Positions 1 through 64,000 of a stretch of 64,000 nucleotides of DNA are shown in pieces. The stretch covers positions 806,001 to 870,000 of the forward strand of contig NZ_JAMXMY010000001.1 in assembly GCF_024055795.1 (NCBI RefSeq), given 5' to 3'. The stretch is from Actinoallomurus purpureus. GTDB taxonomy: Bacteria; Actinomycetota; Actinomycetes; Streptosporangiales; Streptosporangiaceae. A model generated the notes under the pieces. It worked only from the letters and a program-made list of their open reading frames with translations. It had not been told where the DNA came from and made no database searches. The number at the start of each line of letters is the position of its first letter. The first letter of the stretch is position 1. Position numbers and translations under genes: made by a program.

Positions 1-193
1 CCCGTACGCGCCGCCGCCCGGCCGGATCCGGATCGACGGTCAGGCCGACGAGCAGGTCCTGGAGGGCGCGCATGATCCCGGCGACGATGTCATGGTCGCG
101 TCGCAGCTCCGTCAGTACGGGACGTAGCTCGGGGAACCGCCCGGCCAGGTAGGGAAAGGCGAGGTCGTCCTCGCCAGTGTGGTGCCGGGTCAC
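1..193 (-). CDS. Hemerythrin-like domain protein, partial and possibly N-truncated
   Basis: The reading frame runs off the left edge. Its start reads [18 protein letters not shown], the HHxxGED...FP signature of hemerythrin cation-binding helices that hold a di-iron centre for O2 or redox sensing. The GTG start at 193 overlaps the TGA stop of the upstream pentapeptide gene (TGGTGA), so the two are probably translationally coupled. The usual first helix with the leading His is absent, because that stretch is occupied by the pentapeptide gene in another frame. The gene may therefore be a truncated copy. The family call rests on about 60 visible residues. Confidence 0.55.
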
Positions 194-1080
194 CAGTGGG
201 CCGGGCGGGTGAGCGCCCGCGGCAGCCGTGTGGCGGCATCGCCTCGGGCGGCGTTGACCTGGGCCTGCGTCACGAAGATGGCGCCGGTCAGATCCGCCGC
301 GCGCAGGTCGGCGTCGCGCAGGTCCGCCCCGATCAGGTCGGCCGCCCGCAGATCGGCGTTCCTCAGGTCGGCGGCGATGAGGTAGGCCCCGCGCAGATCG
401 GCGCCCTTAAGATCGGCGCCCTTGAGACGGGCCCCGATCAGGTCGGCGCCCCGGCGGTTCTTCTTGCTGCCCGGCACCCCGGCTCGTACGAGTTCGCTGG
501 TGCGCAGCAGGAGGGGGTTGACCCGGCCGCGGTGCGCGGCCACGTCGAGGCCGGCGAGCTCCCCGGCGTCGGCGCGGGTGAGGCGGTCGGTCGCCTCCAG
601 GGCCTGCCGCAGCTCCCCGTGGATCGGGCGGGCCGGGGACAGCGCCAGCGCCTCGGCCAGGTACCAGAGGATCTCGTGCAGCTGCCGCATGACGGCGAAC
701 ACCGCGAACATGCTCCGGGCGGTGTCCGGCCCCTCCCGCCAGTCCAGCCCGGCGAAGGTGACCTGGGAGACCTTCTGCCCGGCGCCGAAGCAGTCGAAGA
801 CGGTGCAGCCGGAGAAGCCCTTCTCGCGCAGGTCGGCGTGGATGCCGCAGCGGGAGTCGCCGCGCAGGTTCGGGCAGGGCCGCCCGGCCTCCTTGCCGAT
901 CGCGAAGTCGGCCGACGCCGTGAAGGGCAGCGCGACGCAGCACAGCCCCTGGCAGCGGCCGCAGTCGGCCCGCAGGTCCGAACGGCCCGGCGTGGCGGGA
1001 AGGGGCTGGCGGTCCTGCGGCAACGGCGCGCTCTCCTGCTCGGTTCGGCGCCTCACGTGGCGCCCGCAATGGACCTCCAT
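190..1080 (-). CDS. Cysteine-rich pentapeptide-repeat protein
   Basis: This 296-residue protein has two parts. Residues about 35-110 are Cys-rich ([22 protein letters not shown]), like the YkgJ-type metal-binding segment found in actinobacterial relatives. Residues about 210-275 form a pentapeptide repeat run with the A(D/N)LxxADL pattern, which folds as a right-handed quadrilateral beta-helix. The ending [15 protein letters not shown] is characteristic of the family, so the C-terminus looks complete. Function is unknown; some pentapeptide proteins mimic DNA and protect gyrase, but nothing here shows that role. It overlaps the hemerythrin-like gene downstream by 4 bp. Confidence 0.85.
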
Positions 1081-1146
1081 TGTCCCGGATCGGGCGCCGT
1101 GCCCGGGTATGAGGCGGGGGCCGGGACGATGCCGGCCCCGGCACGT

Positions 1147-2340
1147 TCAGAGGCGCTCGATGATGGTCGCGTTGGCGAGGCCACCGGCCTCGCACATCGT
1201 CTGCAGCCCGTAACGCCCGCCGCGCTGTTCGAGGACCGACAGCAGGGTGGTCATCAACCGGGCGCCGCTGGCTCCGAGCGGGTGGCCGATGGCGGTGGCT
1301 CCGCCGTTGACGTTCACCTTGGCCGGATCGGCCCCGGTCTCGGCCAGCCAGGCGAGCACCACGCTGGTGAAGGCCTCGTTGACCTCGAACGCGTCGATGT
1401 CATCGAGCGACAGCCCCGCGCGGTCGAGGACCTTGCGCGTCGCGGGGATGATGCCGGTGAGCATGAGCAGGGGGTCGTCGCCCACGACGGCGAAGGTGTG
1501 CAGCCGGGCGCGGGGCCGGAGCCCGAGCCGCCGAGCGGTCTCGCCGCTGGTGATGAGCACGGCCGCGGCTCCGTCGTTGACGGGAGAGGAGTTGCCCGCG
1601 GTGATCCGCCAGTCGATCTGCGGGAACCGCTCCTCCCAGAGCTCGGCCCGGAACGCCGGCCGCAGGCCGGCCAGGATCTGCGGCGACGTGCTCGGCCGTA
1701 CGGACTCGTCCTCGGTGATCTGCACGAAGGCGCCGTCGGCCGACGGCGCCTTCACCGGGGAGACCTCCGCGGCGAACCGGCCGTCCGCCCATGCCCGCGC
1801 GGCGCGGTGGTGGCTCTCGGCGGCGAAGTCGTCCAGGCGCTCGCGGGACAGGTCCCAGCGCTGAGCGATCAGCTCGGCGCTGATCCCCTGCGGTACGAGG
1901 CCGTTCGGATAGCGCTGGGCCACGCCCGTGCCGAGGAAGTCGCGTCCGGCCGTCTGGCTGCCGATCGGCACCCGGCTCATCGACTCGACCCCGGAGGCGA
2001 TGACGACGTCGTACGCGCCGCTGATCACTCCCTGGGCCGCGAAGTGGATCGCCTGCTGGCTGCTGCCGCACTGGCGGTCCACGGTCACGGCGGGCACCGA
2101 CTCCGGCAGCCCGGCCGCCAGCGCCGCCCACCGTGCGGTGTTGGCGCTCTGCTCACCGACCTGGCCGACCGCTCCGCTGATCACATCGTCCACGAGGGCC
2201 GGGTCGACGCCGGTCCGCTCGATGAGGGACCGGATCGCGTGCGCGTGCAGATCGACGGGGTGCATCCCCGACAGAGCGCCGCCCGGCTTGCCCTTGCCGA
2301 TCGGCGTGCGGACCGCGTCGACGATGACCGCGTCGTTCAT
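1147..2340 (-). CDS. Acetyl-CoA acetyltransferase / 3-ketoacyl-CoA thiolase
   Basis: This 397-residue cytoplasmic thiolase catalyses reversible thiolytic cleavage of 3-ketoacyl-CoA in fatty-acid or steroid side-chain oxidation. The acyl-accepting Cys91 lies in DRQCGSSQQA. The catalytic NEAF and IGHPLGASG His motifs are present, as is the second Cys in MCEAGGLANA near residue 383. Length matches the roughly 390-residue family. The ATG at 2340 begins MNDAVIVDAVRTPIGK, a canonical thiolase N-terminus. It is divergent from the HxlR gene at 2497, and a 7-bp inverted repeat lies between them, so local control by that regulator is likely. The substrate cannot be read from sequence. Confidence 0.93.
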   Translation of the reverse strand: MNDAVIVDAVRTPIGKGKPGGALSGMHPVDLHAHAIRSLIERTGVDPALVDDVISGAVGQVGEQSANTARWAALAAGLPESVPAVTVDRQCGSSQQAIHFAAQGVISGAYDVVIASGVESMSRVPIGSQTAGRDFLGTGVAQRYPNGLVPQGISAELIAQRWDLSRERLDDFAAESHHRAARAWADGRFAAEVSPVKAPSADGAFVQITEDESVRPSTSPQILAGLRPAFRAELWEERFPQIDWRITAGNSSPVNDGAAAVLITSGETARRLGLRPRARLHTFAVVGDDPLLMLTGIIPATRKVLDRAGLSLDDIDAFEVNEAFTSVVLAWLAETGADPAKVNVNGGATAIGHPLGASGARLMTTLLSVLEQRGGRYGLQTMCEAGGLANATIIERL

Positions 2341-2403
2341 GGAGGCTTCCCTTCACTCGCTCCGGAACCTACTCACGGGTATAGCGTGCAAAGTTGGATT
2401 TCA

Positions 2404-2434
2404 CAACCTACTGAGGGCGTGACGCGATAGGTTG
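2404..2434. promoter_or_regulatory. Candidate HxlR operator between thiolase and regulator
   Basis: CAACCTA (2404-2410) and TAGGTTG (2428-2434) form a perfect 7-bp inverted repeat with a 17-bp spacer inside the 156-bp divergent region. A neighbouring GTTG...CAAC pair lies at 2393-2407. Position and symmetry fit an autoregulatory site for the HxlR protein encoded at 2497; this is inferred. Confidence 0.45.
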
Positions 2435-2496
2435 GGGACCCCAGGACCGGGCGAGACCCGCGAGGCGCCTGCGACCGATCGAGGAGGGGAAGTCCC

Positions 2497-2934
2497 GTGG
2501 CCGTACGCGGCCGTGAGTGCTCCATCGCCAACGCGCTGGCCGTGATCGGCGAGCGGTGGAGCCTGCTCGCCCTGCGCGAGATCCTGCTCGGCGAGCGGCG
2601 CTTCGACCGGATCGCCCGTAACACCGGCGCCAGCCGCGACATCCTCGCCGCGCGGCTGCGCACGCTGGTCGAGGCCGGCGTGCTGGAGAAACGGCAGTAC
2701 GAGCGGCATCCGCCCCGCTACGAATACGTGCCCACCGAGGCCGGCCGCGCCCTGACGCCGATCCTGCTCAACCTGATGGACTGGGGCGACCGCTACGTCA
2801 CCGACGGCCCGCCGCCCACGGTCTGGCGGCACTCCTGTGGAGCCGACCTGCACCCCCGCACGGTGTGCGCGCACTGCGGGGAGCCCGTGACGGAGGATGA
2901 GACCAGCCCGGTCCGGATCGGCCCCGTCCACTGA
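2497..2934 (+). CDS. HxlR-family winged-helix regulator
   Basis: This 145-residue DNA-binding protein starts with the HxlR hallmark CSIANALAVIGERWSLLALR followed by EILLGERRFDRIARNTGASR and a winged-helix core. The GTG start is chosen because GAGGAGGGGA lies 7 bp upstream. A C-terminal tail carries a C-x8-C-x2-C cluster (residues about 113-125), which could bind metal or sense redox state. HxlR proteins respond to electrophiles and oxidants. The divergent thiolase gene and the intergenic inverted repeat make it the probable regulator of both genes. Confidence 0.9.
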   Translation: MAVRGRECSIANALAVIGERWSLLALREILLGERRFDRIARNTGASRDILAARLRTLVEAGVLEKRQYERHPPRYEYVPTEAGRALTPILLNLMDWGDRYVTDGPPPTVWRHSCGADLHPRTVCAHCGEPVTEDETSPVRIGPVH

Positions 2935-3108
2935 CGCCACGCCCCCTCCGCCGCCGGAGTCGCGCCGGGGCGGTCCGCCGCACGCCGGCCCCGCACCGTG
3001 CCGCGTCCGTGACCGGGGCGTCAACGGACGTACGCGGGCGCTCGAGCCGCATCACGGCCCTGACGTACGGGGGAATCGGCGACCGGGGGCTGCGCGTTGA
3101 AGCTATAG

Positions 3109-3120
3109 TTGAACTTTCAA
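3109..3120. promoter_or_regulatory. Palindrome upstream of flavin monooxygenase operon
   Basis: TTGAACTTTCAA is a 12-bp dyad with 5-bp arms, 20 bp before the ATG at 3140 and just ahead of an AGGAGG ribosome-binding site at 3127-3132. It sits where a repressor or a -10 region would lie. Confidence 0.4.
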
Positions 3121-3139
3121 TCAGCAGGAGGGTCGTGTC

Positions 3140-4240
3140 ATGCAGTTCGGGATCTTCACGGTCGGCGACGTCACGCCCGATCCGACCACCGGCAGGGCGC
3201 CGAGTGAGCACGAACGGATCAAGGCGATGGTGACGATCGCGTCGAAGGCCGAGGAGGTGGGCCTGGACGTGTTCGCGACCGGTGAGCACCACAACCCGCC
3301 GTTCGTGCCGTCGTCGCCCACGACGATGCTCGGGCACATCGCGGCGCGGACCGAGCGGCTGATCCTGTCGACCGCGACCACGCTGATCACCACGAACGAC
3401 CCCGTGAAGATCGCCGAGGACTTCGCGATGCTGCAGCACCTGGCCGACGGGCGTGTCGACCTGATGCTGGGCCGGGGCAACACCGGCCCGGTCTACCCGT
3501 GGTTCGGTCAGGACATCCGCCAGGGCATCCCGCTGGCGATCGAGAACTACGCGCTGCTGCACCGACTGTGGCGCGAGGACGTGGTGGACTGGAAGGGCCG
3601 TTTCCGCACCGCGCTGCAGGGCTTCACCGCCACGCCCCGGCCGCTGGACGGCGTCCCGCCGTTCGTGTGGCACGGCTCGATCCGCAGCCCGGAGATCGCC
3701 GAACAGGCCGCCTACTACGGCGACGGTTTCTTCGCCAACAACATCTTCTGGCCCAAGGAGCACTTCCAGCGGCTGGTCGGCCTGTACCGGGAGCGGTACG
3801 CGCACTACGGCCACGGCACGCCCGAGCAGGCGATCGTCGGCCTGGGCGGGCAGGTGTTCATGCGCAAGAACTCCCAGGACGCGGTGCGGGAGTTCCGCCC
3901 GTACTTCGACAACGCCCCCGTGTACGGGCACGGCCCGTCGCTGGAGGAGTTCATGGACGAGACGCCGCTGACCGTCGGCAGCCCGCAGCAGGTCATCGAC
4001 AAGACCCTGACCTTCCGTGAGCACTTCGGCGACTACCAGCGCCAGCTGTTCCTCCTCGACCACGCCGGGCTCCCGCTCAAGACGGTGCTGGAGCAGCTGG
4101 ACCTGCTCGGCGAGGAGGTCATCCCGGTACTTCGTAAGGAGTTCACCGAGAACCGGCCCGCCCAGGTCCCCGACGCCCCCACCCACGTCTCCCTGCTCGC
4201 CGCCCGCGGCGCCGAGACCCTCACGGAGGTGGGGCAGTGA
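3140..4240 (+). CDS. CE1758-family FMN-dependent luciferase-like monooxygenase
   Basis: This 366-residue TIM-barrel flavin monooxygenase of the bacterial luciferase superfamily uses FMNH2 and O2 to oxidise an unidentified small substrate. The start MQFGIFTVGDVTPDPTTGR and the motifs TGEHHNPPFVPSSPT, TTLITTNDPVKIAEDFAMLQ and LMLGRGNTGPVYPWFG match the CE1758 subfamily. AGGAGG precedes the ATG at good spacing. The stop overlaps the GTG of the next gene by 4 bp. That gene is the matching CE1759 FMN reductase, so this is a two-component monooxygenase operon. Confidence 0.9.
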   Translation: MQFGIFTVGDVTPDPTTGRAPSEHERIKAMVTIASKAEEVGLDVFATGEHHNPPFVPSSPTTMLGHIAARTERLILSTATTLITTNDPVKIAEDFAMLQHLADGRVDLMLGRGNTGPVYPWFGQDIRQGIPLAIENYALLHRLWREDVVDWKGRFRTALQGFTATPRPLDGVPPFVWHGSIRSPEIAEQAAYYGDGFFANNIFWPKEHFQRLVGLYRERYAHYGHGTPEQAIVGLGGQVFMRKNSQDAVREFRPYFDNAPVYGHGPSLEEFMDETPLTVGSPQQVIDKTLTFREHFGDYQRQLFLLDHAGLPLKTVLEQLDLLGEEVIPVLRKEFTENRPAQVPDAPTHVSLLAARGAETLTEVGQ

Positions 4241-4860
4241 ACCCGCTCCGCCTCGTGGCCGTCTCGGCCGGCCTGAGCACGCCCTCCTCCACCCGCCTGC
4301 TGGCCGACCGCCTCGCCGAGGCCACCCGCGATCACCTCGACGGGGACGGGCGCCCCGTCGAGGTCACCGTGATCGAACTGCGCGACCTGGCCACCGACAT
4401 CGCGACCGGCCTGGTCACCGGGTTTCCCGGCGCCCGGCTGCGCGCGGCGATCGAGGCGGTCACCGGCGCGGACGGCCTGATCGTCGTCAGCCCGATCTTC
4501 TCGGCCTCCTACAGCGGCCTGTTCAAGTCGTTCTTCGACCTGCTGGACAACACCGTCCTCGCCGGAACGCCCGTGCTGATCGCCGCGACCGGCGGCACCG
4601 CCCGCCACTCGCTCGCCCTCGAGCACGCGCTACGGCCGCTGTTCGCGTACCTGCGCGCGATCGTCGTCCCGACGGCGGTGTACGCCGCGTCGCAGGACTG
4701 GGGCTCGGCCGGTGACGCGCGCACCGGTGACCTGGCTGGCAGGATCACGCGCGCGGCGGGCGAGCTGGCCGCCCTGATGCGCGACCGCCCGGCCGCCGCC
4801 GTTCCGGCCGAAACCGTGGTGCCCTTCGAGGAGCAGCTGGCCGCGCTGCGCCCCGAGTGA
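4237..4860 (+). CDS. CE1759-family FMN reductase
   Basis: This 207-residue flavodoxin-fold reductase supplies reduced FMN to its operon partner. VAVSAGLSTPSSTRLLADRL is the phosphate-binding loop of NADPH-dependent FMN reductases, and VVSPIFSASYSGLFKSFFDL is the flavin-facing segment. The GTG start overlaps the monooxygenase TGA (GTGA), giving translational coupling and probably stoichiometric expression. It ends one base before the convergent glgC stop, leaving no room for a terminator. Confidence 0.9.
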   Translation: MNPLRLVAVSAGLSTPSSTRLLADRLAEATRDHLDGDGRPVEVTVIELRDLATDIATGLVTGFPGARLRAAIEAVTGADGLIVVSPIFSASYSGLFKSFFDLLDNTVLAGTPVLIAATGGTARHSLALEHALRPLFAYLRAIVVPTAVYAASQDWGSAGDARTGDLAGRITRAAGELAALMRDRPAAAVPAETVVPFEEQLAALRPE

Positions 4861-4861
4861 G

Positions 4862-6097
4862 TCACCGGGGGACGATCTGGTTCTTGCCCAGGACCCGCAC
4901 CCCGCTCTCCGTGACCGTGAAGTGCTCCCGGTCGTAGGCCTCGTCGACGCCGATCCGGGCGCCGTCGGGGATGACGACGTTCTTGTCGATGATGGCGTTC
5001 CGCACGACGGCGCCGCGCCCGACCCGTACGCAGTCCATGAGGACCGAGTCGTGGACGGCGGCGCCGGCGTCCAGCTGAACGCCCGGTGACAGGATGGAGC
5101 CCTCGGCCATCCCGCCGGCGAGGATCGCGCCGGGAGAGACGATCGAGTCGACGGCGTGACCGCGACGGCCCTCCTCGTTGAAGACGAACTTGGCCGGCGG
5201 CAGCGGGTCGTGGCCCGTGTAGATCGGCCAGTCGCGGTTGTAGAGGTTGAAGACCGGGTGGACCGAGATCAGGTCCATGTGCGCCTCGTAGAACGCGTCC
5301 AGGGTCCCCACGTCGCGCCAGTAACCGCGGTCGCGGCCGGTCGAACCCGGCACGTCGTTGTCGGCGAAGTCGTACACCTGCGCGCGGCCGGCCTTGACCA
5401 GCTTGGGGATGAGGTTCCCACCGACGTCGTGCTTGCTGGACAGGTCGGCGGCGTCCTCCTTCACCACGTCGACGAGCACCTGGGTGTCGAAGACGTAGTT
5501 GCCCATGGAGGCGTAGACCTGGTCGGGCGCGTCCAGCAGGCCGACCGCGTCGGTGGGCTTCTCACGGAACGCCGAGACGCTCGCCCCGTCCGGCCCGGTC
5601 TCGATCACCCCGAACTGGTCGGCCAGGGCCAGCGGCTGGCGGATCGCGGCGATGGTGACTCCGGCACCGGACGCGATGTGCTGGTCCACCATCTGCCGCG
5701 GGTCCATGCGGTAGATGTGGTCGGCGCCGAAGACGATGACGTTGTCGGGCCTCTCGTCCTCGATGAGGTTGAAGTTCTGCAGGATCGCGTCGGCCGACCC
5801 CGCGAACCATCGCGGTCCGAGACGCTGCTGGGCCGGGACCGGGGTGACGTAGTTGCCCAGCAGGGTCGACAGCCGCCACGTGCGGGAGACGTGCCGGTCC
5901 AGGCTGTGGCTCTTGTACTGCGTGAGCACCACCATCTTGAGATAGCCGGCGTTCGCCAGGTTGGACAGCACGAAGTCGATCAGCCGGTACATTCCACCGA
6001 AGGGCACCGCCGGCTTGGCGCGGTCGGCCGTCAGCGGCATCAGCCGCTTACCCTCGCCGCCCGCCAGTACCATCGCCAGGACATGAGGTCTCGCCAT
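4862..6097 (-). CDS. glgC: Glucose-1-phosphate adenylyltransferase
   Basis: This 411-residue enzyme makes ADP-glucose from ATP and glucose-1-phosphate, the donor for glycogen and maltosyl-phosphate synthesis. The N-terminal nucleotidyltransferase fold shows [30 protein letters not shown] and the sugar-binding region follow, and a C-terminal left-handed beta-helix carries [15 protein letters not shown] and [15 protein letters not shown]. Length is normal. It is divergent from the glycosyltransferase at 6169 with 71 bp between starts, the conserved actinobacterial glgC-glgM arrangement. Confidence 0.96.
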
Positions 6098-6168
6098 GTC
6101 GAGGACCTTAGCCCCCCGACCAGCGTTGAAACAGGACGAGCGGGCAGATTTCGCATACGCTGCGGGAC

Positions 6169-7350
6169 ATGCGCGTCGACCTGCTCACCCGTGAATACCC
6201 ACCGGACGTCTACGGGGGAGCTGGCGTCCACGTGGAATACCTGGCCCGGGAACTGCGCCGGCTCTGTGACCTGCGCGTCCATTGTTTCGGAGGCGACCGG
6301 ACCGAACCGGGCGTGACGGGTTACCGCGTCCCGGCGGCGCTGGAGCCCGCCAATGCGGCGCTGCAGACGCTCGGCGTCGACCTGGAGATCGCCGCCGGCG
6401 CCGGGGGAGCGGACCTGGTGCACAGCCACACCTGGTACGCCAACCTCGCCGGTCACATCGCCAAACTGCTCCACGGCATCCCGCACGTGGTCACCACCCA
6501 CAGCCTCGAGCCGCTGCGCCCCTGGAAGGCCGAGCAGCTCGGCGGCGGCTACGCGATCTCCTCCTGGGCCGAGCGCACCGCCGTCCTGGCCGCCGACGCG
6601 ATCGTCGCCGTCTCCGAGGGCATGCGCCGCGACGTGCTCACCTGCTACCCCGAGGTCGACCCCGGCCGGGTCACGGTCCTGCACAACGGCATCGACACCG
6701 ACCAGTACGCCCCCGACCACGGCACCGACGTGCTCACCCGCCACGGCATCGACCCCGGCCGCCCGTCCGTGGTGTTCGTCGGGCGCATCACCCGCCAGAA
6801 GGGGCTGCCCTACCTGCTGCGGGCCGCCCGGTCCTTCGACCCGGCCGCCCAGCTCGTGCTGTGCGCCGGCGCCCCCGACACCCCGGAGATCTCCGCGGAG
6901 GTCGAAGGGCTCGTCGACGCCCTGCGCGAGGAACGCGACGGGATCGTGTGGATCACCCGGATGCTGCCCCGGCCCGAGGTCGTGCAAATCCTCAGCCACG
7001 CGAGCGTGTTCGTCTGCCCGTCGGTGTACGAGCCGATGGGCATCGTCAACCTGGAGGCCATGGCCTGCGAGGCGGCGGTCGTCGCCACCGCCACCGGCGG
7101 CATCCCCGAAGTGGTCGCCGACGGCGAGACCGGACTGCTGGTACCGATCGAGCAGGCCGCCGACGGCACCGGCACCCCCGTCGACCCCGACCGCTTCGTC
7201 GCCGACCTCGCCGAACGCGTGAGCGCCCTGATCGCCGACCCCGAACGCGCGGCCACGATGGGCAAGGCGGGCCGCCGCCGGGCGGTCGAGCACTTCTCCT
7301 GGCCCCACATCGCCCAGCGCACCCACGCCCTCTACGCCACCCTCACCTGA
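6169..7350 (+). CDS. glgM: GT4 glycogen synthase / maltose-1-phosphate synthase
   Basis: This 393-residue GT-B glycosyltransferase has the family-4 E-x7-E motif in [13 protein letters not shown] (about residues 284-296), the donor loop [15 protein letters not shown], and [19 protein letters not shown] in the acceptor domain. In mycobacteria and streptomycetes the single-module enzyme beside glgC transfers glucose from ADP-glucose to glucose-1-phosphate to give maltose-1-phosphate (GlgM, formerly called GlgA). The same role is inferred here from family and position. The ATG begins [19 protein letters not shown], the conserved start. Confidence 0.9.
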
Positions 7351-7395
7351 CGTGCGTCAGGCTCCTCACCGAGCGGGCGGGCGTCTGTCGGTGGC

Positions 7396-8562
7396 GTGCG
7401 GCAGGATGCCCGCATCGCCGGGACACGAGGACGGGGGCCGGCTTTGGCGGAGGCGTTGCCGCGCGCGGTGACGGCGCTGGTCGGCGTCCGGGTCCTCAAC
7501 CAGCTGGGGGCCTTCGCCCTGCCCTTCCTGGCCGTGCTGGCGGGCCCGGAGCTCGCACCGGCCGCCCTCGCCGTCTTCGGCGTCGCCGCGCTGGTCTCCC
7601 GGTGGGCCGGAGGGCTGCTGCTGGACCGGCTCACGCCGCGAACGACGGCGGCGCTGGGCCTGACGGCCACCGGGGCCATGCTCTTCGTGCTGGCGGCCGC
7701 GCGCACGCCGACGCAGGTGGTGGTCGCCGGCGGCCTGGTCGGACTGGCCTTCGAGATCTACGAGCCGGCGACCCAGGAACTGCTGGCCCGGGCGACCTGC
7801 GGCGGGCAGCGCCGGAGGGCCTACGCACTGCTGGGCACCGCGTTGGTCGCGGCGGGCGCGATCGGCGGGCTGCTGGCCGCGGTCCTGCTTCCGCTGGGCG
7901 TGCGCCGGCTGATGGTCGCCGACGCGGTGACCTGCCTGCTGGCCGCGGCGCTCACGCTGTTCCTGCCCGGCGGCCCAGCGCCCCCCGCGGTGAACGGCCG
8001 GCGGCGCTGGCGACCACCGGCCCCCCTGGTGAGGTCGACGGTCGCGGGGACGGCCTTCGCCTACGGATACCTGGGCGTCCTGATGTTCGTGCCGCTGGTG
8101 CTGCTGCAGCGGGGCGCCCCGCGCTGGCTTCCCGGACTGGCCATCACCGGCGCGGCCCTGCTGGCGCCGCTCGCCGCCCGGCTGAGCCACCGGCGGCTGG
8201 AGACCCGCCCCCACGGCCCGGTGCTGGGAATCGGGTCGCTGCTGCTGGGCGTCCTCGCCCTGCTGATGGCGGCCGGGAACGACGTGCCGGGGACCGTTCC
8301 GGTGTACCTGGCGTGGATGGCGGTCAACGGCGTCGTGCTGGGACGCTGGCAGGCGATGATCGCCGAGGCCGCCCCGGAGGCCGACCGGACCCGCTGGTTC
8401 GCCTTCTTCGGCTCCTCCTGGGGCATCGCCCAGCCCACCGTCCCCACGGTCGTCGCGCTCGCCGCCGGACCGGCCGGAGGGACCGCGGCAGCGGCCCTGC
8501 TGACCGCCGGCGTCGCCTTCCTGGCCGTACCAGTCCTGCTGGCCGGCCCGCGCGCCCGCTGA
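7396..8562 (+). CDS. MFS transporter
   Basis: This protein of up to 388 residues has about 12 hydrophobic segments typical of a major-facilitator carrier. An alternative TTG start at 7444 is better placed behind GAGGACGGGGG and begins directly before the first transmembrane helix (AEALPRAVTALVGVRV), so the mature start may lie there. The loop between helices 2 and 3 (RWAGGLLLDRLTPRTT) fits the MFS A-motif position. No substrate clue is visible. It follows glgM by 45 bp and ends before a gene-poor stretch. Confidence 0.8.
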   Translation: MRQDARIAGTRGRGPALAEALPRAVTALVGVRVLNQLGAFALPFLAVLAGPELAPAALAVFGVAALVSRWAGGLLLDRLTPRTTAALGLTATGAMLFVLAAARTPTQVVVAGGLVGLAFEIYEPATQELLARATCGGQRRRAYALLGTALVAAGAIGGLLAAVLLPLGVRRLMVADAVTCLLAAALTLFLPGGPAPPAVNGRRRWRPPAPLVRSTVAGTAFAYGYLGVLMFVPLVLLQRGAPRWLPGLAITGAALLAPLAARLSHRRLETRPHGPVLGIGSLLLGVLALLMAAGNDVPGTVPVYLAWMAVNGVVLGRWQAMIAEAAPEADRTRWFAFFGSSWGIAQPTVPTVVALAAGPAGGTAAAALLTAGVAFLAVPVLLAGPRAR

Positions 8563-8583
8563 CCTGGGCTCCGACTACGCACG

Positions 8584-8670
8584 ATGCGGATGCTCGCCGC
8601 GCACACCGGGTTGACCGACCGTTCGGTGAAGCTCGTCGTTACGCGTCTGGTCAACGCTGAGCTGCTGCAG
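8584..8670 (+). pseudogene. Winged-helix (MarR-like) regulator remnant
   Basis: LAAHTGLTDRSVKLVVTRLVNAELLQ resembles the recognition helix and wing of a MarR/ArsR-type domain. The similarity stops after about 28 codons and the downstream frame loses coding character. It is read as a decayed gene piece. Confidence 0.35.
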
Positions 8671-9108
8671 TCCCCAGCCGCCGGACCGGCCCCGCGGCCC
8701 GCGGGATCACATAGTTCAAGGCGCGTCAGTGGTGGTGGCAGTGCCGGCCGAGGGACTCCACGGGCGTCGCGCCGGGGGCAGCGTCGTAGACGTCCTACGA
8801 CGGTCACCAGAACAGACTCGCGACCCGGCCGGAACTCATCGCGGCGGGGGGCGCCCTCGACCGAGCCTGCACGGACCACGTCGGGCCGACAAGTTCAACT
8901 TAGTTACTCTTGGTGATCCAGTGGTGGCGTTCTGGTATCAGAATGCCCCGTGCCCAGGCGACGCGGGGCACCCCCCTTGTGGTCGACCACGGCACCACGT
9001 GCTGCTTTTGATCGAATGCTGAACCATTGATCAGGCGAAATGCCCCGTCACTCATGCATGGTTTCCTTCCGTGGCCACGCCGTTTCCTGTGGTGGACGTG
9101 ACTCGGCC
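8671..9108. other. Gene-poor stretch
   Basis: I see no supportable gene in these 438 bases. Base composition falls around 8890-9060 (TTGATCGAATGCTGAACCATTGATC and neighbours taken as short stretches), which could be an old insertion remnant, but no repeat or coding motif confirms that. Confidence 0.4.
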
Positions 9109-9792
9109 TCAGGGTTCGCGGGCGCAGAGATACGCGTCCAGGTCGGCGGCGCCCTTGAGTATGGCGCGGCCCCGGGCGGACAGGCGGGCCTGCCAGTCGC
9201 GCAGGGTCGACTCCAGCGGGGCGACGCCTCCGGCGGAGCGGACCTGAGCGATCAGCGGGGCGATCTGCTCCAGCAGGTAGCCGCCCCGCCTGAGCTGGTG
9301 GGCCAGCCGGACGTCCCGTACGTCGGCCGCGCTGTAGATCCGGTAGCCCGTCTGCGGATCGCGGCGCGGCCGGACCAGCCCGGCGTTCTCCCATTTGCGC
9401 AGGGTGGCAGGGCGGATGCCGAGCCTCCTGGCCAGGGGGCCGATGAACGTGTCGCGGCGCTCCTGCGGCACGGGCGCCAGGTCGCGGAGCGCGGCTTCGA
9501 CGGCCTGGAGGGTGCGGCGGTCGTCGAGGAGTTGGCCGTGGCTCTCGTCGATGAGCCGCAGCGCGTCCTCGGTGGCACCCCGGTTGACCGCCTGCATGAT
9601 CGACGTGGCCGTCTGGTGACCGTGCCCGGGCACGAGGGCGAGGAACGCGCGCAGGGCTTGCGCGTGCAGCGGCGTATAGGTGCGATAGCCGTGGACGGTG
9701 CGTTCGGCGGCGGGCAGGATGCCGGCGTCCTCGTAGTTCCTGATCGCCTGGGTGGACAGGCCGTGCTCGCGCGCCAGGTCCACTGGCCTCAT
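9109..9792 (-). CDS. TioE-family MerR-type regulator
   Basis: This 227-residue protein has two MerR-like helix-turn-helix segments: MRPVDLAREHGLSTQAIRNYE at the N-terminus and IGPLARRLGIRPATLRKWEN near residue 130. This duplicated layout is typical of TioE-like regulators. The ATG at 9792 is chosen because it begins the first HTH, although the open frame extends further upstream. It is divergent from the erythromycin esterase gene, and a palindrome (9857-9869) lies between them. It likely controls that resistance gene in response to a bound drug. Confidence 0.85.
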   Translation of the reverse strand: MRPVDLAREHGLSTQAIRNYEDAGILPAAERTVHGYRTYTPLHAQALRAFLALVPGHGHQTATSIMQAVNRGATEDALRLIDESHGQLLDDRRTLQAVEAALRDLAPVPQERRDTFIGPLARRLGIRPATLRKWENAGLVRPRRDPQTGYRIYSAADVRDVRLAHQLRRGGYLLEQIAPLIAQVRSAGGVAPLESTLRDWQARLSARGRAILKGAADLDAYLCAREP

Positions 9793-9856
9793 AGATGCAT
9801 CACCGATTGAAGGTCTATCGCGATGAGAGCGGGGATTTCCAGGGAAAAGTTTACAC

Positions 9857-9869
9857 CGTTGGTTCAACG
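9857..9869. promoter_or_regulatory. Palindromic operator upstream of erythromycin esterase
   Basis: CGTTGGTTCAACG is a perfect 5-bp-arm palindrome with a 3-base centre. A further half-site (CCGTTGAAGG) follows at 9873-9882, just before the esterase ATG. The site lies in the 91-bp divergent region and is a plausible target of the TioE-like regulator. Confidence 0.5.
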
Positions 9870-9883
9870 ATACCGTTGAAGGT

Positions 9884-11041
9884 ATGGATATCAAGGGCAC
9901 AGCCCGGCCGCTCGATGGCTCGGGCGTCTCGGCGTTCCTCCGGTCGCTTCCCGCCAAGCCCCTGCTGCTCGGCCTGGGCGAGGCCAGGCACTTCGTGGGG
10001 GAGCTGGGCGAGTTGCGCAACGAGATCTTCCAGCATCTGGTCGAGCACGAGGGCTACCGGTCGTTCGCCATCGAGAGCGACTGCCTCATGGGACTCGTGG
10101 TCGACGACCACATCACGACGGGCGCGGGCACGCTCGACGACGTCATGGAACGCGGCTTCAGCCACGGCTTCGGCGCGTCACCGGCCAACCGCGACCTCGT
10201 GCGCTGGATGCGCGCGTACAACGAGGAGCATGACGAAAAGCTCCGGTTCTACGGCTTCGATGGGCCGCTGGAGTATTGGGCCGCGAGCCCGCGCCAGGCG
10301 CTCACCGGCCTCCACGGCCTCCTCGACGGCCCGCTCCCGTGCACGATGGAAACCCTCGACACGCTGCTCGGCCCGGACGACCGGTGGACGAACGAAGCCA
10401 CGGTCATGGACCCGTCCCAGTCGATCGGCCAGTCCACCGAGGCCCAGCGGCTGCGGCTGCTCGCCGACGACCTGGTGGCGCTGCTCGACACGCAGGCGCC
10501 GCGGCTGAGCGCGGAGGACGGAGAGAGGGCGGCACTGTACGGGCGCACCGCCGTCGGCCTGCTCCGCTACCACCACTGGATGGCCGACACGTCCCCGGCC
10601 CGGATAGCCAGGCTGTCGGGCCTGCGGGACGCGATGATGGCCGCCAACCTGCGTGCCGTCGCCGAGCACGGTCCGGCCCTGGTCTTCGCCCACAACCTCC
10701 ACCTGCAGCGGAACAAGAGCTTCATGCCGCTCGGCGACCAGCAGTTGGAGTGGTGGAGCGCGGGGGCGATCACCGGGACGCACCTGGGCGACCGGTACGC
10801 CTTCCTGGCCTCAGCCCTCGGCACGGCCGGCGACAACATCCCGCCCCCGGACACCCTCGAGGGCCTCCTGTCCACGCTCCCGTGGGACCACTCCCTCATC
10901 GACGCCCGCCGCCTGGCCAAGGCCATCACGCAGCCCGCCCCGCGCACCTCCCACGATCGCGCCTATTTCCCGCTGGACCCGGCCCAGCTCGACACGATCG
11001 ACGGCGTCGTCTTCCTCAAGCAGGCTGTCAGGCTGGGTTGA
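9884..11041 (+). CDS. Erythromycin esterase family protein
   Basis: This 385-residue protein belongs to the EreA/EreB-like family, which hydrolyses the macrolactone ring. Family signatures include LLLGLGEARHFVGELGELRN (catalytic Glu/His region), FAIESDCLMGLVVDDHI, RFYGFDGPLEYW and LVFAHNLHLQRNKSFMPLG, which carries another catalytic-type His. The start is the ATG at 9884, with GAAGG only 2-3 bp away, unusually close. The MerR-type gene next door suggests inducible drug detoxification. Whether macrolides are the true substrate cannot be read here. Confidence 0.88.
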   Translation: MDIKGTARPLDGSGVSAFLRSLPAKPLLLGLGEARHFVGELGELRNEIFQHLVEHEGYRSFAIESDCLMGLVVDDHITTGAGTLDDVMERGFSHGFGASPANRDLVRWMRAYNEEHDEKLRFYGFDGPLEYWAASPRQALTGLHGLLDGPLPCTMETLDTLLGPDDRWTNEATVMDPSQSIGQSTEAQRLRLLADDLVALLDTQAPRLSAEDGERAALYGRTAVGLLRYHHWMADTSPARIARLSGLRDAMMAANLRAVAEHGPALVFAHNLHLQRNKSFMPLGDQQLEWWSAGAITGTHLGDRYAFLASALGTAGDNIPPPDTLEGLLSTLPWDHSLIDARRLAKAITQPAPRTSHDRAYFPLDPAQLDTIDGVVFLKQAVRLG

Positions 11042-11173
11042 CAGGTGTGTGCATCAATCACACCATCCATGCCCGCCCCCTCACCGAAGGCGGCGCCCCC
11101 GATGGTCGTTCCACCGGTGCCCCTGCCGCGGGTGCGCGGGCAGCAGCGGGGCCGGCAGCTCCCACTCCTCGTC

Positions 11174-11260
11174 GGTTCCGGCTACACCTTGAAGATCACC
11201 CGGCTGGACCGGCTGTCGAGCTCAGTGCAGCACCTGATCAACCTCGGTGCGGACCTGCGC
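11174..11260 (+). pseudogene. Serine resolvase fragment
   Basis: YTLKITRLDRLSSSVQHLIN is the conserved catalytic-core segment of resolvase/invertase proteins (normally LKITRLDRLSRSVxHL). The catalytic serine region and C-terminal HTH are missing on either side, so only a 29-codon fossil of a site-specific recombinase remains. The remainder of 11042-11393 shows no gene. Confidence 0.55.
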
Positions 11261-11393
11261 GCCACCCCGACCTGCGCCGCCCCTCCGGCCGCGTACGCGC
11301 GACCTCGAAGCGTGCACGAGTACGGGATTACCCCGATCCCCGGCCCGCGGCTCCGCGGGGAGACTTAGACCGCGTTCACGCGGAAGGCGGTCG

Positions 11394-12320
11394 ATGATGA
11401 ATGGCATCGGGGGAGTCGTTCTGGAGTGCCGGGAACCCAGGCCCCGCCCTCGGATGGTCACGGCGCGCCCCGGGCCCGTCCTGCGCACCCACGTCTCGGG
11501 GTACGCCGGTCTTCGCGTGGACGCTGCCCGGCCGCTCAAAGGACGCGCCGTGGCCACCTGCGGAGTCACGCTGTTCATCGACTTCGCCGCCTCGGTGCGG
11601 CTGGTCACCACGCCCGCGGCCGATCCGCCCCTGCGCGTCCAGACCTCCCACGTCACCGGCCTGCACGACGGTCCCGTCCTGTTCGAGCAGCACAGCCATC
11701 ATCGCGGAATGGCCGTGGAGCTCACCCCGCTGGGCGCCCACGTCCTGTTCGGGGTGCCGATGCGAGAACTCGCCAACACCACCGTGGACCTGACCGACCT
11801 CCTCGGCCGCCGCACCGAACAGCTGACCGAACGGCTCCGGCAGGCACCGGACTGGGCCACCCGCTTCGCTCTCCTAGACCACCTGCTGCCCGCGTGGTTC
11901 GCCGACGGGCCCGAGCCGGCGCCGGCGGTGCTCCGCGCATGGCGGCGGCTACGGGAGACCTCCGGAGCCATCAGCGTCGGCGGACTCGCCGAGGAGGTCG
12001 GCGTGACCCGCCGCTACCTGGAGTTGCGCTTCGACGAACAGATCGGCCTGCCGCCCAAGACCATGGCCCGCATCGTACGGTTCGAGCGGGCCGCGCGCCT
12101 GCTCACCGGATCCGCGGGCCGGCCGCTGTCGCGGATAGCCGACACGTGCGGCTACGCGGACCAGGCGCATTTCAACCGGGACTTCCGGCGGCTGGCGGGC
12201 TGTACGCCCACCGCGTTCCGCGCAGAGCACGCCGCCGCGAACACCGCCACCGTCCACCCCGAAGCCGAGGCCGGCCACCCTTCGCATTCGTTCAATACCC
12301 GAGAGCGACGGAACCCATAA
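11394..12320 (+). CDS. AraC-family transcriptional regulator
   Basis: This 308-residue protein has a C-terminal AraC/XylS double HTH: ISVGGLAEEVGVTRRYLELR (first helix pair, about residue 200) and DTCGYADQAHFNRDFRRLAG (second, with the conserved P.xFR end). The N-terminal 180 residues form a ligand or dimerisation domain without a recognisable cupin signature. GGAAGGCGG precedes tandem ATGs at 11394 and 11397, which fixes the start even though the frame is open further upstream. Its target is unknown; the gene for a small secreted protein follows 40 bp later. Confidence 0.87.
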   Translation: MMNGIGGVVLECREPRPRPRMVTARPGPVLRTHVSGYAGLRVDAARPLKGRAVATCGVTLFIDFAASVRLVTTPAADPPLRVQTSHVTGLHDGPVLFEQHSHHRGMAVELTPLGAHVLFGVPMRELANTTVDLTDLLGRRTEQLTERLRQAPDWATRFALLDHLLPAWFADGPEPAPAVLRAWRRLRETSGAISVGGLAEEVGVTRRYLELRFDEQIGLPPKTMARIVRFERAARLLTGSAGRPLSRIADTCGYADQAHFNRDFRRLAGCTPTAFRAEHAAANTATVHPEAEAGHPSHSFNTRERRNP

Positions 12321-12360
12321 CGTCGAGGTGGAAATTCCCCCGGACGAAAGGGGTCCGATC

Positions 12361-12654
12361 ATGCGACTACGAAATATCACCGCGACGGCCGCCGTCGCCG
12401 GTGCACTGGTCACCGGCGGTCTCGCACTCGCGTCCCCCGCGAGTGCCGCCACGCCTGCGGCTCAGAGGACACTCGTCCTCAAGTGCACCCACCCCTGCAG
12501 CGACCCGCCCGGTCCCGGCTGGCGCTACATCGACAACTACTTCTGGGCCAGCAGCTGCATCGAGGTCGGCAACCGCGGGATCAACAACCGTTCCTGGTCC
12601 CGTTACCAGTGCTACGGCAGCACCTGGACCAATTACGACCTCTGGGTGATCTGA
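12361..12654 (+). CDS. Small secreted cysteine-containing protein
   Basis: This 97-residue preprotein begins MRLRNITATAAVAGALVTGG with a signal peptide ending SPASA-AT, giving a mature product of about 66 residues. The mature part is rich in Trp, Tyr and Asn and has four cysteines (CTHPC, SSC, YQC) that could form two disulfides. GAAAGGGG lies upstream of the ATG. I do not recognise the family. Small exported cystine-rich proteins of actinomycetes include enzyme inhibitors and antimicrobial peptides, but no function is assigned. Confidence 0.8.
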   Translation: MRLRNITATAAVAGALVTGGLALASPASAATPAAQRTLVLKCTHPCSDPPGPGWRYIDNYFWASSCIEVGNRGINNRSWSRYQCYGSTWTNYDLWVI

Positions 12655-12791
12655 CCGCCCCCGGTGACGGCGGGGCACTCGGCCTGTGCCCCGCCGTCAC
12701 CCCCCTCGTCCCGGCGTACGCCTGCCTCATCGGAGCGAGGGCCCGCGAACCGGCACGGCGCCGCGCGTCCGCACCCTTTTCCGGCAGTGCC

Positions 12792-13673
12792 TCAGGCGTG
12801 ATGACCGAGCCAGTCGGGGAGCGGTTCGCGGCGCCGCCGCCACAGGTCGGGCGCCCCGCCGGCACGCGCCTCGACGATGCCGCCCACGATCGCCGCCGTG
12901 GTGTCGATGTCGCCGCCGGCGACGGCGCAGGCGCGGACCGCGGTTTCGTAGTCGTCCAGGTACCGGGCGGCCAGCCACAGCGTGAACGGCACGGTGTCCG
13001 GCGCCGTGATCCGGGACCCGTTGCCGAGCCGCGCCGCCGCCTGCTCGACCGTGACGCCTCCCAACTCCCGGGCGGCTTCCACGCCTCGCCTGACATGGCC
13101 GGGCGCCAGGTGATCGAGCGCGGCGTCGAACAGGTCCGGTCGCTGTGGTTCGGCGGGGGTGGCGACGTGGGCGGCGGCCACCGCGACCGCCACCGCCCCC
13201 GCGACACCCTCGGGGTGGGCGTGGGTGACCTCCGCGGACGCGGCCGCCTCGCCGGCGGCACGCCTCAGGTCGCCGGCGAAGAAGGCGCCGAGCGGCGCGG
13301 CGCGCATGGCCGCGCCGTTGCCGTACGAGCCGTTCCCGCCGAAGCCCTCGACCGACGCGGTACGCCAGGGCACTCCATCGCGGACCTTCTCCAGCAGCTC
13401 GAGCGTGCCCGCGCCGTACCGGCGTCCGACGTCCATCCGCGCGGCGAAGGACGCGGCCAGCGCGTCCTGGTCGACCCGGCCGTGCCGGATGAGCGTGGCG
13501 ACCACCGAGCAGGCCATCTCCGTGTCGTCGGACCACGCCCACGGCCCGGGCGGGGTCGCGGTCCACGGGTCCAGCCCGCGGCCGGCCAGGGGGAAGAACT
13601 GGTCTCCGAACGCGTCCCCGACCGACAACCCGGTCAGAGAGGCGAGGGCACGTCGCGGTGCGGTGACGGTCAT
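12792..13673 (-). CDS. ADP-ribosylglycohydrolase family protein
   Basis: This 293-residue DraG-like hydrolase removes ADP-ribose from proteins or small molecules using two magnesium ions. The metal ligands are visible in GLSVGDAFGDQFFP and AWSDDTEMACSVV near the N-terminus and in AVAGGDIDTTAAIVGGIVEA near residue 250. Length is typical. It stands alone, with 46 bp to the MFS gene downstream on the same strand. The substrate is unknown. Confidence 0.92.
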   Translation of the reverse strand: MTVTAPRRALASLTGLSVGDAFGDQFFPLAGRGLDPWTATPPGPWAWSDDTEMACSVVATLIRHGRVDQDALAASFAARMDVGRRYGAGTLELLEKVRDGVPWRTASVEGFGGNGSYGNGAAMRAAPLGAFFAGDLRRAAGEAAASAEVTHAHPEGVAGAVAVAVAAAHVATPAEPQRPDLFDAALDHLAPGHVRRGVEAARELGGVTVEQAAARLGNGSRITAPDTVPFTLWLAARYLDDYETAVRACAVAGGDIDTTAAIVGGIVEARAGGAPDLWRRRREPLPDWLGHHA

Positions 13674-13719
13674 GTCCCGATCCTCCCGGCCGGGACCGGC
13701 GGCGCAAGCGATTTGACGC

Positions 13720-15009
13720 TCACGCCGCCGCGCGCCGGTCAGCGGGGCGGCTCGCGGCGGGGCAGGGAGCGCCGCCGACCGCCGGCGGTGCCGACCGGCG
13801 CGTCCGGGAACGCACGGCCCCCGACAGCACCGCCGTCAGCGCCAGCGCGATGACGACCGCGCCGTACACGGTCGCGGTCGCACGCAGGCCCAGGGACGGG
13901 ACGGCGAGCCCCGCCACGACGGCGGGCACGCTGAAGGCGAGGTAGCTGACCACGTACACCGAGGCGAACAGCTCCGCCCGCTCGGCCGGGCCCGCCAGCG
14001 CGGCGAGAGACCGGAACGCGCCGATGAAGGCCGTGCCGAATCCGCAGCCGGCGACGGCCGTGCCGAGGAAGAACAGCGAGGTGGAGGTCAGGCCCAGCGC
14101 CAGGAGCGTCAGACCGGTCCCGCCGGCGAGCACGGCCGCCCCGGCGATCATGACCCGCTGCGGCGCCCGGTCGCGTACCAGCGTGGAGGCCACGGCGCCC
14201 GCGCCGGTGAGGGCGCTCACCACCAGGCCACCGACCAGGTGGCTGCGCACGTGCAGGACACCCGCGCTCAGGGAGCCACCCAGGGACAGGTAGAGCCCGC
14301 CCATCGCCCAGGTCGCGATCAGGCAGGGCACGGCCGCCAGGAACGGCCCGCGGGCCACGGCCGGGACCGCCGCCCTCGGACGCAGCGAGGCCAGCGCGCC
14401 CGGACGCGGCGAGACCAGTTCCGGCAGGAACGCCACGGCCGCGGCCAGGACCGGGAACGCCCCCGTCAGCAGGGCGTACACCAGGGCGGTCGGCGCCGGA
14501 GCGTACTCGACCAGCGATCCGCTGCCCAGGGCTCCGGCGGCCAGGCCCAGGGTGGGCGAGACGCTGTTGACCAGCGGCCCCAGCCGCGCGCCGGGTTGCA
14601 GGTCGACCAGGCCGGCGCTGATGGCCCCGGTCGCGGCACCGGTCGCCAGGCCCTGCACGGTGCGCGCCGCCAGCAGCGTCCCGACGTCTCCGGCGGTCAG
14701 GAACAGGACCATGGCGAGGGTCTCGGCCAGCAGGGCGGCGATCAGGACGGGCCGGCGGCCGACGAAGTCCGACAGCCCGCCCACGGTCAGCAGGGCGACC
14801 AGCAGGGCGAGGGCGTAGACCGCGAAGACGGCGGTGAGGGTGGTCGCCGAGAACCCCCAACGGTGCTGGTAGACGACGTACAGCGGGGAAGGGGCGCTCG
14901 AGGCGGCCATGAAGACCAGCAAAGTGGTCCCCAGCAGCCAGAAGCCGGCCGTGCGCGGCAGGCGCCTGACCGCGCGGGCCGCCGGTGTGGCGCGGTCGTC
15001 TGTGGGCAT
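13720..15009 (-). CDS. MFS transporter controlled by ArsR-type regulator
   Basis: This 429-residue, 12-helix major-facilitator efflux carrier has GGLSDFVGRRPVLI as the A-motif between helices 2 and 3. The ATG at 15009 (MPTDDRATPAARAVRRLPRT) is chosen over a further-upstream in-frame start, because that one would lie across the twin operators. It is divergent from the ArsR-like gene at 15095, and the 85-bp gap carries two matching 18-bp sites. It is probably a repressed drug or metabolite exporter. Confidence 0.88.
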   Translation of the reverse strand: MPTDDRATPAARAVRRLPRTAGFWLLGTTLLVFMAASSAPSPLYVVYQHRWGFSATTLTAVFAVYALALLVALLTVGGLSDFVGRRPVLIAALLAETLAMVLFLTAGDVGTLLAARTVQGLATGAATGAISAGLVDLQPGARLGPLVNSVSPTLGLAAGALGSGSLVEYAPAPTALVYALLTGAFPVLAAAVAFLPELVSPRPGALASLRPRAAVPAVARGPFLAAVPCLIATWAMGGLYLSLGGSLSAGVLHVRSHLVGGLVVSALTGAGAVASTLVRDRAPQRVMIAGAAVLAGGTGLTLLALGLTSTSLFFLGTAVAGCGFGTAFIGAFRSLAALAGPAERAELFASVYVVSYLAFSVPAVVAGLAVPSLGLRATATVYGAVVIALALTAVLSGAVRSRTRRSAPPAVGGAPCPAASRPADRRAAA

Positions 15010-15028
15010 TCCGGTGCTCCCAACAACA

Positions 15029-15093
15029 GTTCCAAAAAAATCGAACAACGGGAGGCTACCCCGGCATGCCAAACTGTTCAACTATTATCGAAC
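15029..15093. promoter_or_regulatory. Twin 18-bp ArsR-type operators
   Basis: GTTCCAAAAAAATCGAAC (15029-15046) and GTTCAACTATTATCGAAC (15076-15093) share GTTC at one end and ATCGAAC at the other, are both 18 bp, and start 47 bp apart. The second abuts the regulator ATG. They fill most of the MFS/ArsR divergent region and are far more AT-rich than their surroundings. Confidence 0.65.
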
Positions 15094-15094
15094 C

Positions 15095-15448
15095 ATGAGT
15101 GGATCCTCGCGCGAGCTTCCCCATCCCGACCCCGCGGACCTGGTCCTGACCGACGTGCTGTTCGCCCTCAGCGACCCGGCACGCCTGGAGATCACCCGCC
15201 GCCTCGCCGAGGGCCCCCTGGAGGTCGCGGCCTGCCAGCCCGTCGGCGGCGACATCCCTAAATCGACCCTGTCCCACCACCTGAAGACGCTGCGCGAGGC
15301 CGGCGTCGTCCGCAACGTCCCGCACGGCCGCCGGCGCTATGTCAGCCTGCGCCGCGACGACCTGGACGACCGGTTCCCCGGCCTGCTGGCCGCCGTCCTG
15401 ACCCCGGCGCTCGCCGGAGAGCCGCAAGACCCGCTCCGTCTCGAGTAG
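15095..15448 (+). CDS. ArsR-family winged-helix regulator
   Basis: This 117-residue protein has a single winged helix: LTDVLFALSDPARLEITRRL, then PKSTLSHHLKTLREAGVVRN as recognition helix and wing. No obvious metal-binding Cys cluster is present, so a non-metal ligand is likely. The only strong start, ATG 15095, lies immediately after an operator-like 18-mer, which suggests autorepression together with the divergent MFS gene. Confidence 0.9.
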   Translation: MSGSSRELPHPDPADLVLTDVLFALSDPARLEITRRLAEGPLEVAACQPVGGDIPKSTLSHHLKTLREAGVVRNVPHGRRRYVSLRRDDLDDRFPGLLAAVLTPALAGEPQDPLRLE

Positions 15449-15613
15449 GACAGCGGACGCCGCCGGCCGGTGACGCCGGCCTGCTCTGGAGGGCGGCTCC
15501 CGGCGGTGGGCGCTCACGTGTGGTGGCCGGTGCCGCCGCAGGGGTCCGTATCGGCGTGCGCGGTGGCGGCCGCGGATGAGAGCCACGCGCCCGCAGGACC
15601 GGCGACCCGTCAG

Positions 15614-15772
15614 CGCCTGCCGGCCGACGAGACGTTCCCCGACTCCTTCGTCGACGTGCTGCTCGACGGCTACGCCGCCATGCTCGCCGGGCCACCGCCG
15701 GTCCTGACCTCCACGGTCGAGGGCATCACCGGCGTCCCGCCGCGATCGCTGCGCCAGTGGGCCGCCGACCAC
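15614..15772 (+). pseudogene. C-terminal remnant of NmrA-like NAD(P)-binding protein
   Basis: FPDSFVDVLLDGYAAMLAGP and GITGVPPRSLRQWAADH match the C-terminal end of NmrA-type atypical short-chain reductases. The Rossmann N-terminus is missing upstream, and the 3' end is cut by the left terminal repeat of the Tn3 transposon. Pre-insertion coding can be followed across the element into the right flank. Confidence 0.6.
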
Positions 15773-15835
15773 GGGGTCCGAGTAGGAACGGAACAGAAAA
15801 CCGGTGCAGCCGTCAAATCTTTTGACGGGCAGTGA
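15773..15835 (+). repeat. Left terminal inverted repeat of Tn3 element
   Basis: This 63-bp repeat begins GGGGTCCGAGTAGGAACGG and is identical to the reverse complement of 25531-25593. It contains an internal palindrome, CCGTCAAATCTTTTGACGG, near its inner end. Confidence 0.95.
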
Positions 15836-15857
15836 ACAGCGCTGCCAGGGTGCGCCC

Positions 15858-16142
15858 ATGAGTGACGACCCGACGATCGGTTTCCTGAAGGCGGACGTGG
15901 CGCGGTTCTGCGCCGGGCTGGATGAGCTGGCCCCGGCGATCCGGCTGCGGCTGCTCGTGCGGCTGCGGGCCGCGCTGGACGAGGTGACGGACGCGGCCCT
16001 GGATGAGGGTATGGCCGCGGCGAAGGCGGAGGGCTGGGGGCTGCGGCAGATCGGTGGTCAGGTGGGCCTGTCGCACGAGAAGGTCCGCTACCGGCTCGCC
16101 CAGGCCGCGGGCAGGGACGAGCCGGCCGGAGAGCTGTCCTAG
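15858..16142 (+). CDS. Small HTH-like protein of the Tn3 element
   Basis: This 94-residue acidic, mostly helical protein ends with GWGLRQIGGQVGLSHEKVRY, a helix-turn-helix-like segment. It starts 22 bp inside the left terminal repeat. Its stop overlaps the tnpA stop by 4 bp in convergent orientation. The GTG-free start ATG at 15858 lies after GGGTGCGCCC, a weak ribosome site. It may regulate transposition or act as an accessory protein; no named family is recognised. Confidence 0.65.
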   Translation: MSDDPTIGFLKADVARFCAGLDELAPAIRLRLLVRLRAALDEVTDAALDEGMAAAKAEGWGLRQIGGQVGLSHEKVRYRLAQAAGRDEPAGELS

Positions 16143-19100
16143 ACCGTGGTGGTCGTCTTCTCGGGCTTGGCGGTGGAGCGGAGCTGTCCGCCCTGGACCT
16201 CGACTGGCAGGGCGAAGCTGTAGCGGCCGTGGAAGTTGATGTGAGCGAACTTCAGCGGTGAGAGCCGGGCGATGTCCTCGTCGCGGACGTGGATGCCCTC
16301 GGCCCGCATCTCGGCGATGATCTTCTGGAAGTACACCGTGTTCCACAGGACAACGATGTTGAGCATCAGTCCCAGTGCCCCCAACTGATCTTCCTGACCC
16401 TCTCTGTATGACTGCCTGAGTTCGCCCTTCTGTCCGTGGAAGATCTTGCGGGCGAGTTCGTGGCGGGATTCCTGCCGGTTGAGCTGGGTGTTGACGCGGC
16501 GCCGCAGGAGTTCGTCGGTGAAGTACGTGGACAGGTACGCGCTGCGGTCCAGCCGGCCGAGTTCCATGACGGCCTTGCCGGTGGGGGTGGGCTTGCCGCC
16601 GGGTGCGAGGACGCGCAGGACCTCGGAGGCTTTGATGGTGCCGGAGTGCAGGGAGCCCGCGAGGCGGAGCAGCTCGTCCCAGTGGGTGGTGATCTGCTTG
16701 ACATTGATCTTGTCGCGGGTGACCGGGTTGAGCGGGCCGTAGTCGGCGTCCGGGTCGACGCGGTAGAGGGTGGCGCTGCCGACGTCCGCGAGGCGCGGGG
16801 AGAACTGGTAGCCCATGAGGCGGAAGAGCCCGAAGACGATCTCGCTGGCGCCGTGTGTGTCGGAGGTGATCTCGACCGGGCGCAGCGCGGTCTCCTGCTC
16901 GAGGAGGCCGTCGAGGATGTAGAAGGAGTCGCGCTGGGTGCCGGGGATCAGGATGCCGTGCAGGCCGCTGAACTGGTCCGAGAGGAAGTTGTAGAACGTC
17001 ACTCCGCGCCGGCGGGTGCCGAAGTACTTCGGGTTCGGCCCGGAGTTGAGCGTGCGGATCGGGGTGACGAAGCGCAGTCCGTCGGCGGAGGCCAGCTCGC
17101 CGCCGCCCCATGCCTGCACCAGGGGCAGGCGCATGTGGTAGTCGACCAGGCGGGCGTTGGCCGTCGAGAGGGTCTGGGCGCGGATGTAGTTCTGCTCGAC
17201 CCAGAACAGTCGGTCGCGGTTGAGGGCGTCGACGCCGTCGTGGACGATCGGCTCGATGCCGACGTTGGTGGCCTCCGAGGTGAGGACCGCGGCCACGGAC
17301 AGCTGAAGGTCGTCCATGCGCGAGTTGGCCTCGGAGACGTGGGTGAAGTCGGACAGGTAGGGCACCCAGGAGTTGACCTCCAGCACGATCTCGGGGAGGT
17401 CGACGGCGGGGATGCGCGCTTCGATCTCCTTGTTCAGGTCGATCAGAGAGTCGGGTTCGGCGAGGCGGTCCAGGCTGGTGAGGATGATGCGGTCGCGGCC
17501 TCCCTGCTGCTCGATGCGCACGTTGGGGTTGGCTGCCAGGCCGTCGGCGAACTCCCGGTGGGCCTTGTCGAGCCGGTCGGTCCAGGCTTTGAGGATCTTG
17601 TCGGGCTTGGGGTCGAGGTCGAGTTCCTCGCAGACCCGGGTGCGGGCCGCCTCCCACGCCGCATCTTTCAGCAGGCGGGCGTTGGGGTCGCCCCACTTGC
17701 GCAGGCCCGGCACGAACACCTCGTGCCGGTGCAGCGCCGTGCGCAGGGCTTCGGCGGAGGCGACGATCAGGGCGCGCTTCTCGACGCTGCCCACGGGCAT
17801 CGGCGGGGGTGGGAAGACCAGGCGCCGCCAGGCGGAGGTGAGGACCTTGGCGGGGACTTCCCATGCCTGGATGAGGCGGCGCCGGCCCTTGAGGGACTTC
17901 ACGAAGTCGATCGCGTCCAGCACCGGTTCGCCCGCCGGGCTGGCCTCGAAGGTGAACGTCTTGAGCAGGCCGGGCAGGAAACGGGCGATGGTGTTGTAGC
18001 GGGCGGCGAGCATCTGCTCGGCGCCGTCGTCGGGCTGCTGCGCGAGGACCTTGACGGTGTCGGCCGCGGCGTGGACGGGGCCGACATCCATCGCGTCGAG
18101 CATCGCGCGTACGTCGCCCTCGGGGTCGGCGGCCGTCGCGCAGATCGCCAGCCAGGCTTTGCGCAGCTCGATCGCGGCGGCGTCCAGATCCTTCAGCGTC
18201 CGCAGCCTCTGCTTGGTCATCTTGGTGGCGGAGCTGCGGATGATGTCGCCCATCACCAGGTCAAAGACCTCGATCGCCTCGTCGGCGGCGAGCTGCGGCA
18301 TGACCGCGGCGAACGCCACCAGGGTGGCCAGGCGCCGGTCCCCGGCGAGGTCGGAGACGGCCTGGGCGCGGGCGGCCTTGGCGAACCGCACCAGCGCCTG
18401 CAGCCGTCCCGGCGGTATCACGTCCAGGTCCCACGCACTGCCGCCGAAGGCGCGCAGGGATTCGTAGCGTTCCAGGGCCTTGCCGACCCCGCCGGCGGAG
18501 ATGTCGCGCGGCGAGCGGCGCAGGCGGTCCAGCTCGGACAGGCGCTTGCCCGCAGGCACGACGACCAGCTGCTGCAGACGTGCGGCCTGCTCCGTGGTCG
18601 GAGCCGCGGCGAGGGTGGCCCACAGCCTCCTCTCGGCGCGCTCGCGGGTGCCGGAGACCAGGCGTTCCAGCACGGTCACCCCGGGCAGCACCACCTTCTT
18701 GTCCACCAGACGCTTGGTCGCGAGGTCGAACAGCAGGGTGGGGCGCTCGTTACCGATCCAGGCCCGCTGGTACATCCAGCGGGCGAGCGTGAACCACTGG
18801 TCGAACTCGAACTTCGTGTACCCGTACTCCTTGCGGATCTGCTCCTGGTGGTCCCAGCGGGCCTCACCGGCGCCATACCCCGTGAGCTCACCGGGGTCCA
18901 ACCCGAGCTGCTCAGCGACATAGCCGACCACCACGGCGGGCACCTGCTCTGGGTTCTCCAGGAAGGTGCCCAGGTAGCGGATGGTGCCGAGCTGGACGGC
19001 CCAGCCGATCCGGTTCCGCGGGCCGCGGGCGGCCATTGCCCGGCGCCGCGCGGTCTGATCAAGCAGAAAGGACCCGGCGAGCTGTCCCTCGTCCGGGTCC

Positions 19101-19156
19101 ACGGTGAAGTGACCGAAGCGCCTGCGCTGTTCGTCGCTCAGAAAGCTGGTGGGCAC
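16139..19156 (-). CDS. tnpA: Tn3-family transposase
   Basis: This 1005-residue transposase performs replicative DDE transposition into a cointegrate. The N-terminus (MPTSFLSDEQRRRFGHFTVD) is the DUF4158-type end-binding region. The C-terminal catalytic domain shows ITSDTHGASEIVFGLFRLMG and QFSPRLADVGSATLYRVD, carrying the Asp residues, and GLMLNIVVLWNTVYFQKII near the Glu. Length is full for the family and the frame is intact. It reads toward the left repeat, convergent with the small HTH gene. Confidence 0.97.
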   Translation of the reverse strand: MPTSFLSDEQRRRFGHFTVDPDEGQLAGSFLLDQTARRRAMAARGPRNRIGWAVQLGTIRYLGTFLENPEQVPAVVVGYVAEQLGLDPGELTGYGAGEARWDHQEQIRKEYGYTKFEFDQWFTLARWMYQRAWIGNERPTLLFDLATKRLVDKKVVLPGVTVLERLVSGTRERAERRLWATLAAAPTTEQAARLQQLVVVPAGKRLSELDRLRRSPRDISAGGVGKALERYESLRAFGGSAWDLDVIPPGRLQALVRFAKAARAQAVSDLAGDRRLATLVAFAAVMPQLAADEAIEVFDLVMGDIIRSSATKMTKQRLRTLKDLDAAAIELRKAWLAICATAADPEGDVRAMLDAMDVGPVHAAADTVKVLAQQPDDGAEQMLAARYNTIARFLPGLLKTFTFEASPAGEPVLDAIDFVKSLKGRRRLIQAWEVPAKVLTSAWRRLVFPPPPMPVGSVEKRALIVASAEALRTALHRHEVFVPGLRKWGDPNARLLKDAAWEAARTRVCEELDLDPKPDKILKAWTDRLDKAHREFADGLAANPNVRIEQQGGRDRIILTSLDRLAEPDSLIDLNKEIEARIPAVDLPEIVLEVNSWVPYLSDFTHVSEANSRMDDLQLSVAAVLTSEATNVGIEPIVHDGVDALNRDRLFWVEQNYIRAQTLSTANARLVDYHMRLPLVQAWGGGELASADGLRFVTPIRTLNSGPNPKYFGTRRRGVTFYNFLSDQFSGLHGILIPGTQRDSFYILDGLLEQETALRPVEITSDTHGASEIVFGLFRLMGYQFSPRLADVGSATLYRVDPDADYGPLNPVTRDKINVKQITTHWDELLRLAGSLHSGTIKASEVLRVLAPGGKPTPTGKAVMELGRLDRSAYLSTYFTDELLRRRVNTQLNRQESRHELARKIFHGQKGELRQSYREGQEDQLGALGLMLNIVVLWNTVYFQKIIAEMRAEGIHVRDEDIARLSPLKFAHINFHGRYSFALPVEVQGGQLRSTAKPEKTTTTV

Positions 19157-19249
19157 TGGCCCGCTCCTTGATCCGTCGGCGTGATTCGCGCGCGACGGTG
19201 CCAGGTGACCTGACGGTGTGTGAGGTGATCCCTGATTTCAGCCCAGAGC

Positions 19250-19272
19250 ATCACCCCATGTGATGGGGTGAT
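19250..19272. repeat. Hairpin upstream of tnpA
   Basis: ATCACCCCA and TGGGGTGAT form a perfect 9-bp stem with a 5-base loop, about 95 bp upstream of the tnpA start. It may be a regulatory operator or terminator-like structure. No T-tract follows. Confidence 0.5.
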
Positions 19273-19440
19273 TGCGGCTACTTGGCGGGCGGCGGACTCC
19301 AGCCAGTGCAGACCAGCTGTCCGCGGGCCGCGCGAGCGTCGGCGAGCACGGCGTCGTACTCGGCACAGACCGGCGAGATCATCGAGACGGTCACGGTGAG
19401 CAGGACCTTTGCCCGGCCTTCGCGGACCTGGTCGATAGCG

Positions 19441-19682
19441 GCCTGCAGATGGGGCTTCTCCGCAGGTTCGTGGTCTACGACCGGCCCAACCGCGAGGCGC
19501 CGTTCAACCCGGACGACGGCTTCCGCTACACCGCCGAGGGGACTCCGGCCTGCGTCCACCCCTACAAGATCGGGCTGGAGCCGGACCGTACGGCACCGGC
19601 CTACGAGCCGGAGCCCCTCGACGACGAGCCGACTACACCGCGGGGGCGAAGTCGATGGCGACGGTTCGCCCGCGGTCGGTGA
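19441..19682 (+). pseudogene. Unidentified coding remnant in transposon
   Basis: The frame reading FVVYDRPNREAPFNPDDGFR and then ACVHPYKIGLEPDRTAP has very strong third-position G/C bias, so it was once a gene. It lacks a credible start, and its end merges with sequence coding on the opposite strand. I do not recognise the family. The adjacent 19278-19440 also shows coding-like bias on the minus strand (LLTVTVSMISPVCAEYDAVL), again without a start. Confidence 0.35.
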
Positions 19683-19706
19683 CACCGATCGACTCGTACT
19701 TGGCAC

Positions 19707-19775
19707 GTTGAGCAGGCGGTAGTACTCCGCGCTCGACTCCCAGCTCATGCCGCCGATCAGCCCGATGGTCAACAT
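19707..19775 (-). pseudogene. Aspartate/glutamate racemase N-terminal fragment
   Basis: ATG at 19775 begins MLTIGLIGGMSWESSAEYYR, the signature N-terminus of the aspartate/glutamate racemase superfamily, behind a good GAAAGGAAGGACC site. Similarity ends after 23 codons, where unrelated sequence is joined. The gene was truncated during assembly of the transposon cargo. Confidence 0.65.
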
Positions 19776-20060
19776 GTCGGTCCTTCCTTTCTCGTTTCTC
19801 CTGCGGGAACTGTGCCGTATCAGGGCCAGGGGGGACGTCAAGCCCACCGGGGACGAGCATGAACACGGTCCATGCAGACGCCAACTGAAGGCACGGATCA
19901 CCGAGGTCGGGGAGCCGTTGGTGGCTGCATGTCATGGCCCGGGTCACGAAATCGGCGCACGATCAGCCGGGCCGGGCCGGGATCCGGTCGGCCGATCGTG
20001 CGCCGGCGAACGCGATGTACACGGAGCGGTGTGTCTGGTGTGCGTCTGGCTCTTGTGCGG

Positions 20061-21632
20061 TCAGCGGGCGGCGAGGGCCTCGGCGGTGACCGCAGGTGTT
20101 GTGTTCTTGGGGCCGCGGAAGACGATGTAGACGAGGAGGGCGCCCATGACGGCGGCGCCTGCCCACATGGATTGCTGCCAGCCGTCGACGAAGGACTGCT
20201 GGGCTGCGTGGAGCAGGTCCTGGGCGTGCGGGCCGGCGTTGCCGGCCGCTTCGACGGCGTTGGCAACGCCGTCGCGCGCGGTGTCCGCGGTTCCTTGGGG
20301 GATGCCGTGCAGCCGGTTGTCGATGGCGCTGCGGTAGCCGTTGGCCAGCAGCGCGCCGAGCAGAGCGACGCCGAGTGCGGTGCCGAACTCGCGGGTGACG
20401 TCGTTCAGGGCAGAGGCCACGCCTTGTTTGGCGCGCGGCAGGGACGCGGTGATGGCGGTGGTGGACGGGGTCATCGACAGGCCCATGCCCAGTCCCATGG
20501 CGAGCAGTCCGGGCAGGATGGACACGTAGCCATCCTTGACGGAGACGAGCAGGGCCATGAGCACGAGACCGAGTCCGGCCAGCGCGATGCCTGCCGCCAT
20601 GGTGGAGCGGGAACCGATGCCCGCGGCGAGCTTGGGGGCCAAGCCGGAGGTGGCCATCATCATGGCGGCCATGGGCATCATGGCGGCCGTGGACAGCAGC
20701 CCGGACCAGCCGAGCACGGCCTGGAAGAACGGGAAGAGGACCACGCCGATGCCCGCCTGGACACCGAAGACCACCAGCAGTGTGATCGAGCCGCCGCTCA
20801 GGCCGTGCTTGCGGAACAGCCGCACGTCCAGCAGTGCGCTGTCGCGGCGGTGCAGCTCCCAGGCCACGAAGCCGATGGCCGCGAGGAGACCGACGGCGAG
20901 GCTGATCAGAGTGACGGGGGCGGTCCAGCCGCGTTCGGGACCTTCTTGCAGGACGAAGATGAGGCCGGTCACGGCGAGGGTGGAGAGCAGCGCGCCGGCG
21001 GTGTCGAAGCGGTGGGCCGAGGTCTCGCGGGAGTTGGGAACCGACTTCGCCGTCATGGCCAGGGCCGCGAGGATCAGGGCTACCGGCAGGGCGAACAGCC
21101 AGCGCCAGGTGGCGACGTCGACGAGGAGGGCGGAGAGGAACATACCCAGGATGCCGCCGCCGCCGGCGACGGTCCATACGCCGATCGCCTTGCCGCGCTG
21201 TTCCTCGGGGAAGGTGGAGGTGATGACGGCAAGGGTGATCGGCATGATCATCGCGGCGCCGATACCGCTGGCGACGCGTGCGGCGATCATCACCTCCGCC
21301 GTCGGGGCCAGGGCCGAGACGACGGTGGCGACGCCGAAGACGCCCAGTCCGGCGAGGAGCATGGGCTTGCGGCCCAGGCGGTCTCCGATTGCGCCGAGCG
21401 GCAGCAGCAGGGCGGCCAGGGCGAGGGTGTAGATGATGATCCACAGGATCGTGTTCTGCGAGGCGCCGAACTCCACGGCCATGTGGGTCTGCGCGACGTT
21501 CAGCCCGAACACCGAGGCGATGACCGACATCAGCGCGAGGGAGACGGCGATCAGGACCGTCCGCAGCTGACGCGCGTCCGGGCTGCCTTCGCCTCTGGCT
21601 GGCGTGGCTTGTGGGGGCTGGGGTGTGCTCAT
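20061..21632 (-). CDS. DHA2-type (EmrB/QacA) multidrug efflux transporter
   Basis: This 523-residue carrier has about 14 transmembrane helices and exports drugs by proton antiport. GAIGDRLGRKPMLLAG is the A-motif, WRWLFALPVALILAALA follows the antiporter region, and the loop GGGGILGMFLSALLVD fits motif C. The ATG at 21632 (MSTPQPPQATPARGEGSPDA) is preferred over the longer open frame. It follows the flavoprotein gene by 109 bp on the same strand and is probably cotranscribed with it from the XRE-controlled divergent promoter. It is cargo of the Tn3 element. Confidence 0.9.
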   Translation of the reverse strand: MSTPQPPQATPARGEGSPDARQLRTVLIAVSLALMSVIASVFGLNVAQTHMAVEFGASQNTILWIIIYTLALAALLLPLGAIGDRLGRKPMLLAGLGVFGVATVVSALAPTAEVMIAARVASGIGAAMIMPITLAVITSTFPEEQRGKAIGVWTVAGGGGILGMFLSALLVDVATWRWLFALPVALILAALAMTAKSVPNSRETSAHRFDTAGALLSTLAVTGLIFVLQEGPERGWTAPVTLISLAVGLLAAIGFVAWELHRRDSALLDVRLFRKHGLSGGSITLLVVFGVQAGIGVVLFPFFQAVLGWSGLLSTAAMMPMAAMMMATSGLAPKLAAGIGSRSTMAAGIALAGLGLVLMALLVSVKDGYVSILPGLLAMGLGMGLSMTPSTTAITASLPRAKQGVASALNDVTREFGTALGVALLGALLANGYRSAIDNRLHGIPQGTADTARDGVANAVEAAGNAGPHAQDLLHAAQQSFVDGWQQSMWAGAAVMGALLVYIVFRGPKNTTPAVTAEALAAR

Positions 21633-21741
21633 GGATTCCTCACAAAATGGGCATGCCGAGCTGACGCCGGGCAGGGCCGGTCGGCGGGTGAACGGGGTGG
21701 GGCGGGTTGGGCGGGCGGTCGGCCGGGGCCCTGAGGGGATG

Positions 21742-22742
21742 TCAGGGGGCGGGTGTCTCACCCTGTGCTGCGGCGAGCGCGGCGTCGGTGTCCGCGGTGG
21801 CCAGCACGGCGTTGATGTGGGCGCCGGCCAGGGCGCCGGCCGCGGCGGAGGCGCCGACCTGGGCGGCAAGGTCGGTGGCGTTGCCGGCCACCCACACGCC
21901 CGGCACCTCGGTGGTGCCGGCCATGCCGGAGGCGAAGCGGCGGCCCATGTTGTCGGGCAGGTCCTCCATGGGCAGCTTCAGCGCGTCCAGGCCCTCGGCG
22001 CGGGCCTGCATCTGTGTGGCGACCGCGAGGACGCGGCGGCCCACGACCTGGCCGCCGGTCAGGCGCAGCCCGGCGAGGGTGCCGTCCTCGTGGTTGACGA
22101 CCTCCTGCACCGGGGTGTCGACGATGGGGATGTTGCGGGCGGCGAAGCGGGCGCGGGTGTCCTCGTCCAGGTGGGTGCCGTGGGTGAAGTAGGTCAGGTC
22201 CTCGGTCAGTTGGCGGAACAGGAGTGCGTGGTGGACGGAGGCCGGGCCGGTGGCGAGGACGCCGATGGGCTGGTCACGGACCTCCCAGCCGTGGCAGTAC
22301 GGGCAGTGCACCACACTGGCTCCCCAGTGTTCGGCGAGGCCGGGCACCTCGGGCAGCACGTCGCGCAGACCCGTGGCCACCAGGAGGCGGCGCGCGGTGA
22401 TGCTGTGGCCGTCGGCCAGCGCGAGGGAAAAACGCAAGTCCCCGTCTGCTGGGGCGGCAGAGGCCACCTCACCGAAGACGATGTGTCCGCCGTACTGGCG
22501 TACCTGCTCCCGGCCCCGCCGAAGGATCTCGCTGGGCGGGGTGCCGTCCAGCACGATGAAGCCGTGCATGGCCGCGGTCGGCGCGTTGCGCGGGGAGCCG
22601 CTGTCGATCAGACGACCGAGCGGCGGGAGCGGGCCAGCATCAACGCACCGTTCAGCCCCGCGGCGCCCCCGCCGATCACCACCGCGTCGACGGTCCCACC
22701 AGGCAGTGCGTCGCTCGCGTATGGAGAAGTCGTCACAGCCAT
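21742..22742 (-). pseudogene. Thioredoxin-reductase-like FAD/NAD(P) oxidoreductase, frameshifted
   Basis: From ATG 22742 the frame reads MAVTTSPYASDALPGG and then VDAVVIGGGAAGLNGALMLA, the FAD-binding GxGxxG, but stops at about 22611. The rest (IDSGSPRNAPTAAMHG onward) continues in another frame to 21742, so one base appears to be missing near 22610-22614. The downstream part keeps HCPYCHGWEVRD, the redox CxxC of thioredoxin-reductase-like dithiol oxidases, and a C-terminal GNATDLAAQVGASAAAGALA. It is either a true frameshift or a sequencing error. Otherwise the gene is well preserved, which favours recent damage or an error. Confidence 0.8.
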
Positions 22743-22830
22743 GTCCTCCTACTCTTTCATCGTGCGTGGCCCCAGACGCTGCGGACCATCTGCACACGAC
22801 GCTAACCCCACATTGCACCGAAGGCATACA

Positions 22831-23436
22831 ATGTTGCCCATGACGCAAGAAAGGGGAGAGCTGGACAGCCTCGTACGCAAACGCATCCGCGCCCTGCGGG
22901 TGGCGCAGGGCTTGTCACTGGAAGAACTGGCCACCCGCTCCCACCTCAGTCAGTCCTCGCTGAGCCGTATCGAAAACGGCCAGCGCCGCCTCGCACTGGA
23001 CCAGCTGGTCACCCTCGCCCGCGCCCTGGACACCACGCTGGACCAGCTCGTGGAGACCGCCACCGACGACGTCATCACCAGCCCGACGGTCGACAGCACC
23101 TACGGGCGGATGCGCTGGACCCTGAAGGCCGACCCCGGCATGAGCGTGGTGCGCCAGCGCCTGACCGACCCCCCGCCCGACAATCCCGCCCGCATGCGCG
23201 CCCACCCGGGGCGCGAGTGGCTCGTCGTACTGTCCGGCACCGCGATCCTCATGCTCGGCCAGCGCCGCTTCCGCATCGAGACCAACCAGGCCGCCGAGTT
23301 CCCCACGATGATGCCGCACGCGATCGGCACCGAGGGCGGACCCTGCGAGATCCTGGGCCTCTTCGACCACAACGCCCGCCGCGGCCACCAGCGCGACGAC
23401 GGCGACGGCAGCGACGCTCAAGGCCCTCCCGAATGA
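22831..23436 (+). CDS. XRE-family regulator with cupin sensor domain
   Basis: This 201-residue protein has an XRE HTH at residues about 15-70 (LSLEELATRSHLSQSSLSRI), followed by a cupin-like beta-barrel (HPGREWLVVLSGTAILMLGQ and MMPHAIGTEGGPCEILGLFD). The ATG at 22831 has GAAGG 8 bp upstream; a second ATG at 22840 is possible. It is divergent from the flavoprotein/efflux genes and 128 bp upstream of the methyltransferase, so it is placed to control the entire cargo in response to a small ligand bound by the cupin. Confidence 0.88.
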   Translation: MLPMTQERGELDSLVRKRIRALRVAQGLSLEELATRSHLSQSSLSRIENGQRRLALDQLVTLARALDTTLDQLVETATDDVITSPTVDSTYGRMRWTLKADPGMSVVRQRLTDPPPDNPARMRAHPGREWLVVLSGTAILMLGQRRFRIETNQAAEFPTMMPHAIGTEGGPCEILGLFDHNARRGHQRDDGDGSDAQGPPE

Positions 23437-23564
23437 CGGCGCGAGCCACACGACGACCTCCGCAGCGGTGCCCTTTTGCGCGTCAGGCAGTACCTACGGC
23501 CATCGTCTTGCGCAAATAGGGAGACAGTACGCCTCTGACGCATGGTCGACCTAGGGTGAAGAGC

Positions 23565-24437
23565 ATGAACCAAGCACACACGCACACCCCCCACCACGGC
23601 GTTTCGCACGGCCACCACCACGAGCAGGACACCAGCGGCCAGGCGGAGATCCTCGACCTGGACGCCGAGGTCCTCGCCGAGCACACCGCCTCCATCACCG
23701 CGTCGCTGCCACTGAAGACCGCCCCCGGCCACATCGTGGACCTCGGCTGCGGCACGGGCACGGGCACCTTCGCTCTCCTCGACCGCTTCCCCGACGCGCA
23801 CGTCACCGCCGTCGACACGTCCGCCGAACACCTTCAGCGCCTGTGCACCAAGGCGTGCACCCGCGGCGTCGAGGAACGCGTACGCACCGTGCAGGCCGAC
23901 CTCGACGACGACGCCTGGCCCGACCTCGGCTCGCCCGACCTGATCTGGGCATCGGCATCGATGCACCACATGGCCCACCCCGAGCGCGCGCTGCGCACCG
24001 TCCACGACACGCTCGCGCCCAACGGCCTGTTCGCCGTCGTCGAACTGGCCGGCCACCCCCGCTTCCTACCCGAGAATGCCCCCACGGACCGGCCCGGCCT
24101 GGAAGAGCGCGTCCACGCCGCAGCCGACCGCCGCCAAGCCGAGCACATGCCCCACCGCGGCGCCGACTGGGGCCCGATGCTGACCGCCGCCGGCTTCACC
24201 GTCGAGGATGAACGCACCATCGCCGTAGACATCGAGGGCGACCGCAGCGAAGCGATCGGCCGCTACGCCCTCGGCGTCCTGCAGCGCATCCGCAGCGTCA
24301 TCGCCGACAGGCTCTCCCCCGAGGACCTCTCCGCGCTCGACCGACTCCTCGACACCACCAGCCCGCACAGCATCCTGCGCCGCGACGACCTGACGGTACG
24401 CACCGAACGCACCGTCTGGGCCGCCCGCCGCGCCTGA
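23565..24437 (+). CDS. Class I SAM-dependent methyltransferase with His-rich N-terminus
   Basis: This 290-residue Rossmann methyltransferase has motif I VDLGCGTGTGTFALLDRFP, followed by VTAVDTSAEHL and PDLIWASASMHHMAHPERAL. The first 25 residues hold nine or so histidines (AHTHTPHHGVSHGHHHEQD), suggesting metal binding. ATG 23565 is preferred to GTG 23556 because GGGTGAAGAGC then serves as ribosome site. It shares direction with the XRE gene. Whether it methylates a thiol, arsenical or other xenobiotic is unknown. Confidence 0.87.
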   Translation: MNQAHTHTPHHGVSHGHHHEQDTSGQAEILDLDAEVLAEHTASITASLPLKTAPGHIVDLGCGTGTGTFALLDRFPDAHVTAVDTSAEHLQRLCTKACTRGVEERVRTVQADLDDDAWPDLGSPDLIWASASMHHMAHPERALRTVHDTLAPNGLFAVVELAGHPRFLPENAPTDRPGLEERVHAAADRRQAEHMPHRGADWGPMLTAAGFTVEDERTIAVDIEGDRSEAIGRYALGVLQRIRSVIADRLSPEDLSALDRLLDTTSPHSILRRDDLTVRTERTVWAARRA

Positions 24438-24511
24438 CCCCCCAATACGGGGTGCCACGTCCGGCGCGGTCACGCGGAACCAGGCCGCCACGTCCGCATG
24501 ACGCAAGGGCA

Positions 24512-24635
24512 TTCTCAGAAATGACCAGATGCGAGAGTTCTGAGAACAGGCTCCGAGCGACCACGTTTCCGCAGGTCGCCATTCGCAAAACTCCTGTCAA
24601 AACCCGGGTGTTCTGCGAAGCACTTCTGAGAGCCT
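24512..24635. promoter_or_regulatory. Probable res site of the Tn3 element
   Basis: Just upstream of tnpR lies a locally AT-richer segment with inverted subsites. TTCTCAGAA...TTCTGAGAA (24512-24546) is a perfect 9-bp dyad, like a crossover subsite I. TTCGCA...TGCGAA (24582-24619) forms a second subsite, and CTTCTGAGAG near 24625 may be part of a third. Spacing and position match resolvase binding sites, which also serve as the tnpR promoter. Confidence 0.7.
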
Positions 24636-24641
24636 GATCTC

Positions 24642-25553
24642 ATGCAGCTGACGCCCGATCAAGCCGCAAATGCGGTAGAACGCCACGACTGCCCCAAGTG
24701 CGAAGTCCCTGCCGGGAGTCCGTGCCGCACCCGCGGCGGCAAGACCGCCACCAAGTACCACACCGCCCGCTTCATCCTCGTGCCCGCGCTCCGCGAAGAA
24801 CTCGAAGTTCTTGTTCCCGAAGACCGCGGCCCGGGACGAACGTGGAAGCCGGGGCCGCCGGTCGAGGAGATGCCCGCCGCTCCGCCGGCCAGGCCCATCC
24901 GGATCGGGTACGCCCGCTGCTCGACCGCAACGCAGGAACTGCAGAGCCAGCTCGACGCGCTCGCCCGCGCCGACTGCAAGAGCGTCTACTCCGAAAAGAT
25001 CAGCACGAGGATCAAAACGCGGCCCGAGCTGGAGAAGGCGCTGAAGCTCGCGTACGACATCAAGGAGGCCGCCCCCGACCAGGAGGTCATCCTCACCGTC
25101 CATGAGCTCAAGCGCCTGGCGCGGAACGCAGCCGAGCTGATGACGCTCTCCGGCCAGCTCCAGGCCGCCGGCGTCCAGCTCGAACTCCTCACCGGACCGC
25201 TCACCGGCATCCACGACCCCAACGGCATGGGCGCCATGTTCTTCGCCGTACTCGCCGCCGCCGCACAGATCGAGCGCAACTACATCCGGGAGAAGACCCT
25301 GGAGGGCCAGGTGTCCGCCGCATCCAAGGGCAACCATGGCGGACGGCCCAAGGTTATCGACGACGACATGCTCACCTTCGCCCAGGCGCTCAAGGACAAG
25401 GGCGTCCCCGTCCCCGAGATCGCCAAGAAGCTCGCCATCAAAAGCGGCAAGAACAAGGACCAGCACCCCTCGGTCGCCTCGGTGTACCGGGCCCTCGCCG
25501 AAGCCGACGAGGGGACGAAAGCTGCCCTTCTCACTGCCCGTCAAAAGATTTGA
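24642..25553 (+). CDS. tnpR: Serine resolvase with N-terminal zinc-finger
   Basis: This 303-residue protein begins with a CPKCEVPAGSPCRT...H motif (C17, C20, C28, H40) of the Cys3His type seen in phage and plasmid DNA-binding proteins. A resolvase catalytic domain follows, with nucleophile Ser94 in IGYARCSTATQELQSQLDAL and the Arg-containing LKRLARNAAELMTL. An HTH tail ends it. It resolves transposition cointegrates at the adjacent res site. Its last codons (LLTARQKI, stop) lie inside the right terminal repeat. Confidence 0.93.
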   Translation: MQLTPDQAANAVERHDCPKCEVPAGSPCRTRGGKTATKYHTARFILVPALREELEVLVPEDRGPGRTWKPGPPVEEMPAAPPARPIRIGYARCSTATQELQSQLDALARADCKSVYSEKISTRIKTRPELEKALKLAYDIKEAAPDQEVILTVHELKRLARNAAELMTLSGQLQAAGVQLELLTGPLTGIHDPNGMGAMFFAVLAAAAQIERNYIREKTLEGQVSAASKGNHGGRPKVIDDDMLTFAQALKDKGVPVPEIAKKLAIKSGKNKDQHPSVASVYRALAEADEGTKAALLTARQKI

Positions 25554-25593
25554 CGGCTGCACCGGTTTTCTGTTCCGTTCCTACTCGGACCCC
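25531..25593 (-). repeat. Right terminal inverted repeat of Tn3 element
   Basis: This is the exact reverse complement of 15773-15835 over 63 bp. It supplies the last eight codons and stop of tnpR. The MerR gene begins 53 bp beyond its outer edge. Confidence 0.95.
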
Positions 25594-25646
25594 ACGCTGA
25601 CGGCACGGGTTCGGCCGGTCCGGCGGCACGCCCTACGCTGGGCGGC

Positions 25647-26069
25647 ATGCCGGAGACCTCATCGGACCTGACGATCGGGCAGGTCGCCGAGCGGACGGGC
25701 CTGAGTGTGCACGCGCTGCGCTTCTACGAGCGCGAGGGCGTCCTGGTCGATCCGGTCCGGCGCGACCCGGGCGGCCGCCGGGTCTACAGCGAGAACGACG
25801 TGGAGTGGCTGACCGTCTGCGTCATCCTGCGCGCCTCGGGGATGCCGCTGCCCGACATCCGCCGCTACACCGAGCTCGTCCGCGAAGGGGACGGCAACGA
25901 GGAGGAGCGCCTCACCCTCCTGCGCCGGCATCGAGAACGCGTGACCGCCCAGATCGGCGACCTCACCCGGTGCCTCGACCTGGTCGATTACAAGGCCGGC
26001 GTGTACGAGGACCTCCTCGCCGAGCGGACCGGTCCGTGCCGGCCCGCGGGCGCGGGACCGGCCGCCTAA
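25647..26069 (+). CDS. MerR-family regulator
   Basis: This 140-residue protein has the N-terminal MerR HTH LTIGQVAERTGLSVHALRFY, the YERxGVL turn, and a dimerising coiled coil with a C-terminal effector tail. It lacks the Cys ligands of metal sensors. Its upstream region is cut by the transposon 53 bp before the ATG. Its 3' end overlaps the convergent GH13 gene by 4 bp. Such regulators often sit beside NmrA or aldo-keto reductase genes, matching the NmrA remnant across the transposon. Confidence 0.9.
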   Translation: MPETSSDLTIGQVAERTGLSVHALRFYEREGVLVDPVRRDPGGRRVYSENDVEWLTVCVILRASGMPLPDIRRYTELVREGDGNEEERLTLLRRHRERVTAQIGDLTRCLDLVDYKAGVYEDLLAERTGPCRPAGAGPAA

Positions 26070-27361
26070 CCACGCGTCGCGATCGCCCAGCCGGCCGCCG
26101 GCAGGCTCACCCGCGACCCCTCGATCCGCCCGGCCCCCGCCGCGTGCCGCCACTCGCCCGCCGGCAGGTCGGCCTGGGCGGGCGCGTCGGCGGCGTTCAA
26201 CGCGACCGCCACTCCCCGGTCCTGGTCCCCGGCCGTGTAGACCATCAGGGTGTTCGTCAGCGTCGTCACCGTCGTACGGGCGCGGACCAGCCACGGATGC
26301 CGCCGCCGGAACCCGATGAGGTCCTGGTGGAGCCGGTAGTGCGGGCGGCCGTGCCCGGCCAGCAGGCCCGGGTCGCCGGGAAACTCCGGGCGTATCGCGT
26401 CGTCACCGCCCTCCCGCTCCTCCTTGACCCCGCCGAACGCCTGCTCGTCACCCGAATAGACCGCCGGGATCCCCCCGACCGTGCACAAGATCACCAGGGC
26501 GTGTTCCAGATGACGCCGGTCCAGCAGGCGGCTGGCGATGCGGGTCACGTCGTGGTTGCCGACGAACGTGTGCGGCGCGAACGTCTCCAGCAGCGCGTTG
26601 TGCCGGTCCAGGGCCCAGGCCAGCTCGTACAGGTTCCGGTCGTTGAGCGAACTCCAGATCGCCTTCCACAGCTCGTACTGGGTGACCGAGTCCAGCCCGC
26701 CGGTGGTGACATAAGAGGCGTAGTCGCCGTGGATGACCTCGCCCACCAGCCACGCGCCGGGAAACCGGGCCCGCACCCGATCGGTCACCGTACGCCAGAA
26801 CGACGGCGGCACGGCGTACGCGGCGTCCAGCCGCCAGCCGGCGATGCCGCGCTCGAGCCAGTGCGTCATCACGCCGGCCACGTAGTCGGCGACCTCGGGT
26901 TCGTCGTGGTCGAGCGCGACGAGACGATGGTGGCCCTCGAAGGTCCGGTAGTCGCCGTCGGGGGTGGCGCGGAACCAGGAGGCGTACCGCGAGTCCGCGC
27001 CGTGCGCGGCCACGTCGGCGAAGGCGGGGAACCCGCGGCCGACGTGGTTGAACACCCCGTCGAGCAGCACCTTCACCCCGCGTTGTGACGCCTGCGCGAC
27101 CAGGCGGAGCAGGTCCTCCTCCTCGCCGAGCCGCGGATCGACGCGGAAGTGGTCGACGGTGTCGTAGCCGTGCGTCTGCGAGGCGAACACCGGGCCGAGC
27201 GCGAGCCCGTTGCAGCCCAGGGCGATGAGGTAGTCCAGCCAGTTCGCCAGGCGGGACAGCCGGGGCACGGGCGGCGCGGACGGAGGCAGGGCCTGGCGTT
27301 CGGCCCCGGTGAAGCCGAGGGGGTACACGTGCCACCAGACGGCGTGTTCGGACCAGTGCAT
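26066..27361 (-). CDS. GH13 alpha-amylase-family glycosidase
   Basis: This 431-residue TIM-barrel enzyme is cytoplasmic, since no signal peptide is present. Family-13 regions are clear: VLLDGVFNHVGRG (region I), GWRLDAAYAV (nucleophile Asp), AWLVGEVIHGDY (acid/base Glu) and FVGNHDVTRIASR (third Asp). A short C-terminal beta domain follows. It likely hydrolyses or transglycosylates alpha-glucans or maltodextrins. It sits 11 bp downstream of the MarR gene on the same strand, so it may be in that operon. Confidence 0.92.
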   Translation of the reverse strand: MHWSEHAVWWHVYPLGFTGAERQALPPSAPPVPRLSRLANWLDYLIALGCNGLALGPVFASQTHGYDTVDHFRVDPRLGEEEDLLRLVAQASQRGVKVLLDGVFNHVGRGFPAFADVAAHGADSRYASWFRATPDGDYRTFEGHHRLVALDHDEPEVADYVAGVMTHWLERGIAGWRLDAAYAVPPSFWRTVTDRVRARFPGAWLVGEVIHGDYASYVTTGGLDSVTQYELWKAIWSSLNDRNLYELAWALDRHNALLETFAPHTFVGNHDVTRIASRLLDRRHLEHALVILCTVGGIPAVYSGDEQAFGGVKEEREGGDDAIRPEFPGDPGLLAGHGRPHYRLHQDLIGFRRRHPWLVRARTTVTTLTNTLMVYTAGDQDRGVAVALNAADAPAQADLPAGEWRHAAGAGRIEGSRVSLPAAGWAIATRG

Positions 27362-27372
27362 GGAAGATCCCG

Positions 27373-27873
27373 TCAGTGAGCGGCAGGTCGGTCACCGGCG
27401 CCCGGCCGGGCCGGGTGCCGGGCGGGACGGGGCGGGTCGTCGGCGAGCCGGTCCATCAGCGCCCCGGCCAGCCGCAGCACCTGGCGCTCGGTGTCCGACA
27501 GCCCGGCCATGGCCGAGGCCAGCCACGCGTCGCGCTCGGCCATGTCGCGGGCCAGCGCGGTGGTCCCCGCCGGGGTGATGGCCAGCACCGACTGGCGGCG
27601 GTCGCGTTCGTCCCGGATCCGCGTCATCAGGCCCGCCTGCTCCAGCTCGGCGAAGACGCGGGTGAGGGACTGCGGCCGCTGGTGCTCGGCGGCGGCCAGC
27701 TCCCCGGCGGTGGCCGGGCCGTGCCGGTGCAGGTGGCTCAGGACACCGAGCTTGTTCACGCTGAGCGCCTCCGGGGAGCGCTCGGCGCGCAGCCGCCGTC
27801 CGAGGCGGATGACGCCCTGGCGGACCTGCGCGGCGCTCTGCACGAGCGCGGCGTCCTCGTAGCCCTTGGTCAT
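27373..27873 (-). CDS. MarR-family regulator
   Basis: This 166-residue winged-helix protein has the MarR core GPATAGELAAAEHQRPQSLT as HTH and RIRDERDRRQSVLAITPAG as wing with the DxRxxxxxxT pattern. It is divergent from the FUSC membrane protein, with only 29 bp between starts, so one bound site would block both. GCGTAGCAAT lies in the gap in inverted form, and a similar GCGTAGCATT lies inside the FUSC 5' end. Confidence 0.9.
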   Translation of the reverse strand: MTKGYEDAALVQSAAQVRQGVIRLGRRLRAERSPEALSVNKLGVLSHLHRHGPATAGELAAAEHQRPQSLTRVFAELEQAGLMTRIRDERDRRQSVLAITPAGTTALARDMAERDAWLASAMAGLSDTERQVLRLAGALMDRLADDPPRPARHPARPGAGDRPAAH

Positions 27874-27902
27874 ATTGCTACGCTATCACTTACTATACTG
27901 GC

Positions 27903-29513
27903 GTGAGCGAGACGAGATTTCGCCGGTCCACGCCCTTCATATCGTACATATCGCGTAGCATTCTGTGCTGCGTCACCGCCGCGCGACGCTCGGACCCGGG
28001 TCTGGCGGCACTGCGGGCGGCGGCCGTCGCCATGACCGCGACGCCGGCGGCGTACGGGTCGGCGCTGCTCCTCGAACACGCCGCGCACCTGCACGTCGAC
28101 GTCCTCGTCCAGGCAGTCGCGCTGACACTGACCCTGTCGCGCACCGGATCCACCGCCGACACGGCCGACCGGATCATCACCCTGGCGGTCCTGCCACCGG
28201 TGGCCGTCGCGGCGGCCGAGACCTCCTCCCTCATGTCCGGCCATCCCGCCGTCGGCGACACCGTCTTCACCGCACTGATCTGCGCCACGATCGCGGTCCG
28301 GCGGTTCGGGCCGCGAGCGACCCGCGCCGGGACCCTCGCGGTACTGCCGCTGATCGCGGTGCTCGTCGTGCAGACGCCCGGCGGTCCCCCCTCCGGCCAC
28401 GACCGGGACCTGTGGGCGGCGCTCGTCGCGCTGATCGCCGCGTTCTGGGGACTCACCACCCGGTGGGCCGCGGACCGCACCGGGTTCACCCGCCCGGCCA
28501 CGGCGTACACGCCACCGGCGCCGGCCCGCGCGAGCGGCGGGCTACGGCCGTCCGCGAGCACCCGGATGAGCCTGCAGATGGGCGGTGCCGTGGGCGCCGG
28601 ATTCGCCGCCGGCCACCTGGCGTTCTCCGCGCACTGGACCTGGGTGGTCCTCACCGCGTTCGTCGTGTGCAGCGGGGCGAGGGGACGCGCGGACGTCCTC
28701 CACAAGGGCGTACTGCGCACCGTGGGCGCGGCGGCCGGCACCGCGGCCGCCACGGTGATCGCCGGCATGTTCGGCGCACACGACTCCCGCTCGATCATCG
28801 TCATCTTCGCGGTCCTCGCCGTGGCCACCTGGCTGCGGCCCTTCGGTTACGCCTACTGGGCCGGATGCGTCACCGCGGTACTGGCCCTGCTCTACGGCTA
28901 CTTCGGCCAGTCGGCCCCCGACCTGCTGGCCACCCGCCTGGAGGCGATCGTCGTCGGCGCCGTGCTCGGGGTCGCGGCGTCCTGGCTGATCCTGCCGGTC
29001 CGGTCCATCGACGTGCTGCGTCGCCGCACCGCCGACGCGCTGGCCGCCCTGGGGGAGTTCCTGTCGGCCGCGCGCCGCGACCCGGGCCGGCTCTCCGACC
29101 ACCAGGTCAGGTTCGACGCCGGCGTGCGGCGGCTCGAGCAGATCGCCGGACCGCTGCGCGCCCACCGCAGGCTCCGCCGCACCGGCCGTCCCCACCCCGC
29201 CGACGCGATCGACGCCGTACGACGGTGCGCCGGGCCGGTCCACACCATCGCGCGCTGCGCCGCCGAGCACGGCGACGTGCTGGCCGCCCCCGACATCCTC
29301 CGCCTGAACGCCGCCGTCGCCGCCGACCTGACCCAAGCCCGCTGCGCCGTCGGCCGCCGGGCCGACCCCGGCCACCGCCCGGCCGCGGTGGGGGAGGAGG
29401 CGGCACCCGCCTCGCCGGACGCCCCACCCGCCGACCGCGTCCGTACGGCGCTGATCGAGCTGGACACCGCCCTGCGGAGCCTGCCGGAGATCTTCACCCC
29501 GCCCGGTGGGTGA
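27903..29513 (+). CDS. FUSC-family inner-membrane protein
   Basis: This 536-residue protein has two blocks of hydrophobic helices (residues about 30-190 and 220-360) separated by a hydrophilic linker, then a cytoplasmic tail with helices near IDVLRRRTADALAALGEF. This is the fusaric-acid-resistance/aromatic-acid exporter layout. The GTG start lies 4 bases after a TATACT -10-like element, so the mRNA may be nearly leaderless. The divergent MarR gene suggests induction by an aromatic compound. Confidence 0.85.
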   Translation: MSETRFRRSTPFISYISRSILCCVTAARRSDPGLAALRAAAVAMTATPAAYGSALLLEHAAHLHVDVLVQAVALTLTLSRTGSTADTADRIITLAVLPPVAVAAAETSSLMSGHPAVGDTVFTALICATIAVRRFGPRATRAGTLAVLPLIAVLVVQTPGGPPSGHDRDLWAALVALIAAFWGLTTRWAADRTGFTRPATAYTPPAPARASGGLRPSASTRMSLQMGGAVGAGFAAGHLAFSAHWTWVVLTAFVVCSGARGRADVLHKGVLRTVGAAAGTAAATVIAGMFGAHDSRSIIVIFAVLAVATWLRPFGYAYWAGCVTAVLALLYGYFGQSAPDLLATRLEAIVVGAVLGVAASWLILPVRSIDVLRRRTADALAALGEFLSAARRDPGRLSDHQVRFDAGVRRLEQIAGPLRAHRRLRRTGRPHPADAIDAVRRCAGPVHTIARCAAEHGDVLAAPDILRLNAAVAADLTQARCAVGRRADPGHRPAAVGEEAAPASPDAPPADRVRTALIELDTALRSLPEIFTPPGG

Positions 29514-29588
29514 GGGCACCGGGCCGCGCACATCGGCATCTTCGCGTATGCCGGATACGAATCACCACTTCAGACACCGCGACGGACA
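29514..29588. other. Intergenic sequence before left inverted repeat
   Basis: No gene is seen between the FUSC stop and the 49-bp repeat at 29589. The following 29638-29927 also carries no supportable gene. Confidence 0.4.
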
Positions 29589-29637
29589 CCGGGTGTGAGT
29601 AGTTGAGGTACAGGAAATCCCAGTGAGATTGATCTTG
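29589..29637 (+). repeat. Left 49-bp inverted repeat around ECF42-YCII genes
   Basis: CCGGGTGTGAGTAGTTGAGG and what follows matches the reverse complement of 31664-31712 with five mismatches in 49 positions. It is probably an insertion-sequence terminus or MITE end. No transposase is present between the two copies. Confidence 0.8.
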
Positions 29638-29927
29638 CGTCGCTTTGCGGGCCGATGGCGACACGAAGTTCTGCCGGCTCAACCGTGCGTGCGAGGTGGA
29701 CGGACTTGTCCTCTCGTACGAAGGGGTGCCCCATGACGGTCGCGGTGTGCCAGCCGCCGACCGGGGCGACACCAAGTCACCACGCCTCCAGCGCACATGT
29801 CGTCGCAGCTGAGTTTCCCCGCCGGCAACGCGTTTGCAGCTGGTCTTGACCCGCCTACTCACTGTGAGGCGACCGCTCTGGCCACAGGGGCGTGCCCAGT
29901 GCCGCGGGATAATCCGAGCGCGACCCG

Positions 29928-31085
29928 TCAGCGACATCGGCGGGCGTTGAGCCGGGCGGCCTGGCGCGTCAGGTGGTCGCGCTCGGCGAGGTTGGGTGCC
30001 TTGTGGGCCGCCTCGGCGTACAGCCGTGCCGCCGTCGCCAGGTCGCCGCCGCGCTCGTGAAGGTACGCCGCCACCGCGGCGTGGCGGGGCAGTGAGTCGT
30101 CCAGCGCCACGAGCGCCGCCAGGCCGGCGCGCGATCCGTCGGCCTCGCCGACGGCCACCGCGCGGTTGAGCCGGACGACCGGGCTGTCGGTCAGGCGCGC
30201 GAGCTCGTCGTACCACTCGACGATCTGCACCCAGTCAGTCTCCTCGGCGGTGGGCGCGTCAGCGTGGAGTGCCGCGATGGCGGCCTGGGCCTGGAACTCG
30301 CCCAGCCGGTCGCGTGCGAGGGCCGCCTGCAGGATCTCGACGCCCTCGGCGATCGACTCAGTGTCCCACCGGCCGCGGTCCTGCTCGGCGAGCGGCACCA
30401 GGCTGCCGTCGGGCGCGGTCCGGGCGGCGCGCCGGGCGTGGTGGAGCAGCATGAGGGCGAGCAGCCCCGCCACCTCGGGGTGGTCGATCGCGGCCGCGAG
30501 CTGCCGGGTGAGCCGGATGGCCTCGGCGGCGAGGTCGACGTCGCCGGAGTAGCCCTCGTTGAAGACCAAGTAGAGGACGCGCAGCACGGTGGCGACGTCG
30601 CCGGGCTGGTCGAACCGCACGCCGGAGACGGCGCGCTTGGCCCGGCTGATGCGCTGCGCCATGGTCGCCTCGGGCACCAGGTAGGCCTGGGCGATCTGGC
30701 GGGTGGTCAGCCCGCCGACGGCGCGCAGCGTGAGCGCGACCGCGGACGACGGCGTCAGCGACGGGTGGGCGCACAGGAAGTAGAGCTGGAGCGTGTCGTC
30801 CACCGCGGGCGAGGGCCCGGGCGCCGGCTCCTCGTCGACGAGGTCCTCACGCCGGCGGCGGGCGGCGTCCGCCCGGGTCGCGTCGAGGAACCGGCGCCAG
30901 GCCACGGTGACCAGCCAGCCCTTCGCATCCCGCGGCTGGTCGGCCGGCCAGCCGCGGACCGCCTCGACCAGCGCGTCCTGCACGGCGTCCTCGGCCGCCG
31001 CGAAGTCGGCTCCGCGGCGGACGAGGATCCCGAGCACGCTCGGCGTGAGGCTCCTCAGCAGGGCCTCGTTCATCGATGAGGTCAT
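29928..31085 (-). CDS. ECF42-type sigma factor with C-terminal TPR-like extension
   Basis: This 385-residue protein has sigma-70 region 2 at the N-terminus (ILVRRGADFAAAEDAVQDAL), then region 4 (LTLRAVGGLTTRQIAQAYLV). A long helical DUF6596-type extension (ATAARLYAEAAHKAPNLAER near the end) is characteristic of ECF42 and replaces an anti-sigma factor. The ATG at 31085 overlaps the TGA of the YCII gene (ATGA). ECF42 factors are typically encoded beside DGPF/YCII proteins and drive their transcription. Confidence 0.92.
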   Translation of the reverse strand: MTSSMNEALLRSLTPSVLGILVRRGADFAAAEDAVQDALVEAVRGWPADQPRDAKGWLVTVAWRRFLDATRADAARRRREDLVDEEPAPGPSPAVDDTLQLYFLCAHPSLTPSSAVALTLRAVGGLTTRQIAQAYLVPEATMAQRISRAKRAVSGVRFDQPGDVATVLRVLYLVFNEGYSGDVDLAAEAIRLTRQLAAAIDHPEVAGLLALMLLHHARRAARTAPDGSLVPLAEQDRGRWDTESIAEGVEILQAALARDRLGEFQAQAAIAALHADAPTAEETDWVQIVEWYDELARLTDSPVVRLNRAVAVGEADGSRAGLAALVALDDSLPRHAAVAAYLHERGGDLATAARLYAEAAHKAPNLAERDHLTRQAARLNARRCR

Positions 31086-31489
31086 TCCGTGATGGTGGGC
31101 GGCGCGGCCAGGAACGGGCGCACCTCGAGCCACTCGTGGATCGGCTTCCCGCCCGCCCCAGGGGCGGCCGACAGTTCCCCGGCCAGCGAGATGGCGCGCT
31201 CGTAGCTGTCGACGTCGATGATCATCCAGCCGGCGATGAGGTCCTTGGTCTCCGCGAACGGTCCGTCGGTGACCGGCGGGCGCCCCTCACCGTCGTAGCG
31301 GACCCACGCTCCCTCGGGGGCGAGCGCCTGACCGTCAACGAACTCGCCTGTCTTCTCCAGCCGGGCCGCGAAGTCGTTCATGTACTGCACATGCGCCGAA
31401 ATCTCCTCCGGGCTCCACTGGTCCATGGGCACGTCGTTGACCGAAGCCGGGGCGCCGCGGTAGTGCTTCAGCAGCAGGTACTTGGCCAT
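31082..31489 (-). CDS. YCII-domain (DGPF) protein
   Basis: This 135-residue dimeric ferredoxin-like-fold protein contains the eponymous VTDGPFAETKDLIAGWMIID motif and begins MAKYLLLKHYRGAPASVNDV. The biochemical role of the family is unsettled. It is the standard operon partner of ECF42 sigma factors and overlaps the downstream sigma gene by 4 bp, so the two are translationally coupled. Confidence 0.92.
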   Translation of the reverse strand: MAKYLLLKHYRGAPASVNDVPMDQWSPEEISAHVQYMNDFAARLEKTGEFVDGQALAPEGAWVRYDGEGRPPVTDGPFAETKDLIAGWMIIDVDSYERAISLAGELSAAPGAGGKPIHEWLEVRPFLAAPPTITE

Positions 31490-31832
31490 CGTGGTTCTCC
31501 TCGGTGCTCGTGCGACCCATTGTGGTCGCGTTCACCCCGGGGACGGAGCCGGACGCGGGTTCTCGACATCGCCGTCCGATTTTTTTTGGGGCTCTCGTGG
31601 ATGAGCCTGGGTGAGCCGTCTCGCGGTGCCCCAGCGGCGCCCCTGGCCGGTGTGCTGGCCGACCATGATCAATCTCACCGGGACTTCCTGTACCGCAACT
31701 ACTCACGCCCGGACACGATGACGTTGCGGTGAAGCAGCACCGGCGGATCGGCACGGCGAGGCAGCGGCCGTTACCGTCCGTGGCGTCCATGCGGCCCCCG
31801 CAGGCGGCGCCCCCTCTACCGTGGGAGGCGAT
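31490..31832. other. Intergenic stretch containing right inverted repeat
   Basis: This 343-bp gap holds an A/T tract (CGATTTTTTTTGGGG at about 31577) and the repeat at 31664-31712. The frame through it reads DHDQSHRDFLYRNYSRP, probably spurious coding across the repeat. No gene is supported. Confidence 0.5.
31664..31712 (-). repeat. Right 49-bp inverted repeat around ECF42-YCII genes
   Basis: This is the inverted partner of 29589-29637, ending ...AACTACTCACGCCCGG, with five mismatches. Together the pair brackets a 2.1-kb segment holding only the sigma factor and YCII genes. Confidence 0.8.
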
Positions 31833-32453
31833 ATGCGCACCATCAAGCACTCCGGCGTCCACGAACTGGAGATCCGCCGGTCCAGGTTCATCTGCGCCCT
31901 CGCCCGCGTAGTCACCGAGGACGACGCACACGCGTTCATCGCCGAGCGCCGCCGCACCCACCGCGACGCCACGCACAGCTGCACCGCCTATGTCCTGGGC
32001 GAGCACGGGGAGATCACGCGCAACAGCGACGACGGAGAACCGGCCGGCACCGCCGGCCTGCCGATGCTGGAGGTCCTGGCCCGCCGCGGCCTGACCGGCG
32101 TGACCGCAGTGGTGACCCGGTACTTCGGCGGCGTCAAGCTCGGCGCGGGCGGCCTGGTCCGCGCCTACGGCCAGGCGGTGGCCGAGACGATCGACGCGGT
32201 CGGGATGGTCGAGCGCCGCCCCGTCGTCACCGTCACCGTCACCGTCGGACACGAGCGGGCCGGCCGGCTCCAGCGGGACCTGCACGCCTCCCCGTACCCG
32301 CCCACCGGCGCCCGCTACGGTCCCCGCGCCGAGATGGACGTCGCCGTGCCGGAGGCGGAGCTGGCGGTGTTCGAGGCGTGGGTCGCGGCGGCCACCGGTG
32401 GACAGGCCTCCCTCCGCCGGGGCGCCCGGACCCTCGTCGACACGGACCTGTGA
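31833..32453 (+). CDS. YigZ/IMPACT-family protein
   Basis: This 206-residue protein has the UPF0029/IMPACT N-terminal domain with SCTAYVLGEHGEITRNSDDG, EPAGTAGLPMLEVLARRGLT and VTRYFGGVKLGAGGLVRAYG, followed by the DUF1949 C-terminal domain. The family is linked to translation or ribosome-associated stress control, but its bacterial activity is not settled. GGGAGGCG precedes the ATG at 31833. Confidence 0.93.
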   Translation: MRTIKHSGVHELEIRRSRFICALARVVTEDDAHAFIAERRRTHRDATHSCTAYVLGEHGEITRNSDDGEPAGTAGLPMLEVLARRGLTGVTAVVTRYFGGVKLGAGGLVRAYGQAVAETIDAVGMVERRPVVTVTVTVGHERAGRLQRDLHASPYPPTGARYGPRAEMDVAVPEAELAVFEAWVAAATGGQASLRRGARTLVDTDL

Positions 32454-32532
32454 CCGCGCCGGAAGACTGCCAGAAGATGTCAGGTATCTCCGGGATCATC
32501 GGACCATCACCGACGAACGAAAGGCGGTACCC

Positions 32533-32913
32533 ATGACCGCGATCGCTTCTCTCGCCATGGTCAACCTCGACTGCGCCGATCCCGGGGCGCTCGCCGAGTT
32601 CTACCACCAGGTCCTCGGCATGCCGATCACCTACAGCGACGGCACGTACGCCATGATCGGCGACGGGGCGACCAACGTCGGCTTCGGCCGCGTGGACGGC
32701 TATCGGCCGCCGAACTGGCCCGACACGGACTCCTCCAAGCGTTACCACCTCGACCTGTACGCCGACGACCTGGACGAGGCCGAGGCCCGCTGCGTGAAAC
32801 TGGGCGCCTCCCGGCCCGACTTCCAGCCGGGCGGCGACCGCTGGCGGGTGCTGCTCGACCCGGCCGGTCACCCATTCTGCGTCTGCCTCCGCCCCGACAA
32901 CGACGCCTCCTGA
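32533..32913 (+). CDS. VOC-family (glyoxalase/bleomycin-resistance fold) protein
   Basis: This 126-residue protein has paired beta-alpha-beta-beta-beta modules: MVNLDCADPGALAEFYHQVL at the start and RYHLDLYADDLDEAEARCVK in the middle, ending VLLDPAGHPFCVCLRP. The family includes metal-dependent lyases, dioxygenases and drug-binding proteins; the substrate is unknown. The ATG at 32533 follows GAAAGGCGG. Confidence 0.9.
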   Translation: MTAIASLAMVNLDCADPGALAEFYHQVLGMPITYSDGTYAMIGDGATNVGFGRVDGYRPPNWPDTDSSKRYHLDLYADDLDEAEARCVKLGASRPDFQPGGDRWRVLLDPAGHPFCVCLRPDNDAS

Positions 32914-33196
32914 CCACCGCCGCTCGGAACGGCGCCCGGCCGGGCAGCGCCGGCCCGGCCGAGACTTCTCGGCGGACGGGCAAACCCACGCCCGACGCCG
33001 TACCCCGTTCCGTCCCACCGTGACCCTGACAAGCCCGTTGTGGGCGCCGTCCGCCCGCGCCCGCCGGGCCGTGCGGACGGCGCCCACCGTACGCGGCATC
33101 GAGCCGCGTACGACAGGCGCCGTCCGCGAACCCGAGCACCGGGCAGACCGGCAGGAAGCCACCGAGACCACCGCGGGCTTCGGATTCCGCGGGCCC
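32914..33196. other. Non-coding interval
   Basis: No coding sequence is supported in these 283 bases. Short G/C-rich inverted segments around 33050-33120 (CGCCGTCC...GGACGGCG) could form RNA structure downstream of the VOC gene. Confidence 0.35.
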
Positions 33197-33745
33197 TCAC
33201 GGATCGCGGGTCGTCCGCCAGGCACCCAGGGCGAGGAAGACCACCAGATCGAGGGCCAGGTCCAGCCACGCGATCCCCATCGAGGGCAGCCGGGCGGCGT
33301 GCGGGCCGCCCGGTGGAGTGGCCCTGGTCAACACGTCCGCGGCGTTGGCCAGCAACAGGTGATCGGGCAGGTAGGACCAGCTCTCCAACGCACGGGCGAC
33401 GGGCCAGGCCAAGAAGGTAAGCGCGAACATCGCCGCGTCCCGCCCGCCGCGTGCCGGAGCAGGCCACCCAGTCCCAGGCTCACCAGTGTCAGCACGCACA
33501 GGAACAGAACTGATCAACAGCACCCCGAAAGCGAGCTGGCCGAGCTGTCCGCCGTTGAACGTCTCGGAGACCGCGTCGAAGCCCGCCCTGTCGGCGGCGG
33601 TCATCGTCGCCCGGTGATGCGCGACCGAAAAGGTGTCCAGAACGCCTAACCCGATCGCCAGCAGCGCCGCGACGCCGAGCGCCGCATACGTCCAGCGGAC
33701 CGACCGGAGCTTCATCCATTCGGCCCGCAGCAGACCCCGGATCAT
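33197..33745 (-). pseudogene. ABC-2 permease remnant
   Basis: The first 75 residues (MIRGLLRAEWMKLRSVRWTY, then a transmembrane helix) match ABC-2 type permeases. After LGQLAFGVLLISS the frame enters non-membrane, Pro/Gly-rich sequence and regains only one weak terminal helix (LDLALDLVVFLALGAWRTTR). At 182 residues it is shorter than the usual 250 or so. An internal deletion or frameshift is inferred. The ATG overlaps the stop of the ATPase fragment upstream. Confidence 0.65.
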
Positions 33746-33810
33746 GACTCCGCCCGGACGGCCCCGTCGGTCAGCCTCAAATACGCCTCCTCCAGAGACG
33801 CGCCGTCTCC
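33742..33810 (-). pseudogene. ABC transporter ATPase C-terminal fragment
   Basis: GASLEEAYLRLTDGAVRAES ends at a TGA overlapping the permease ATG (ATGA), the normal operon junction of ABC-2 exporters. Only about 22 codons survive upstream before unrelated sequence begins. Confidence 0.6.
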
Positions 33811-33837
33811 GTGAAGTCGGCCACGCTCATGTTGGCG

Positions 33838-33906
33838 ATCACGCACCTCATGAGCGAGATGGCGCTGACCGCCGATCACCTCATCGTGATCGGCCGCGGC
33901 CGTTTT
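33838..33906 (+). pseudogene. Inverted ABC transporter ATPase internal fragment
   Basis: THLMSEMALTADHLIVIGRG, on the plus strand, is the H-loop region of the same ABC-2 ATPase class (normally SSHLMSEMxxTADHLIVIGRGR). It lies 27 bp from, and opposite in direction to, the minus-strand ATPase tail, so an inversion has scrambled the gene. Confidence 0.65.
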
Positions 33907-33938
33907 TGTCGCTCTGCGGCCGGGGTGCCGGACCGCCG

Positions 33939-34709
33939 TCAGAGGTGCGGGATGGGGACACCCGCGGAGCGGAGCTTGGTCTCGATAAGATCGGCCATCC
34001 GGGCCCCGGCTGGTGACTGATTGCCAAAGCGGCTGATGAGCCGGTACCGGGTCGCGGCCTCGGTGCGGGCTTGCAGGCCGGTCACGGTCTTCAGCTGTGC
34101 GGGGTTGGCGAGGTAGTGGTCGGCCATGGCGGTGGCGAGCTTGGCGATGCGCGGGTCGTCCGGTTCCCAGGCCGCGGCTTCGGCGCCGCGCTTGATCAAG
34201 GCGACGAACCGGGTGTCTTGCAGGGCGTGCTCGACATGGTTGAGGTAGTCGTCGAAACCTTCTGGGACCAGGGCCTTGGCCAGCACCCAGCCCTCCCTGG
34301 TGGCCGCCACCTCGTCCGCGGTGAAGCCGAGGCCGGCCATCCGCTCCAGCAGCGCCACAGCGCGGTCGGGCAGCAGAGCCCGGTCGCCATCGGCGAGCCG
34401 GTGCAGCGTGTCAAGCCGCGCGATCAACTTCTCGATCCGTTCGGTGAGCTGCCGCTCGACGTCGGCGAGCGCGGCGGCGAACAGCGCGGCGTCGGCGCCG
34501 AACAGGGGCCCGATCTCGGCCAGCGGCACCCCAGCGGCGGCCATCGTCCGGACCTGCACCAGCCGCAACAGGTCGGCCGATCCGTACCGCCGGTAACCGG
34601 AGCTGTCGCGTTCCGGCTCCTCGACCAGGCCGAGCTTGTGGTAGTGCCGCACCGTCTTCACCGTGACGCCGACGAATGCCGCCGCCTGCCCGATCGTGAC
34701 TCCGTTCAT
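33939..34709 (-). CDS. MerR-family regulator with C-terminal TipAS-like region
   Basis: This 256-residue protein has the MerR HTH VTIGQAAAFVGVTVKTVRHY, wing RDSSGYRRYGSADLLRLVQV and a coiled coil, followed by a 130-residue helical ligand domain (EHALQDTRFVALIKRGAEAA). ATG 34709 is preferred over an upstream in-frame ATG because it starts directly at the HTH. It lies beside scrambled ABC exporter pieces, which it may once have controlled. Confidence 0.87.
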   Translation of the reverse strand: MNGVTIGQAAAFVGVTVKTVRHYHKLGLVEEPERDSSGYRRYGSADLLRLVQVRTMAAAGVPLAEIGPLFGADAALFAAALADVERQLTERIEKLIARLDTLHRLADGDRALLPDRAVALLERMAGLGFTADEVAATREGWVLAKALVPEGFDDYLNHVEHALQDTRFVALIKRGAEAAAWEPDDPRIAKLATAMADHYLANPAQLKTVTGLQARTEAATRYRLISRFGNQSPAGARMADLIETKLRSAGVPIPHL

Positions 34710-34886
34710 CTGCAAATCCTGCCTTGTGCTCAAGCTCGGCGACTACGCAGACCACAGAGCATGTGGACGGGCCACGCCGAGCTCGCCCCGCTCGGCGTGG
34801 CCCGGTCGCCGAAACCGCGCCACCGCCAGGTCCGAGACATGAGGACGGAGACGCCCCCGCCACACGGCCGGGCACCACACCGGCGC

Positions 34887-35309
34887 TCACGCGTCCTGGC
34901 GGGTCTCACCCTCACAGACGATCACCTCGCACGGTGACGTCGACAGGACCGCCGGGACCGTATCACCACCGAGCGGGTCGCCGTTACGGGAGTTCAGCCG
35001 CGCACCGACCACCAGCACCTCGGCCCGCTCGGCCAGCCGCGCCAGCTCCTCGCCGGGCTCGCCGCGCGCGATCCGCAGCCGCGTCGTCACGTGCTGGGAG
35101 CGGGGGAGGAGCCGGGCGACCTGCTCGCGCAGCCGCAACCATGCCCGGCCCCACCGCCACAACCCCTCGGACGCCGGGACGACCTGGACCACGTCCAGAC
35201 GGGCATGCCGGCGCTGGGCCTCCGCCGCCGCCCGATGCAGCGCCGCGACCGAGTTGGGGGAACCGTCGAAACCCGTGATCACATATCTGGGTCCCGGAAC
35301 AACGTGCAT
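34887..35309 (-). CDS. Universal stress protein
   Basis: This 140-residue UspA-fold protein begins RYVITGFDGSPNSVAALHRA and ends with the nucleotide-loop region VLVVGARLNSRNGDPLGGDT...STSPCEVIVCEGE, where the ATP-binding glycines are only partly conserved. It heads a set of dormancy-type genes, and a GGGACCTTCGGCCC dyad (35385) lies 76 bp upstream. In mycobacteria and streptomycetes such Usp genes belong to DosR/DevR regulons. Confidence 0.9.
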   Translation of the reverse strand: MHVVPGPRYVITGFDGSPNSVAALHRAAAEAQRRHARLDVVQVVPASEGLWRWGRAWLRLREQVARLLPRSQHVTTRLRIARGEPGEELARLAERAEVLVVGARLNSRNGDPLGGDTVPAVLSTSPCEVIVCEGETRQDA

Positions 35310-35384
35310 GACGACCTCCTCGTGTCACCACCCACGATCGCCGCCGCCGGCCCCACAGGAGAGAGCCGAGCGGCCCCGGCCGGC

Positions 35385-35398
35385 GGGACCTTCGGCCC
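35385..35398. promoter_or_regulatory. Candidate DevR/DosR-type box
   Basis: GGGACCTTCGGCCC resembles the GGGACNNNNGTCCC dyad bound by DosR/DevR. It lies between the divergent universal stress and cyclic-nucleotide-domain genes. Two related dyads flank the DevR-like gene further right. Confidence 0.5.
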
Positions 35399-35492
35399 TT
35401 CTGAGCCCACACCGGCCCCACGGACGCTGAAAGAGCGGCGACGATCCCGCCCACGGGCACCCGCCCGCACCTTCAAAAGGAGATGAACGACC

Positions 35493-35954
35493 ATGATGAC
35501 GTTGCCGGGAACGGCCCTGGCGGGCCATGAGTTCTTCCGGGGAATGCCCGCACGGCACGTCGACAGGCTGGCCATGGCCGCCCACTACGCGGACCAGCCG
35601 GCCGGGCACCGCTTCTTCGAGGAAGGGGGCCGCGCCGACCGGTTCTGGCTCATCCAGGCCGGCCGCGTCACCCTCGACCTGCGCATCCCCGGCCGCGGCC
35701 TGGTCATCATCGAATCACTCGGCCGGGGCACCGTGCTGGGATGGTCCTGGCTGTTCCCGCCGTACGAATGGCGGTTCGGAGCGGTCGCCGCCGAACCCGT
35801 CCGCGCGATCGTGCTGGACGGCCGTACGGTACGGGCCCTGTGCGTCACCGACCCGGCCCTGGGCTTCGAGCTGACCCGCCGGTTCACCGCCATCCTGCTC
35901 GACCGCCTGCACAACACCCGGCTGCGGCTGCTCGACCGATGCGCCCACCCCTGA
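35493..35954 (+). CDS. Stand-alone cyclic-nucleotide-binding-domain protein
   Basis: This 153-residue protein is a Crp-type cNMP beta-roll (FFEEGGRADRFWLIQAGRVT, GRGTVLGWSWLFPPYEWRFG) with its long C-helix, but it has no HTH afterwards. It cannot be a classical Crp regulator and may act by protein interaction. AAAGGAGATG lies before ATG 35493. Similar lone domains occur in actinobacterial dormancy clusters. Confidence 0.87.
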   Translation: MMTLPGTALAGHEFFRGMPARHVDRLAMAAHYADQPAGHRFFEEGGRADRFWLIQAGRVTLDLRIPGRGLVIIESLGRGTVLGWSWLFPPYEWRFGAVAAEPVRAIVLDGRTVRALCVTDPALGFELTRRFTAILLDRLHNTRLRLLDRCAHP

Positions 35955-36161
35955 CGGCCCGCAGCTCCCCGAAGTACCAGCCGGAGCAAGATCACCAGCC
36001 GATCACGAAACGCCTCCAGCCTCAGAGCACCGGCCACACCCACCCACCGGCCGACGCCCACCACGTTCCACCGATCACCGGAACACGCCGGCGTACCGCC
36101 ACCAGAACCGCCCCCTGCGGATCCCGCCCCCGGCCTGTCACCACACCCGGCACAACAGGCG

Positions 36162-36560
36162 ATGGCCGAAGGCCCTCCCGCTCGGGACCTTCGCCACTGC
36201 CACCCCAACCCACCGCCGGGAAACCTCGATGGGGGACGACCGCCACGGGACGGAGCCACAGATGCCCACCACCATCGACACGCCACCGGTCAGCACACCG
36301 CACCCTGGCGGCGCACCGACGAGGACATCCGCCAGGAGATCATGCGGGACGTCATCGAGGACACTCCCGCCCTCGGCCCCGACCCGTTCACCGTCACCGT
36401 CGCCCAGGGAACGGTGACCCTCCGCGGAACCGTGCGGCACCGCTCCACCGCCGAGGCCCTCCAGCAGGCCATCGAAGCCGTCGACGGCGTCATCGCCGTC
36501 GAGGACCACCTGCGATACCGCTGGGACGACACCCGCCCGACCCCACCGGCGTACCTGTGA
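36162..36560 (+). CDS. BON-domain protein, probably truncated
   Basis: The C-terminal 75 residues form a BON domain (TDEDIRQEIMRDVIEDTPAL, FTVTVAQGTVTLRGTV, AIEAVDGVIAVEDHLRYRWD). The first 45 residues of the open frame lack a fold signature, and the start is uncertain. In related loci BON follows a CBS pair, so the CBS part may have been lost. A GGGACC half-site lies at 36183, near the start. Confidence 0.6.
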   Translation: MAEGPPARDLRHCHPNPPPGNLDGGRPPRDGATDAHHHRHATGQHTAPWRRTDEDIRQEIMRDVIEDTPALGPDPFTVTVAQGTVTLRGTVRHRSTAEALQQAIEAVDGVIAVEDHLRYRWDDTRPTPPAYL

Positions 36561-36591
36561 CCATCGGCCCCGCCCGAAACGAGGACCCATC

Positions 36592-37056
36592 ATGGACACC
36601 ACCACCGCCCTGCCCGACGACATCGCCCGGCACCTGGTCGACGCCGCCGTCTGGGCACCGCCGGTGCACAACGCCCAGCCCTGGTCGTTCGGCGTGCGCG
36701 ACACGACCGTCACTTCGCCCGCGGCCAAGGCTGGGGCCTGCCAGTCACCGAACACCCGGGCGGCCCCGGCACGACCCCCGGCGTGACCGCCGTCGTGATG
36801 ACCCGCGGTGACGGACGCGCGGACCGCCTGCGCGCCGGCCAGGCACTGCAACGGATTCTGCTGCGCGCCGCCGAAGACGGCGTCTCGGCCGCATTCCACA
36901 CCCAGGCCCTGGAACTGCCCGAACTACGGGAACTCGTCCGCGCCCGCTTCTGCGGCGGCGACCACCCCCCGGCTGATCCTGCGCCTGGGCCACGCCGACG
37001 GCACCCCCGCGACCGTACGGCACCCGGCCGCCGACGTCACCCACGACCGGCCCTGA
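36592..37056 (+). pseudogene. Acg-type nitroreductase pseudogene
   Basis: The N-terminus MDTTTALPDDIARHLVDAAV and WAPPVHNAQPWSFGVR matches Acg/Rv2032-like nitroreductase-fold proteins of the DosR regulon. At about 36716 the sequence jumps to the C-terminal part in another frame (GVTAVVMTRGDGRADRLRAG). A further shift in a C-run near 36965 leads to LILRLGHADGTPATVRHPAA. About half the 330-residue protein is missing. Confidence 0.8.
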
Positions 37057-37111
37057 CCGGCGCCGTGCGGCCCCCCGCCCGCGGAGGCCGCACGGCACTC
37101 CGGGAATCGGC

Positions 37112-37181
37112 CTGTCTGTAAGGCTCGTGACACCAGCCGCAAACGACGGCGTTTTCCCTGGTCAAGGGCATGCTCGTTGAG
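37112..37181 (+). repeat. Left 70-bp inverted repeat
   Basis: It begins CTGTCTGTAAGGCTCGTGAC and ends at CTCGTTGAG. It matches the reverse complement of 41641-41710 with two mismatches. Weaker similarity extends about 10 bp outward. Confidence 0.92.
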
Positions 37182-37380
37182 CTGAGGCTACCGACGAAGG
37201 TCCGTGAACCTGCGAGGATCTCGAGACGAAGCCGCAGAGGTTCCACGCTTAAGGGAGATCATTTTTCCGCCGTCCGGTAAGGCTGCTACTGCCGCCAGCT
37301 GTGAGTTCGTCTTGGGTAGGCGCGGTCGGTGGCGGTCGTTGGGGGAGCCCTAACGCCGGTGAGCAAGCTGCCACGGAGTA

Positions 37381-37414
37381 CAAACGGTGGTGTTCTCCCA
37401 GGTAACCCTCTGCC
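37381..37414 (+). repeat. Diverged third copy of the repeat core
   Basis: CAAACGGTGGTGTTCTCCCA and the bases after it align with the CAAACGACGGCGTTTTCCCT core of the left repeat in the same orientation, with roughly two-thirds identity. It may be an older copy of the same insertion-sequence end. The interval 37182-37463 has no gene. Confidence 0.35.
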
Positions 37415-37463
37415 GAGCTGGTGGTGGCGGTGTTCTGGAGCCGGGCCGCTGGCTGGGGCGTGG

Positions 37464-38429
37464 TTACGCCGAGTTCTGTTCTTCGTTCCGGGCGCCCGCT
37501 TGGTTGTGTCGGCGGTATCTGCCGGGTGCGGTGCCGTACTCCCGTTTGAAGGCGTTGGCGAAGGCGAACTCTGAGGTGTAGCCGATGTGGGCGGCCACCT
37601 CGCTGAGTGGGGCGTCGGATTCGTGGAGCAGCCGTGCCGCGGTGGTCATCCGCCACCAGGTCAGGTAGGTGAGGGGTGGTTGGCCGATCATGGCGGTGAA
37701 CCGCTTGGAGAAGGCAGCGCGGGACAGTCTCGCGTGTGCGGCCAGTGTCTGGACCGTCCAGTGGTGTGCGGGGTCGCGGTGAATGGCGTGCAGCGCGGCG
37801 CTTATCGCCGGGTCGGCCAGTGCCGCGGCCCAGCCGGTGACGGTGCCCTGCTCGGGTTGCTCGTCGAACCAGGCTCGCAGGATGTAGAGGAGCAGCATGT
37901 CGAGCAGGGCGGGCACGATGGTGTCGGTGCCGAGGCGGGGATGGTCGAGTTCGCTGCCGAGCAGGTCGACGGCGGCGCGGAGTTCGGCGCGGTGCCCGAG
38001 GCGGGCGGGCAGGTGAACCATGTCGGGCAGGTCGTCCAGCAGCGGATGGGCGCGGGTCGGGTCGAGTTGGTATCCGCCGCAGAGTGTCATGGTGGGGGTG
38101 CCGTGCAGGGGTTGGCCGATGGACGCTGAGGCGTAGAGTTCGGCTTCTTCGAGCGGGTCGCAGTCGGGTTCGGCCAGCGGGGTGGCGGGGCTGTCGGCCA
38201 GACCGTATCCGTGCCCGTGGGGAAAGAACACGATGTCGCCGGCGCTCAGCGTGATGGGTGCGCCGCCGGCGGGCGGGGTGAGCCAGCATGTTCCCTGGAG
38301 GATCACCTGAAAGCCCGCGGAGCCGAGGGCGGCGGGGAAGCGCTGTCCCCAGGGGGCGTGCCATTGAACGCGCGCTGAACGGGGGTGTCCGGTGCGCATG
38401 ATGGCGATCACATCGCTGAGCACATCCAC
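37464..38429 (-). CDS. AraC-family regulator with cupin domain
   Basis: This 321-residue protein has an N-terminal cupin (ITLSAGDIVFFPHGHGYGLA) and a C-terminal AraC HTH pair (WTVQTLAAHARLSRAAFSKR, SEVAAHIGYTSEFAFANAFK), ending EYGTAPGRYRR. It is divergent from the SDR-oxidoreductase fusion gene with 162 bp between starts. Regulators of this type commonly control a neighbouring SDR or quinone reductase gene, so that fusion is its likely target. Confidence 0.9.
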   Translation of the reverse strand: MDVLSDVIAIMRTGHPRSARVQWHAPWGQRFPAALGSAGFQVILQGTCWLTPPAGGAPITLSAGDIVFFPHGHGYGLADSPATPLAEPDCDPLEEAELYASASIGQPLHGTPTMTLCGGYQLDPTRAHPLLDDLPDMVHLPARLGHRAELRAAVDLLGSELDHPRLGTDTIVPALLDMLLLYILRAWFDEQPEQGTVTGWAAALADPAISAALHAIHRDPAHHWTVQTLAAHARLSRAAFSKRFTAMIGQPPLTYLTWWRMTTAARLLHESDAPLSEVAAHIGYTSEFAFANAFKREYGTAPGRYRRHNQAGARNEEQNSA

Positions 38430-38591
38430 AGGCGAAGTCTATCGCTGACATCCTGTGAAGACGGTCGCGTATAAATCGCAGATTTCTACGCATACGAAGT
38501 CTCCTGCTGTCCTCGTACGGTTGATCGCGAGCTGATCAATCCTCCGGTCGTGAGTCCGGGGGCCGAGGGCGACCTGGAAGAGGAACCGTTG

Positions 38592-40346
38592 ATGGCACGG
38601 CTACGCAAGGTTCTGGTTACTGGGGCGACCGGCACGGTCGGCCGGCAGGTCGTAGCTGCGTTGGCGGACGCAGGAGCCGAGGTTCGGGCGCTAGCCCGCG
38701 ACCCCGAAGCGGCGCGCCTGCCGGCCGGCGTCCAGGTCATGGGCGGTGATCTGTCCGAGCCGGACACCCTGCATGCGTCCCTGGCCGGAGTCGGGGTGGT
38801 GTTCCTGGTCTGGCCTTTTGCTACGGCGGAGGGCGTTACGGCGGTCCTGGATGTAGTCGCCGAGCACGCCCGCCGCGTGGTTTACCTGTCGTCGGCGGCC
38901 GTGCGTGAGCACGAGCAGCAGGTCGAGCAGTTGATCGAGGGGTCCGGGCTGGAGTGGACGTTCCTGCGACCACACGTCTTCGCGGCCAACACTCTCAGGT
39001 GGGCCGGGCAGATCCGCGTCGAGGGCGTCGTGCGCGCGCCGTACGGGGCGGCCGCCATGTCCCCGCTGCACGAGCGGGACATCGCAGCCGTCGCAGTGCA
39101 CGCGCTCACCGGCCACGGTCACGCCGGCGCGATCTATGAGCTGACCGGCCCTGAATCACTGACCCAGGCCGAGCAGGTGCACATCATCGGAGAGGTGATC
39201 GGCCGCCCAGTGCGCTGGGCCGAGGTCTCGCCGGAGACCGCGCGGCAGCAGATGCTCGCCCGGGGCTGGCCGCCCGCGGCCGTGGACGGCATCCTCGGTG
39301 CCCAGGCGGAGATGGTGACCGAAGCGAGGCTGGCCACGTCCACGGTGGAAGAGGTCACCGGCGCGCCGGCGCGCACGTTCCGTACGTGGGTGACCGACCA
39401 CGCCGGCGCTTTCGGTGACACCATGAAGGCTGCACGCATCCACGAGTACGGCGATGCCGGCGTCATCCGTCATGAGGAGGTGCCGCGGCCGGTGCCCGAG
39501 CCGGACGAGGTACTGATCCGAGTCGCCGCGGCCTCCTATAACCCCTCCGACGCCGCGCTCCGTTCCGGGTTCTTGCAGGCGGTACTGCCGGTAGACCTGC
39601 CCTACACCCTCGGCTTCGATGTCTCCGGCACGATCACGCAGGTCGGGAGCGACGTCGGCGCGTTCACCGTGGGCGACCGGGTGGTCGGCCGCCTCGACTA
39701 TGGCGGGGCTGCGGCCGAGTATGTCGCCACCCCCGCCGACGCCCTGGTCAAGGCGCCCGCCACCATCTCGCTGGCTGACGCCGCTGCGATCCCGGTCGCC
39801 GCGCTCACCGCCTGGCAGGCGATACACGAGCATGCCCATCTCACCGTGGGACAGCGTGTCCTGATCAACGGCGCGGGCGGAGGCGTCGGCCTGTTCGCCG
39901 TTCAGCTCGCCAAGCACACCGGAGCAACGGTGGTCGCCACGGCAAGTGGCCGCAGCGCCGCGGCAGTCCGCACCTACGGCGCCGACCAGATCATCGACTA
40001 CACCCGCACACCCATCGCTGACGCGCTGGACGGCAGGGTCGACGCCGTCATCAACCTCGCCGCGATCAGCCCCGAGGCAGCCGCGGAGCTTGTTCTGTTG
40101 GTCCGGCCTGGCGGCGTCATCGTCTCGATCGCCACGCCAGTCGAGACGCCCGCCGATGCGCAGGTCACCGCCGTCCACTTTGTCGCCCGCAACGACCTCA
40201 AACAACTGACCGAGATCGTCGAGCTCATCGACACGGGCGCGCTCATCGTCGATGTCAGCGAATCCCACCCGCTTGCCGACCTCGCGCTCGTCCACCGCAA
40301 GAGCGAGGCAGGCCAGACCCACGGCAAGATCACCATCATCCCCTGA
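38592..40346 (+). CDS. Fusion of NmrA-like SDR and NADPH:quinone oxidoreductase
   Basis: This 584-residue protein has two enzymes in one frame. Residues 1-278 form an NmrA-type NAD(P)-binding Rossmann protein (KVLVTGATGTVGRQVVAALA; TFLRPHVFAANTLRW) ending WVTDHAGAFGDT. A zinc-independent medium-chain quinone oxidoreductase starts at once with MKAARIHEYGDAGVIRHEEV, its normal first residues, and includes VLINGAGGGVGLFAVQLAKH. The join looks like two adjacent genes whose stop codon was lost. GAAGAGGAA precedes ATG 38592. Confidence 0.88.
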   Translation: MARLRKVLVTGATGTVGRQVVAALADAGAEVRALARDPEAARLPAGVQVMGGDLSEPDTLHASLAGVGVVFLVWPFATAEGVTAVLDVVAEHARRVVYLSSAAVREHEQQVEQLIEGSGLEWTFLRPHVFAANTLRWAGQIRVEGVVRAPYGAAAMSPLHERDIAAVAVHALTGHGHAGAIYELTGPESLTQAEQVHIIGEVIGRPVRWAEVSPETARQQMLARGWPPAAVDGILGAQAEMVTEARLATSTVEEVTGAPARTFRTWVTDHAGAFGDTMKAARIHEYGDAGVIRHEEVPRPVPEPDEVLIRVAAASYNPSDAALRSGFLQAVLPVDLPYTLGFDVSGTITQVGSDVGAFTVGDRVVGRLDYGGAAAEYVATPADALVKAPATISLADAAAIPVAALTAWQAIHEHAHLTVGQRVLINGAGGGVGLFAVQLAKHTGATVVATASGRSAAAVRTYGADQIIDYTRTPIADALDGRVDAVINLAAISPEAAAELVLLVRPGGVIVSIATPVETPADAQVTAVHFVARNDLKQLTEIVELIDTGALIVDVSESHPLADLALVHRKSEAGQTHGKITIIP

Positions 40347-40432
40347 GCACAGGACTCGTGCATGGCCCCCTTCCGTGCGCACGCCAGCGACCCGTGTGGC
40401 CATCCCCCGATAACGACGAGAGAGAAGCCGTC

Positions 40433-40867
40433 ATGACCTCGATCCACCAGCTGTCCCGGGCCACCACCTCCAGCGCTCGGCGCCGGAGTTTCAGAGCCGC
40501 CGCCGTCGGTGGCGCGGGGCTCGCCACCAGCCTGCTCTGGCTCATCGCCCGCACGCTGGGAGCCGATCTGAGAGCCGATCAGCACAACGGACAGGGGCCA
40601 CAGGTCATCGGTGTTCCCCTCATCCTCGGCTTCACTCTCGTGATCTCTTCGCTCGGCTGGTGTGCGCTTGCCCTGCTGGAGCATTACACCCGGCGGGCCA
40701 CCATCATCTGGAGCGCGCTCGCCATCTCGATACTTCTGCTGTCCTTCGCGCCGATCCTCCTCGCCGGAGCCAGCACCGGCACCAAGACCACGCTGGCCCT
40801 GATCCACCTCACCGTCGCCGCCATCCTCATCCCAGCGCTGCAACGAGACTCACCGAAGGGGTCGTGA
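40433..40867 (+). CDS. DUF6069-family membrane protein
   Basis: This 144-residue protein has four predicted transmembrane helices (AVGGAGLATSLLWLIART, PLILGFTLVISSLGWCALAL, IIWSALAISILLLSFAPILL, TLALIHLTVAAILIPAL), the DUF6069 layout. The ATG follows GAGAGAGAAGCC. It lies 86 bp after the fusion gene and may be cotranscribed. Its function is unknown. Confidence 0.8.
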   Translation: MTSIHQLSRATTSSARRRSFRAAAVGGAGLATSLLWLIARTLGADLRADQHNGQGPQVIGVPLILGFTLVISSLGWCALALLEHYTRRATIIWSALAISILLLSFAPILLAGASTGTKTTLALIHLTVAAILIPALQRDSPKGS

Positions 40868-40950
40868 CGCAACGACCTGAGACACCCAACGATCAGCCCT
40901 ATGCGCTCTCGCTATGTGAACGCCGTGGGGTGAGGGTCGCGAGGGCTGTA

Positions 40951-40988
40951 GCGAAGTGCCGAGTTTCTATCGGGCATCGGCATTTCGC
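40951..40988. repeat. Hairpin after DUF6069 gene
   Basis: GCGAAGTGCCGA and TCGGCATTTCGC form an 11-of-12-bp stem around a 14-base loop. There is no T-tract, so it is not a classical terminator. Confidence 0.45.
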
Positions 40989-41145
40989 GGGTTTCCGGGA
41001 CGTAGTGATGTGCCTACGCCCAGGATTGACCCGTCTTCGGGGGATCGAAGTGCCGCCACTGGTTCTTGTCGGCACTTTCTGCATGTCGTGCCGTACGCGG
41101 CCTTCCAAGGCCGCTTGTCCGCCCCCCAGCGTAGAGAGCGAACCC

Positions 41146-41235
41146 GTGGCGCGCACCGTCGACGAAGACGAGCTGACCGAGCACTGGACCCTGGTCGGTG
41201 AAGAGCTGACCTTGCTGACTGGGAAGCGAGGGCCG
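41146..41235 (+). pseudogene. Tn3 transposase N-terminal (DUF4158) fragment
   Basis: VARTVDEDELTEHWTLVGEE and LTLLTGKRGP match the extreme N-terminus of a second type of Tn3-family transposase. After GKRGP the frame changes abruptly to tyrosine-recombinase sequence, so this is only the first 30 codons of the original gene. Confidence 0.65.
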
Positions 41236-41640
41236 ATCAAGACCCTGCTCTATACCGGAGTGCGGGTCGCCGAGCTGGTGAAGATCGCATCGAGGACGTC
41301 GACCTGGACGCCTGCCGGATCCGATCACCCAACGCAAAGGCGACAAAGACCGATACGTGCCCTTCCCCGCCGCGTTCAAGGAGACCCTCGCCCTGCACCT
41401 GGCCGCCACCCGGGACAAGGGCGCGGTCTTCCTGTTCGAATCCTCCTGGAAGAAGCCGAACTCCACCCGCGGCGTCCGCGCGATGCTCTCCCGATACGCC
41501 GCCAAGGCCGGCCTGGACCACAACATGCCTCCTCACAAGCTTCGGCATTTCCTGTTCACCTGGCTCAAGACCCAAGGCATCGACGACGCACTCATCCAGC
41601 CCTACTCAGGCCACGCCAGCCGCACCTCCCTGGAGATCTA
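41236..41640 (+). pseudogene. Tyrosine recombinase remnant fused to Tn3 fragment
   Basis: [17 protein letters not shown] carries the first catalytic Arg. After two frameshifts near 41285 and 41327 the frame reads [34 protein letters not shown] (the second catalytic block) and [14 protein letters not shown]. The sequence then runs into the right 70-bp repeat at the expected catalytic Tyr region, so the C-terminus is replaced. Confidence 0.8.
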
Positions 41641-41710
41641 CTCAACGAGCATGCCCTTGACCAGGGAGAACGCCGTCGTTTGCGGCTGATGTCACGAGCC
41701 TTACAGACAG
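41641..41710 (-). repeat. Right 70-bp inverted repeat
   Basis: This is the inverted partner of 37112-37181, with two mismatches. It replaces the 3' end of the integrase remnant, adding [15 protein letters not shown] as a spurious tail. Confidence 0.92.
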
Positions 41711-41747
41711 ACCGAATCCCCGGCCCGGCGGCCCGGGGGACCGGACC

Positions 41748-42185
41748 TCAGGCCACCGACCCGGTCCGCGCCGGGAACCGCCGCCCCGACACCAGCTCAG
41801 GAGTGATCGCCAGGTAGCGGCCCCGGTCACCGGGCGCCCACACCCGCAACGCCAAGGCACGCAACCGCGCCAGCTCACCATCCCCCGACACCACGCGCGC
41901 CTGCCCGGTCACCACGACGGACCAACCAGCGCCCGACACCGGGTCGAAATCATCGACCTCGAACCCGACGACGGCGTCACGCGTGGCCGCGGCCACCTTG
42001 GACCCCTGCACGGTGCGAATGATGATGTCACCGCCGCTGAGCGCGAAGTTCACCGGCTGCACCGCCGGCAGCGCCCGGTCGGTGAACACGATCCGGCCGA
42101 TCGGGGCCGCGCCCAGCAGCGCGAAACACTCCTCCCGCCCGAGGACCTCCAACCCACCGGAGTCCCGCACGACCTCATTCGGCAC
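41748..42185 (-). CDS. Pyridoxamine 5'-phosphate oxidase-family protein
   Basis: This 145-residue split-barrel flavin-fold protein has EVLGREECFALLGAAPIGRI, DRALPAVQPVNFALSGGDII and VGFEVDDFDPVSGAGWSVVV. It is the type common in DosR-linked gene sets, binding FMN or F420. The GTG start overlaps the end of the response-regulator gene by 11 bp, so the two form an operon. Confidence 0.9.
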   Translation of the reverse strand: MPNEVVRDSGGLEVLGREECFALLGAAPIGRIVFTDRALPAVQPVNFALSGGDIIIRTVQGSKVAAATRDAVVGFEVDDFDPVSGAGWSVVVTGQARVVSGDGELARLRALALRVWAPGDRGRYLAITPELVSGRRFPARTGSVA

Positions 42186-42834
42186 GGGACCCGCGGCCCT
42201 CCGACGCCTTCAGCTGGGCCACGAACGCGGCCGCCTGCGTACGCCGGCGCATGTCGAGCTTGGCGAACAGATTCGACACGTAGTTCTTCACCGTCTTCTC
42301 CGCCAGGAACAGGCGCTCGCCGATCTGCCGGTTCGTCAGGCCCTCACCGATGAGCTCCAGGATCTGACGCTCCTGCGCCGACAGGGCCGCCAGCGGATCC
42401 TTACGGGTCTGACGCTCCCGCAGCCGCTGCAGCATCTGCGCGGTACTGCGCGGATCCAGCAGCGACTGCCCGGAGGCCACCGTCCGCACCGCGCTCACCA
42501 GATCCGACCCGTGGATCTGCTTGAGCACATATCCCGCCGCACCCGCCATCACCGCGTCGAACAACGCCTCCTCATCGGAGAACGACGTCAGCATCAGGCA
42601 CGCCACCTCCGGCATCCGCGAACGGATCTCCCGGCACACACTGACACCGTCACCATCGGGCAACCGCACGTCCAGCACCGCCACGTCCGGGCGCGCCGCC
42701 GGAATACGCGCCAGCGCCTGCTCGGCACTGCCGGCCTCACCGACGATCTCGATGTCGGACTCGGAGGACAGCAACGCCGCCACCCCCCGCCGGACCACCT
42801 CATGATCATCCAGCAAGAACACCCTGACGGTCAT
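42175..42834 (-). CDS. DevR/DosR-like NarL-family response regulator
   Basis: This 219-residue protein has a receiver domain with phospho-acceptor Asp55 (VAVLDVRLPDGDG), conserved Thr (CLMLTSFSDEEAL) and Lys (YVLKQIHGSDL). A LuxR HTH follows (LSAQERQILELIGEGLTNRQ, KTVKNYVSNLFAKLDMRRRT). Spacing and sequence are close to mycobacterial DosR, the hypoxia/NO dormancy regulator. No sensor kinase is adjacent. ATG 42834 is preferred; an in-frame ATG at 42852 is possible. Confidence 0.9.
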   Translation of the reverse strand: MTVRVFLLDDHEVVRRGVAALLSSESDIEIVGEAGSAEQALARIPAARPDVAVLDVRLPDGDGVSVCREIRSRMPEVACLMLTSFSDEEALFDAVMAGAAGYVLKQIHGSDLVSAVRTVASGQSLLDPRSTAQMLQRLRERQTRKDPLAALSAQERQILELIGEGLTNRQIGERLFLAEKTVKNYVSNLFAKLDMRRRTQAAAFVAQLKASEGRGSRAE

Positions 42835-42917
42835 ATCCGCCTCGCTTCCCATCCCGCGCGACGCTCACCCTAGGCACGATCCCCACCGCGCGACAGGGCG
42901 GCACGCCCCCTGCATCA

Positions 42918-42931
42918 GGGACCAAGGACCC
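42918..42931. promoter_or_regulatory. DevR/DosR-type half-dyad upstream of devR-like gene
   Basis: GGGACCAAGGACCC lies 84 bp upstream of the response-regulator ATG and resembles, imperfectly, the GGGACC...GGTCCC dyads bound by this family. The rest of 42835-43201 has no gene. Confidence 0.4.
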
Positions 42932-43201
42932 TGTCACTCCGCGGAGACCGGCCCCACGCCGGCCACGACACCACAACCCGACAGTTCCCGCACCGGCATC
43001 GGCCAACCCGCGCACCGCACCACGGCGGCGGCCCTCGACCCCGATGCCGCGCCGACCCGGCCACGCCTTCCGCGCATGGCTCGGCGACCACGGGAACCCA
43101 GGCGCCGCACACCACGCCATACGGCGAGCCGGGGGAGGGGAGTCCCACACGCCAGCCCCTCCACCCGACCATGACCCGAGACGGCCCATCCAGCATCTGA
43201 C

Positions 43202-43480
43202 ATGCCTGATCTCCTGACCCACCCGCCCTCCGAAGAGAGCCGATGGCGGGCCATTCCGGGCCGATGGTCCCTGGCCGCGCTCGCCTACGCCTTCGACGAC
43301 GCCGCCCTGCGAAACGCCGAACTGACCGCCGTCCACCGCGCCACCGACACCGAGGCGCCCGGCATCACCGACGCGATCGAACCGCAACGCGCGCGTTTCC
43401 CCGACCTGCCCGCCGAACGGGTCGCCGTAGCCGCCCACCCGGCCGAAGCGCTCATCAACGGCTCCACCCCCTCATCCCCG
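43202..43480 (+). pseudogene. Universal stress protein remnant
   Basis: ALAYAFDDAALRNAELTAVH and FPDLPAERVAVAAHPAEALI keep the middle of a UspA domain, but the N-terminal FDGS strand and the C-terminal nucleotide loop are missing. After ALINGSTPSS the frame loses coding character. A GGGCCGATGGTCCC dyad (43258-43271) overlaps its 5' part. Confidence 0.55.
43258..43271. promoter_or_regulatory. GGGCC-ATGG-TCCC dyad
   Basis: GGGCCGATGGTCCC is a near-perfect dyad related to the boxes at 35385 and 42918. It lies inside a decayed gene, which could be its former promoter or simply coding sequence. Confidence 0.35.
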
Positions 43481-43870
43481 ATGGCAGTGCCCCGCAGGGC
43501 GCGAGGCAGCGGGCCGGACGCGTGCGCCGCCGCCAGATCACGGCGCACCACGCGGGGGAGACCCGCCGTACGACGGCCGGCTCCTCCTCGAAGAGCCGCG
43601 CGAACCCCGCCGGCCACGGAGTCAGGAAGCGTGAGTCGATCCCCGGCCAGGGACATCAGCAGATCGGTGTCCAGCGCGCCGAGCCCGCGCACAACGGACC
43701 TGCGCCACGGCCAGGTACAACGCCGACAGGCCCGGATCGCGAAGCATCCGCGGGCCGAACACCGTCTCGGCCAAGGGGGACAGGTGACGCCTTGGCGACG
43801 TATGAACTGGCATGTTTTGTCAGCAGGGCGAAGTCTCGCGTAGGAGGCACGATTAACGGAGTCCGCGCGG
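43481..43870 (-). pseudogene. Coding debris, possibly cupin-like protein C-terminus
   Basis: On the minus strand, LAGDRLTLPDSVAGGVRAAL and TAGLPRVVRRDLAAAH have coding bias and faintly resemble the C-terminal domain of JmjC/cupin-4 proteins. Frame breaks occur within 130 codons and there is no clear start. It is recorded as decayed coding sequence of uncertain origin. Confidence 0.25.
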
Positions 43871-44758
43871 TCAGTTCATGGCCAAGGCGCGTTCGAGCGC
43901 AGCTCGGCCTGCCGGTTCCCAGGTCGGTTTGCCCCCGGCGAGACCGAGCCTGCCGTTGCGTCCGATGCTGATCAGGTGCAGGGCGCGCAGGACGGCCCAG
44001 CCGCGAGCCCGCGCGATGGTGGCCTCGTCCGCGTCCTCGTAGGTGCCGAAGAACCGGCTCGCCGTGCCCGCGGGCAGCAGGATCCAGGCGGCTGACAGGT
44101 CGGTCGCGGGATCGCCTGCGCACATCTCGCCGAAGTCGATCACTCCGGAGAGCGTCCCTTCCTGCACGACCACGTTCGCGGGATGCAGATCGCCGTGCAG
44201 CCAAGTCGGCGCCCCGTGCCACGCGGGCGCCGCGACGGCCTCCTCCCAGGTCTCTCGGGCGGCATCAGCGCTCGCGTCGTCGGCTATGACCTCCAACGAG
44301 CTGTTGAACTCGTCCTGCATCCCGGCCAGCGGGATGCCGCGCGTGGGGTTGGCTGGGGCTTCCGCGGGTGCCTGCTGATGCAGGGCCTTAAGAAAACCCG
44401 CGAGGGTCTCGGCCGCGTCAGCGCAGGTGATCGGCGCGTAGTCCGCCGGCTCGCCCTCAACCCAGCGCGTGATCGTCCAGATGTGCTCGAACAGGTCCGA
44501 AGGTTTGCCGATGCGCACCGGGGTAGGCGTCGGCAACGGCAGGCGCTCAGCCAGAACGGGCAGCCACTTCTGCTCGGTGCGCAGCAGGGCCGGGGCGCGC
44601 TCGGTGCGCGGCAAGCGCACGGCCAGTTCCGCCCCGAGGCGCCACTGCTGGTTGTCCCAACCACCGGCGACATCTCGGAGTTCGAGGTCTGCGAGATCCG
44701 GATGCTGTTCCCGCAGCAGCGCTCGCACCAGGTCCTGCTCGAACCTGAACTCGTCCAT
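43871..44758 (-). CDS. Aminoglycoside-phosphotransferase-family kinase
   Basis: This 295-residue protein has a protein-kinase-like fold with the Brenner-type catalytic loop THLHGDLHPANVVV-like sequence (WLHGDLHPANVVVQ, about residue 190) and the metal-binding GVIDFGEMCAGDPATDLSAA. The family phosphorylates antibiotics, sugars or other small alcohols; the substrate is not evident. Length is standard. It is an isolated gene beside a MITE. Confidence 0.9.
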   Translation of the reverse strand: MDEFRFEQDLVRALLREQHPDLADLELRDVAGGWDNQQWRLGAELAVRLPRTERAPALLRTEQKWLPVLAERLPLPTPTPVRIGKPSDLFEHIWTITRWVEGEPADYAPITCADAAETLAGFLKALHQQAPAEAPANPTRGIPLAGMQDEFNSSLEVIADDASADAARETWEEAVAAPAWHGAPTWLHGDLHPANVVVQEGTLSGVIDFGEMCAGDPATDLSAAWILLPAGTASRFFGTYEDADEATIARARGWAVLRALHLISIGRNGRLGLAGGKPTWEPAGRAALERALAMN

Positions 44759-44787
44759 GGATGAGCCTCCAATTCGTCCGCTGGCAA

Positions 44788-45028
44788 GCTAGTGCCGCGT
44801 CAACCAACGTTGGTCGTGTAAAGACCGTGTTGGTTGATCCTCGCCTTTCGGTCGAGCGACTCCCCACCGGGTGGTGGGGCGGGCCGCGGCCGGCCAATGG
44901 ACCCTGCGATGGCGCCGTGATGGGGGCGTCGTCTTGGGTCACGCCGGGCCGGTCCGGCACCGGGGAGGTGCCGTCCGGCTCTCACAACGCCCTATTACAC
45001 GACCAACGATCCTGGACACGGCACTAGC
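44788..45028. mobile_element. 241-bp MITE-like element
   Basis: Imperfect 34-bp terminal inverted repeats, starting GCTAGTGCCG and ending with CGTTGGTCGTGTAA, bound a short non-coding segment. CTAG occurs at both outer ends and may be the 4-bp target duplication. No transposase is encoded, so it needs one in trans. The left end lies 30 bp upstream of the phosphotransferase start and may affect its promoter. Confidence 0.75.
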
Positions 45029-45082
45029 ACCGGACGAACCTACGAGGCCGATCGCCGAGAAAACGCCAAACTGAACGCGACT

Positions 45083-45190
45083 CAGTGAGAATTCGCCAAC
45101 TGCAGTGAGACGGACAGCGATCTTGTGTCAGGTCTACTGAGACCGAATGCCAGATCGATTGAGACTGCGTCAGCTCAGCTGAGACGGGAC
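45083..45190. repeat. Array of TGAGA(C) motifs, insertion-sequence end remnant
   Basis: Five (C/G)(A/T)GTGAGA or CTGAGAC-type motifs occur at about 45085, 45104, 45137, 45159 and 45180, roughly 19-33 bp apart. Repeated transposase-binding boxes of this kind occur at the ends of IS21-like elements. No transposase gene is adjacent. Confidence 0.4.
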
Positions 45191-45324
45191 ACAGGGGACC
45201 ACCCAGACGTCACCCGAAGAGCATTACTGGTGAGCTCCAATATTCGATCTGCCGATATTCCTGGCTCAGAGCCGGGCGGCCCTCTGGGCGCCCGAACCAG
45301 GTGTCGCTGTTCGATCTCCTGCGG

Positions 45325-45409
45325 GAATTCGGATGGGTGCGGCTCCTTTGCAGGGACCCCTTCATCTGCATGGACGTGCGATTTCGCGGTCGGCGACTGA
45401 TCGTTTGTG
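45325..45409 (-). repeat. 85-bp repeat, copy flanking kinase gene on its 3' side
   Basis: The reverse complement, starting CACAAACGATCAGTCGCCGA, matches 47060-47139 at about 80 percent, including GTCCCTGCAAAGGAGCCGCA exactly. A third, partial copy (ATCCCTGCAAAGGGAGCTAC) lies at about 45544, close to the kinase stop. Confidence 0.7.
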
Positions 45410-45567
45410 GCGAGCCCGGATGCGGGCCGGGGAGGACACGCCGGTCGATCTTGTTCCCCTGCTCGTGTGTCATCCTGCGGATTCATGGCGACGGTCTGCC
45501 CAGCGTGCCAGACCGACCTGGCATATCCCCACCTCAGCTCATCCCTGCAAAGGGAGCTACACCCGAG

Positions 45568-46848
45568 CTATTCGGGGCGCAGACACAGCACCAGCGGACG
45601 CCAGCCGCCGGAGGTCCCCTCGGTCGCATGGGCGACGTCGCCGTTCTGCCAGGCGGGGACGGTTCCGGGATTGCACTGGCTGGTGTCGGAGGTCCCGCTG
45701 ATGCGTAGGAGCACCTTGTAGTGTCGGCCGAACGGCTGTGGCAGCCAGCACGGCTCTTTGGTCCAATCGCCGGCGGTTTGAACTACGCAGCCGCCCGTAT
45801 GGGCCCAGTGGGTGTTGAGGCCCCACGCGGCGTAGGCGGCCGGGAGGCCTCCGAAAACGGCCAGGGCCAGGCCGGCACCTGCCCACGTCTTTATTTGTGT
45901 CGTGGTGGTGGTCGGCTGCGTGGGCCGGGTGCCAGAGGGCGGAGCCTCGGGCGGCGGTGCGGCCGTGCCCAGCGCAGGGGTGTGGAGGCCGCCGCCGTAT
46001 TCGGCGACCATGATGGTGACCGAGTCGGGCAGCCAGCTCGTGGCCCCGGGTTCGGCGGAGTCGGCGAGCTGGTCGAGGACGGCGTTCAGGCTGGGCCGAC
46101 TGTCGGGGTTCTTGGCCAGACAGGCTGTGATCAGGCCGGTGAGGTGGGCGGGCAGGTCGGTGAGGTCGGGCGGGTCGTGGCGGATCCTGTAGATGAGCGG
46201 CTCGTAGGGGCCTGCGCCGAATGGGCCGTGGCCGGTGGCCGCGTAGACCAGGACTGATCCGAGGGCGAACACGTCGCTGGCCGGGCCGATCTCCAGCCCA
46301 CGGGTCTGTTCGGGGGACATGAAGGGCGGGGTGCCCATGATCGACCGGGTGTGGTGGGAGGCGTCCAGAGCGCGGGCGATACCGAAGTCGATGACCCGGG
46401 GCCCGTCCTCGGCCAGGATGACGTTGGCGGGTTTGAGGTCGCGGTGGACCAGGCCGCATGCGTGGATGGCGGCCAGGCCTTCGGCCAGCCCGGCCCCCAG
46501 CACGCCGATCGTCTCCGACGGCAGCGGCCCGTGCGCAGTGACGGCCTGGTCCAATGAGGGGCCGGGGACGTAGGCGGTGACCAGCCACGGCGGGTCCGCC
46601 TGCGGGTCAGCGTCGACCACCTGGGCGGTGTAGAAACCGCCCACCTTGCGAGCTGCGGCGACCTCGGCGGCGAACCGCTCACGAAAACGCGCGTCGTCGG
46701 CCAGTTCCGGGCGCACCAGCTTCACCGCCACCGGTCGGCCACCACGGGAGCGTCCCAGGAATACCTGGCCCATCCCGCCGCCGCCCAGCCGACCCAGCAG
46801 GCGGTACTGCCCCACCTGGCGCGGATCGCCCGCCAGCAATGGATCCAT
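45568..46848 (-). CDS. Membrane serine/threonine protein kinase
   Basis: This 426-residue protein has a Hanks-type kinase domain at residues about 12-270: Gly loop GRLGGGGMGQVFLG, VAVKL lysine, catalytic HRDLKPANVIL, VIDFGIARAL and GTPPFMSPEQT. A Pro/Thr-rich linker, one transmembrane helix (AGAGLALAVFGGLPAAYAAW) and an outer domain of about 95 residues with four cysteines follow. It probably senses an extracytoplasmic cue by an unrecognised domain. Inverted 85-bp repeats lie on both sides of the gene. Confidence 0.92.
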   Translation of the reverse strand: MDPLLAGDPRQVGQYRLLGRLGGGGMGQVFLGRSRGGRPVAVKLVRPELADDARFRERFAAEVAAARKVGGFYTAQVVDADPQADPPWLVTAYVPGPSLDQAVTAHGPLPSETIGVLGAGLAEGLAAIHACGLVHRDLKPANVILAEDGPRVIDFGIARALDASHHTRSIMGTPPFMSPEQTRGLEIGPASDVFALGSVLVYAATGHGPFGAGPYEPLIYRIRHDPPDLTDLPAHLTGLITACLAKNPDSRPSLNAVLDQLADSAEPGATSWLPDSVTIMVAEYGGGLHTPALGTAAPPPEAPPSGTRPTQPTTTTTQIKTWAGAGLALAVFGGLPAAYAAWGLNTHWAHTGGCVVQTAGDWTKEPCWLPQPFGRHYKVLLRISGTSDTSQCNPGTVPAWQNGDVAHATEGTSGGWRPLVLCLRPE

Positions 46849-47059
46849 CAGCGCATCCTTACTTCAGAAGAACACCATCGTCTGTCCGGGATGAATCCTT
46901 CCAGGAAATGACCCTTCCGCGAAGAGGGCCTGTGAGGAGGAGACGTCCGGTGAGCCAGGGGTGATGTCACTGTCAAGCGCGCGCCGCGAGGCCGCGACGG
47001 TGAAGCCAGCAACGGCGACACCCATCTGGCTGAATTTCCAGTGCACTCGTCAGCGGGAC
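46849..47059. promoter_or_regulatory. Kinase upstream region
   Basis: No gene is seen. The segment presumably carries the kinase promoter. AT-rich stretches such as AGAAGAACACCATCG lie close to the start, but no clear -35/-10 pair was identified. Confidence 0.3.
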
Positions 47060-47139
47060 ACAACGATCGGACGCCGACCACGAAACCGCACGTCCACGCA
47101 GATGAGGAGGTCCCTGCAAAGGAGCCGCACCCAATTCGG
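47060..47139 (+). repeat. 85-bp repeat, copy flanking kinase gene on its 5' side
   Basis: CACAACGATCGGACGCCGAC and onward is the inverted counterpart of 45325-45409. It ends 38 bp before the histidine phosphatase start. Both copies share the AAACCGCACGTCCACGCAGA-like core with few substitutions. Confidence 0.7.
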
Positions 47140-47176
47140 ATGCCTGGCCTGAGGCCGACGGGGGATCCTGCGTACT

Positions 47177-47728
47177 GTGACGATCTTCTATGTGGTGCAG
47201 CATGGCGAGAAGGAGCGGCTGCCTGGTGACCCAGGATTGACTGATCTTGGCCGCTGGCAGGCCGACCGTACCGCCGTTTGGCTGGGCCGGGCGGGGGTCA
47301 TTGCGGTGTTCAGCAGCCCGATGCGGCGAGCTCGTGAGACTGCCGATGCGATCGCGTCGGTGATCAGCGCTCCGGTCCGCGAGGACCCGCGGTTGCGGAA
47401 GCGGATGAACTGGGACGGTTCACAATCGTTCGAGGACTTCTTGATTGAGTGGGCCGCCTCGGCCCGTGATCGGCATTTCGTGCCTCAGGCCGGCGACACG
47501 TCGTGGCAGGCCGGTGAGCGGTTCCGCTCCTTCCTCCGAGATGTTCCGGTGGAGCTTGGGGTCGTCGCCGTCTGTACTCATGGCGGCGTGACCGTGGACC
47601 TGCTGCGGTCTTTGGCCGGCGACCAGGCACTGGCGCCGCAGTTGCTCGAAGGCATCCCGCCCTGTGCGATCACGACGCTTCAAGATCAGGTGGTCCTGGA
47701 TATCGCTTCGGTGAGTCACCTGCAGTGA
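47177..47728 (+). CDS. Histidine phosphatase superfamily protein
   Basis: This 183-residue phosphoglycerate-mutase-like protein begins MTIFYVVQHGEKERLPGDPG. The usual RHG catalytic triplet is QHG, so the first catalytic Arg is replaced by Gln. SSPMRRARETADAIA and VVAVCTHGGVTVDLLRSLAG, with the second His, are intact. The Arg-to-Gln change may weaken phosphatase activity. The start is a GTG without a strong ribosome site. Confidence 0.87.
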   Translation: MTIFYVVQHGEKERLPGDPGLTDLGRWQADRTAVWLGRAGVIAVFSSPMRRARETADAIASVISAPVREDPRLRKRMNWDGSQSFEDFLIEWAASARDRHFVPQAGDTSWQAGERFRSFLRDVPVELGVVAVCTHGGVTVDLLRSLAGDQALAPQLLEGIPPCAITTLQDQVVLDIASVSHLQ

Positions 47729-47751
47729 GGAGTGGGGCAGTCCTTCGACCA

Positions 47752-48219
47752 TCAAGCTTGGCTCTCAAGGAGGGCATGGGCGTAGGCAGCCCACGGCACC
47801 GCGGCGGCTTCAGCGTGCTTGTGGGTGACCTGATCGCTGTAGCCGAGCATGCGTGCGGCGATCGGCGCCGGAATCTCGCGAACGAGCTCTCGGAGCGCGG
47901 CGTTCCGAGCGGCCTGCAATTCGATGCCCATGTCCCGGATCCGACCCATGAGCGTCTGTGAGTGAAGATGCTGGCCAGCCCGGGTGCTAGGGAAGAGCCA
48001 CGAGCTGCGGCCGCCGGAGGCGGTACGGAGGTTAGGCCGCCTGGCTAGGTGCATGCGGAGCATGGCGGCGAAGGGCTCCGGGACTGGGGCGAGATCCTCG
48101 CCGAGCCTGACGAACATGCCCTCTGCGCTCTCGGTGATGGCATCCACCTCGAGCCGGGCGATGCGGACCAGCGGCTGAGCATAGAGCAGCAGGAACATCA
48201 CAGCGACCCGATCTGATGC
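47752..48219 (-). pseudogene. C-terminal fragment of tyrosine-recombinase-like integrase
   Basis: HASDRVAVMFLLLYAQPLVR and ALRELVREIPAPIAARMLGY match the C-terminal half of a streptomycete-type XerD-like family of about 400-460 residues. An in-frame TGA about 15 bp upstream of this similarity and absence of the N-terminal half show truncation. It ends convergent with the phosphatase gene, 23 bp from its stop. Confidence 0.7.
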
Positions 48220-48398
48220 ATGATTCGACCGTCAGATGCAAGCATCGCAAGCAGACGCAGGTCAAGCGATATGACAGAAGTGATGCCACCAGCTCGGTCG
48301 GAAGCTGTCGGCGACATCTAAAGCGGCACTCTTCCCAGCTCAGGCCAGCGGCAGAGGGGATTCGAGGGCGGCCCGGCGGGGCAGGCGAGGGATTGCAT

Positions 48399-48413
48399 CT
48401 GATACAATATCAG
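48399..48413. promoter_or_regulatory. Palindrome in AT-rich promoter-like segment
   Basis: CTGATACAATATCAG is a perfect 6-bp-arm dyad, followed by CTTTACTTGACATAATGCTT at 48416-48435, which carries TTGACA and TAATGC-like elements. This is a strikingly AT-rich island in the window and resembles a GntR-type operator with promoter. Confidence 0.5.
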
Positions 48414-48519
48414 ACACTTTACTTGACATAATGCTTATTATCGAGCATCTGGGAGAGGCTCCGCGAAGAGGGGCTCGGCCACAGGAAGATGTCACCGCCG
48501 GCCGGCATGCTGCCGCGCC

Positions 48520-48675
48520 ATGACGCCGCGGACTCTCCTGGACATCGACCATGCGCTGCGCACCACAATTTCGGCGCAGGACACCAACAACAACTGGCAC
48601 GACCTGTTCAATGAGAAATACGAGTACATATGCTTTGATGGTTTCAACGATTTCGAAATGTTTGCCAAACACTGA
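48520..48675 (+). CDS. Small unidentified ORF, low GC
   Basis: The 51-codon frame reads MTPRTLLDIDHALRTTISAQ, continues with NNNWHDLFNEKYEYICFDGF, and ends EMFAKH. Its codon use is far more AT-rich than its neighbours, suggesting foreign origin. It lies about 90 bp downstream of the AT-rich promoter-like segment. It could be an intact small protein or the start of a truncated gene. Confidence 0.4.
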   Translation: MTPRTLLDIDHALRTTISAQDTNNNWHDLFNEKYEYICFDGFNDFEMFAKH

Positions 48676-48750
48676 GCCTGTTCCATGTGGACGCCCTCGC
48701 CCCAATGGGACGTACCCTCCCCTTCAGGGCCTGGTCCTCGACACCACATC

Positions 48751-48786
48751 CGATACCGGACAGAAGTTGGATTCTGTCCGGTATCG
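48751..48786. repeat. Perfect 15-bp hairpin
   Basis: CGATACCGGACAGAA and TTCTGTCCGGTATCG form a perfect 15-bp stem with loop GTTGGA. No T-run follows on the plus strand. It directly precedes GTCTCG/GTCTCA motifs at 48812-48856 that resemble IS21-type ends. Confidence 0.6.
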
Positions 48787-48869
48787 ACATTTATAGGTCG
48801 AATGTCCCAGAACGGTGTATGTCCCGTCTCGCCGAACTTGGCCCCCGTCTCACTAAAGTGGCCTCACCA

Positions 48870-49320
48870 CCATCGGCTCATCGGCCGGCTGGGACGCCCA
48901 GCCGTCGCCCTCGCCTGCTCCGAGGCATGGATAATTCACCTGCGATGGGTAGCCCAAGGCCGATTCCAAAACGCGCGAACCGAACGATTCAACCGACTAC
49001 TTAGCCCCGATTGGCGGGTAAACCGCGAAAGCTCGATTCTTCACGCAGCGCTCTATCCAGAGGTCACCGCACTTACCGGCATCCTGGCATCTACCTATTG
49101 GAGAAGTCTGGCCCTATCGGCGGACCACCACGACGCCGGACGCTTCTACCGTGAGGTCCGCGAACGTGTCTTCGCCGACTTTCAGGGACCGGCCGACGGT
49201 TACGATCCGATACGCCAATGGCGAGAGGAGCAAATGATGCCCTACCAATCCGGAGGGCCACCAGCACCACAGAACGTCACCGCAACGGCGAACCAACACA
49301 ATTACTGCGACGCACATTGA
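48870..49320 (+). pseudogene. C-terminal coding fragment, possibly TniQ-like
   Basis: GRFQNARTERFNRLLSPDW, ALYPEVTALTGILASTYWRS and FYREVRERVFADFQGP are well-formed coding sequence ending at a TGA at 49320. The pattern faintly resembles the C-terminus of actinobacterial TniQ-type proteins. The N-terminus is replaced by insertion-sequence-end motifs around 48800-48870, so the gene is truncated. Confidence 0.4.
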
Positions 49321-49382
49321 CGTCCCTGCTTGAACCTTTCGAGCATTAGGGGTACCGACGAAAGTCACCCCCTTAGAGTGTC

Positions 49383-49419
49383 AAAACAGCCCCCGAGCTT
49401 CCGGCTCGGGGGCTGTTTT
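49383..49419. terminator. Bidirectional rho-independent terminator
   Basis: AAAACAGCCCCCGAG and CTCGGGGGCTGTTTT form a perfect 15-bp stem with a 7-base loop. Four A's on one side and four T's on the other make it functional in both directions, between the fragment ending at 49320 and the minus-strand remnant ending near 49373-49505. Confidence 0.9.
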
Positions 49420-49504
49420 CACTGCTAGTGAGCAACGGCTCGGCAGCGCTGTACAGGTCAGCGACCTCTCTGCCAGCCTCCGCGATCACCTGCGGATGGG
49501 CCCT

Positions 49505-49830
49505 TCGGTGGGGAAGCCCGTCGGCCCGGGAGTGTGGCCGCGCCGTAGGGTCACGCCGTGGTTGAGCGCGGCCCGTTCGGCGTTGTTCAGTTCGGCGGTG
49601 CGGAGGAAGTCGGCGACCATGCCCGGCATGTCGAGGGTGACCGGCAGCTCCGGGGCCGGGGTGTCCTCGTGACCGGCTGACGCCGTGCTCGCGGGCCAGG
49701 GCGGCGATGGATCGGCCGTTCAGGTAGGCGGTGCGGACGGCGGTGGTCTTGTCGGTCTTGATGGTCGGGCGGTGGCCGCCCAACGTCGTGAACGCGCCCG
49801 CGTCCGAAGCCAACGCCGGCAACGCGGGGG
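49505..49830 (-). pseudogene. HTH-domain protein pseudogene
   Basis: RPTIKTDKTTAVRTAYLNGR and SIAALAREHGVSR form a Hin-like HTH. After SR the frame shifts by one base into EDTPAPELPVTLDMPGMVAD, then FLRTAELNNAERAALNHGVT, before ending. Both halves read as one ancestral small HTH protein broken by a frameshift near 49670. Confidence 0.5.
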
Positions 49831-50031
49831 CCGATCACGACCCAGTCCGGCGTGGCGGGACCCGGTGGAACCTTCGTAATCACCGCATGAGTCATGTCCG
49901 GCTGCCGGCTGCGGCGGGGTTGTGATCGCACCGCGTGCCGATCGTCCCTTCCCGCGGACGGTGATGTGTGGCACCCGCGAATAAGCCGCGTGTGCCACGC
50001 AACCCAGACACCCACAATCAAGGAGCACGAC

Positions 50032-50640
50032 ATGCGTCGTCTTCTCAAGCAGCGCCTTCTGACCGTGCTGCCCGGCTACCTGCCCATCATCGATGGCGGA
50101 ATCGCCCCGGTGACCATCGTCGCCGAGGACCGTACGGACGTTCAGGTCATCCTGGAGGGCGTCGGCCTCACGAGGATCCCCGAGCGAGCCATCCTGGACC
50201 CCACCCACAGCGAAAACGTCCTCTTCAGGTGTGATCGCTTGTGGAAGTGGGGCGGGCTCCTCAAGGCGGTCACCGTCCGTGTTCCGTGTGGCTTCGACTT
50301 CATCAAGGTGCACACGCGGGGCCGGATCACCGTGACCGGCCCGGTCGGGTACGCATACCTGGAGGCCACCAAGAGCATCGAGGTCGAGGAGATCCCTTCG
50401 AACTCCTCGGTTTCTTTGAGGACCACACGCCGCTACGGCCACCCCATCACGGTCGGGAAGACCAGCGGTGACCTCGCGGCGTGGACCAAGGGTGGGTCCG
50501 TGCAGATCGAGGCGGACAACCCCCACTCCCTCTTCATCAGCACCATTGGAGGCGACATCGATGTCCACGGCCGCTGGGACGACCAGGCCCTGGACATCCA
50601 CGACGACAGCGGGCGCGTGACCCTTCGCAAGGACACCTGA
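50032..50640 (+). CDS. Uncharacterised beta-rich protein
   Basis: This 202-residue protein is rich in alternating beta strands (PVTIVAEDRTDVQVILEGVG, KVHTRGRITVTGPVGYAYLE, ATKSIEVEEIPSNSSVSLRT, LFISTIGGDIDVHGRWDDQA). The pattern resembles the adhesin-like beta-helix of DUF4097 proteins. There is no signal peptide. AAGGAGCACGAC gives an excellent ribosome site before ATG 50032. It stands alone, with strong terminators behind it. Function is unknown. Confidence 0.75.
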   Translation: MRRLLKQRLLTVLPGYLPIIDGGIAPVTIVAEDRTDVQVILEGVGLTRIPERAILDPTHSENVLFRCDRLWKWGGLLKAVTVRVPCGFDFIKVHTRGRITVTGPVGYAYLEATKSIEVEEIPSNSSVSLRTTRRYGHPITVGKTSGDLAAWTKGGSVQIEADNPHSLFISTIGGDIDVHGRWDDQALDIHDDSGRVTLRKDT

Positions 50641-50681
50641 CCCGCCACGGGTGACGGCCGCCGGCCGTCATCTGCCACCAA

Positions 50682-50740
50682 GGCTTCGGCACCAGCCGAA
50701 GCCCCCCGAAACAGAGGCCCGGCACCAGCCGGGCCTTTCT
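50682..50740 (+). terminator. Tandem hairpin terminator
   Basis: GGCTTCGGC-ACCA-GCCGAAGCC (50682-50703) is followed by AGGCCCGGC-ACCA-GCCGGGCCT (50715-50736) and TTTCTGTTT. Both loops are ACCA. A third hairpin, GACGGCC-GCC-GGCCGTC, precedes them at about 50652. Confidence 0.85.
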
Positions 50741-51324
50741 GTTTACCCATCGGTGACGTCCACGAGGCCGCCAGTCTCCGAGCTGCGAGAGCAAAATACG
50801 GCCCCTGTCAGTTCTTCCCCAAGCTGGGGGAAGATCTTCAGCTTGCGCCGCGATGTCGCAGCCAAGGACCTCCTCGCGGTGAGGTGAGGTGAGGTCACCC
50901 AGGCCACCGAGTCGCCAAGCAGCCCTGCGCATACGAAGGTCATGGGGCTATGCCCACCGGCGGCCTCGACGAGTGGAAGATGATCTTCATTAGCGTGGAA
51001 ACCGGTGCTCCCTCGTGCTGCTCCGCTGCTGGTCAGCGAGTTTCGTCGGTAGCCCCATTAGGGTCGTCGGCCGCCGATCCGGATCGACGCCGCTGTCTCA
51101 GCGCAGGCGCTTTCAGTCCACAGGGACCACCTTGCTGAGACGAACCCGATCGCAGGGCCACCCTAGTGAGACGACAGTCAGATCGCAGCTCGATCGCCCA
51201 GCGAAACCGCAGGTCGCGGGCGCGTCTCCGGGGGCCACCTTAATGAGACGAGGCCACTTTGCTTGAGACAGGACATGTACTCCGCTCATGGCCCGCCTCA
51301 TGATCAACGAGACGGACGGGCAGG
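50741..51324. other. Insertion-sequence debris
   Basis: No intact gene is seen. CTTCCCCAAGCTGGGGGAAG (about 50814) is a short perfect hairpin, and GGTGAGGTGAGGTGAGG at about 50878 is a tandem repeat. TGAGACGA motifs at 51137, 51170 and 51244 and CTTGAGACAG at about 51262 resemble repeated boxes at IS ends. Confidence 0.45.
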
Positions 51325-51690
51325 ATGACTGACGCCAAGCACGCCTTCCGATCCGCTGCCCGCCTGGGTATCAAGGCCACCGCGGCCCGCCGTACCGAGC
51401 TGGAAAAAGACCGCAACGCGCTGGCCCGCAGACTGCTCGACAAGCACGATGACCACCTCCGCTTCACCACCGACGTGCGGGTCCCTTTCGACAACAACCC
51501 AGCCGAGCGCGAGATACGGATGATCAAAATCCGGCAGAAGATCTCCGGCTGCCTACGCACCCTGACCGGAGCCGAGCAGTTCTGCGCCATCCGCTCCTAC
51601 CTGGCCACCACCGCCAAGCACGACATCGGCCTGCTCGACGCGCTCACCCGCCTCACCAACCGGCGTCCCTGGCTGCCCCCGGCCGTCTGA
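51325..51690 (+). pseudogene. IS66-family transposase C-terminal fragment
   Basis: This 121-residue frame contains VRVPFDNNPAEREIRMIKIR and KISGCLRTLTGAEQFCAIRS, the hallmark C-terminal end of IS66 transposases, finishing with LDALTRLTNRRPWLPP. The catalytic N-terminal three-quarters of the roughly 480-residue protein are missing, so it is inactive. Confidence 0.88.
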
Positions 51691-51821
51691 AATTGCGCTC
51701 GCCCAGCTCGCTCCGCGCAGGCCACGGATCCGGGACGGGGGGTTCGCAGCGGCTGCCTGACCGGAAGACCGCTTCCCCCCGGGAAAGCGATTCTTCTCGG
51801 GTCGGCCGATATGGTGATCCG

Positions 51822-52436
51822 GTGAAATTGACGAATTTCGGGCACGCCTGTGTGCGCGTCCAGGACGGCGATCGGGTGCTGGTGATCGATCCGGGTACCT
51901 TCTCCGACGCGGAGGCGGCGCTGTCCGAAGCTACAGCCGTGCTCGTCTCCCACGAGCACCCCGACCACATCGACGTCGAGACGCTCAAGGCCGCCTGGGC
52001 GGGCAACCCAACACTGACCATCCACACCCATGCGGCGCTGGCTGCCGAGCTCGGCCCGGGAGCGGTCACGGTTGCCGCCGGCGAGACCTTCACCGCCGCC
52101 GGCTTCACCGTGAAGGCCGTGGGCGGCGTTCACGCCGAGGTCATCGACGGACTGCCCGGCTGCCCGAACCTCGGGTTCATCGTGGACGGCCTCTACCACC
52201 CAGGAGACTCCCTCTTCGTCCCCACCGACGAGGTCGACACCCTACTGGTCCCGGCATCCGGCCCCTGGGTGAAGATCGGCGATGCCATCACCTTCGTCCG
52301 CGGCGTCCGGCCGGCCCGGGCGTTCCCGATCCACGACATCCAGCTCAGCACGATCGGTCTCGAGTACTTCGACGAGTGGCTCGAGGAGGAAACCGACTAC
52401 GCCCGCATACCGGTGGGCGATTCAGCCGATCTCTAG
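51822..52436 (+). CDS. MBL-fold metallo-hydrolase (UlaG-like)
   Basis: This 204-residue metallo-beta-lactamase-fold protein has the metal-binding VSHEHPDHIDVETLKAAW, GGVHAEVIDGLPGCPNLGFI and DGLYHPGDSLFVPTDEVDTL, with a late His in AFPIHDIQLSTIGLEYFDEW. The GTG at 51822 begins MKLTNFGHACVRVQDGDRVL, the usual start, although the open frame extends upstream. The substrate is unknown. It lies between IS66 and other remnants but is itself intact. Confidence 0.9.
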   Translation: MKLTNFGHACVRVQDGDRVLVIDPGTFSDAEAALSEATAVLVSHEHPDHIDVETLKAAWAGNPTLTIHTHAALAAELGPGAVTVAAGETFTAAGFTVKAVGGVHAEVIDGLPGCPNLGFIVDGLYHPGDSLFVPTDEVDTLLVPASGPWVKIGDAITFVRGVRPARAFPIHDIQLSTIGLEYFDEWLEEETDYARIPVGDSADL

Positions 52437-52766
52437 TACGGCAGCGCATTTCCTTAAGCGAGCTGCGGGTATGCGTGCCGGGGTGGTCGGCGGAGGCGGT
52501 TCGTTAGTGGTGCCAGCGGGCTCGGGCGCGGTAGCGATCTCGCCAGTTCCGCCAGTGGATGGTGTGCTCGATGCCGTGGCGTGGTGGCGGGAAATGCAGG
52601 GCTCAGCCGAGGGCCTGGATGCAAGGAAGCTGACCAGTCACGTTCCTTGATCATGTCAAGGAGATTAATTTCACGGCTGCAGAAATCCCCGACGATCGAT
52701 TGATGGAAATCATTGAGGCCTTGGGAATACCGCTGCCCACCTGAAGGGACCTGCCGGAAGTCATCG
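52437..52766. other. Remnant sequence after MBL gene
   Basis: CTAGTACGGCAGCGCATTTC at 52434 and the following 200 bp look like an insertion-sequence end, with minus-strand coding-like PPRHAYPQLA. A low-GC plus-strand stretch at about 52650-52745 reads DHVKEINFTAAEIPDDRLME and ends IPLPT, a tail of an unidentified gene. Confidence 0.35.
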
Positions 52767-52940
52767 CTTGAGGTCGCCTACGTCGGGGATCGGCTCCACA
52801 CCGATGCCATCGCGGTCACCAACGCCGGGCTGCACGGCATCTGGCTGAACCGCCGCAACGACTCCTCACCCGCAGAGCCACCGGTCAGCCAGACCCTCAA
52901 CGACCTCCCCACCCTCCTGATCCATCAATCTGTCTCATGA
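52767..52940 (+). pseudogene. HAD-superfamily hydrolase C-terminal remnant
   Basis: VAYVGDRLHTDAIAVTNAGL and HGIWLNRRNDS match motif IV (GDxxxxD) and the end of HAD phosphatases. The nucleophile-bearing N-terminus is absent. The frame ends in the palindrome at 52930. Confidence 0.65.
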
Positions 52941-52952
52941 TCAATGAGACAG
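52930..52952. repeat. CTGTCTCAT/ATGAGACAG palindrome
   Basis: Perfect 9-bp arms surround GATCA. A related CTCATGATCAACGAGACGG occurs at about 51298, so similar elements flank the 1.6-kb IS66/MBL/HAD block in direct orientation. Confidence 0.6.
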
Positions 52953-53094
52953 GACAACGACCCCTTGTCACTCGACCTGCTCGGCATCTCGCTGAAGCCG
53001 AGCAGATCCCGTCGTTCCTCCCGGTCGCCCTGATCTATGCCATTCGTCTCCCGTGTCGCATCCGTCCGGCGGGGAGGGCATGTGCGCTCCCCGA

Positions 53095-54471
53095 TTACCA
53101 GCCGACGGCGACCAGCAGGTACTGCGGGTCGCCGTGGGAGATGAACGAGGACTGGCCGGCGACGTCGTCGTAGGGGAAGCCGTAGGCCAGGTGGTTGATC
53201 GCGTGGTCGTGCCAGAACTTGGCGTAGTAGTTGGCCGGAGCCGCCTTGTAATACTGGCTCGAGTCGGACCACTGCGACTGGGGCAGCTGCGCGACGTGCC
53301 GGTTCAGCGCTGCGCACATGTCGGGATTGCCCGCCAGGGAGCCCGCGCAGCCGGTGATGTTCGAGGTGCTCTCGGTGACGCCGACCGACTGGGCGTAGCT
53401 CGTGAAGTAGTTCGCGTACTGTCCGCCGGCGCGGAAATCGCTGTCACTGCCCGGCGCGGGGATGTAGTAGGGGGCCTGGACCGTGGCCAGGTGCTTGAAC
53501 TCGGTCGGTACCTCGTTCTGGAACCGCTGGAAGGTCGTGGAGCGGTCCTCGGCGAAGGTGGCCTGGTCCTCCCCCACCTGAGCGTCGTACCCGTCCTTGG
53601 CGTGCAGCCGCATTGCCAGCTTCAGGCCGAACCCGTCGACCCGCGTCGTGTTGCCGTTGAACACCGCAGGCCCGATCGTGAACTCGATGAAGTCCCGGTA
53701 CTGGCTGGTCGGCGAGCCGAGGTAAAAGTACATCCGGCCGGCGGAGTTCGCGGGCATGTCGATGTAGGGCTGCTCGGCGATGGAGTGCGTCTGGCCGCCC
53801 CAGCTCCAGTAGACCTGGCTGTCGGGGTACTTGCCGTTCGTCCGGTTGAGGATCTTGAACATCAGGACGTTGTTGGCGGCGGGGATGGTGCTCGTGTCAC
53901 CCCAGAACGAATCCGGCGGTGGCGTCGTGGTCGTCCCGCTGTAGACCGCGAACTCCCAGAGCGAGTAGCCGTACTGGGTGGCGCGGGCCGTGCCGTACAT
54001 CCGGATGTACCGCCCGGTGCCGGTGACGTTGAGCGTCTGCGTGCCGCCAGTGCCGATCGTGGTGCTGTAGATGGTGGTCCAGCCGCCGGTGCCGCTGTCC
54101 GACACCTGGATCTGGAAGGCCGTGGCGTACGCCGCCTCCCAGGTGAGCACCACCTGGCAGACGTGCTGCGACGACCCGAGGTCGACCTGCAGCCACTGCG
54201 GGTCGCTGAAGGCGCTGGACCAGCGCGTACCGGCGTTGCCGTCCACGGCGGCCGAGGCGGGCAGGCCGGAGTTCTCGGTGGAGGACGCGGTCGCGGGCCG
54301 GTTCAGCGCCACGTTGGAGCCGCCGCAGGCGTCGGCCGTGGGGGTCGTGGCTGCGGCATGGGGCGTGATCACGGCTAGCCGGCCGACGAGGACCGTGATC
54401 ACGGCGAACGCGATCAGGAGGACATGTGCGGGTGTGCGGCTGTACGCCGCCGGGCGGGGACTCGGCTGCAT
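53095..54471 (-). CDS. Secreted F5/8-type module plus GH64-like beta-1,3-glucanase
   Basis: This 458-residue protein has a signal peptide (LLIAFAVITVLVGRLAV, cleavage near PHAAA), then an F5/8 type C/CBM32 module (ALNRPATASSTENSGLPASA ... GYSLWEFAVY). A C-terminal GH64/thaumatin-like domain follows (VLMFKILNRTNGKYPDSQVY; TRVDGFGLKLAMRLH; YGFPYDDVAGQSSFISHGDP). It likely binds and cleaves beta-1,3-glucan outside the cell. GAAGGGAGCTGTC precedes ATG 54471. It is divergent from the GH3 gene. Confidence 0.87.
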   Translation of the reverse strand: MQPSPRPAAYSRTPAHVLLIAFAVITVLVGRLAVITPHAAATTPTADACGGSNVALNRPATASSTENSGLPASAAVDGNAGTRWSSAFSDPQWLQVDLGSSQHVCQVVLTWEAAYATAFQIQVSDSGTGGWTTIYSTTIGTGGTQTLNVTGTGRYIRMYGTARATQYGYSLWEFAVYSGTTTTPPPDSFWGDTSTIPAANNVLMFKILNRTNGKYPDSQVYWSWGGQTHSIAEQPYIDMPANSAGRMYFYLGSPTSQYRDFIEFTIGPAVFNGNTTRVDGFGLKLAMRLHAKDGYDAQVGEDQATFAEDRSTTFQRFQNEVPTEFKHLATVQAPYYIPAPGSDSDFRAGGQYANYFTSYAQSVGVTESTSNITGCAGSLAGNPDMCAALNRHVAQLPQSQWSDSSQYYKAAPANYYAKFWHDHAINHLAYGFPYDDVAGQSSFISHGDPQYLLVAVGW

Positions 54472-54520
54472 GACAGCTCCCTTCTGGGGGTAGGGAGACA
54501 CTTAATATAAGGCTTAAAAT

Positions 54521-54547
54521 TTGCCGTGGCAATGTATTGACACGGCA
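54521..54547. promoter_or_regulatory. Operator between GH64-like and GH3 genes
   Basis: TTGCCGTGGCAA (54521-54532) is a near-palindrome, and TGCCGTG (54522-54528) with CACGGCA (54541-54547) is a perfect 7-bp inverted repeat. The AT-rich CTTAATATAAGGCTTAAAAT lies just upstream. Position suits a sugar-responsive repressor controlling both glycosidases. Confidence 0.5.
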
Positions 54548-54694
54548 CTTGACCCCGAGCAGTCTTTCGGGGAAGCGCGCCTCTCCTTCAACTCTCGGCG
54601 CCCGTCAGAGCCCGATCCTCATCGCCGGGAGCTCTTCCGCCCACCCCGTTGCGCGACGGCGGTCCCCGTTGCGCTCGCGAGGAGAAGATGCCCC

Positions 54695-57600
54695 ATGAAG
54701 CCCGGTATTCGGGTGGTACGTCCCACCGTGCCCGCGGCGCTGATCGCCGTACTGATCGTCCTCCTGGCATACATAGGGGTCGGCCTGTCGACTCCGGCGA
54801 GCGCCGCGCCCTCGCTGCTGTCGCAGGGCAAGCCGGTCACCGCCTCGTCGACCGAGAACGCGGGTACGCCCGCCTCGGCCACCGTGGACGGGGACCCCGC
54901 GACCCGCTGGTCGAGCGCGTTCAGCGACCCCCAGTGGATTCAGGTCGACCTCGGTGGCCCCGCCACCGTCTCCCAGGTGGTGTTCACGTGGGAGACGGCG
55001 TACGCGACGGCGTTTCAGATCCAGGTCTCCGATGACGCCGCCACCTGGACGACCGTCTACAGCACCACCACCGGTACCGGCGGGACGCAGACCCTGAACG
55101 TCTCCGGCACCGGGCGGTACATCCGGATGTACGGGACGGCCCGCGCCACCCAGTGGGGCTACTCACTGTGGGAGTTCCAGGTGTACGGCTCGATCGGGTC
55201 CTCGCCGGGCACGACACCGATCTCCGCTTTCAAGCCGGTGCGGGCCTCCTCCGTGGAGGGCGCGAACGCCCCTGCCGCGGCGGTGGACGGCCGTACGAGC
55301 ACCCGCTGGTCCAGCCTCGCCACGGACAACGAGTGGCTGGAGGTCGATCTGGGCGGGCCGGCCACCATCACCGGCGCCACCCTCGTCTGGGAGAACGCCT
55401 ACGCCACCGGTTATCGCGTCGAGGTGTCCGACAACGGGACAGCCTGGACCGACATCTACACCACGACGACGGGCAAGGGCGGCACCGAGAACCTCGGCAT
55501 CTCCGGTAAGGGCCGCTACGTGCGCTTCCAGGGCACGGCGAGAGCCACGGGATACGGCTACTCACTGTGGGAGTTCCAGATCTTCGGCACGGTCGACACG
55601 TCGGGGAACACCCCGCCGCTGCTCTCGCCGCCGACCAAGGCGCCGACGGCCACCGGCCAGTTCGCGCTCTCGGCGCCCGCGGACCATGCCATGGTCACCG
55701 ACACCCGCCGCCCGGCACTGTCCTGGACCGCCGTGTCCGGCGCCGCCCACTACGAAGTGTGGATCAACGTCAGCCGCACCGACTACGACTTCACCGCGTC
55801 CGGCAGGCTGCTCGACCTCTTCACGAAGGTCGCCGAGCCCACCGGCACCGGTTACACGCCGAGCTGGGACATCGGCGACCGCTGGACGTACAAGTGGTTC
55901 GTCGTCGCGGTGAGCGGTTCGGGCGCCAGAACCACGTCCGACATCCGCACCTTCAGCGTCTATCTCCCTGCCGTCGAGGCGGCCGATGACGGCGTCGGCA
56001 TCGTGGGTGGCGCCCGTGATCTGAACAAGAACGGAACGATCGAGCCGTACGAGGACTGGCGGCGGCCGGTCGAGACGCGGGTGGCCGACCTTCTCGGCAG
56101 GATGACGCCTGAGGAGAAGGCGTATCAGATGTTCTACAACGCCCAGACCTATCCGCGGTCGGGCTGGCATTTCGGCCCGGCGCAGCCGGGCGACCTCGAC
56201 AAGGTGCTTCGCTCGGCCGCGGGAACACGTCTCGGCATCCCCCCGGTCTCCGCGGGCGACACCATCTCCGGGTACGAGACCACCTATCCGCTGCAGAGCG
56301 CGCTGGCCGCCGCGAAGGATTACCCGCTCGATTACAAGCTCGGCGACATGCAACGCCGTGAGCAGTTGGAGGTCGGCACGCGCGGCGTCCTCGGGCCGCT
56401 CGCCGAGGTCGGCACCAAGGTGCTCTACCCGCGGATCCAGGAAGGCAACGGCGAGAACGCCGACGTCGCGGCGGCTCAGGTACGGGCCTTGCTCGCCGGT
56501 CTGCAGGGCGGCCCGGAGCTCAACCCCGCCTCCGTCCTCGCGACCGTCAAGCACTGGCCGGGAGAAGGTGCCGGCGGTGAGGCGGGCATCGTCTACGACG
56601 GGGTGACGATCAAGTACCACATGATTCCGTGGCGGGCCGCGATCGATGCCGGAGCCGTCAACATCATGCCCGGTTACGCGGGCAGCTCCTTCCTCGACCC
56701 AGGGGGGCCGGGCGCGGGCAACAGCAAGCCCATCCTCGACTACCTTCGCAACAACCTGGGCTATACCGGCCTCATCACGACCGACTGGCTGCCGTCCAGC
56801 GCGTGGATCAGCGCGGCGAACGCCGGTTCCGACGTGATGGGCGGGGCCGACCCGGGCGCGTCCGGATTCTCGATGCCGGACTTCCTCGCCAGTGTGCCGA
56901 TCTCCAGGATCAACGACGCGGTGACCCGGATCCTCCGGCTGAAGTTCGAGCTCGGCATCTTCGATCGCCCATACGGCGATCCGGTCAATGGCCCCTACCG
57001 CTTCCACCAGCCGTCCTATGTCGCGCTCGCCGACCAGGCCGCGCGCGAATCCCTCACCCTGCTCAAGAACAACGGTGTCCTTCCGCTCAAGCTCAAGGCG
57101 GGTGACAACATCGTGGTGGCTGGTCCGCGCGCCACTGACGGCGCCGCGTGCTGCGTCTGGACGAGCTACTTCCACCAGGGCTACGGCTCGCTGGACATCC
57201 TGGATGCGATCAAGGCCCGGGCGGCGAAGGACGGCGTCAACGTCTACTCCGGCAGCGGGCCCTCGCCCAAACTGGCCATCGTGGCGGTGGGAGAGCCGAG
57301 TTACACGCACGCCACCGCGTGGGTGAAGGAAGAGCCCTACCTGCCGCCGGATCAGCTCTCCATCATCCAGGGCTTCCATGACCAAGGAATCCCGGTCGTG
57401 GTGGTCATGGATCTGCCCCGGCCAACGGTGATCTCGGACTGGAACGGCATCGCCGACGCCATCGTGATGACCTATCGCGGGGGCGAGGAGGTCGGCCCGG
57501 CCACGGCCTCCCTGCTCTTCGGCGACCATACGCCTCACGGGACGCTGCCCTGGCAGCTCCCGCGCGGTGTCGACCAGGTCCTGAAGCCGGGCGGCACGGA

Positions 57601-57763
57601 CGTCCCCGCCGATGCCGTCGAGGATTGGAGCCTGCCGTACGACCTGGGCGCGACCGCCGCCGAGCGCTCCGACATCCGCGCCCACATCGACGCCGGTCAG
57701 TCACCGCCCACTACCTACGGAAATCCGCTCTACCCCTATGGTTTCGGCCTCCAAAGCTGGTAG
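54695..57763 (+). CDS. Secreted GH3 beta-glycosidase with two F5/8-type modules
   Basis: This 1022-residue protein has a signal peptide ending TPASAAP, two F5/8 type C modules (about residues 38-170 and 178-305), and a fibronectin-like linker (LSWTAVSGAAHYEVWINVSR). A GH3 catalytic region follows, with RVADLLGRMTPEEKAYQMFY and nucleophile Asp697 in GLITTDWLPSS, then the GH3 C-terminal domain (SLTLLKNNGVLPLKLKAGDN). GAGGAGAAG precedes ATG 54695. It probably finishes beta-glucan breakdown begun by the divergent GH64-like enzyme. Confidence 0.93.
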   Translation: MKPGIRVVRPTVPAALIAVLIVLLAYIGVGLSTPASAAPSLLSQGKPVTASSTENAGTPASATVDGDPATRWSSAFSDPQWIQVDLGGPATVSQVVFTWETAYATAFQIQVSDDAATWTTVYSTTTGTGGTQTLNVSGTGRYIRMYGTARATQWGYSLWEFQVYGSIGSSPGTTPISAFKPVRASSVEGANAPAAAVDGRTSTRWSSLATDNEWLEVDLGGPATITGATLVWENAYATGYRVEVSDNGTAWTDIYTTTTGKGGTENLGISGKGRYVRFQGTARATGYGYSLWEFQIFGTVDTSGNTPPLLSPPTKAPTATGQFALSAPADHAMVTDTRRPALSWTAVSGAAHYEVWINVSRTDYDFTASGRLLDLFTKVAEPTGTGYTPSWDIGDRWTYKWFVVAVSGSGARTTSDIRTFSVYLPAVEAADDGVGIVGGARDLNKNGTIEPYEDWRRPVETRVADLLGRMTPEEKAYQMFYNAQTYPRSGWHFGPAQPGDLDKVLRSAAGTRLGIPPVSAGDTISGYETTYPLQSALAAAKDYPLDYKLGDMQRREQLEVGTRGVLGPLAEVGTKVLYPRIQEGNGENADVAAAQVRALLAGLQGGPELNPASVLATVKHWPGEGAGGEAGIVYDGVTIKYHMIPWRAAIDAGAVNIMPGYAGSSFLDPGGPGAGNSKPILDYLRNNLGYTGLITTDWLPSSAWISAANAGSDVMGGADPGASGFSMPDFLASVPISRINDAVTRILRLKFELGIFDRPYGDPVNGPYRFHQPSYVALADQAARESLTLLKNNGVLPLKLKAGDNIVVAGPRATDGAACCVWTSYFHQGYGSLDILDAIKARAAKDGVNVYSGSGPSPKLAIVAVGEPSYTHATAWVKEEPYLPPDQLSIIQGFHDQGIPVVVVMDLPRPTVISDWNGIADAIVMTYRGGEEVGPATASLLFGDHTPHGTLPWQLPRGVDQVLKPGGTDVPADAVEDWSLPYDLGATAAERSDIRAHIDAGQSPPTTYGNPLYPYGFGLQSW

Positions 57764-57860
57764 CACGCCGCTGGGCCGGACCGGTTGCGATGTGCTGCGC
57801 TGAGCCCGTTCGGGAGCCGGCGAACGGGTTCTGTCGCAGGGCGGCGGTAGGGTCCGGCGG

Positions 57861-58916
57861 GTGCGTCCTGCCGAGGTTCAACGGATCACCGTGGAAGAAG
57901 CCGCCGATCGTTACGCGGAGCTGGTGCGGGCCAAGACGGTCACCGGCGCGCTGGCGCCCAGCACGGCGGAGATCTACACGCGTGACGTCCACACGTTCGT
58001 CGCCCTGGCCGGCACGGGCCGGGTGCTGGATGACCTGACCGGTGAGGACGTCGACGAGGTGCTGCTGCGGTTCGCGCGCAAGCCGGACGGGCGGCGCAGG
58101 GCGCCGGTGCCCGCCGACGGGTCCGCTCCCCTGCAGAGCGCGTTCTCCCAGGCGCGGTTCCGCCGGTCGGTGTCGGCGTTCTTCCGGCACGCGGCCGTGG
58201 CCGGGTGGGTCCAGCTGAACCCGATGCGGGCGGTGACGGTGACATCGCGGCAGCGGGGTGGTCTTCGGCCGGAGCGGCGGGCGCTGACCCGTGAGCAGGC
58301 CGAGGGGCTGCTGGGCTCGGCGCGTGCCCTGGCCGCGGCCGGGCCGGAGGAGGGCAGGCGGGCCGATCAGCGCACCGAACTGCGGGACGCCCTGATCGTG
58401 TTGCTGCTGGCGACGGTGGGTCCGCGGGTGTCGGAGCTGACCCGCGCGGACGTGGAGCATTTCTTCACCAATGACGGGGTGCGCTACTGGCGGATCTTCG
58501 GCAAGGGAGGCCGTACCCGTGACGTGCCTCTCCCCCGCGGTGTCGCGCAGGTCCTCGACGCGTACCTGGCGGAGCGGCGCGCCCGTGCGGTGGACACTCC
58601 GGCGCTGTTGTTGTCGTGGCGGGGGCGGCGGCTGGCGCGCGGTGACGTGCAGGCGGTGATCGATCGGGTGCTGGCGCGGGTCGATCCGGATCGGCGGCGT
58701 TCGGTGACTCCGCACGGGCTGCGGCACACGACCGCGACGCATCTGCTGGCCGCGGCGACCGACATGGACGCCGTGCGGCGGGTGCTGGGGCATTCGGACC
58801 TGTCGACGCTGGGCCGGTACCGCGACGAGCTGCCCGGGGAGCTGGAGGCGGCGATGCGCGCCCATCCCCTGCTCGGCGGTCCGGGGGCCGAGACCGGCGG
58901 CTCCCGGGAGGCGTAG
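57861..58916 (+). CDS. Tyrosine site-specific recombinase
   Basis: This 351-residue XerC/D-like integrase has an N-terminal SAM-like core-binding domain and an intact catalytic set: Arg in TVGPRVSELTRAD, Lys in GKGGRTRDVPLP, HGLRHTTATHLL, LGHSDLSTL and Tyr in GRYRDEL. The GTG start at 57861 gives MRPAEVQRITVEEAADRYAE. No excisionase or tRNA attachment site is visible beside it, so it may be chromosomal or a stranded integrase. Confidence 0.92.
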   Translation: MRPAEVQRITVEEAADRYAELVRAKTVTGALAPSTAEIYTRDVHTFVALAGTGRVLDDLTGEDVDEVLLRFARKPDGRRRAPVPADGSAPLQSAFSQARFRRSVSAFFRHAAVAGWVQLNPMRAVTVTSRQRGGLRPERRALTREQAEGLLGSARALAAAGPEEGRRADQRTELRDALIVLLLATVGPRVSELTRADVEHFFTNDGVRYWRIFGKGGRTRDVPLPRGVAQVLDAYLAERRARAVDTPALLLSWRGRRLARGDVQAVIDRVLARVDPDRRRSVTPHGLRHTTATHLLAAATDMDAVRRVLGHSDLSTLGRYRDELPGELEAAMRAHPLLGGPGAETGGSREA

Positions 58917-58969
58917 CGGGCTCCGCAGCCGGTCCGCGCCGCATGTCCGGCCGGCTCGGCGCGCTGGGT

Positions 58970-59728
58970 CTATGCCCTCCGGGGGGTACGGCGCAGGGTG
59001 CCCAGGGCCGCCATGGCGCCGGCGATGACCGTGATGGCGGTGATGGCGGTGATGGCCAGGACGGCGTGGGTGTAGGGGCCGGCGGGATGGCCGCCGAGCG
59101 CGGCCTGGAAGCCGTGGACCGCCCAGTAGGCCGGCAGGGCGGGTGCGAGGTCGCCGATCCAGTGGGGCAGGCCGGTGAGCGGGACGAGGGCACCGCTGAG
59201 AGCCGTCATGATCATCGCGGTGATGTCGGCGATGGCGCCGAGGCGTCCGTGGCCGTCCAGCCAGGCTCCGAGGGCCAGGCCGAGGGCGGTGGCGCAGGAC
59301 GCCCAGGCGAGCCAGAGCAGGGGCAGCCGCCATGTGCCGGCGGTCAGGTCGAGTCCGTACCACCAGCCGGCCTCGGTGAACAGCAGGGCCTGGAGGGTGA
59401 CGAAGACGGTGATGAGCGGCAGGGCCTTGCCGGTGAGGACGGAGACACGGCGGGCGGGGGTGGCACGCAGCCGGTCCCAGGTGTGCCGGTCGCGTTCGGC
59501 GAGGAGTTACTCGCCGGCCACGTCCAGGGCCACGAGGGTGAACATGACGGCGGTGCCGGCGGCGGCGCCGATCGCGCCGGAGGTGCCGGGGGCGGCCATC
59601 CGTGCGTAGACCGGGTGCAGGACGGCCATCAGGGTCGAGGACATCACCGCGTAGGCGATGAGGGTGCCCGGGTCGCGGGCCAGCAGGACGCAGGTGTGGC
59701 GGGTGATGACGGCGGTGTCACGCAGCAT
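58970..59728 (-). pseudogene. ABC-2 permease with premature stop
   Basis: The 252-codon frame codes for an ABC-2 type permease: MLRDTAVITRHTCVLLARDP, then TSGAIGAAAGTAVMFTLVAL, and after the stop LLAERDRHTWDRLRATPARR and four more helices. An in-frame TAA at 59509-59507, after VALDVAGE, interrupts it without any shift of frame. A single base change would restore it. It follows the ATPase with an 11-bp overlap. Confidence 0.85.
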
Positions 59729-60575
59729 GAGAGGACTCCCGGGAGGCGAGGCGGCGGTACAGGTCGTCGAGGGCGGGCGGGGTGATGTCGATGCCGCGCA
59801 GTCGTACGGCTTCGGGGCCGAGTCCGGTCAGGGCGCGTGCGGCGGCCTCGGCGGGCCGGGGTGAGGTGATGACGAGGGTGTCGCGGTGGGTGTGGCCGGG
59901 GGCGGGTCCGTCGAAGCGCAGGAGGGCGGTGCCGGGCAGGTCGTCGAGGAGGGTCTGGCGGGGGCCGCGGGCGATGACCCGGCCGTGGGCGGCGACGGCG
60001 AGGGTGGCGTCGAGTTCGACGAGCTCGGGCAGGTAGTGGGTGGTGTAGCAGATGGCGGCGCCGTCGTCGGCGCGGGCGCGGACGACGGCCAGGAGCGCCT
60101 GGCGGGTGGCGGGGTCGGCGCCGGTGGTGGGTTCGTCGAGCAGCAGGACCGTGGGGCGGTGCAGAAGGGCGGTGGCGGTCTGGACGCGGCGCTGCTGGCC
60201 GCCGGACAGCCGGCCGACGGGGCGGTCGAGCAGGTCCTGGAGTGCCATGGCGGCGGTGACCTGGTCGATCTCGGTGCGCAGTCGGTGGCGGCGGAGTCCG
60301 GCCAGGCCGCCGAAGAGGCGGAGGTTGTCGCGGACCGTGGCGGTGGGGTACAGGGCGGGTTCCTGGGGCGCCCAGCCGATGGCGCGGCGGGCGGTGCGGC
60401 GGGCCGGGTCGGTGCCGGCGATGAGGATGCGGCCGGAGTCGGGCCGGTCCAGGCCGCAGGCGATCCGCGCGAAGGTGGTCTTGCCGGCGCCGTTGTGGCC
60501 GATGAGGCCACAGATCTCCCCCGCCGTGATGGTGAGGTCGAAGCCGTCGAGGGCGGTGGTCCGTAGGAGGGAGGG
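59718..60575 (-). pseudogene. ABC transporter ATPase lacking a start
   Basis: TTALDGFDLTITAGEICGLI, Walker A GHNGAGKTT, signature LSGGQQRR and Walker B VLLLDEPTTGADP are intact, as is the H-loop CYTTHYLPEL. The expected first 12 or so codons are missing, and no ATG/GTG/TTG in frame precedes the domain before it meets the divergent TetR gene. A small deletion at the junction is inferred. Confidence 0.75.
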
Positions 60576-60581
60576 CGGTCG

Positions 60582-61112
60582 ATGGCCCGGAGAGGACTGA
60601 CACGCGGCGAGATCATCGACGCGACGTGGGACCTGGCGGCGCAGCGGGGGCTCGCGGCGGTGACCATGCGCGCGGTCGCCGAGCAGCTGGACGTCACCCC
60701 CATGGCGCTGTACCGGCACGTCGGGGACAAGCAGGGCCTGCTCGACGGCCTGGTGGAGCGCCTGCTCGGGGAGATTCCCGAGCCGGACCCGGGGCTGCCG
60801 TGGCGGGAACGGCTGCGCGAGCTGGCCGCCGGGATCCGGGTGGTGGCCCGGGCGCACCCGGACCTGTTCCCCCTGCTGTTCCACCGCCCGGCGGTCACCG
60901 CGGCGGCGCGCCGCCCGCGTGACACGGTGTACGCCGCGTTGCGGGAGGCGGGGCTGGCCGGGGACGACGTCGTCCGGGCGGAGCGGTTCTTGTCGACGTT
61001 CATCCTGGGGTTCGCGGCCTCGGAGGCGGGCGGCCGGTTCGGTCACCTGGACGCCGACGCGGAGTTCGGCTACGCCGCCGACGCCATCGCCCGTCTGCTC
61101 GAGAAGGACTGA
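60582..61112 (+). CDS. TetR-family regulator
   Basis: This 176-residue protein has the HTH RGEIIDATWDLAAQRGLAAV and TMRAVAEQLDVTPMALYRHV, followed by a helical ligand domain. GTAGGAGGGAGG precedes ATG 60582. It abuts the 5' end of the divergent ABC ATPase and was probably its repressor. With the exporter broken, its present role is unclear. Confidence 0.9.
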   Translation: MARRGLTRGEIIDATWDLAAQRGLAAVTMRAVAEQLDVTPMALYRHVGDKQGLLDGLVERLLGEIPEPDPGLPWRERLRELAAGIRVVARAHPDLFPLLFHRPAVTAAARRPRDTVYAALREAGLAGDDVVRAERFLSTFILGFAASEAGGRFGHLDADAEFGYAADAIARLLEKD

Positions 61113-61334
61113 CGGGTCCGGCGCGGCGGCGGGCGCGAGGGCATTGGCTTCCGTGCTACCCGCGGTGACGCTGGCACGCTTGGCCGCCCCCAGGTCCACC
61201 GAGCGTGGCGGCGCTGTCCGCGATCCACCGCCAGTCCTCGGGGGTCATGCCCGCGACGCGCTCGGCGTACTGCGCCCACTGAGTCGTATCGCTCCACCGA
61301 TCGCGTGCGTCCGCGACCCATGACGGCTGCCAGT

Positions 61335-61690
61335 GCTGCCCGAGTCGTCCTCGACGATCACGGCGCCGTGGCGGGCGGCCCAGGCGAGCAGCGCGGTGCG
61401 GCGGGTCGCCGACATCGGGGTGCCCAGCGGGAACTGGTGGGAGGGCGTGACGTACACGAGCCGGGCGGCAGGCGGGAGCGCGGCGACGTCTAGGCCCTCG
61501 TCGTCGACGGGCACGCCGGTGACGCGGGCGCCGAGGGCGGTGAACAGCCGCCGCGCCGGCGGGGTCGTCGTAACCGGAGGCGCGGACCGTCGAGGCGCGC
61601 AGTTCCCCGGTGAGGAGACGGCGCCAGGTGGCCAGCGGGAACAGGGCGGCGTCGGGCATGCCGACTCCGAAGTCGTAGGGGGCGGGCGGG
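61335..61690 (-). pseudogene. MocR-type PLP-dependent regulator remnant
   Basis: PYDFGVGMPDAALFPLATWR and RLLTGELRASTVRASGYDDP match the start of the aminotransferase-like domain of MocR/PdxR proteins. After an internal deletion and frame change near 61555 it continues as FTALGARVTGVPVDDEGLDV and LLAWAARHGAVIVEDDS, then is cut. The HTH and the PLP-lysine region are gone. Confidence 0.8.
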
Positions 61691-61933
61691 CCGGTGGTGT
61701 GGAGGGCGGTGACGAGGCCGCTGCTGAGCCTGGGATTGCCGTTGTGGGTCGTGCGGCGTACGGCTGCGCCGGCGCCGATGGGCGCGGTGCTGCTGGTGGG
61801 TGCGGCGCTGTTGCAGGTGTTCGGGGAGATATCGCAGGGCGCGGGTGGAGTGGGAACTGAGCTTCGCGCTGGCGCCGGAGGGCAGGCACGGTCGGTACCA
61901 GTCGAGGGGTGGACCCACCGGATCGCGTAGCCG

Positions 61934-62235
61934 TCACACCGCGAGCTCCGCCGAACCCTCCCGTTCGCGTTCTCTCCAGGCGGCCGTACGGCAGCGGAGC
62001 AAACCACCTGGTCGGAGCGGGTGAAGTATCCGGGGGCCAGGCGGCGGCCGCACTTCGGGCACGCCGGGCCGGCCCCGATCGTGTGGGTGGCCATCAGGTC
62101 GAGTCCGCGGCTGTAACGGCGGGATTGCCGGAACCATGCCGACTTGCATGCGGTCGAGCAGTACCGGCGCCGGGCCGCTGAGCGCGAAGGCAGCGGCTCG
62201 TGGCACATCGCGCAGGCTCGCTGGGTGCCATCCAT
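61934..62235 (-). pseudogene. Zinc-ribbon protein, frameshifted
   Basis: MDGTQRACAMCHEPLPSRSA, RRRYCSTACKSAWFR and PACPKCGRRLAPGYF form two Cys4 zinc-ribbon units. The second should end CSAxCR, but the frame breaks near 61990: one frame reads QVVCSAAV and the next CRTAAWRERERE, ending ELAV. One base inserted or lost explains it. Function of the small family is unknown. Confidence 0.55.
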
Positions 62236-62373
62236 ATCTCCGGTCTGCGCCCATTGGTCCTCGCACGCCACTGGGTCGTCGCCGAGATCGACGCCGCCGG
62301 ACGCGCCCGACCTGGACGAGGACGACGACGGCAGCGAGGATCCGTGGACTTCACCGATCTTCATCCATGCCGC

Positions 62374-62958
62374 TCAGGGCCGGGCGCGGATTCCCTCGTA
62401 AAGGAGGTCGAGCACCCGGCTCACCTGATCGCGGTCCTCGAGCACAGGCGCGACCATGGCGATACCGCTGAGGGACACCACCACATCGTCCGGTTCGACC
62501 TCGGGACGCGTGGCCCCCGCCGCCGCGGTTGCCGCCAGCAGCGTGCCGACGGCTTCATCGACCCGCCCGCGGCTCTGCGCGAACGGGTCCCTGCCCGCGG
62601 CCACGACGGCTTCGAGTGCCTCTGTCAGGCCGATCTTGGTGGCCCAGTAGTCGACGAACCGGTCCATCCAGATCCGCAGGGCGTCTTGGGGCGGCACCTG
62701 CTCCAGCAGTTCCGCGGCCCCGGCGCACACGGCATCCAGTTCCGAGCGGTAGGCCGCCTCGATGAGGTCTTCGCGTGCCGGGAAGTGGCGGTAGACGGTG
62801 CCGACACCGACGCCGGCCTGCTTGGCGATCTCGGTGAAGGGGACGTCGGGACCCCGCTCGACGAACAGGCGCAGCGCCGCCTCGAGGATGCGGGCGCGAT
62901 TGCGCTGCCCGTCCGCGCGCGGTCTGCGCTGCGTCGTCTCGGTTCTGGTCACAGTCAC
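62374..62958 (-). CDS. TetR-family regulator
   Basis: This 194-residue protein has the HTH RILEAALRLFVERGPDVPFT and EIAKQAGVGVGTVYRHFPAR, then a helical effector domain. It begins with a GTG. It is divergent from the small ORF and epimerase gene at 63231-64000, and three similar dyads (62970-63158) lie between, so it probably represses itself and the reductase. Confidence 0.9.
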   Translation of the reverse strand: MTVTRTETTQRRPRADGQRNRARILEAALRLFVERGPDVPFTEIAKQAGVGVGTVYRHFPAREDLIEAAYRSELDAVCAGAAELLEQVPPQDALRIWMDRFVDYWATKIGLTEALEAVVAAGRDPFAQSRGRVDEAVGTLLAATAAAGATRPEVEPDDVVVSLSGIAMVAPVLEDRDQVSRVLDLLYEGIRARP

Positions 62959-62969
62959 CCCTAAGAAGC

Positions 62970-63158
62970 GGAATCCATTCCACTTTCATGGTACGCCCGG
63001 GGGCCTTGGTCCCAGGCCAGGGGTCGAACGGCCGGGGGTCGGCCCCGGAGCGCGGGGCATGTCCCGCACGTACCCGGGCTTCGCGTCCCGGCCGGTCGAA
63101 CCCCACTTGCATCCGGAACGCATTCCGGTTAGCTTGGTCTTACCGGACCAGATTCCGG
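62970..63158. promoter_or_regulatory. Three TetR-type operators
   Basis: GGAATCCATTCC (62970-62981) lies 11 bp from the TetR start. CCGGAACGCATTCCGG (63113-63128) and CCGGACCAGATTCCGG (63143-63158) lie 30 bp apart start to start, upstream of the reductase. All share a GGA-N5-TTCC-type dyad. Confidence 0.6.
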
Positions 63159-63230
63159 ATAACGATTCGCCCCCGCGTCGACGGCCCGCAAACGCCTCCA
63201 CGGGGAACGCCGACACCAACGGAGCCCCCC

Positions 63231-63403
63231 ATGAACACCCACCAGCGCCTCACCATGCCCTTCGGCCCGCACCGCTGACTCTCGGACTCGCACTCGTCGC
63301 CCTCCCGGGCATCCCTTGGCTGTTCGCCGTGGTGCGCCGGCTGTCCACCGAAGCGGAGCCGGACCCCGAAAACAACCCTCTGACGCCCGACGGGCAAGGC
63401 TGA
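63231..63403 (+). pseudogene. Small membrane peptide gene, probably frameshifted
   Basis: ATG 63231 gives MNTHQRLTMPFGPHR and stops. The overlapping frame continues as LTLGLALVALPGIPWLFAVV and RRLSTEAEPDPENNP to a TGA at 63403. A single shift at about 63275 would join them into a one-helix membrane peptide of roughly 57 residues. It could also be non-functional leader sequence. Confidence 0.35.
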
Positions 63404-63454
63404 ACCAACAGCCCTCCGGCGCGGGCACCACTCCACTGTGAAGGACTGAACGCA

Positions 63455-64000
63455 ATGAGCACAGAAGACCTCTCATTCCCCGAAGACGAGAAGGTGCTGG
63501 TCACCGGCGGCAGCGGTTTCGTCGGCGCCCACACGGTCGCACGCCTGCTGCGCGAGGGGCATCGCATCCGGGTGGCGGTCCGGGGGCCCGCACAGGAGGC
63601 TCAGGTGCTGGCGGCGCTCCGGCAGGCCGGGGTCGATCGGGCGGACTTGCTGGAGTTCGCGGTCGCGGACCTCAGCGCCGACGACGGCTGGGCGCAGGCC
63701 ATGGACGGGATCGCGCACGTCCTGCACCACGCGTCGCCCTTCCCGCCCACTCCTCCCGAGACGGAGGACGAGGTCATCCTCCCCGCCCGCGACGGCGCGC
63801 TGCGGGTGATCGCCGCCGCCCGCAGCGCCGGGATCCCTCGGGTCGTGATGACGTCCTCCTTCGCCGCGGTCGGGTACACCCTGACGCCCGACGACCACTA
63901 CACGGAGGAGAACTGGACCGACCCGGACACCCCCGGGCTGCCCGCCTACCACAAGTCGAAGGTGCTGGCCGAGGCGGCGGCGTGGGACTACGTCAAGACC
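63455..64000 (+). CDS. NAD-dependent epimerase / aldehyde reductase-like SDR, partial
   Basis: The gene runs off the right edge after 182 residues. VLVTGGSGFVGAHTVARLLR is the Rossmann NAD(P) motif, and MTSSFAAVGYTL with PAYHKSKVLAE supplies the Ser and the YxxxK catalytic pair of extended SDRs (dihydroflavonol-reductase-like). GAAGGACTGAACGCA precedes ATG 63455. It is likely repressed by the divergent TetR protein. Confidence 0.9.
   Translation, partial: MSTEDLSFPEDEKVLVTGGSGFVGAHTVARLLREGHRIRVAVRGPAQEAQVLAALRQAGVDRADLLEFAVADLSADDGWAQAMDGIAHVLHHASPFPPTPPETEDEVILPARDGALRVIAAARSAGIPRVVMTSSFAAVGYTLTPDDHYTEENWTDPDTPGLPAYHKSKVLAEAAAWDYVKT

Follow-up and report, generated by a model that had tools for sequence, protein, structure and literature searches.

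An apparently complete, probably still mobile Tn3-family transposon in an Actinoallomurus chromosome

Overview of the element

Judged from its sequence, the region 15773–25593 of the window (the whole 64,000-nucleotide stretch of DNA analysed here) is a complete Tn3-family transposon (class II, replicative) belonging to an actinobacterial clade, found in the actinomycete Actinoallomurus purpureus, and it is probably still mobile. We hold with high confidence the joint reading that a single insertion placed this complete Tn3-family element in what remains of an NmrA-like gene, and that it carries a putative detoxification cassette and an exchangeable recombinase-res module. The features of the element and its flanks are:

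15608–15772, plus strand: left flank, the final 55 codons of a 5’-truncated NAD(P)-binding NmrA-like gene, the predicted insertion target (homologous loci)
15773–15835, plus strand: left terminal inverted repeat (TIR), 63 bp, GGGGTCCGAGTAGGAACGG..., identical to the right end at 63/63 positions and common to relatives
15810–15828, no strand: dyad CCGTCAAATCTTTTGACGG within the TIR, its GTCA-N7-TGAC core nearly invariant in relatives
15858–16142, plus strand: small helix-turn-helix (HTH) protein, 94 aa, adjoining the TIR (conserved EGWGLRxIG...SHExVR motif; AlphaFold)
16139–19156, minus strand: tnpA, Tn3-family DDE transposase, 1005 aa (NF033527, PF01526, PF13700; alignment to Tn4430 TnpA)
20061–21632, minus strand: DHA2/EmrB-type MFS efflux protein, 523 aa (PF07690)
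21742–22743, minus strand: HlmI-like dithiol oxidase, frameshifted near 22.62 kb (PDB 4ntd, DepH and GliT matches)
22840–23436, plus strand: XRE regulator with cupin domain (PF01381, PF07883)
23565–24437, plus strand: class I SAM-dependent methyltransferase (PF08242, PF13649 and others)
24513–24641, no strand: probable res; site I is 24513–24547, TTCTCAGAA-N17-TTCTGAGAA (module boundary and alignment)
24642–25553, plus strand: serine recombinase (resolvase), 303 aa, with N-terminal zinc finger (PF00239, PF24623)
25531–25593, minus strand: right TIR, 63 bp, identical to the left end at 63/63 positions
25594–25601, plus strand: right flank, the first 8 bases of which read on as A-D of the NmrA-like frame (collapsed join)

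The initial annotation described terminal repeats identical over 63 bp, and blastn of 15773–15835 against 25531–25593 gave 63/63 identity; the 73-nt arms of the inverted repeat are 95% complementary. A whole-genome search recovered both ends, the only TIR pair in this genome. Related inverted ends of 38–40 bp or longer are characteristic of the Tn3 family, and here there are 63-bp TIRs with related ends at other loci. The description of the element as intact-looking holds for the TIRs, tnpA and the recombinase, which are complete, but not for the cargo oxidoreductase. Cargo unrelated to transposition had also been noted, and a four-gene cassette does lie between tnpA and res. A search for sigma-70 promoters in the element found none, and a TTGACN...CAGGGT pattern noticed by eye in an alignment of the TIR edge is not put forward as a promoter. 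Viral contigs contained no exact match to the outermost 24 bases of the TIR. Tn3-like pieces are also found elsewhere on the 1.0-Mb contig, near 672 kb and at 766–769 kb.

Transposase and recombinase-res module

tnpA and tnpR were rightly called full length: the 1005-aa TnpA and the 303-aa recombinase both match their profiles nearly end to end. TnpA scores 888.8 bits against NF033527 (cut-off 500) and covers positions 1–389 of 389 in PF01526, and its residues 44–982 align with the TnpA of Tn4430 (PDB 7qd8; E 1.4e-111). In this alignment, counted by eye, D, D and E stand at D679, D751 and E881 of Tn4430, which we take to be the catalytic residues. The recombinase covers positions 2–144 of 145 in PF00239, has the N-terminal zinc-finger domain PF24623, and finds invertases and the Tn3/gamma-delta resolvase among PDB structures. 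From what is known of the family, TnpA would recognise both 63-bp ends and join donor and target into a cointegrate, which the serine recombinase would then resolve at res (24513–24641).

The proposed res-like site is borne out by a conserved region at 24513–24641, whose site I has 9-bp arms in inverted orientation. Homology to plasmid-borne recombinase modules starts exactly at 24513 in all five compared, as do 9 of the 12 recombinase-end matches among the matches listed. Over about 1 kb, this module is 82–85% identical at the DNA level to Tn3 elements with other transposases and other ends. These include the Streptomyces plasmid elements L130/L196 and L133/L195 (mercury-resistance, ABC-transporter), which share the module with the element described here but carry different cargo. 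In L196 and L195, the transposases that adjoin two such modules share 38% and 40% identity with this TnpA; its TIR type has no match in either stretch, and the TIRs present there are different ones. The recurrence of the module, from res site I onwards, beside such distant transposases fits the known res-mediated shuffling: Tn3 transposons are described as exchanging parts with breakpoints at res site I (excerpted text of PMC7157771). We read the recombinase and res as an exchangeable block.

The same text gives the Tn3 family a TnpA of about 1000 aa, inverted repeats of 38–40 bp or longer, and a serine resolvase adjoining res. The present element resembles the family in all of these, and in its site I breakpoints, but differs from the family in general in that cargo separates tnpA from the recombinase, site I is on the cargo side of res, and a small HTH gene lies beside one end. 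It is also unlike Tn5401, a TnpI-type member with the tyrosine recombinase TnpI (PMC7157771).

Another comparison is with Tn4556 of Streptomyces fradiae, a Tn3-family element of 6.6 kb for which 38-bp inverted repeats and 5-bp duplications are reported in the excerpted text of PMC6403206. Both are actinomycete class II elements with tnpA at one end, a recombinase near the other and metabolic cargo between. The cargo of Tn4556 is different, however (a methyltransferase and an isoprenyl diphosphate transferase), and its resolvase is assigned there to the phage-integrase family PF00589, while the recombinase here is a serine recombinase of PF00239. The repeats (38 against 63 bp) and lengths (6.6 against 9.8 kb) also differ, these contrasts being drawn from the published description (PMC6403206). 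Within the open-licence literature searched, no paper was recognised as describing the present element or its subgroup.

Relatives in other genomes

The possibility that no other genome carries the same ends around a TnpA is refuted, because related TnpAs in other actinomycetes are flanked by ends of the same kind. The element in Streptomyces albipurpureus (L023) retains both ends along with the same cargo, with DNA about 94% identical, and has lost an internal part of tnpA. Actinacidiphila soli (L016) has a partial element with one end, tnpA in two pieces, the MFS gene and part of the oxidase gene. L062 shares the left end, has a recombinase at the right one and carries other cargo, and a cousin, L219, has the HTH protein, TnpA, a recombinase and both TIRs with GATCT on either side.

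Tn3-family elements usually duplicate 5 bp of their target, and duplications of this length at a GGGG or GGCC boundary are found in L022, L075+76, L090 (10.7-kb pairing) and L219, and L062 has one with a one-base offset. L009 and L010 have 6-bp duplications. Of nine related TIR pairings, three lack a duplication (L011, L023 and L090 in its 2-kb pairing), and L217 has no clear one.

Cargo cassette

The MFS protein scores 215.6 bits against TIGR00711, slightly below the cut-off of 230.2. Between it and tnpA (19.2–20.06 kb) there are four reading frames, none with a Pfam match. The best match of the oxidase is PDB 4ntd (E 2.3e-63; record title ‘Thioredoxin reductase’), which we take to be HlmI, and DepH (9.8e-29) and GliT (7.5e-19) are among the six sequences matched at E 1e-15 or better. 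The oxidase has the CxxC motif CPYCHG. Its FAD-binding N-terminus is out of frame because of the frameshift near 22.62 kb, seen relative to L023, where GGGAAG stands in frame. For the methyltransferase, the PDB matches are generic. Reading the cargo as a defence system was rejected, since a search for such systems matched the XRE and methyltransferase proteins only and these matches were taken as generic.

The cassette most likely serves, by its sequence relations, to detoxify or export a small toxin, perhaps a thiol or disulfide. That toxin class is deduced from the oxidase family, which is itself widespread (matches at E 1e-40 or better in 114 of the 150 genomes of the host's family, its own included), and this counts against it. 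Since the oxidase gene is frameshifted, the cassette may be non-functional in this copy.

It is possible, though we think it rather doubtful, that the cargo is an ordinary cassette from the chromosome that gives the element no selective advantage and has been decaying since its capture. The frameshift in the oxidase of this copy would fit this reading, as would the finding of the four-gene cassette apart from the element in further genomes of the family. Against it, L023 retains all four genes, with an oxidase that can be read through, despite the internal loss from its tnpA, and L016 retains the MFS gene and its portion of the oxidase on its contig.

The oxidase is related in sequence to the dithiol oxidases of PMC3826145 and PMC11317636 (HlmI, DepH, GliT and the Pseudomonas protein DnoP), and shares the CxxC motif with them. 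According to the excerpted text of PMC11317636, all dithiol oxidases characterised so far except DnoP lie in biosynthetic clusters. In S. clavuligerus, an MFS efflux protein, HlmH, is likewise encoded in the holomycin cluster (PMC3826145, PMC11317636). The present gene, by contrast with these four, is a broken copy and sits within a transposon, next to genes for a methyltransferase and an XRE regulator. Here, then, a cassette of the dithiol-oxidase type lies on a mobile element.

Target site and insertion history

The upstream part of the NmrA-like gene is absent on the left flank. The 55-aa remnant itself has no match to a Pfam family, but its full-length homologue matches PF13460 and PF05368, and 29 homologous loci continue beyond the same DH motif. 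On the right flank, a match to the sequence upstream of merR in a genome of the same genus (G003) begins at 25632, with none shown from 25601 up to 25631. In G003 and a second genome of the genus (G007), arsR is followed by a VOC/glyoxalase-family gene and not an NmrA-like one (Pfam assignment for the G007 gene).

CACG or CCACG had been reported on both flanks; it is present, but to obtain it the flanks must take in one TIR base on each side, the first G on the left and the last C on the right. With the boundary set at GGGG, GACCAC and ACGCTG adjoin the element, with 2 bases common in register, and there is no target duplication directly at the TIR ends. When offsets of up to 1, 2 and 3 bases are permitted, the longest flank repeats are 4 (CACG), 5 (CCACG) and 5 bases, lengths that were also reached by 7.0%, 5.0% and 9.3% of 5000 flank pairs drawn at random from elsewhere in the window. 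The offset repeat is only weakly above chance.

The claim that the rejoined flanks restore a continuous sequence finds support in the reading frame. The collapsed join reads DH-A-D, and the next residue is A in 25 of the 29 homologues and AD follows in 9; the uncollapsed join gives T, found in none. The empty site itself did not turn up: the junction GACCACGCTGACGG was absent from 85 loci, and the two flanks were joined in this way in none of 8 genomes of the same genus nor in a plasmid collection (left flank only in the latter). Because the frame runs across the collapsed junction, the more likely history is one insertion whose duplication was later lost or altered. The insertion was also called clean and probably recent. 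Clean is unsupported, given the lack of a duplication at the TIR ends, the truncated target and one frameshifted cargo gene, and recent is unsupported too; TIR identity alone gives no insertion date. The element would probably have inserted once, into the NmrA-like remnant upstream of a merR gene, and the target duplication would since have been altered or blurred.

An unlikely alternative accepts the ends as genuine but holds that a rearrangement (an adjacent deletion, or two copies recombining) produced the present pair of flanks, so that this was never a simple insertion. It would explain the missing duplication, the 5’ truncation of the left gene where G003 and G007 have a VOC/glyoxalase gene instead, and it could draw on the other Tn3-like pieces of the contig. 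Against it, the collapsed join keeps a conserved frame, and small slippage or homopolymer loss at the CCAC/GGGG/CCCC junction would account for the lost duplication. It is very improbable that the duplication is intact at 4 bp with a 62-bp TIR: CACG fits exactly if the TIR begins GGGTCC, but relatives with clean ends show 5 bp (some offset by one base) or 6 bp, and none has 4 bp as its longest end duplication.

Small HTH protein and the TIR dyad

The HTH protein has no match in Pfam, NCBIfam, PHROG or PADLOC. Its AlphaFold model is all-helical (pLDDT 89.7); a fold search gave 715 matches at E ≤10 and none at E 0.001, with sigma-domain and other HTH proteins on top but fitting poorly. At the loci examined, the gene accompanies close relatives of TnpA and not distant ones. 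Lying beside one TIR, the protein would probably be a regulator that binds the dyad in the TIRs.

The dyad was compared in 78 TIR hits, none dropped, which gave 31 distinct sequences. Its four core pairs are complementary in 30, 30, 31 and 30 of these and barely vary, and therefore cannot show covariation. Among paired changes, pair 39/55 alone exceeds shuffles (22/31, p 0.04); the outer pair 38/56 (p 0.12) and the inner pairs 44/50 and 45/49 do not. The conservation of the dyad is partly a product of the search, because the 24 hand-picked TIRs of the search profile already contain it.

A broader proposal, which we put forward tentatively and would not expect to hold in full, is that these elements form an undescribed actinobacterial Tn3 subgroup with the 94-aa HTH protein as third core protein, binding GTCA-N7-TGAC, and that the subgroup spreads a cassette for resistance to dithiol toxins. 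If so, an HTH factor next to the TIR, whatever the orientation of tnpA, would tie to the ends both its own expression and, perhaps, the assembly of TnpA; and a cassette of oxidase, methyltransferase and pump against dithiol-type toxins would be spread outside any biosynthetic cluster.

The Tn3 family itself is well known, and this actinomycete element adds one further member. Its value lies in being well delimited and apparently complete, and comparison with its relatives helps to define the ends and the target duplication. The recombinase module indicates that shuffling at the res site also takes place between actinomycete Tn3 lineages with different transposases. The HTH gene and the conserved dyad in the long repeats are the less familiar features, and their association bears on how long Tn3 ends are used.

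Structure of the transposon

The element, a 9.8-kb transposon of the Tn3 family (15773–25593 of the window), is of an ordinary kind and is well preserved. The window covers 806001–870000 of a 1.0-Mb contig in a genome of 9.25 Mb. The terminal inverted repeats (TIR), 15773–15835 and 25531–25593, are identical over all 63 bases, as the initial annotation had stated, and a genome-wide search found the pair only once. A match to the left end was absent from the seven other genomes of the genus examined (eight with this one) and present in 10 of 341 genomes of the family, this one included (E 0.001 or better).

Features of the element (window coordinates)
15858–16142, + strand: HTH gene, 94 aa
16139–19156, − strand: tnpA
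20061–21632, − strand: MFS efflux gene
21742–22743, − strand: oxidoreductase
22840–23436, + strand: XRE-cupin regulator
23565–24437, + strand: SAM methyltransferase
24513–24641: res-like region
24642–25553, + strand: serine recombinase with an N-terminal zinc finger

Scored with the NCBIfam model, TnpA lies above the threshold for Tn3 transposases, and its residues 44 to 982 align with TnpA of Tn4430; its D, D and E fall at the Tn4430 positions that we take to be catalytic. For the recombinase, PDB matches across the catalytic domain are to invertases and to the resolvases of Tn3 and gamma-delta. Upstream of tnpA is a near-perfect palindrome, ATCACCCCATGTGATGGGGTGAT (19250–19272), complete in the window alone among 11 aligned sequences; the RNA fold around it (144 nt) has a z of −2.58. 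The same contig also holds more distantly related transposase genes or fragments of the Tn3 family (35–49% protein identity), 50–150 kb off (G000:C11, ~672–676 kb, L071, and 765–772 kb, L070), as does another contig (C9, ~142 kb, L073).

Insertion site

The flanks of TIR pairs were compared for the window and for nine further pairings, drawn from eight other loci or pairs of loci, and additionally for L217 and L219.

Target duplications at TIR pairs in other loci
L022: GACTT, 5 bp, exactly at the ends
L075 with L076: AAATT, 5 bp, exactly at the ends
L090, 10.7-kb pairing: AAGAC, 5 bp, exactly at the ends
L219: GATCT, 5 bp, exactly at the ends
L062: CAGTA, 5 bp, one-base offset
L009: AAACCG, 6 bp, a 5-bp reading also possible
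L010: TGTTCC, 6 bp

There was no duplication at the TIR ends in L011, L023 or the 2-kb pairing of L090, and no clear one in L217. The window has none at the element ends either (GACCAC/GGGG...CCCC/ACGCTG). The CACG or CCACG reported earlier on both flanks is present, with offsets (+1/−1 and +1/−2 respectively). Among 5000 random flank pairs, 7.0% reached four bases with offsets up to 1, while five bases were reached by 5.0% (offsets up to 2) or 9.3% (offsets up to 3) – the offset repeats by themselves are therefore weak evidence.

The interrupted gene is more informative. The left flank holds its last 55 codons, the 5’ part being missing. A full-length homologue from another genome (G001) matches the NAD(P)H-binding and NmrA-like families; the remnant by itself had no Pfam match. 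Homologues were found in 29 of 150 genomes searched, this one included, and 29 other loci were compared, counting both places in one genome (L105 and L125) and extrapolating the position in L108 and L118, where the alignment ended four residues early. The residue after DH is A in 25 of the 29 loci (AD in nine) and T in none. Rejoining the flanks with the repeat counted once gives GACCACGCTGAC, which translates D-H-A-D; the uncollapsed join would translate D-H-T-L. That A is common and T never found argues that a target duplication probably existed and has been altered since. All versions of this idea that were considered give the empty site proposed initially, GACCACGCTGACGG. This site was searched for in 85 loci, in flank searches of eight genomes of the genus and in a plasmid collection (left flank only), and no genome with joined flanks was found.

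The NmrA-like remnant with the insertion (window 15608–15772 and 25594–25646) is flanked by arsR and merR; G003 and G007 differ at this place. In these two, the genomes of the genus with the best left-flank matches, arsR is followed by a VOC/glyoxalase gene (Pfam supports both G007 genes and the arsR of the window), which makes the remnant a peculiarity of this lineage or of genomes beyond those examined.

Related elements

The same element is found in Streptomyces albipurpureus (L023), where it spans 7.35 kb from end to end, with a tnpA that lacks an internal part and protein identities of 96% (recombinase), 98% (methyltransferase), 96% (XRE) and 95% (MFS). Actinacidiphila soli (L016) has one end, the HTH gene, the MFS gene, a tnpA in two parts ~5.8 kb apart, and a partial oxidoreductase at the contig edge. 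The left end (TIR, HTH and tnpA) is common to plasmids of NBC_01240 (L062) and NBC_01174 (L063) and to L009, L010 and L015, at 86–90% DNA identity and with differing contents.

Plasmids of Streptomyces NBC_01238 (L091, 20.0–29.4 kb) and NBC_01240 carry family elements with much the same cargo; in the former the annotation has no tnpA, and the place expected for it is taken by an IS3-family transposase. A 19.6-kb TIR pair (L075–L076, G106:C1) has AAATT on both sides, and its tnpA is interrupted by a further Tn3-like transposase gene, which looks like a nested insertion. Single TIRs, some beside a recombinase gene, are found at six loci on Streptomyces plasmids (L087, L088, L089, L092, L093 and L094); no partner was detected up to 20 kb on each side, and these are possibly solitary ends of the family.

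Probable exchange of the recombinase module

Among the 20 plasmid records listed (51 further records matched), 12 (H9–H20) matched the recombinase end alone. The match starts at element base 8741, which is window 24513, in nine of these, at 8739 in one and at 8763 in two. In the five of the nine that were compared (L130–L134) homology runs from exactly 24513, at 82–85% over ~1 kb, with unrelated sequence upstream. The motif TTCTCAGAA-N17-TTCTGAGAA, likely res site I, has its outer edge at this base; in L087, one of the two matches at 8763, homology starts near the middle of this putative site. The tnpA genes near two of the modules are 38% (L196) and 40% (L195) identical to that of the element over 999 residues. 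These stretches had no match to the element's TIR type; their own inverted repeats, of 49 and 53 nt, differ from it in sequence. As cargo they hold genes for mercury resistance in one case and a two-component system with an ABC transporter in the other. Mercury genes adjoin the L132 module, not that of L131. Exchange breakpoints at res site I between Tn3 elements are described in PMC7157771, which makes such module exchange a known process, met here in another group of elements.

Cargo genes

The best PDB match of the oxidoreductase is 4ntd (E 2.3e-63), followed by 3fbs, DepH, a putative thioredoxin reductase and GliT, and a CPYCHG motif is present. The gene has a frameshift near 22.62 kb in the window; the L023 copy is in frame via GGGAAG. 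Matches (E 1e-40) in 114 of 150 family genomes, this one included, make the oxidase family common among the host's family, and membership does not fix the substrate. The methyltransferase was found in 42 of the 150, again with this one (E 1e-40).

The four cargo genes form a cassette – MFS efflux, HlmI-like dithiol oxidase, XRE-cupin regulator and methyltransferase – that exists apart from the element and is probably older, since its genes occur together elsewhere. XRE is adjacent in 20 of 21 methyltransferase relatives (L136–L156, 65–82% identity), nine of which have the oxidoreductase within the 1.5 kb examined and eight others MFS beside XRE. Ten oxidoreductase relatives (L166–L175, at least 66%) have XRE in nine cases, the methyltransferase in seven and all four genes in five, one of these with an MFS of just 46% identity. 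The two sets overlap: seven of the ten places are in genomes of the first set as well. The host genome also has a fragmentary XRE-methyltransferase pair (C7, 84.3–84.8 kb, L072; pieces 61–85% identical) and, elsewhere, an oxidoreductase of 44% identity that lies close to a weak match for the methyltransferase (C29, 11.7–12.6 kb, L074).

HlmI oxidises reduced holomycin, whose cluster has an MFS pump, and loss of hlmI lets S-methylated intermediates build up (PMC3826145); DnoP of Pseudomonas guards against such dithiol toxins, and the dithiol oxidases characterised besides DnoP are encoded in biosynthetic clusters (PMC11317636). By analogy with HlmI, the holomycin cluster and DnoP, the cassette is read as a defence against a small toxin, possibly a dithiol. 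The methyltransferase gives this reading no specific support because its PDB matches are generic.

HTH gene and terminal repeats

In a comparison of 20 loci, the HTH gene was beside tnpA in seven of the eight with TnpA at least 57% identical (the window included) and in none of the 12 at 39–42%. The eighth close locus, L202, has a broken tnpA, and the HTH gene lies with the other end of that tnpA, in L075. Six of the seven HTH-bearing loci had a TIR match (L205 did not). In L021 and L022 no HTH match accompanies a TnpA match that extends at least to residue 992, and in L077 a distance of 1.6 kb separates the HTH match (45%) from the TIR that was detected; these three aside, the gene adjoins the TIR whichever way tnpA faces. 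The two genes converge in the window and run in tandem in L017 and L020; L017 and L220 are identical DNA, as are L013 and L218.

The core of the TIR dyad, GTCA-N7-TGAC, is complementary in 30–31 of 31 distinct sequences (from 78 TIR matches). A guess from the co-occurrence is that the HTH protein binds this dyad; the pattern is not specific for binding, since common descent by itself would produce it too. The AlphaFold model of the protein is confident and all-helical, and a fold search with it gave no significant match. Besides its cargo, the element offers two testable features.
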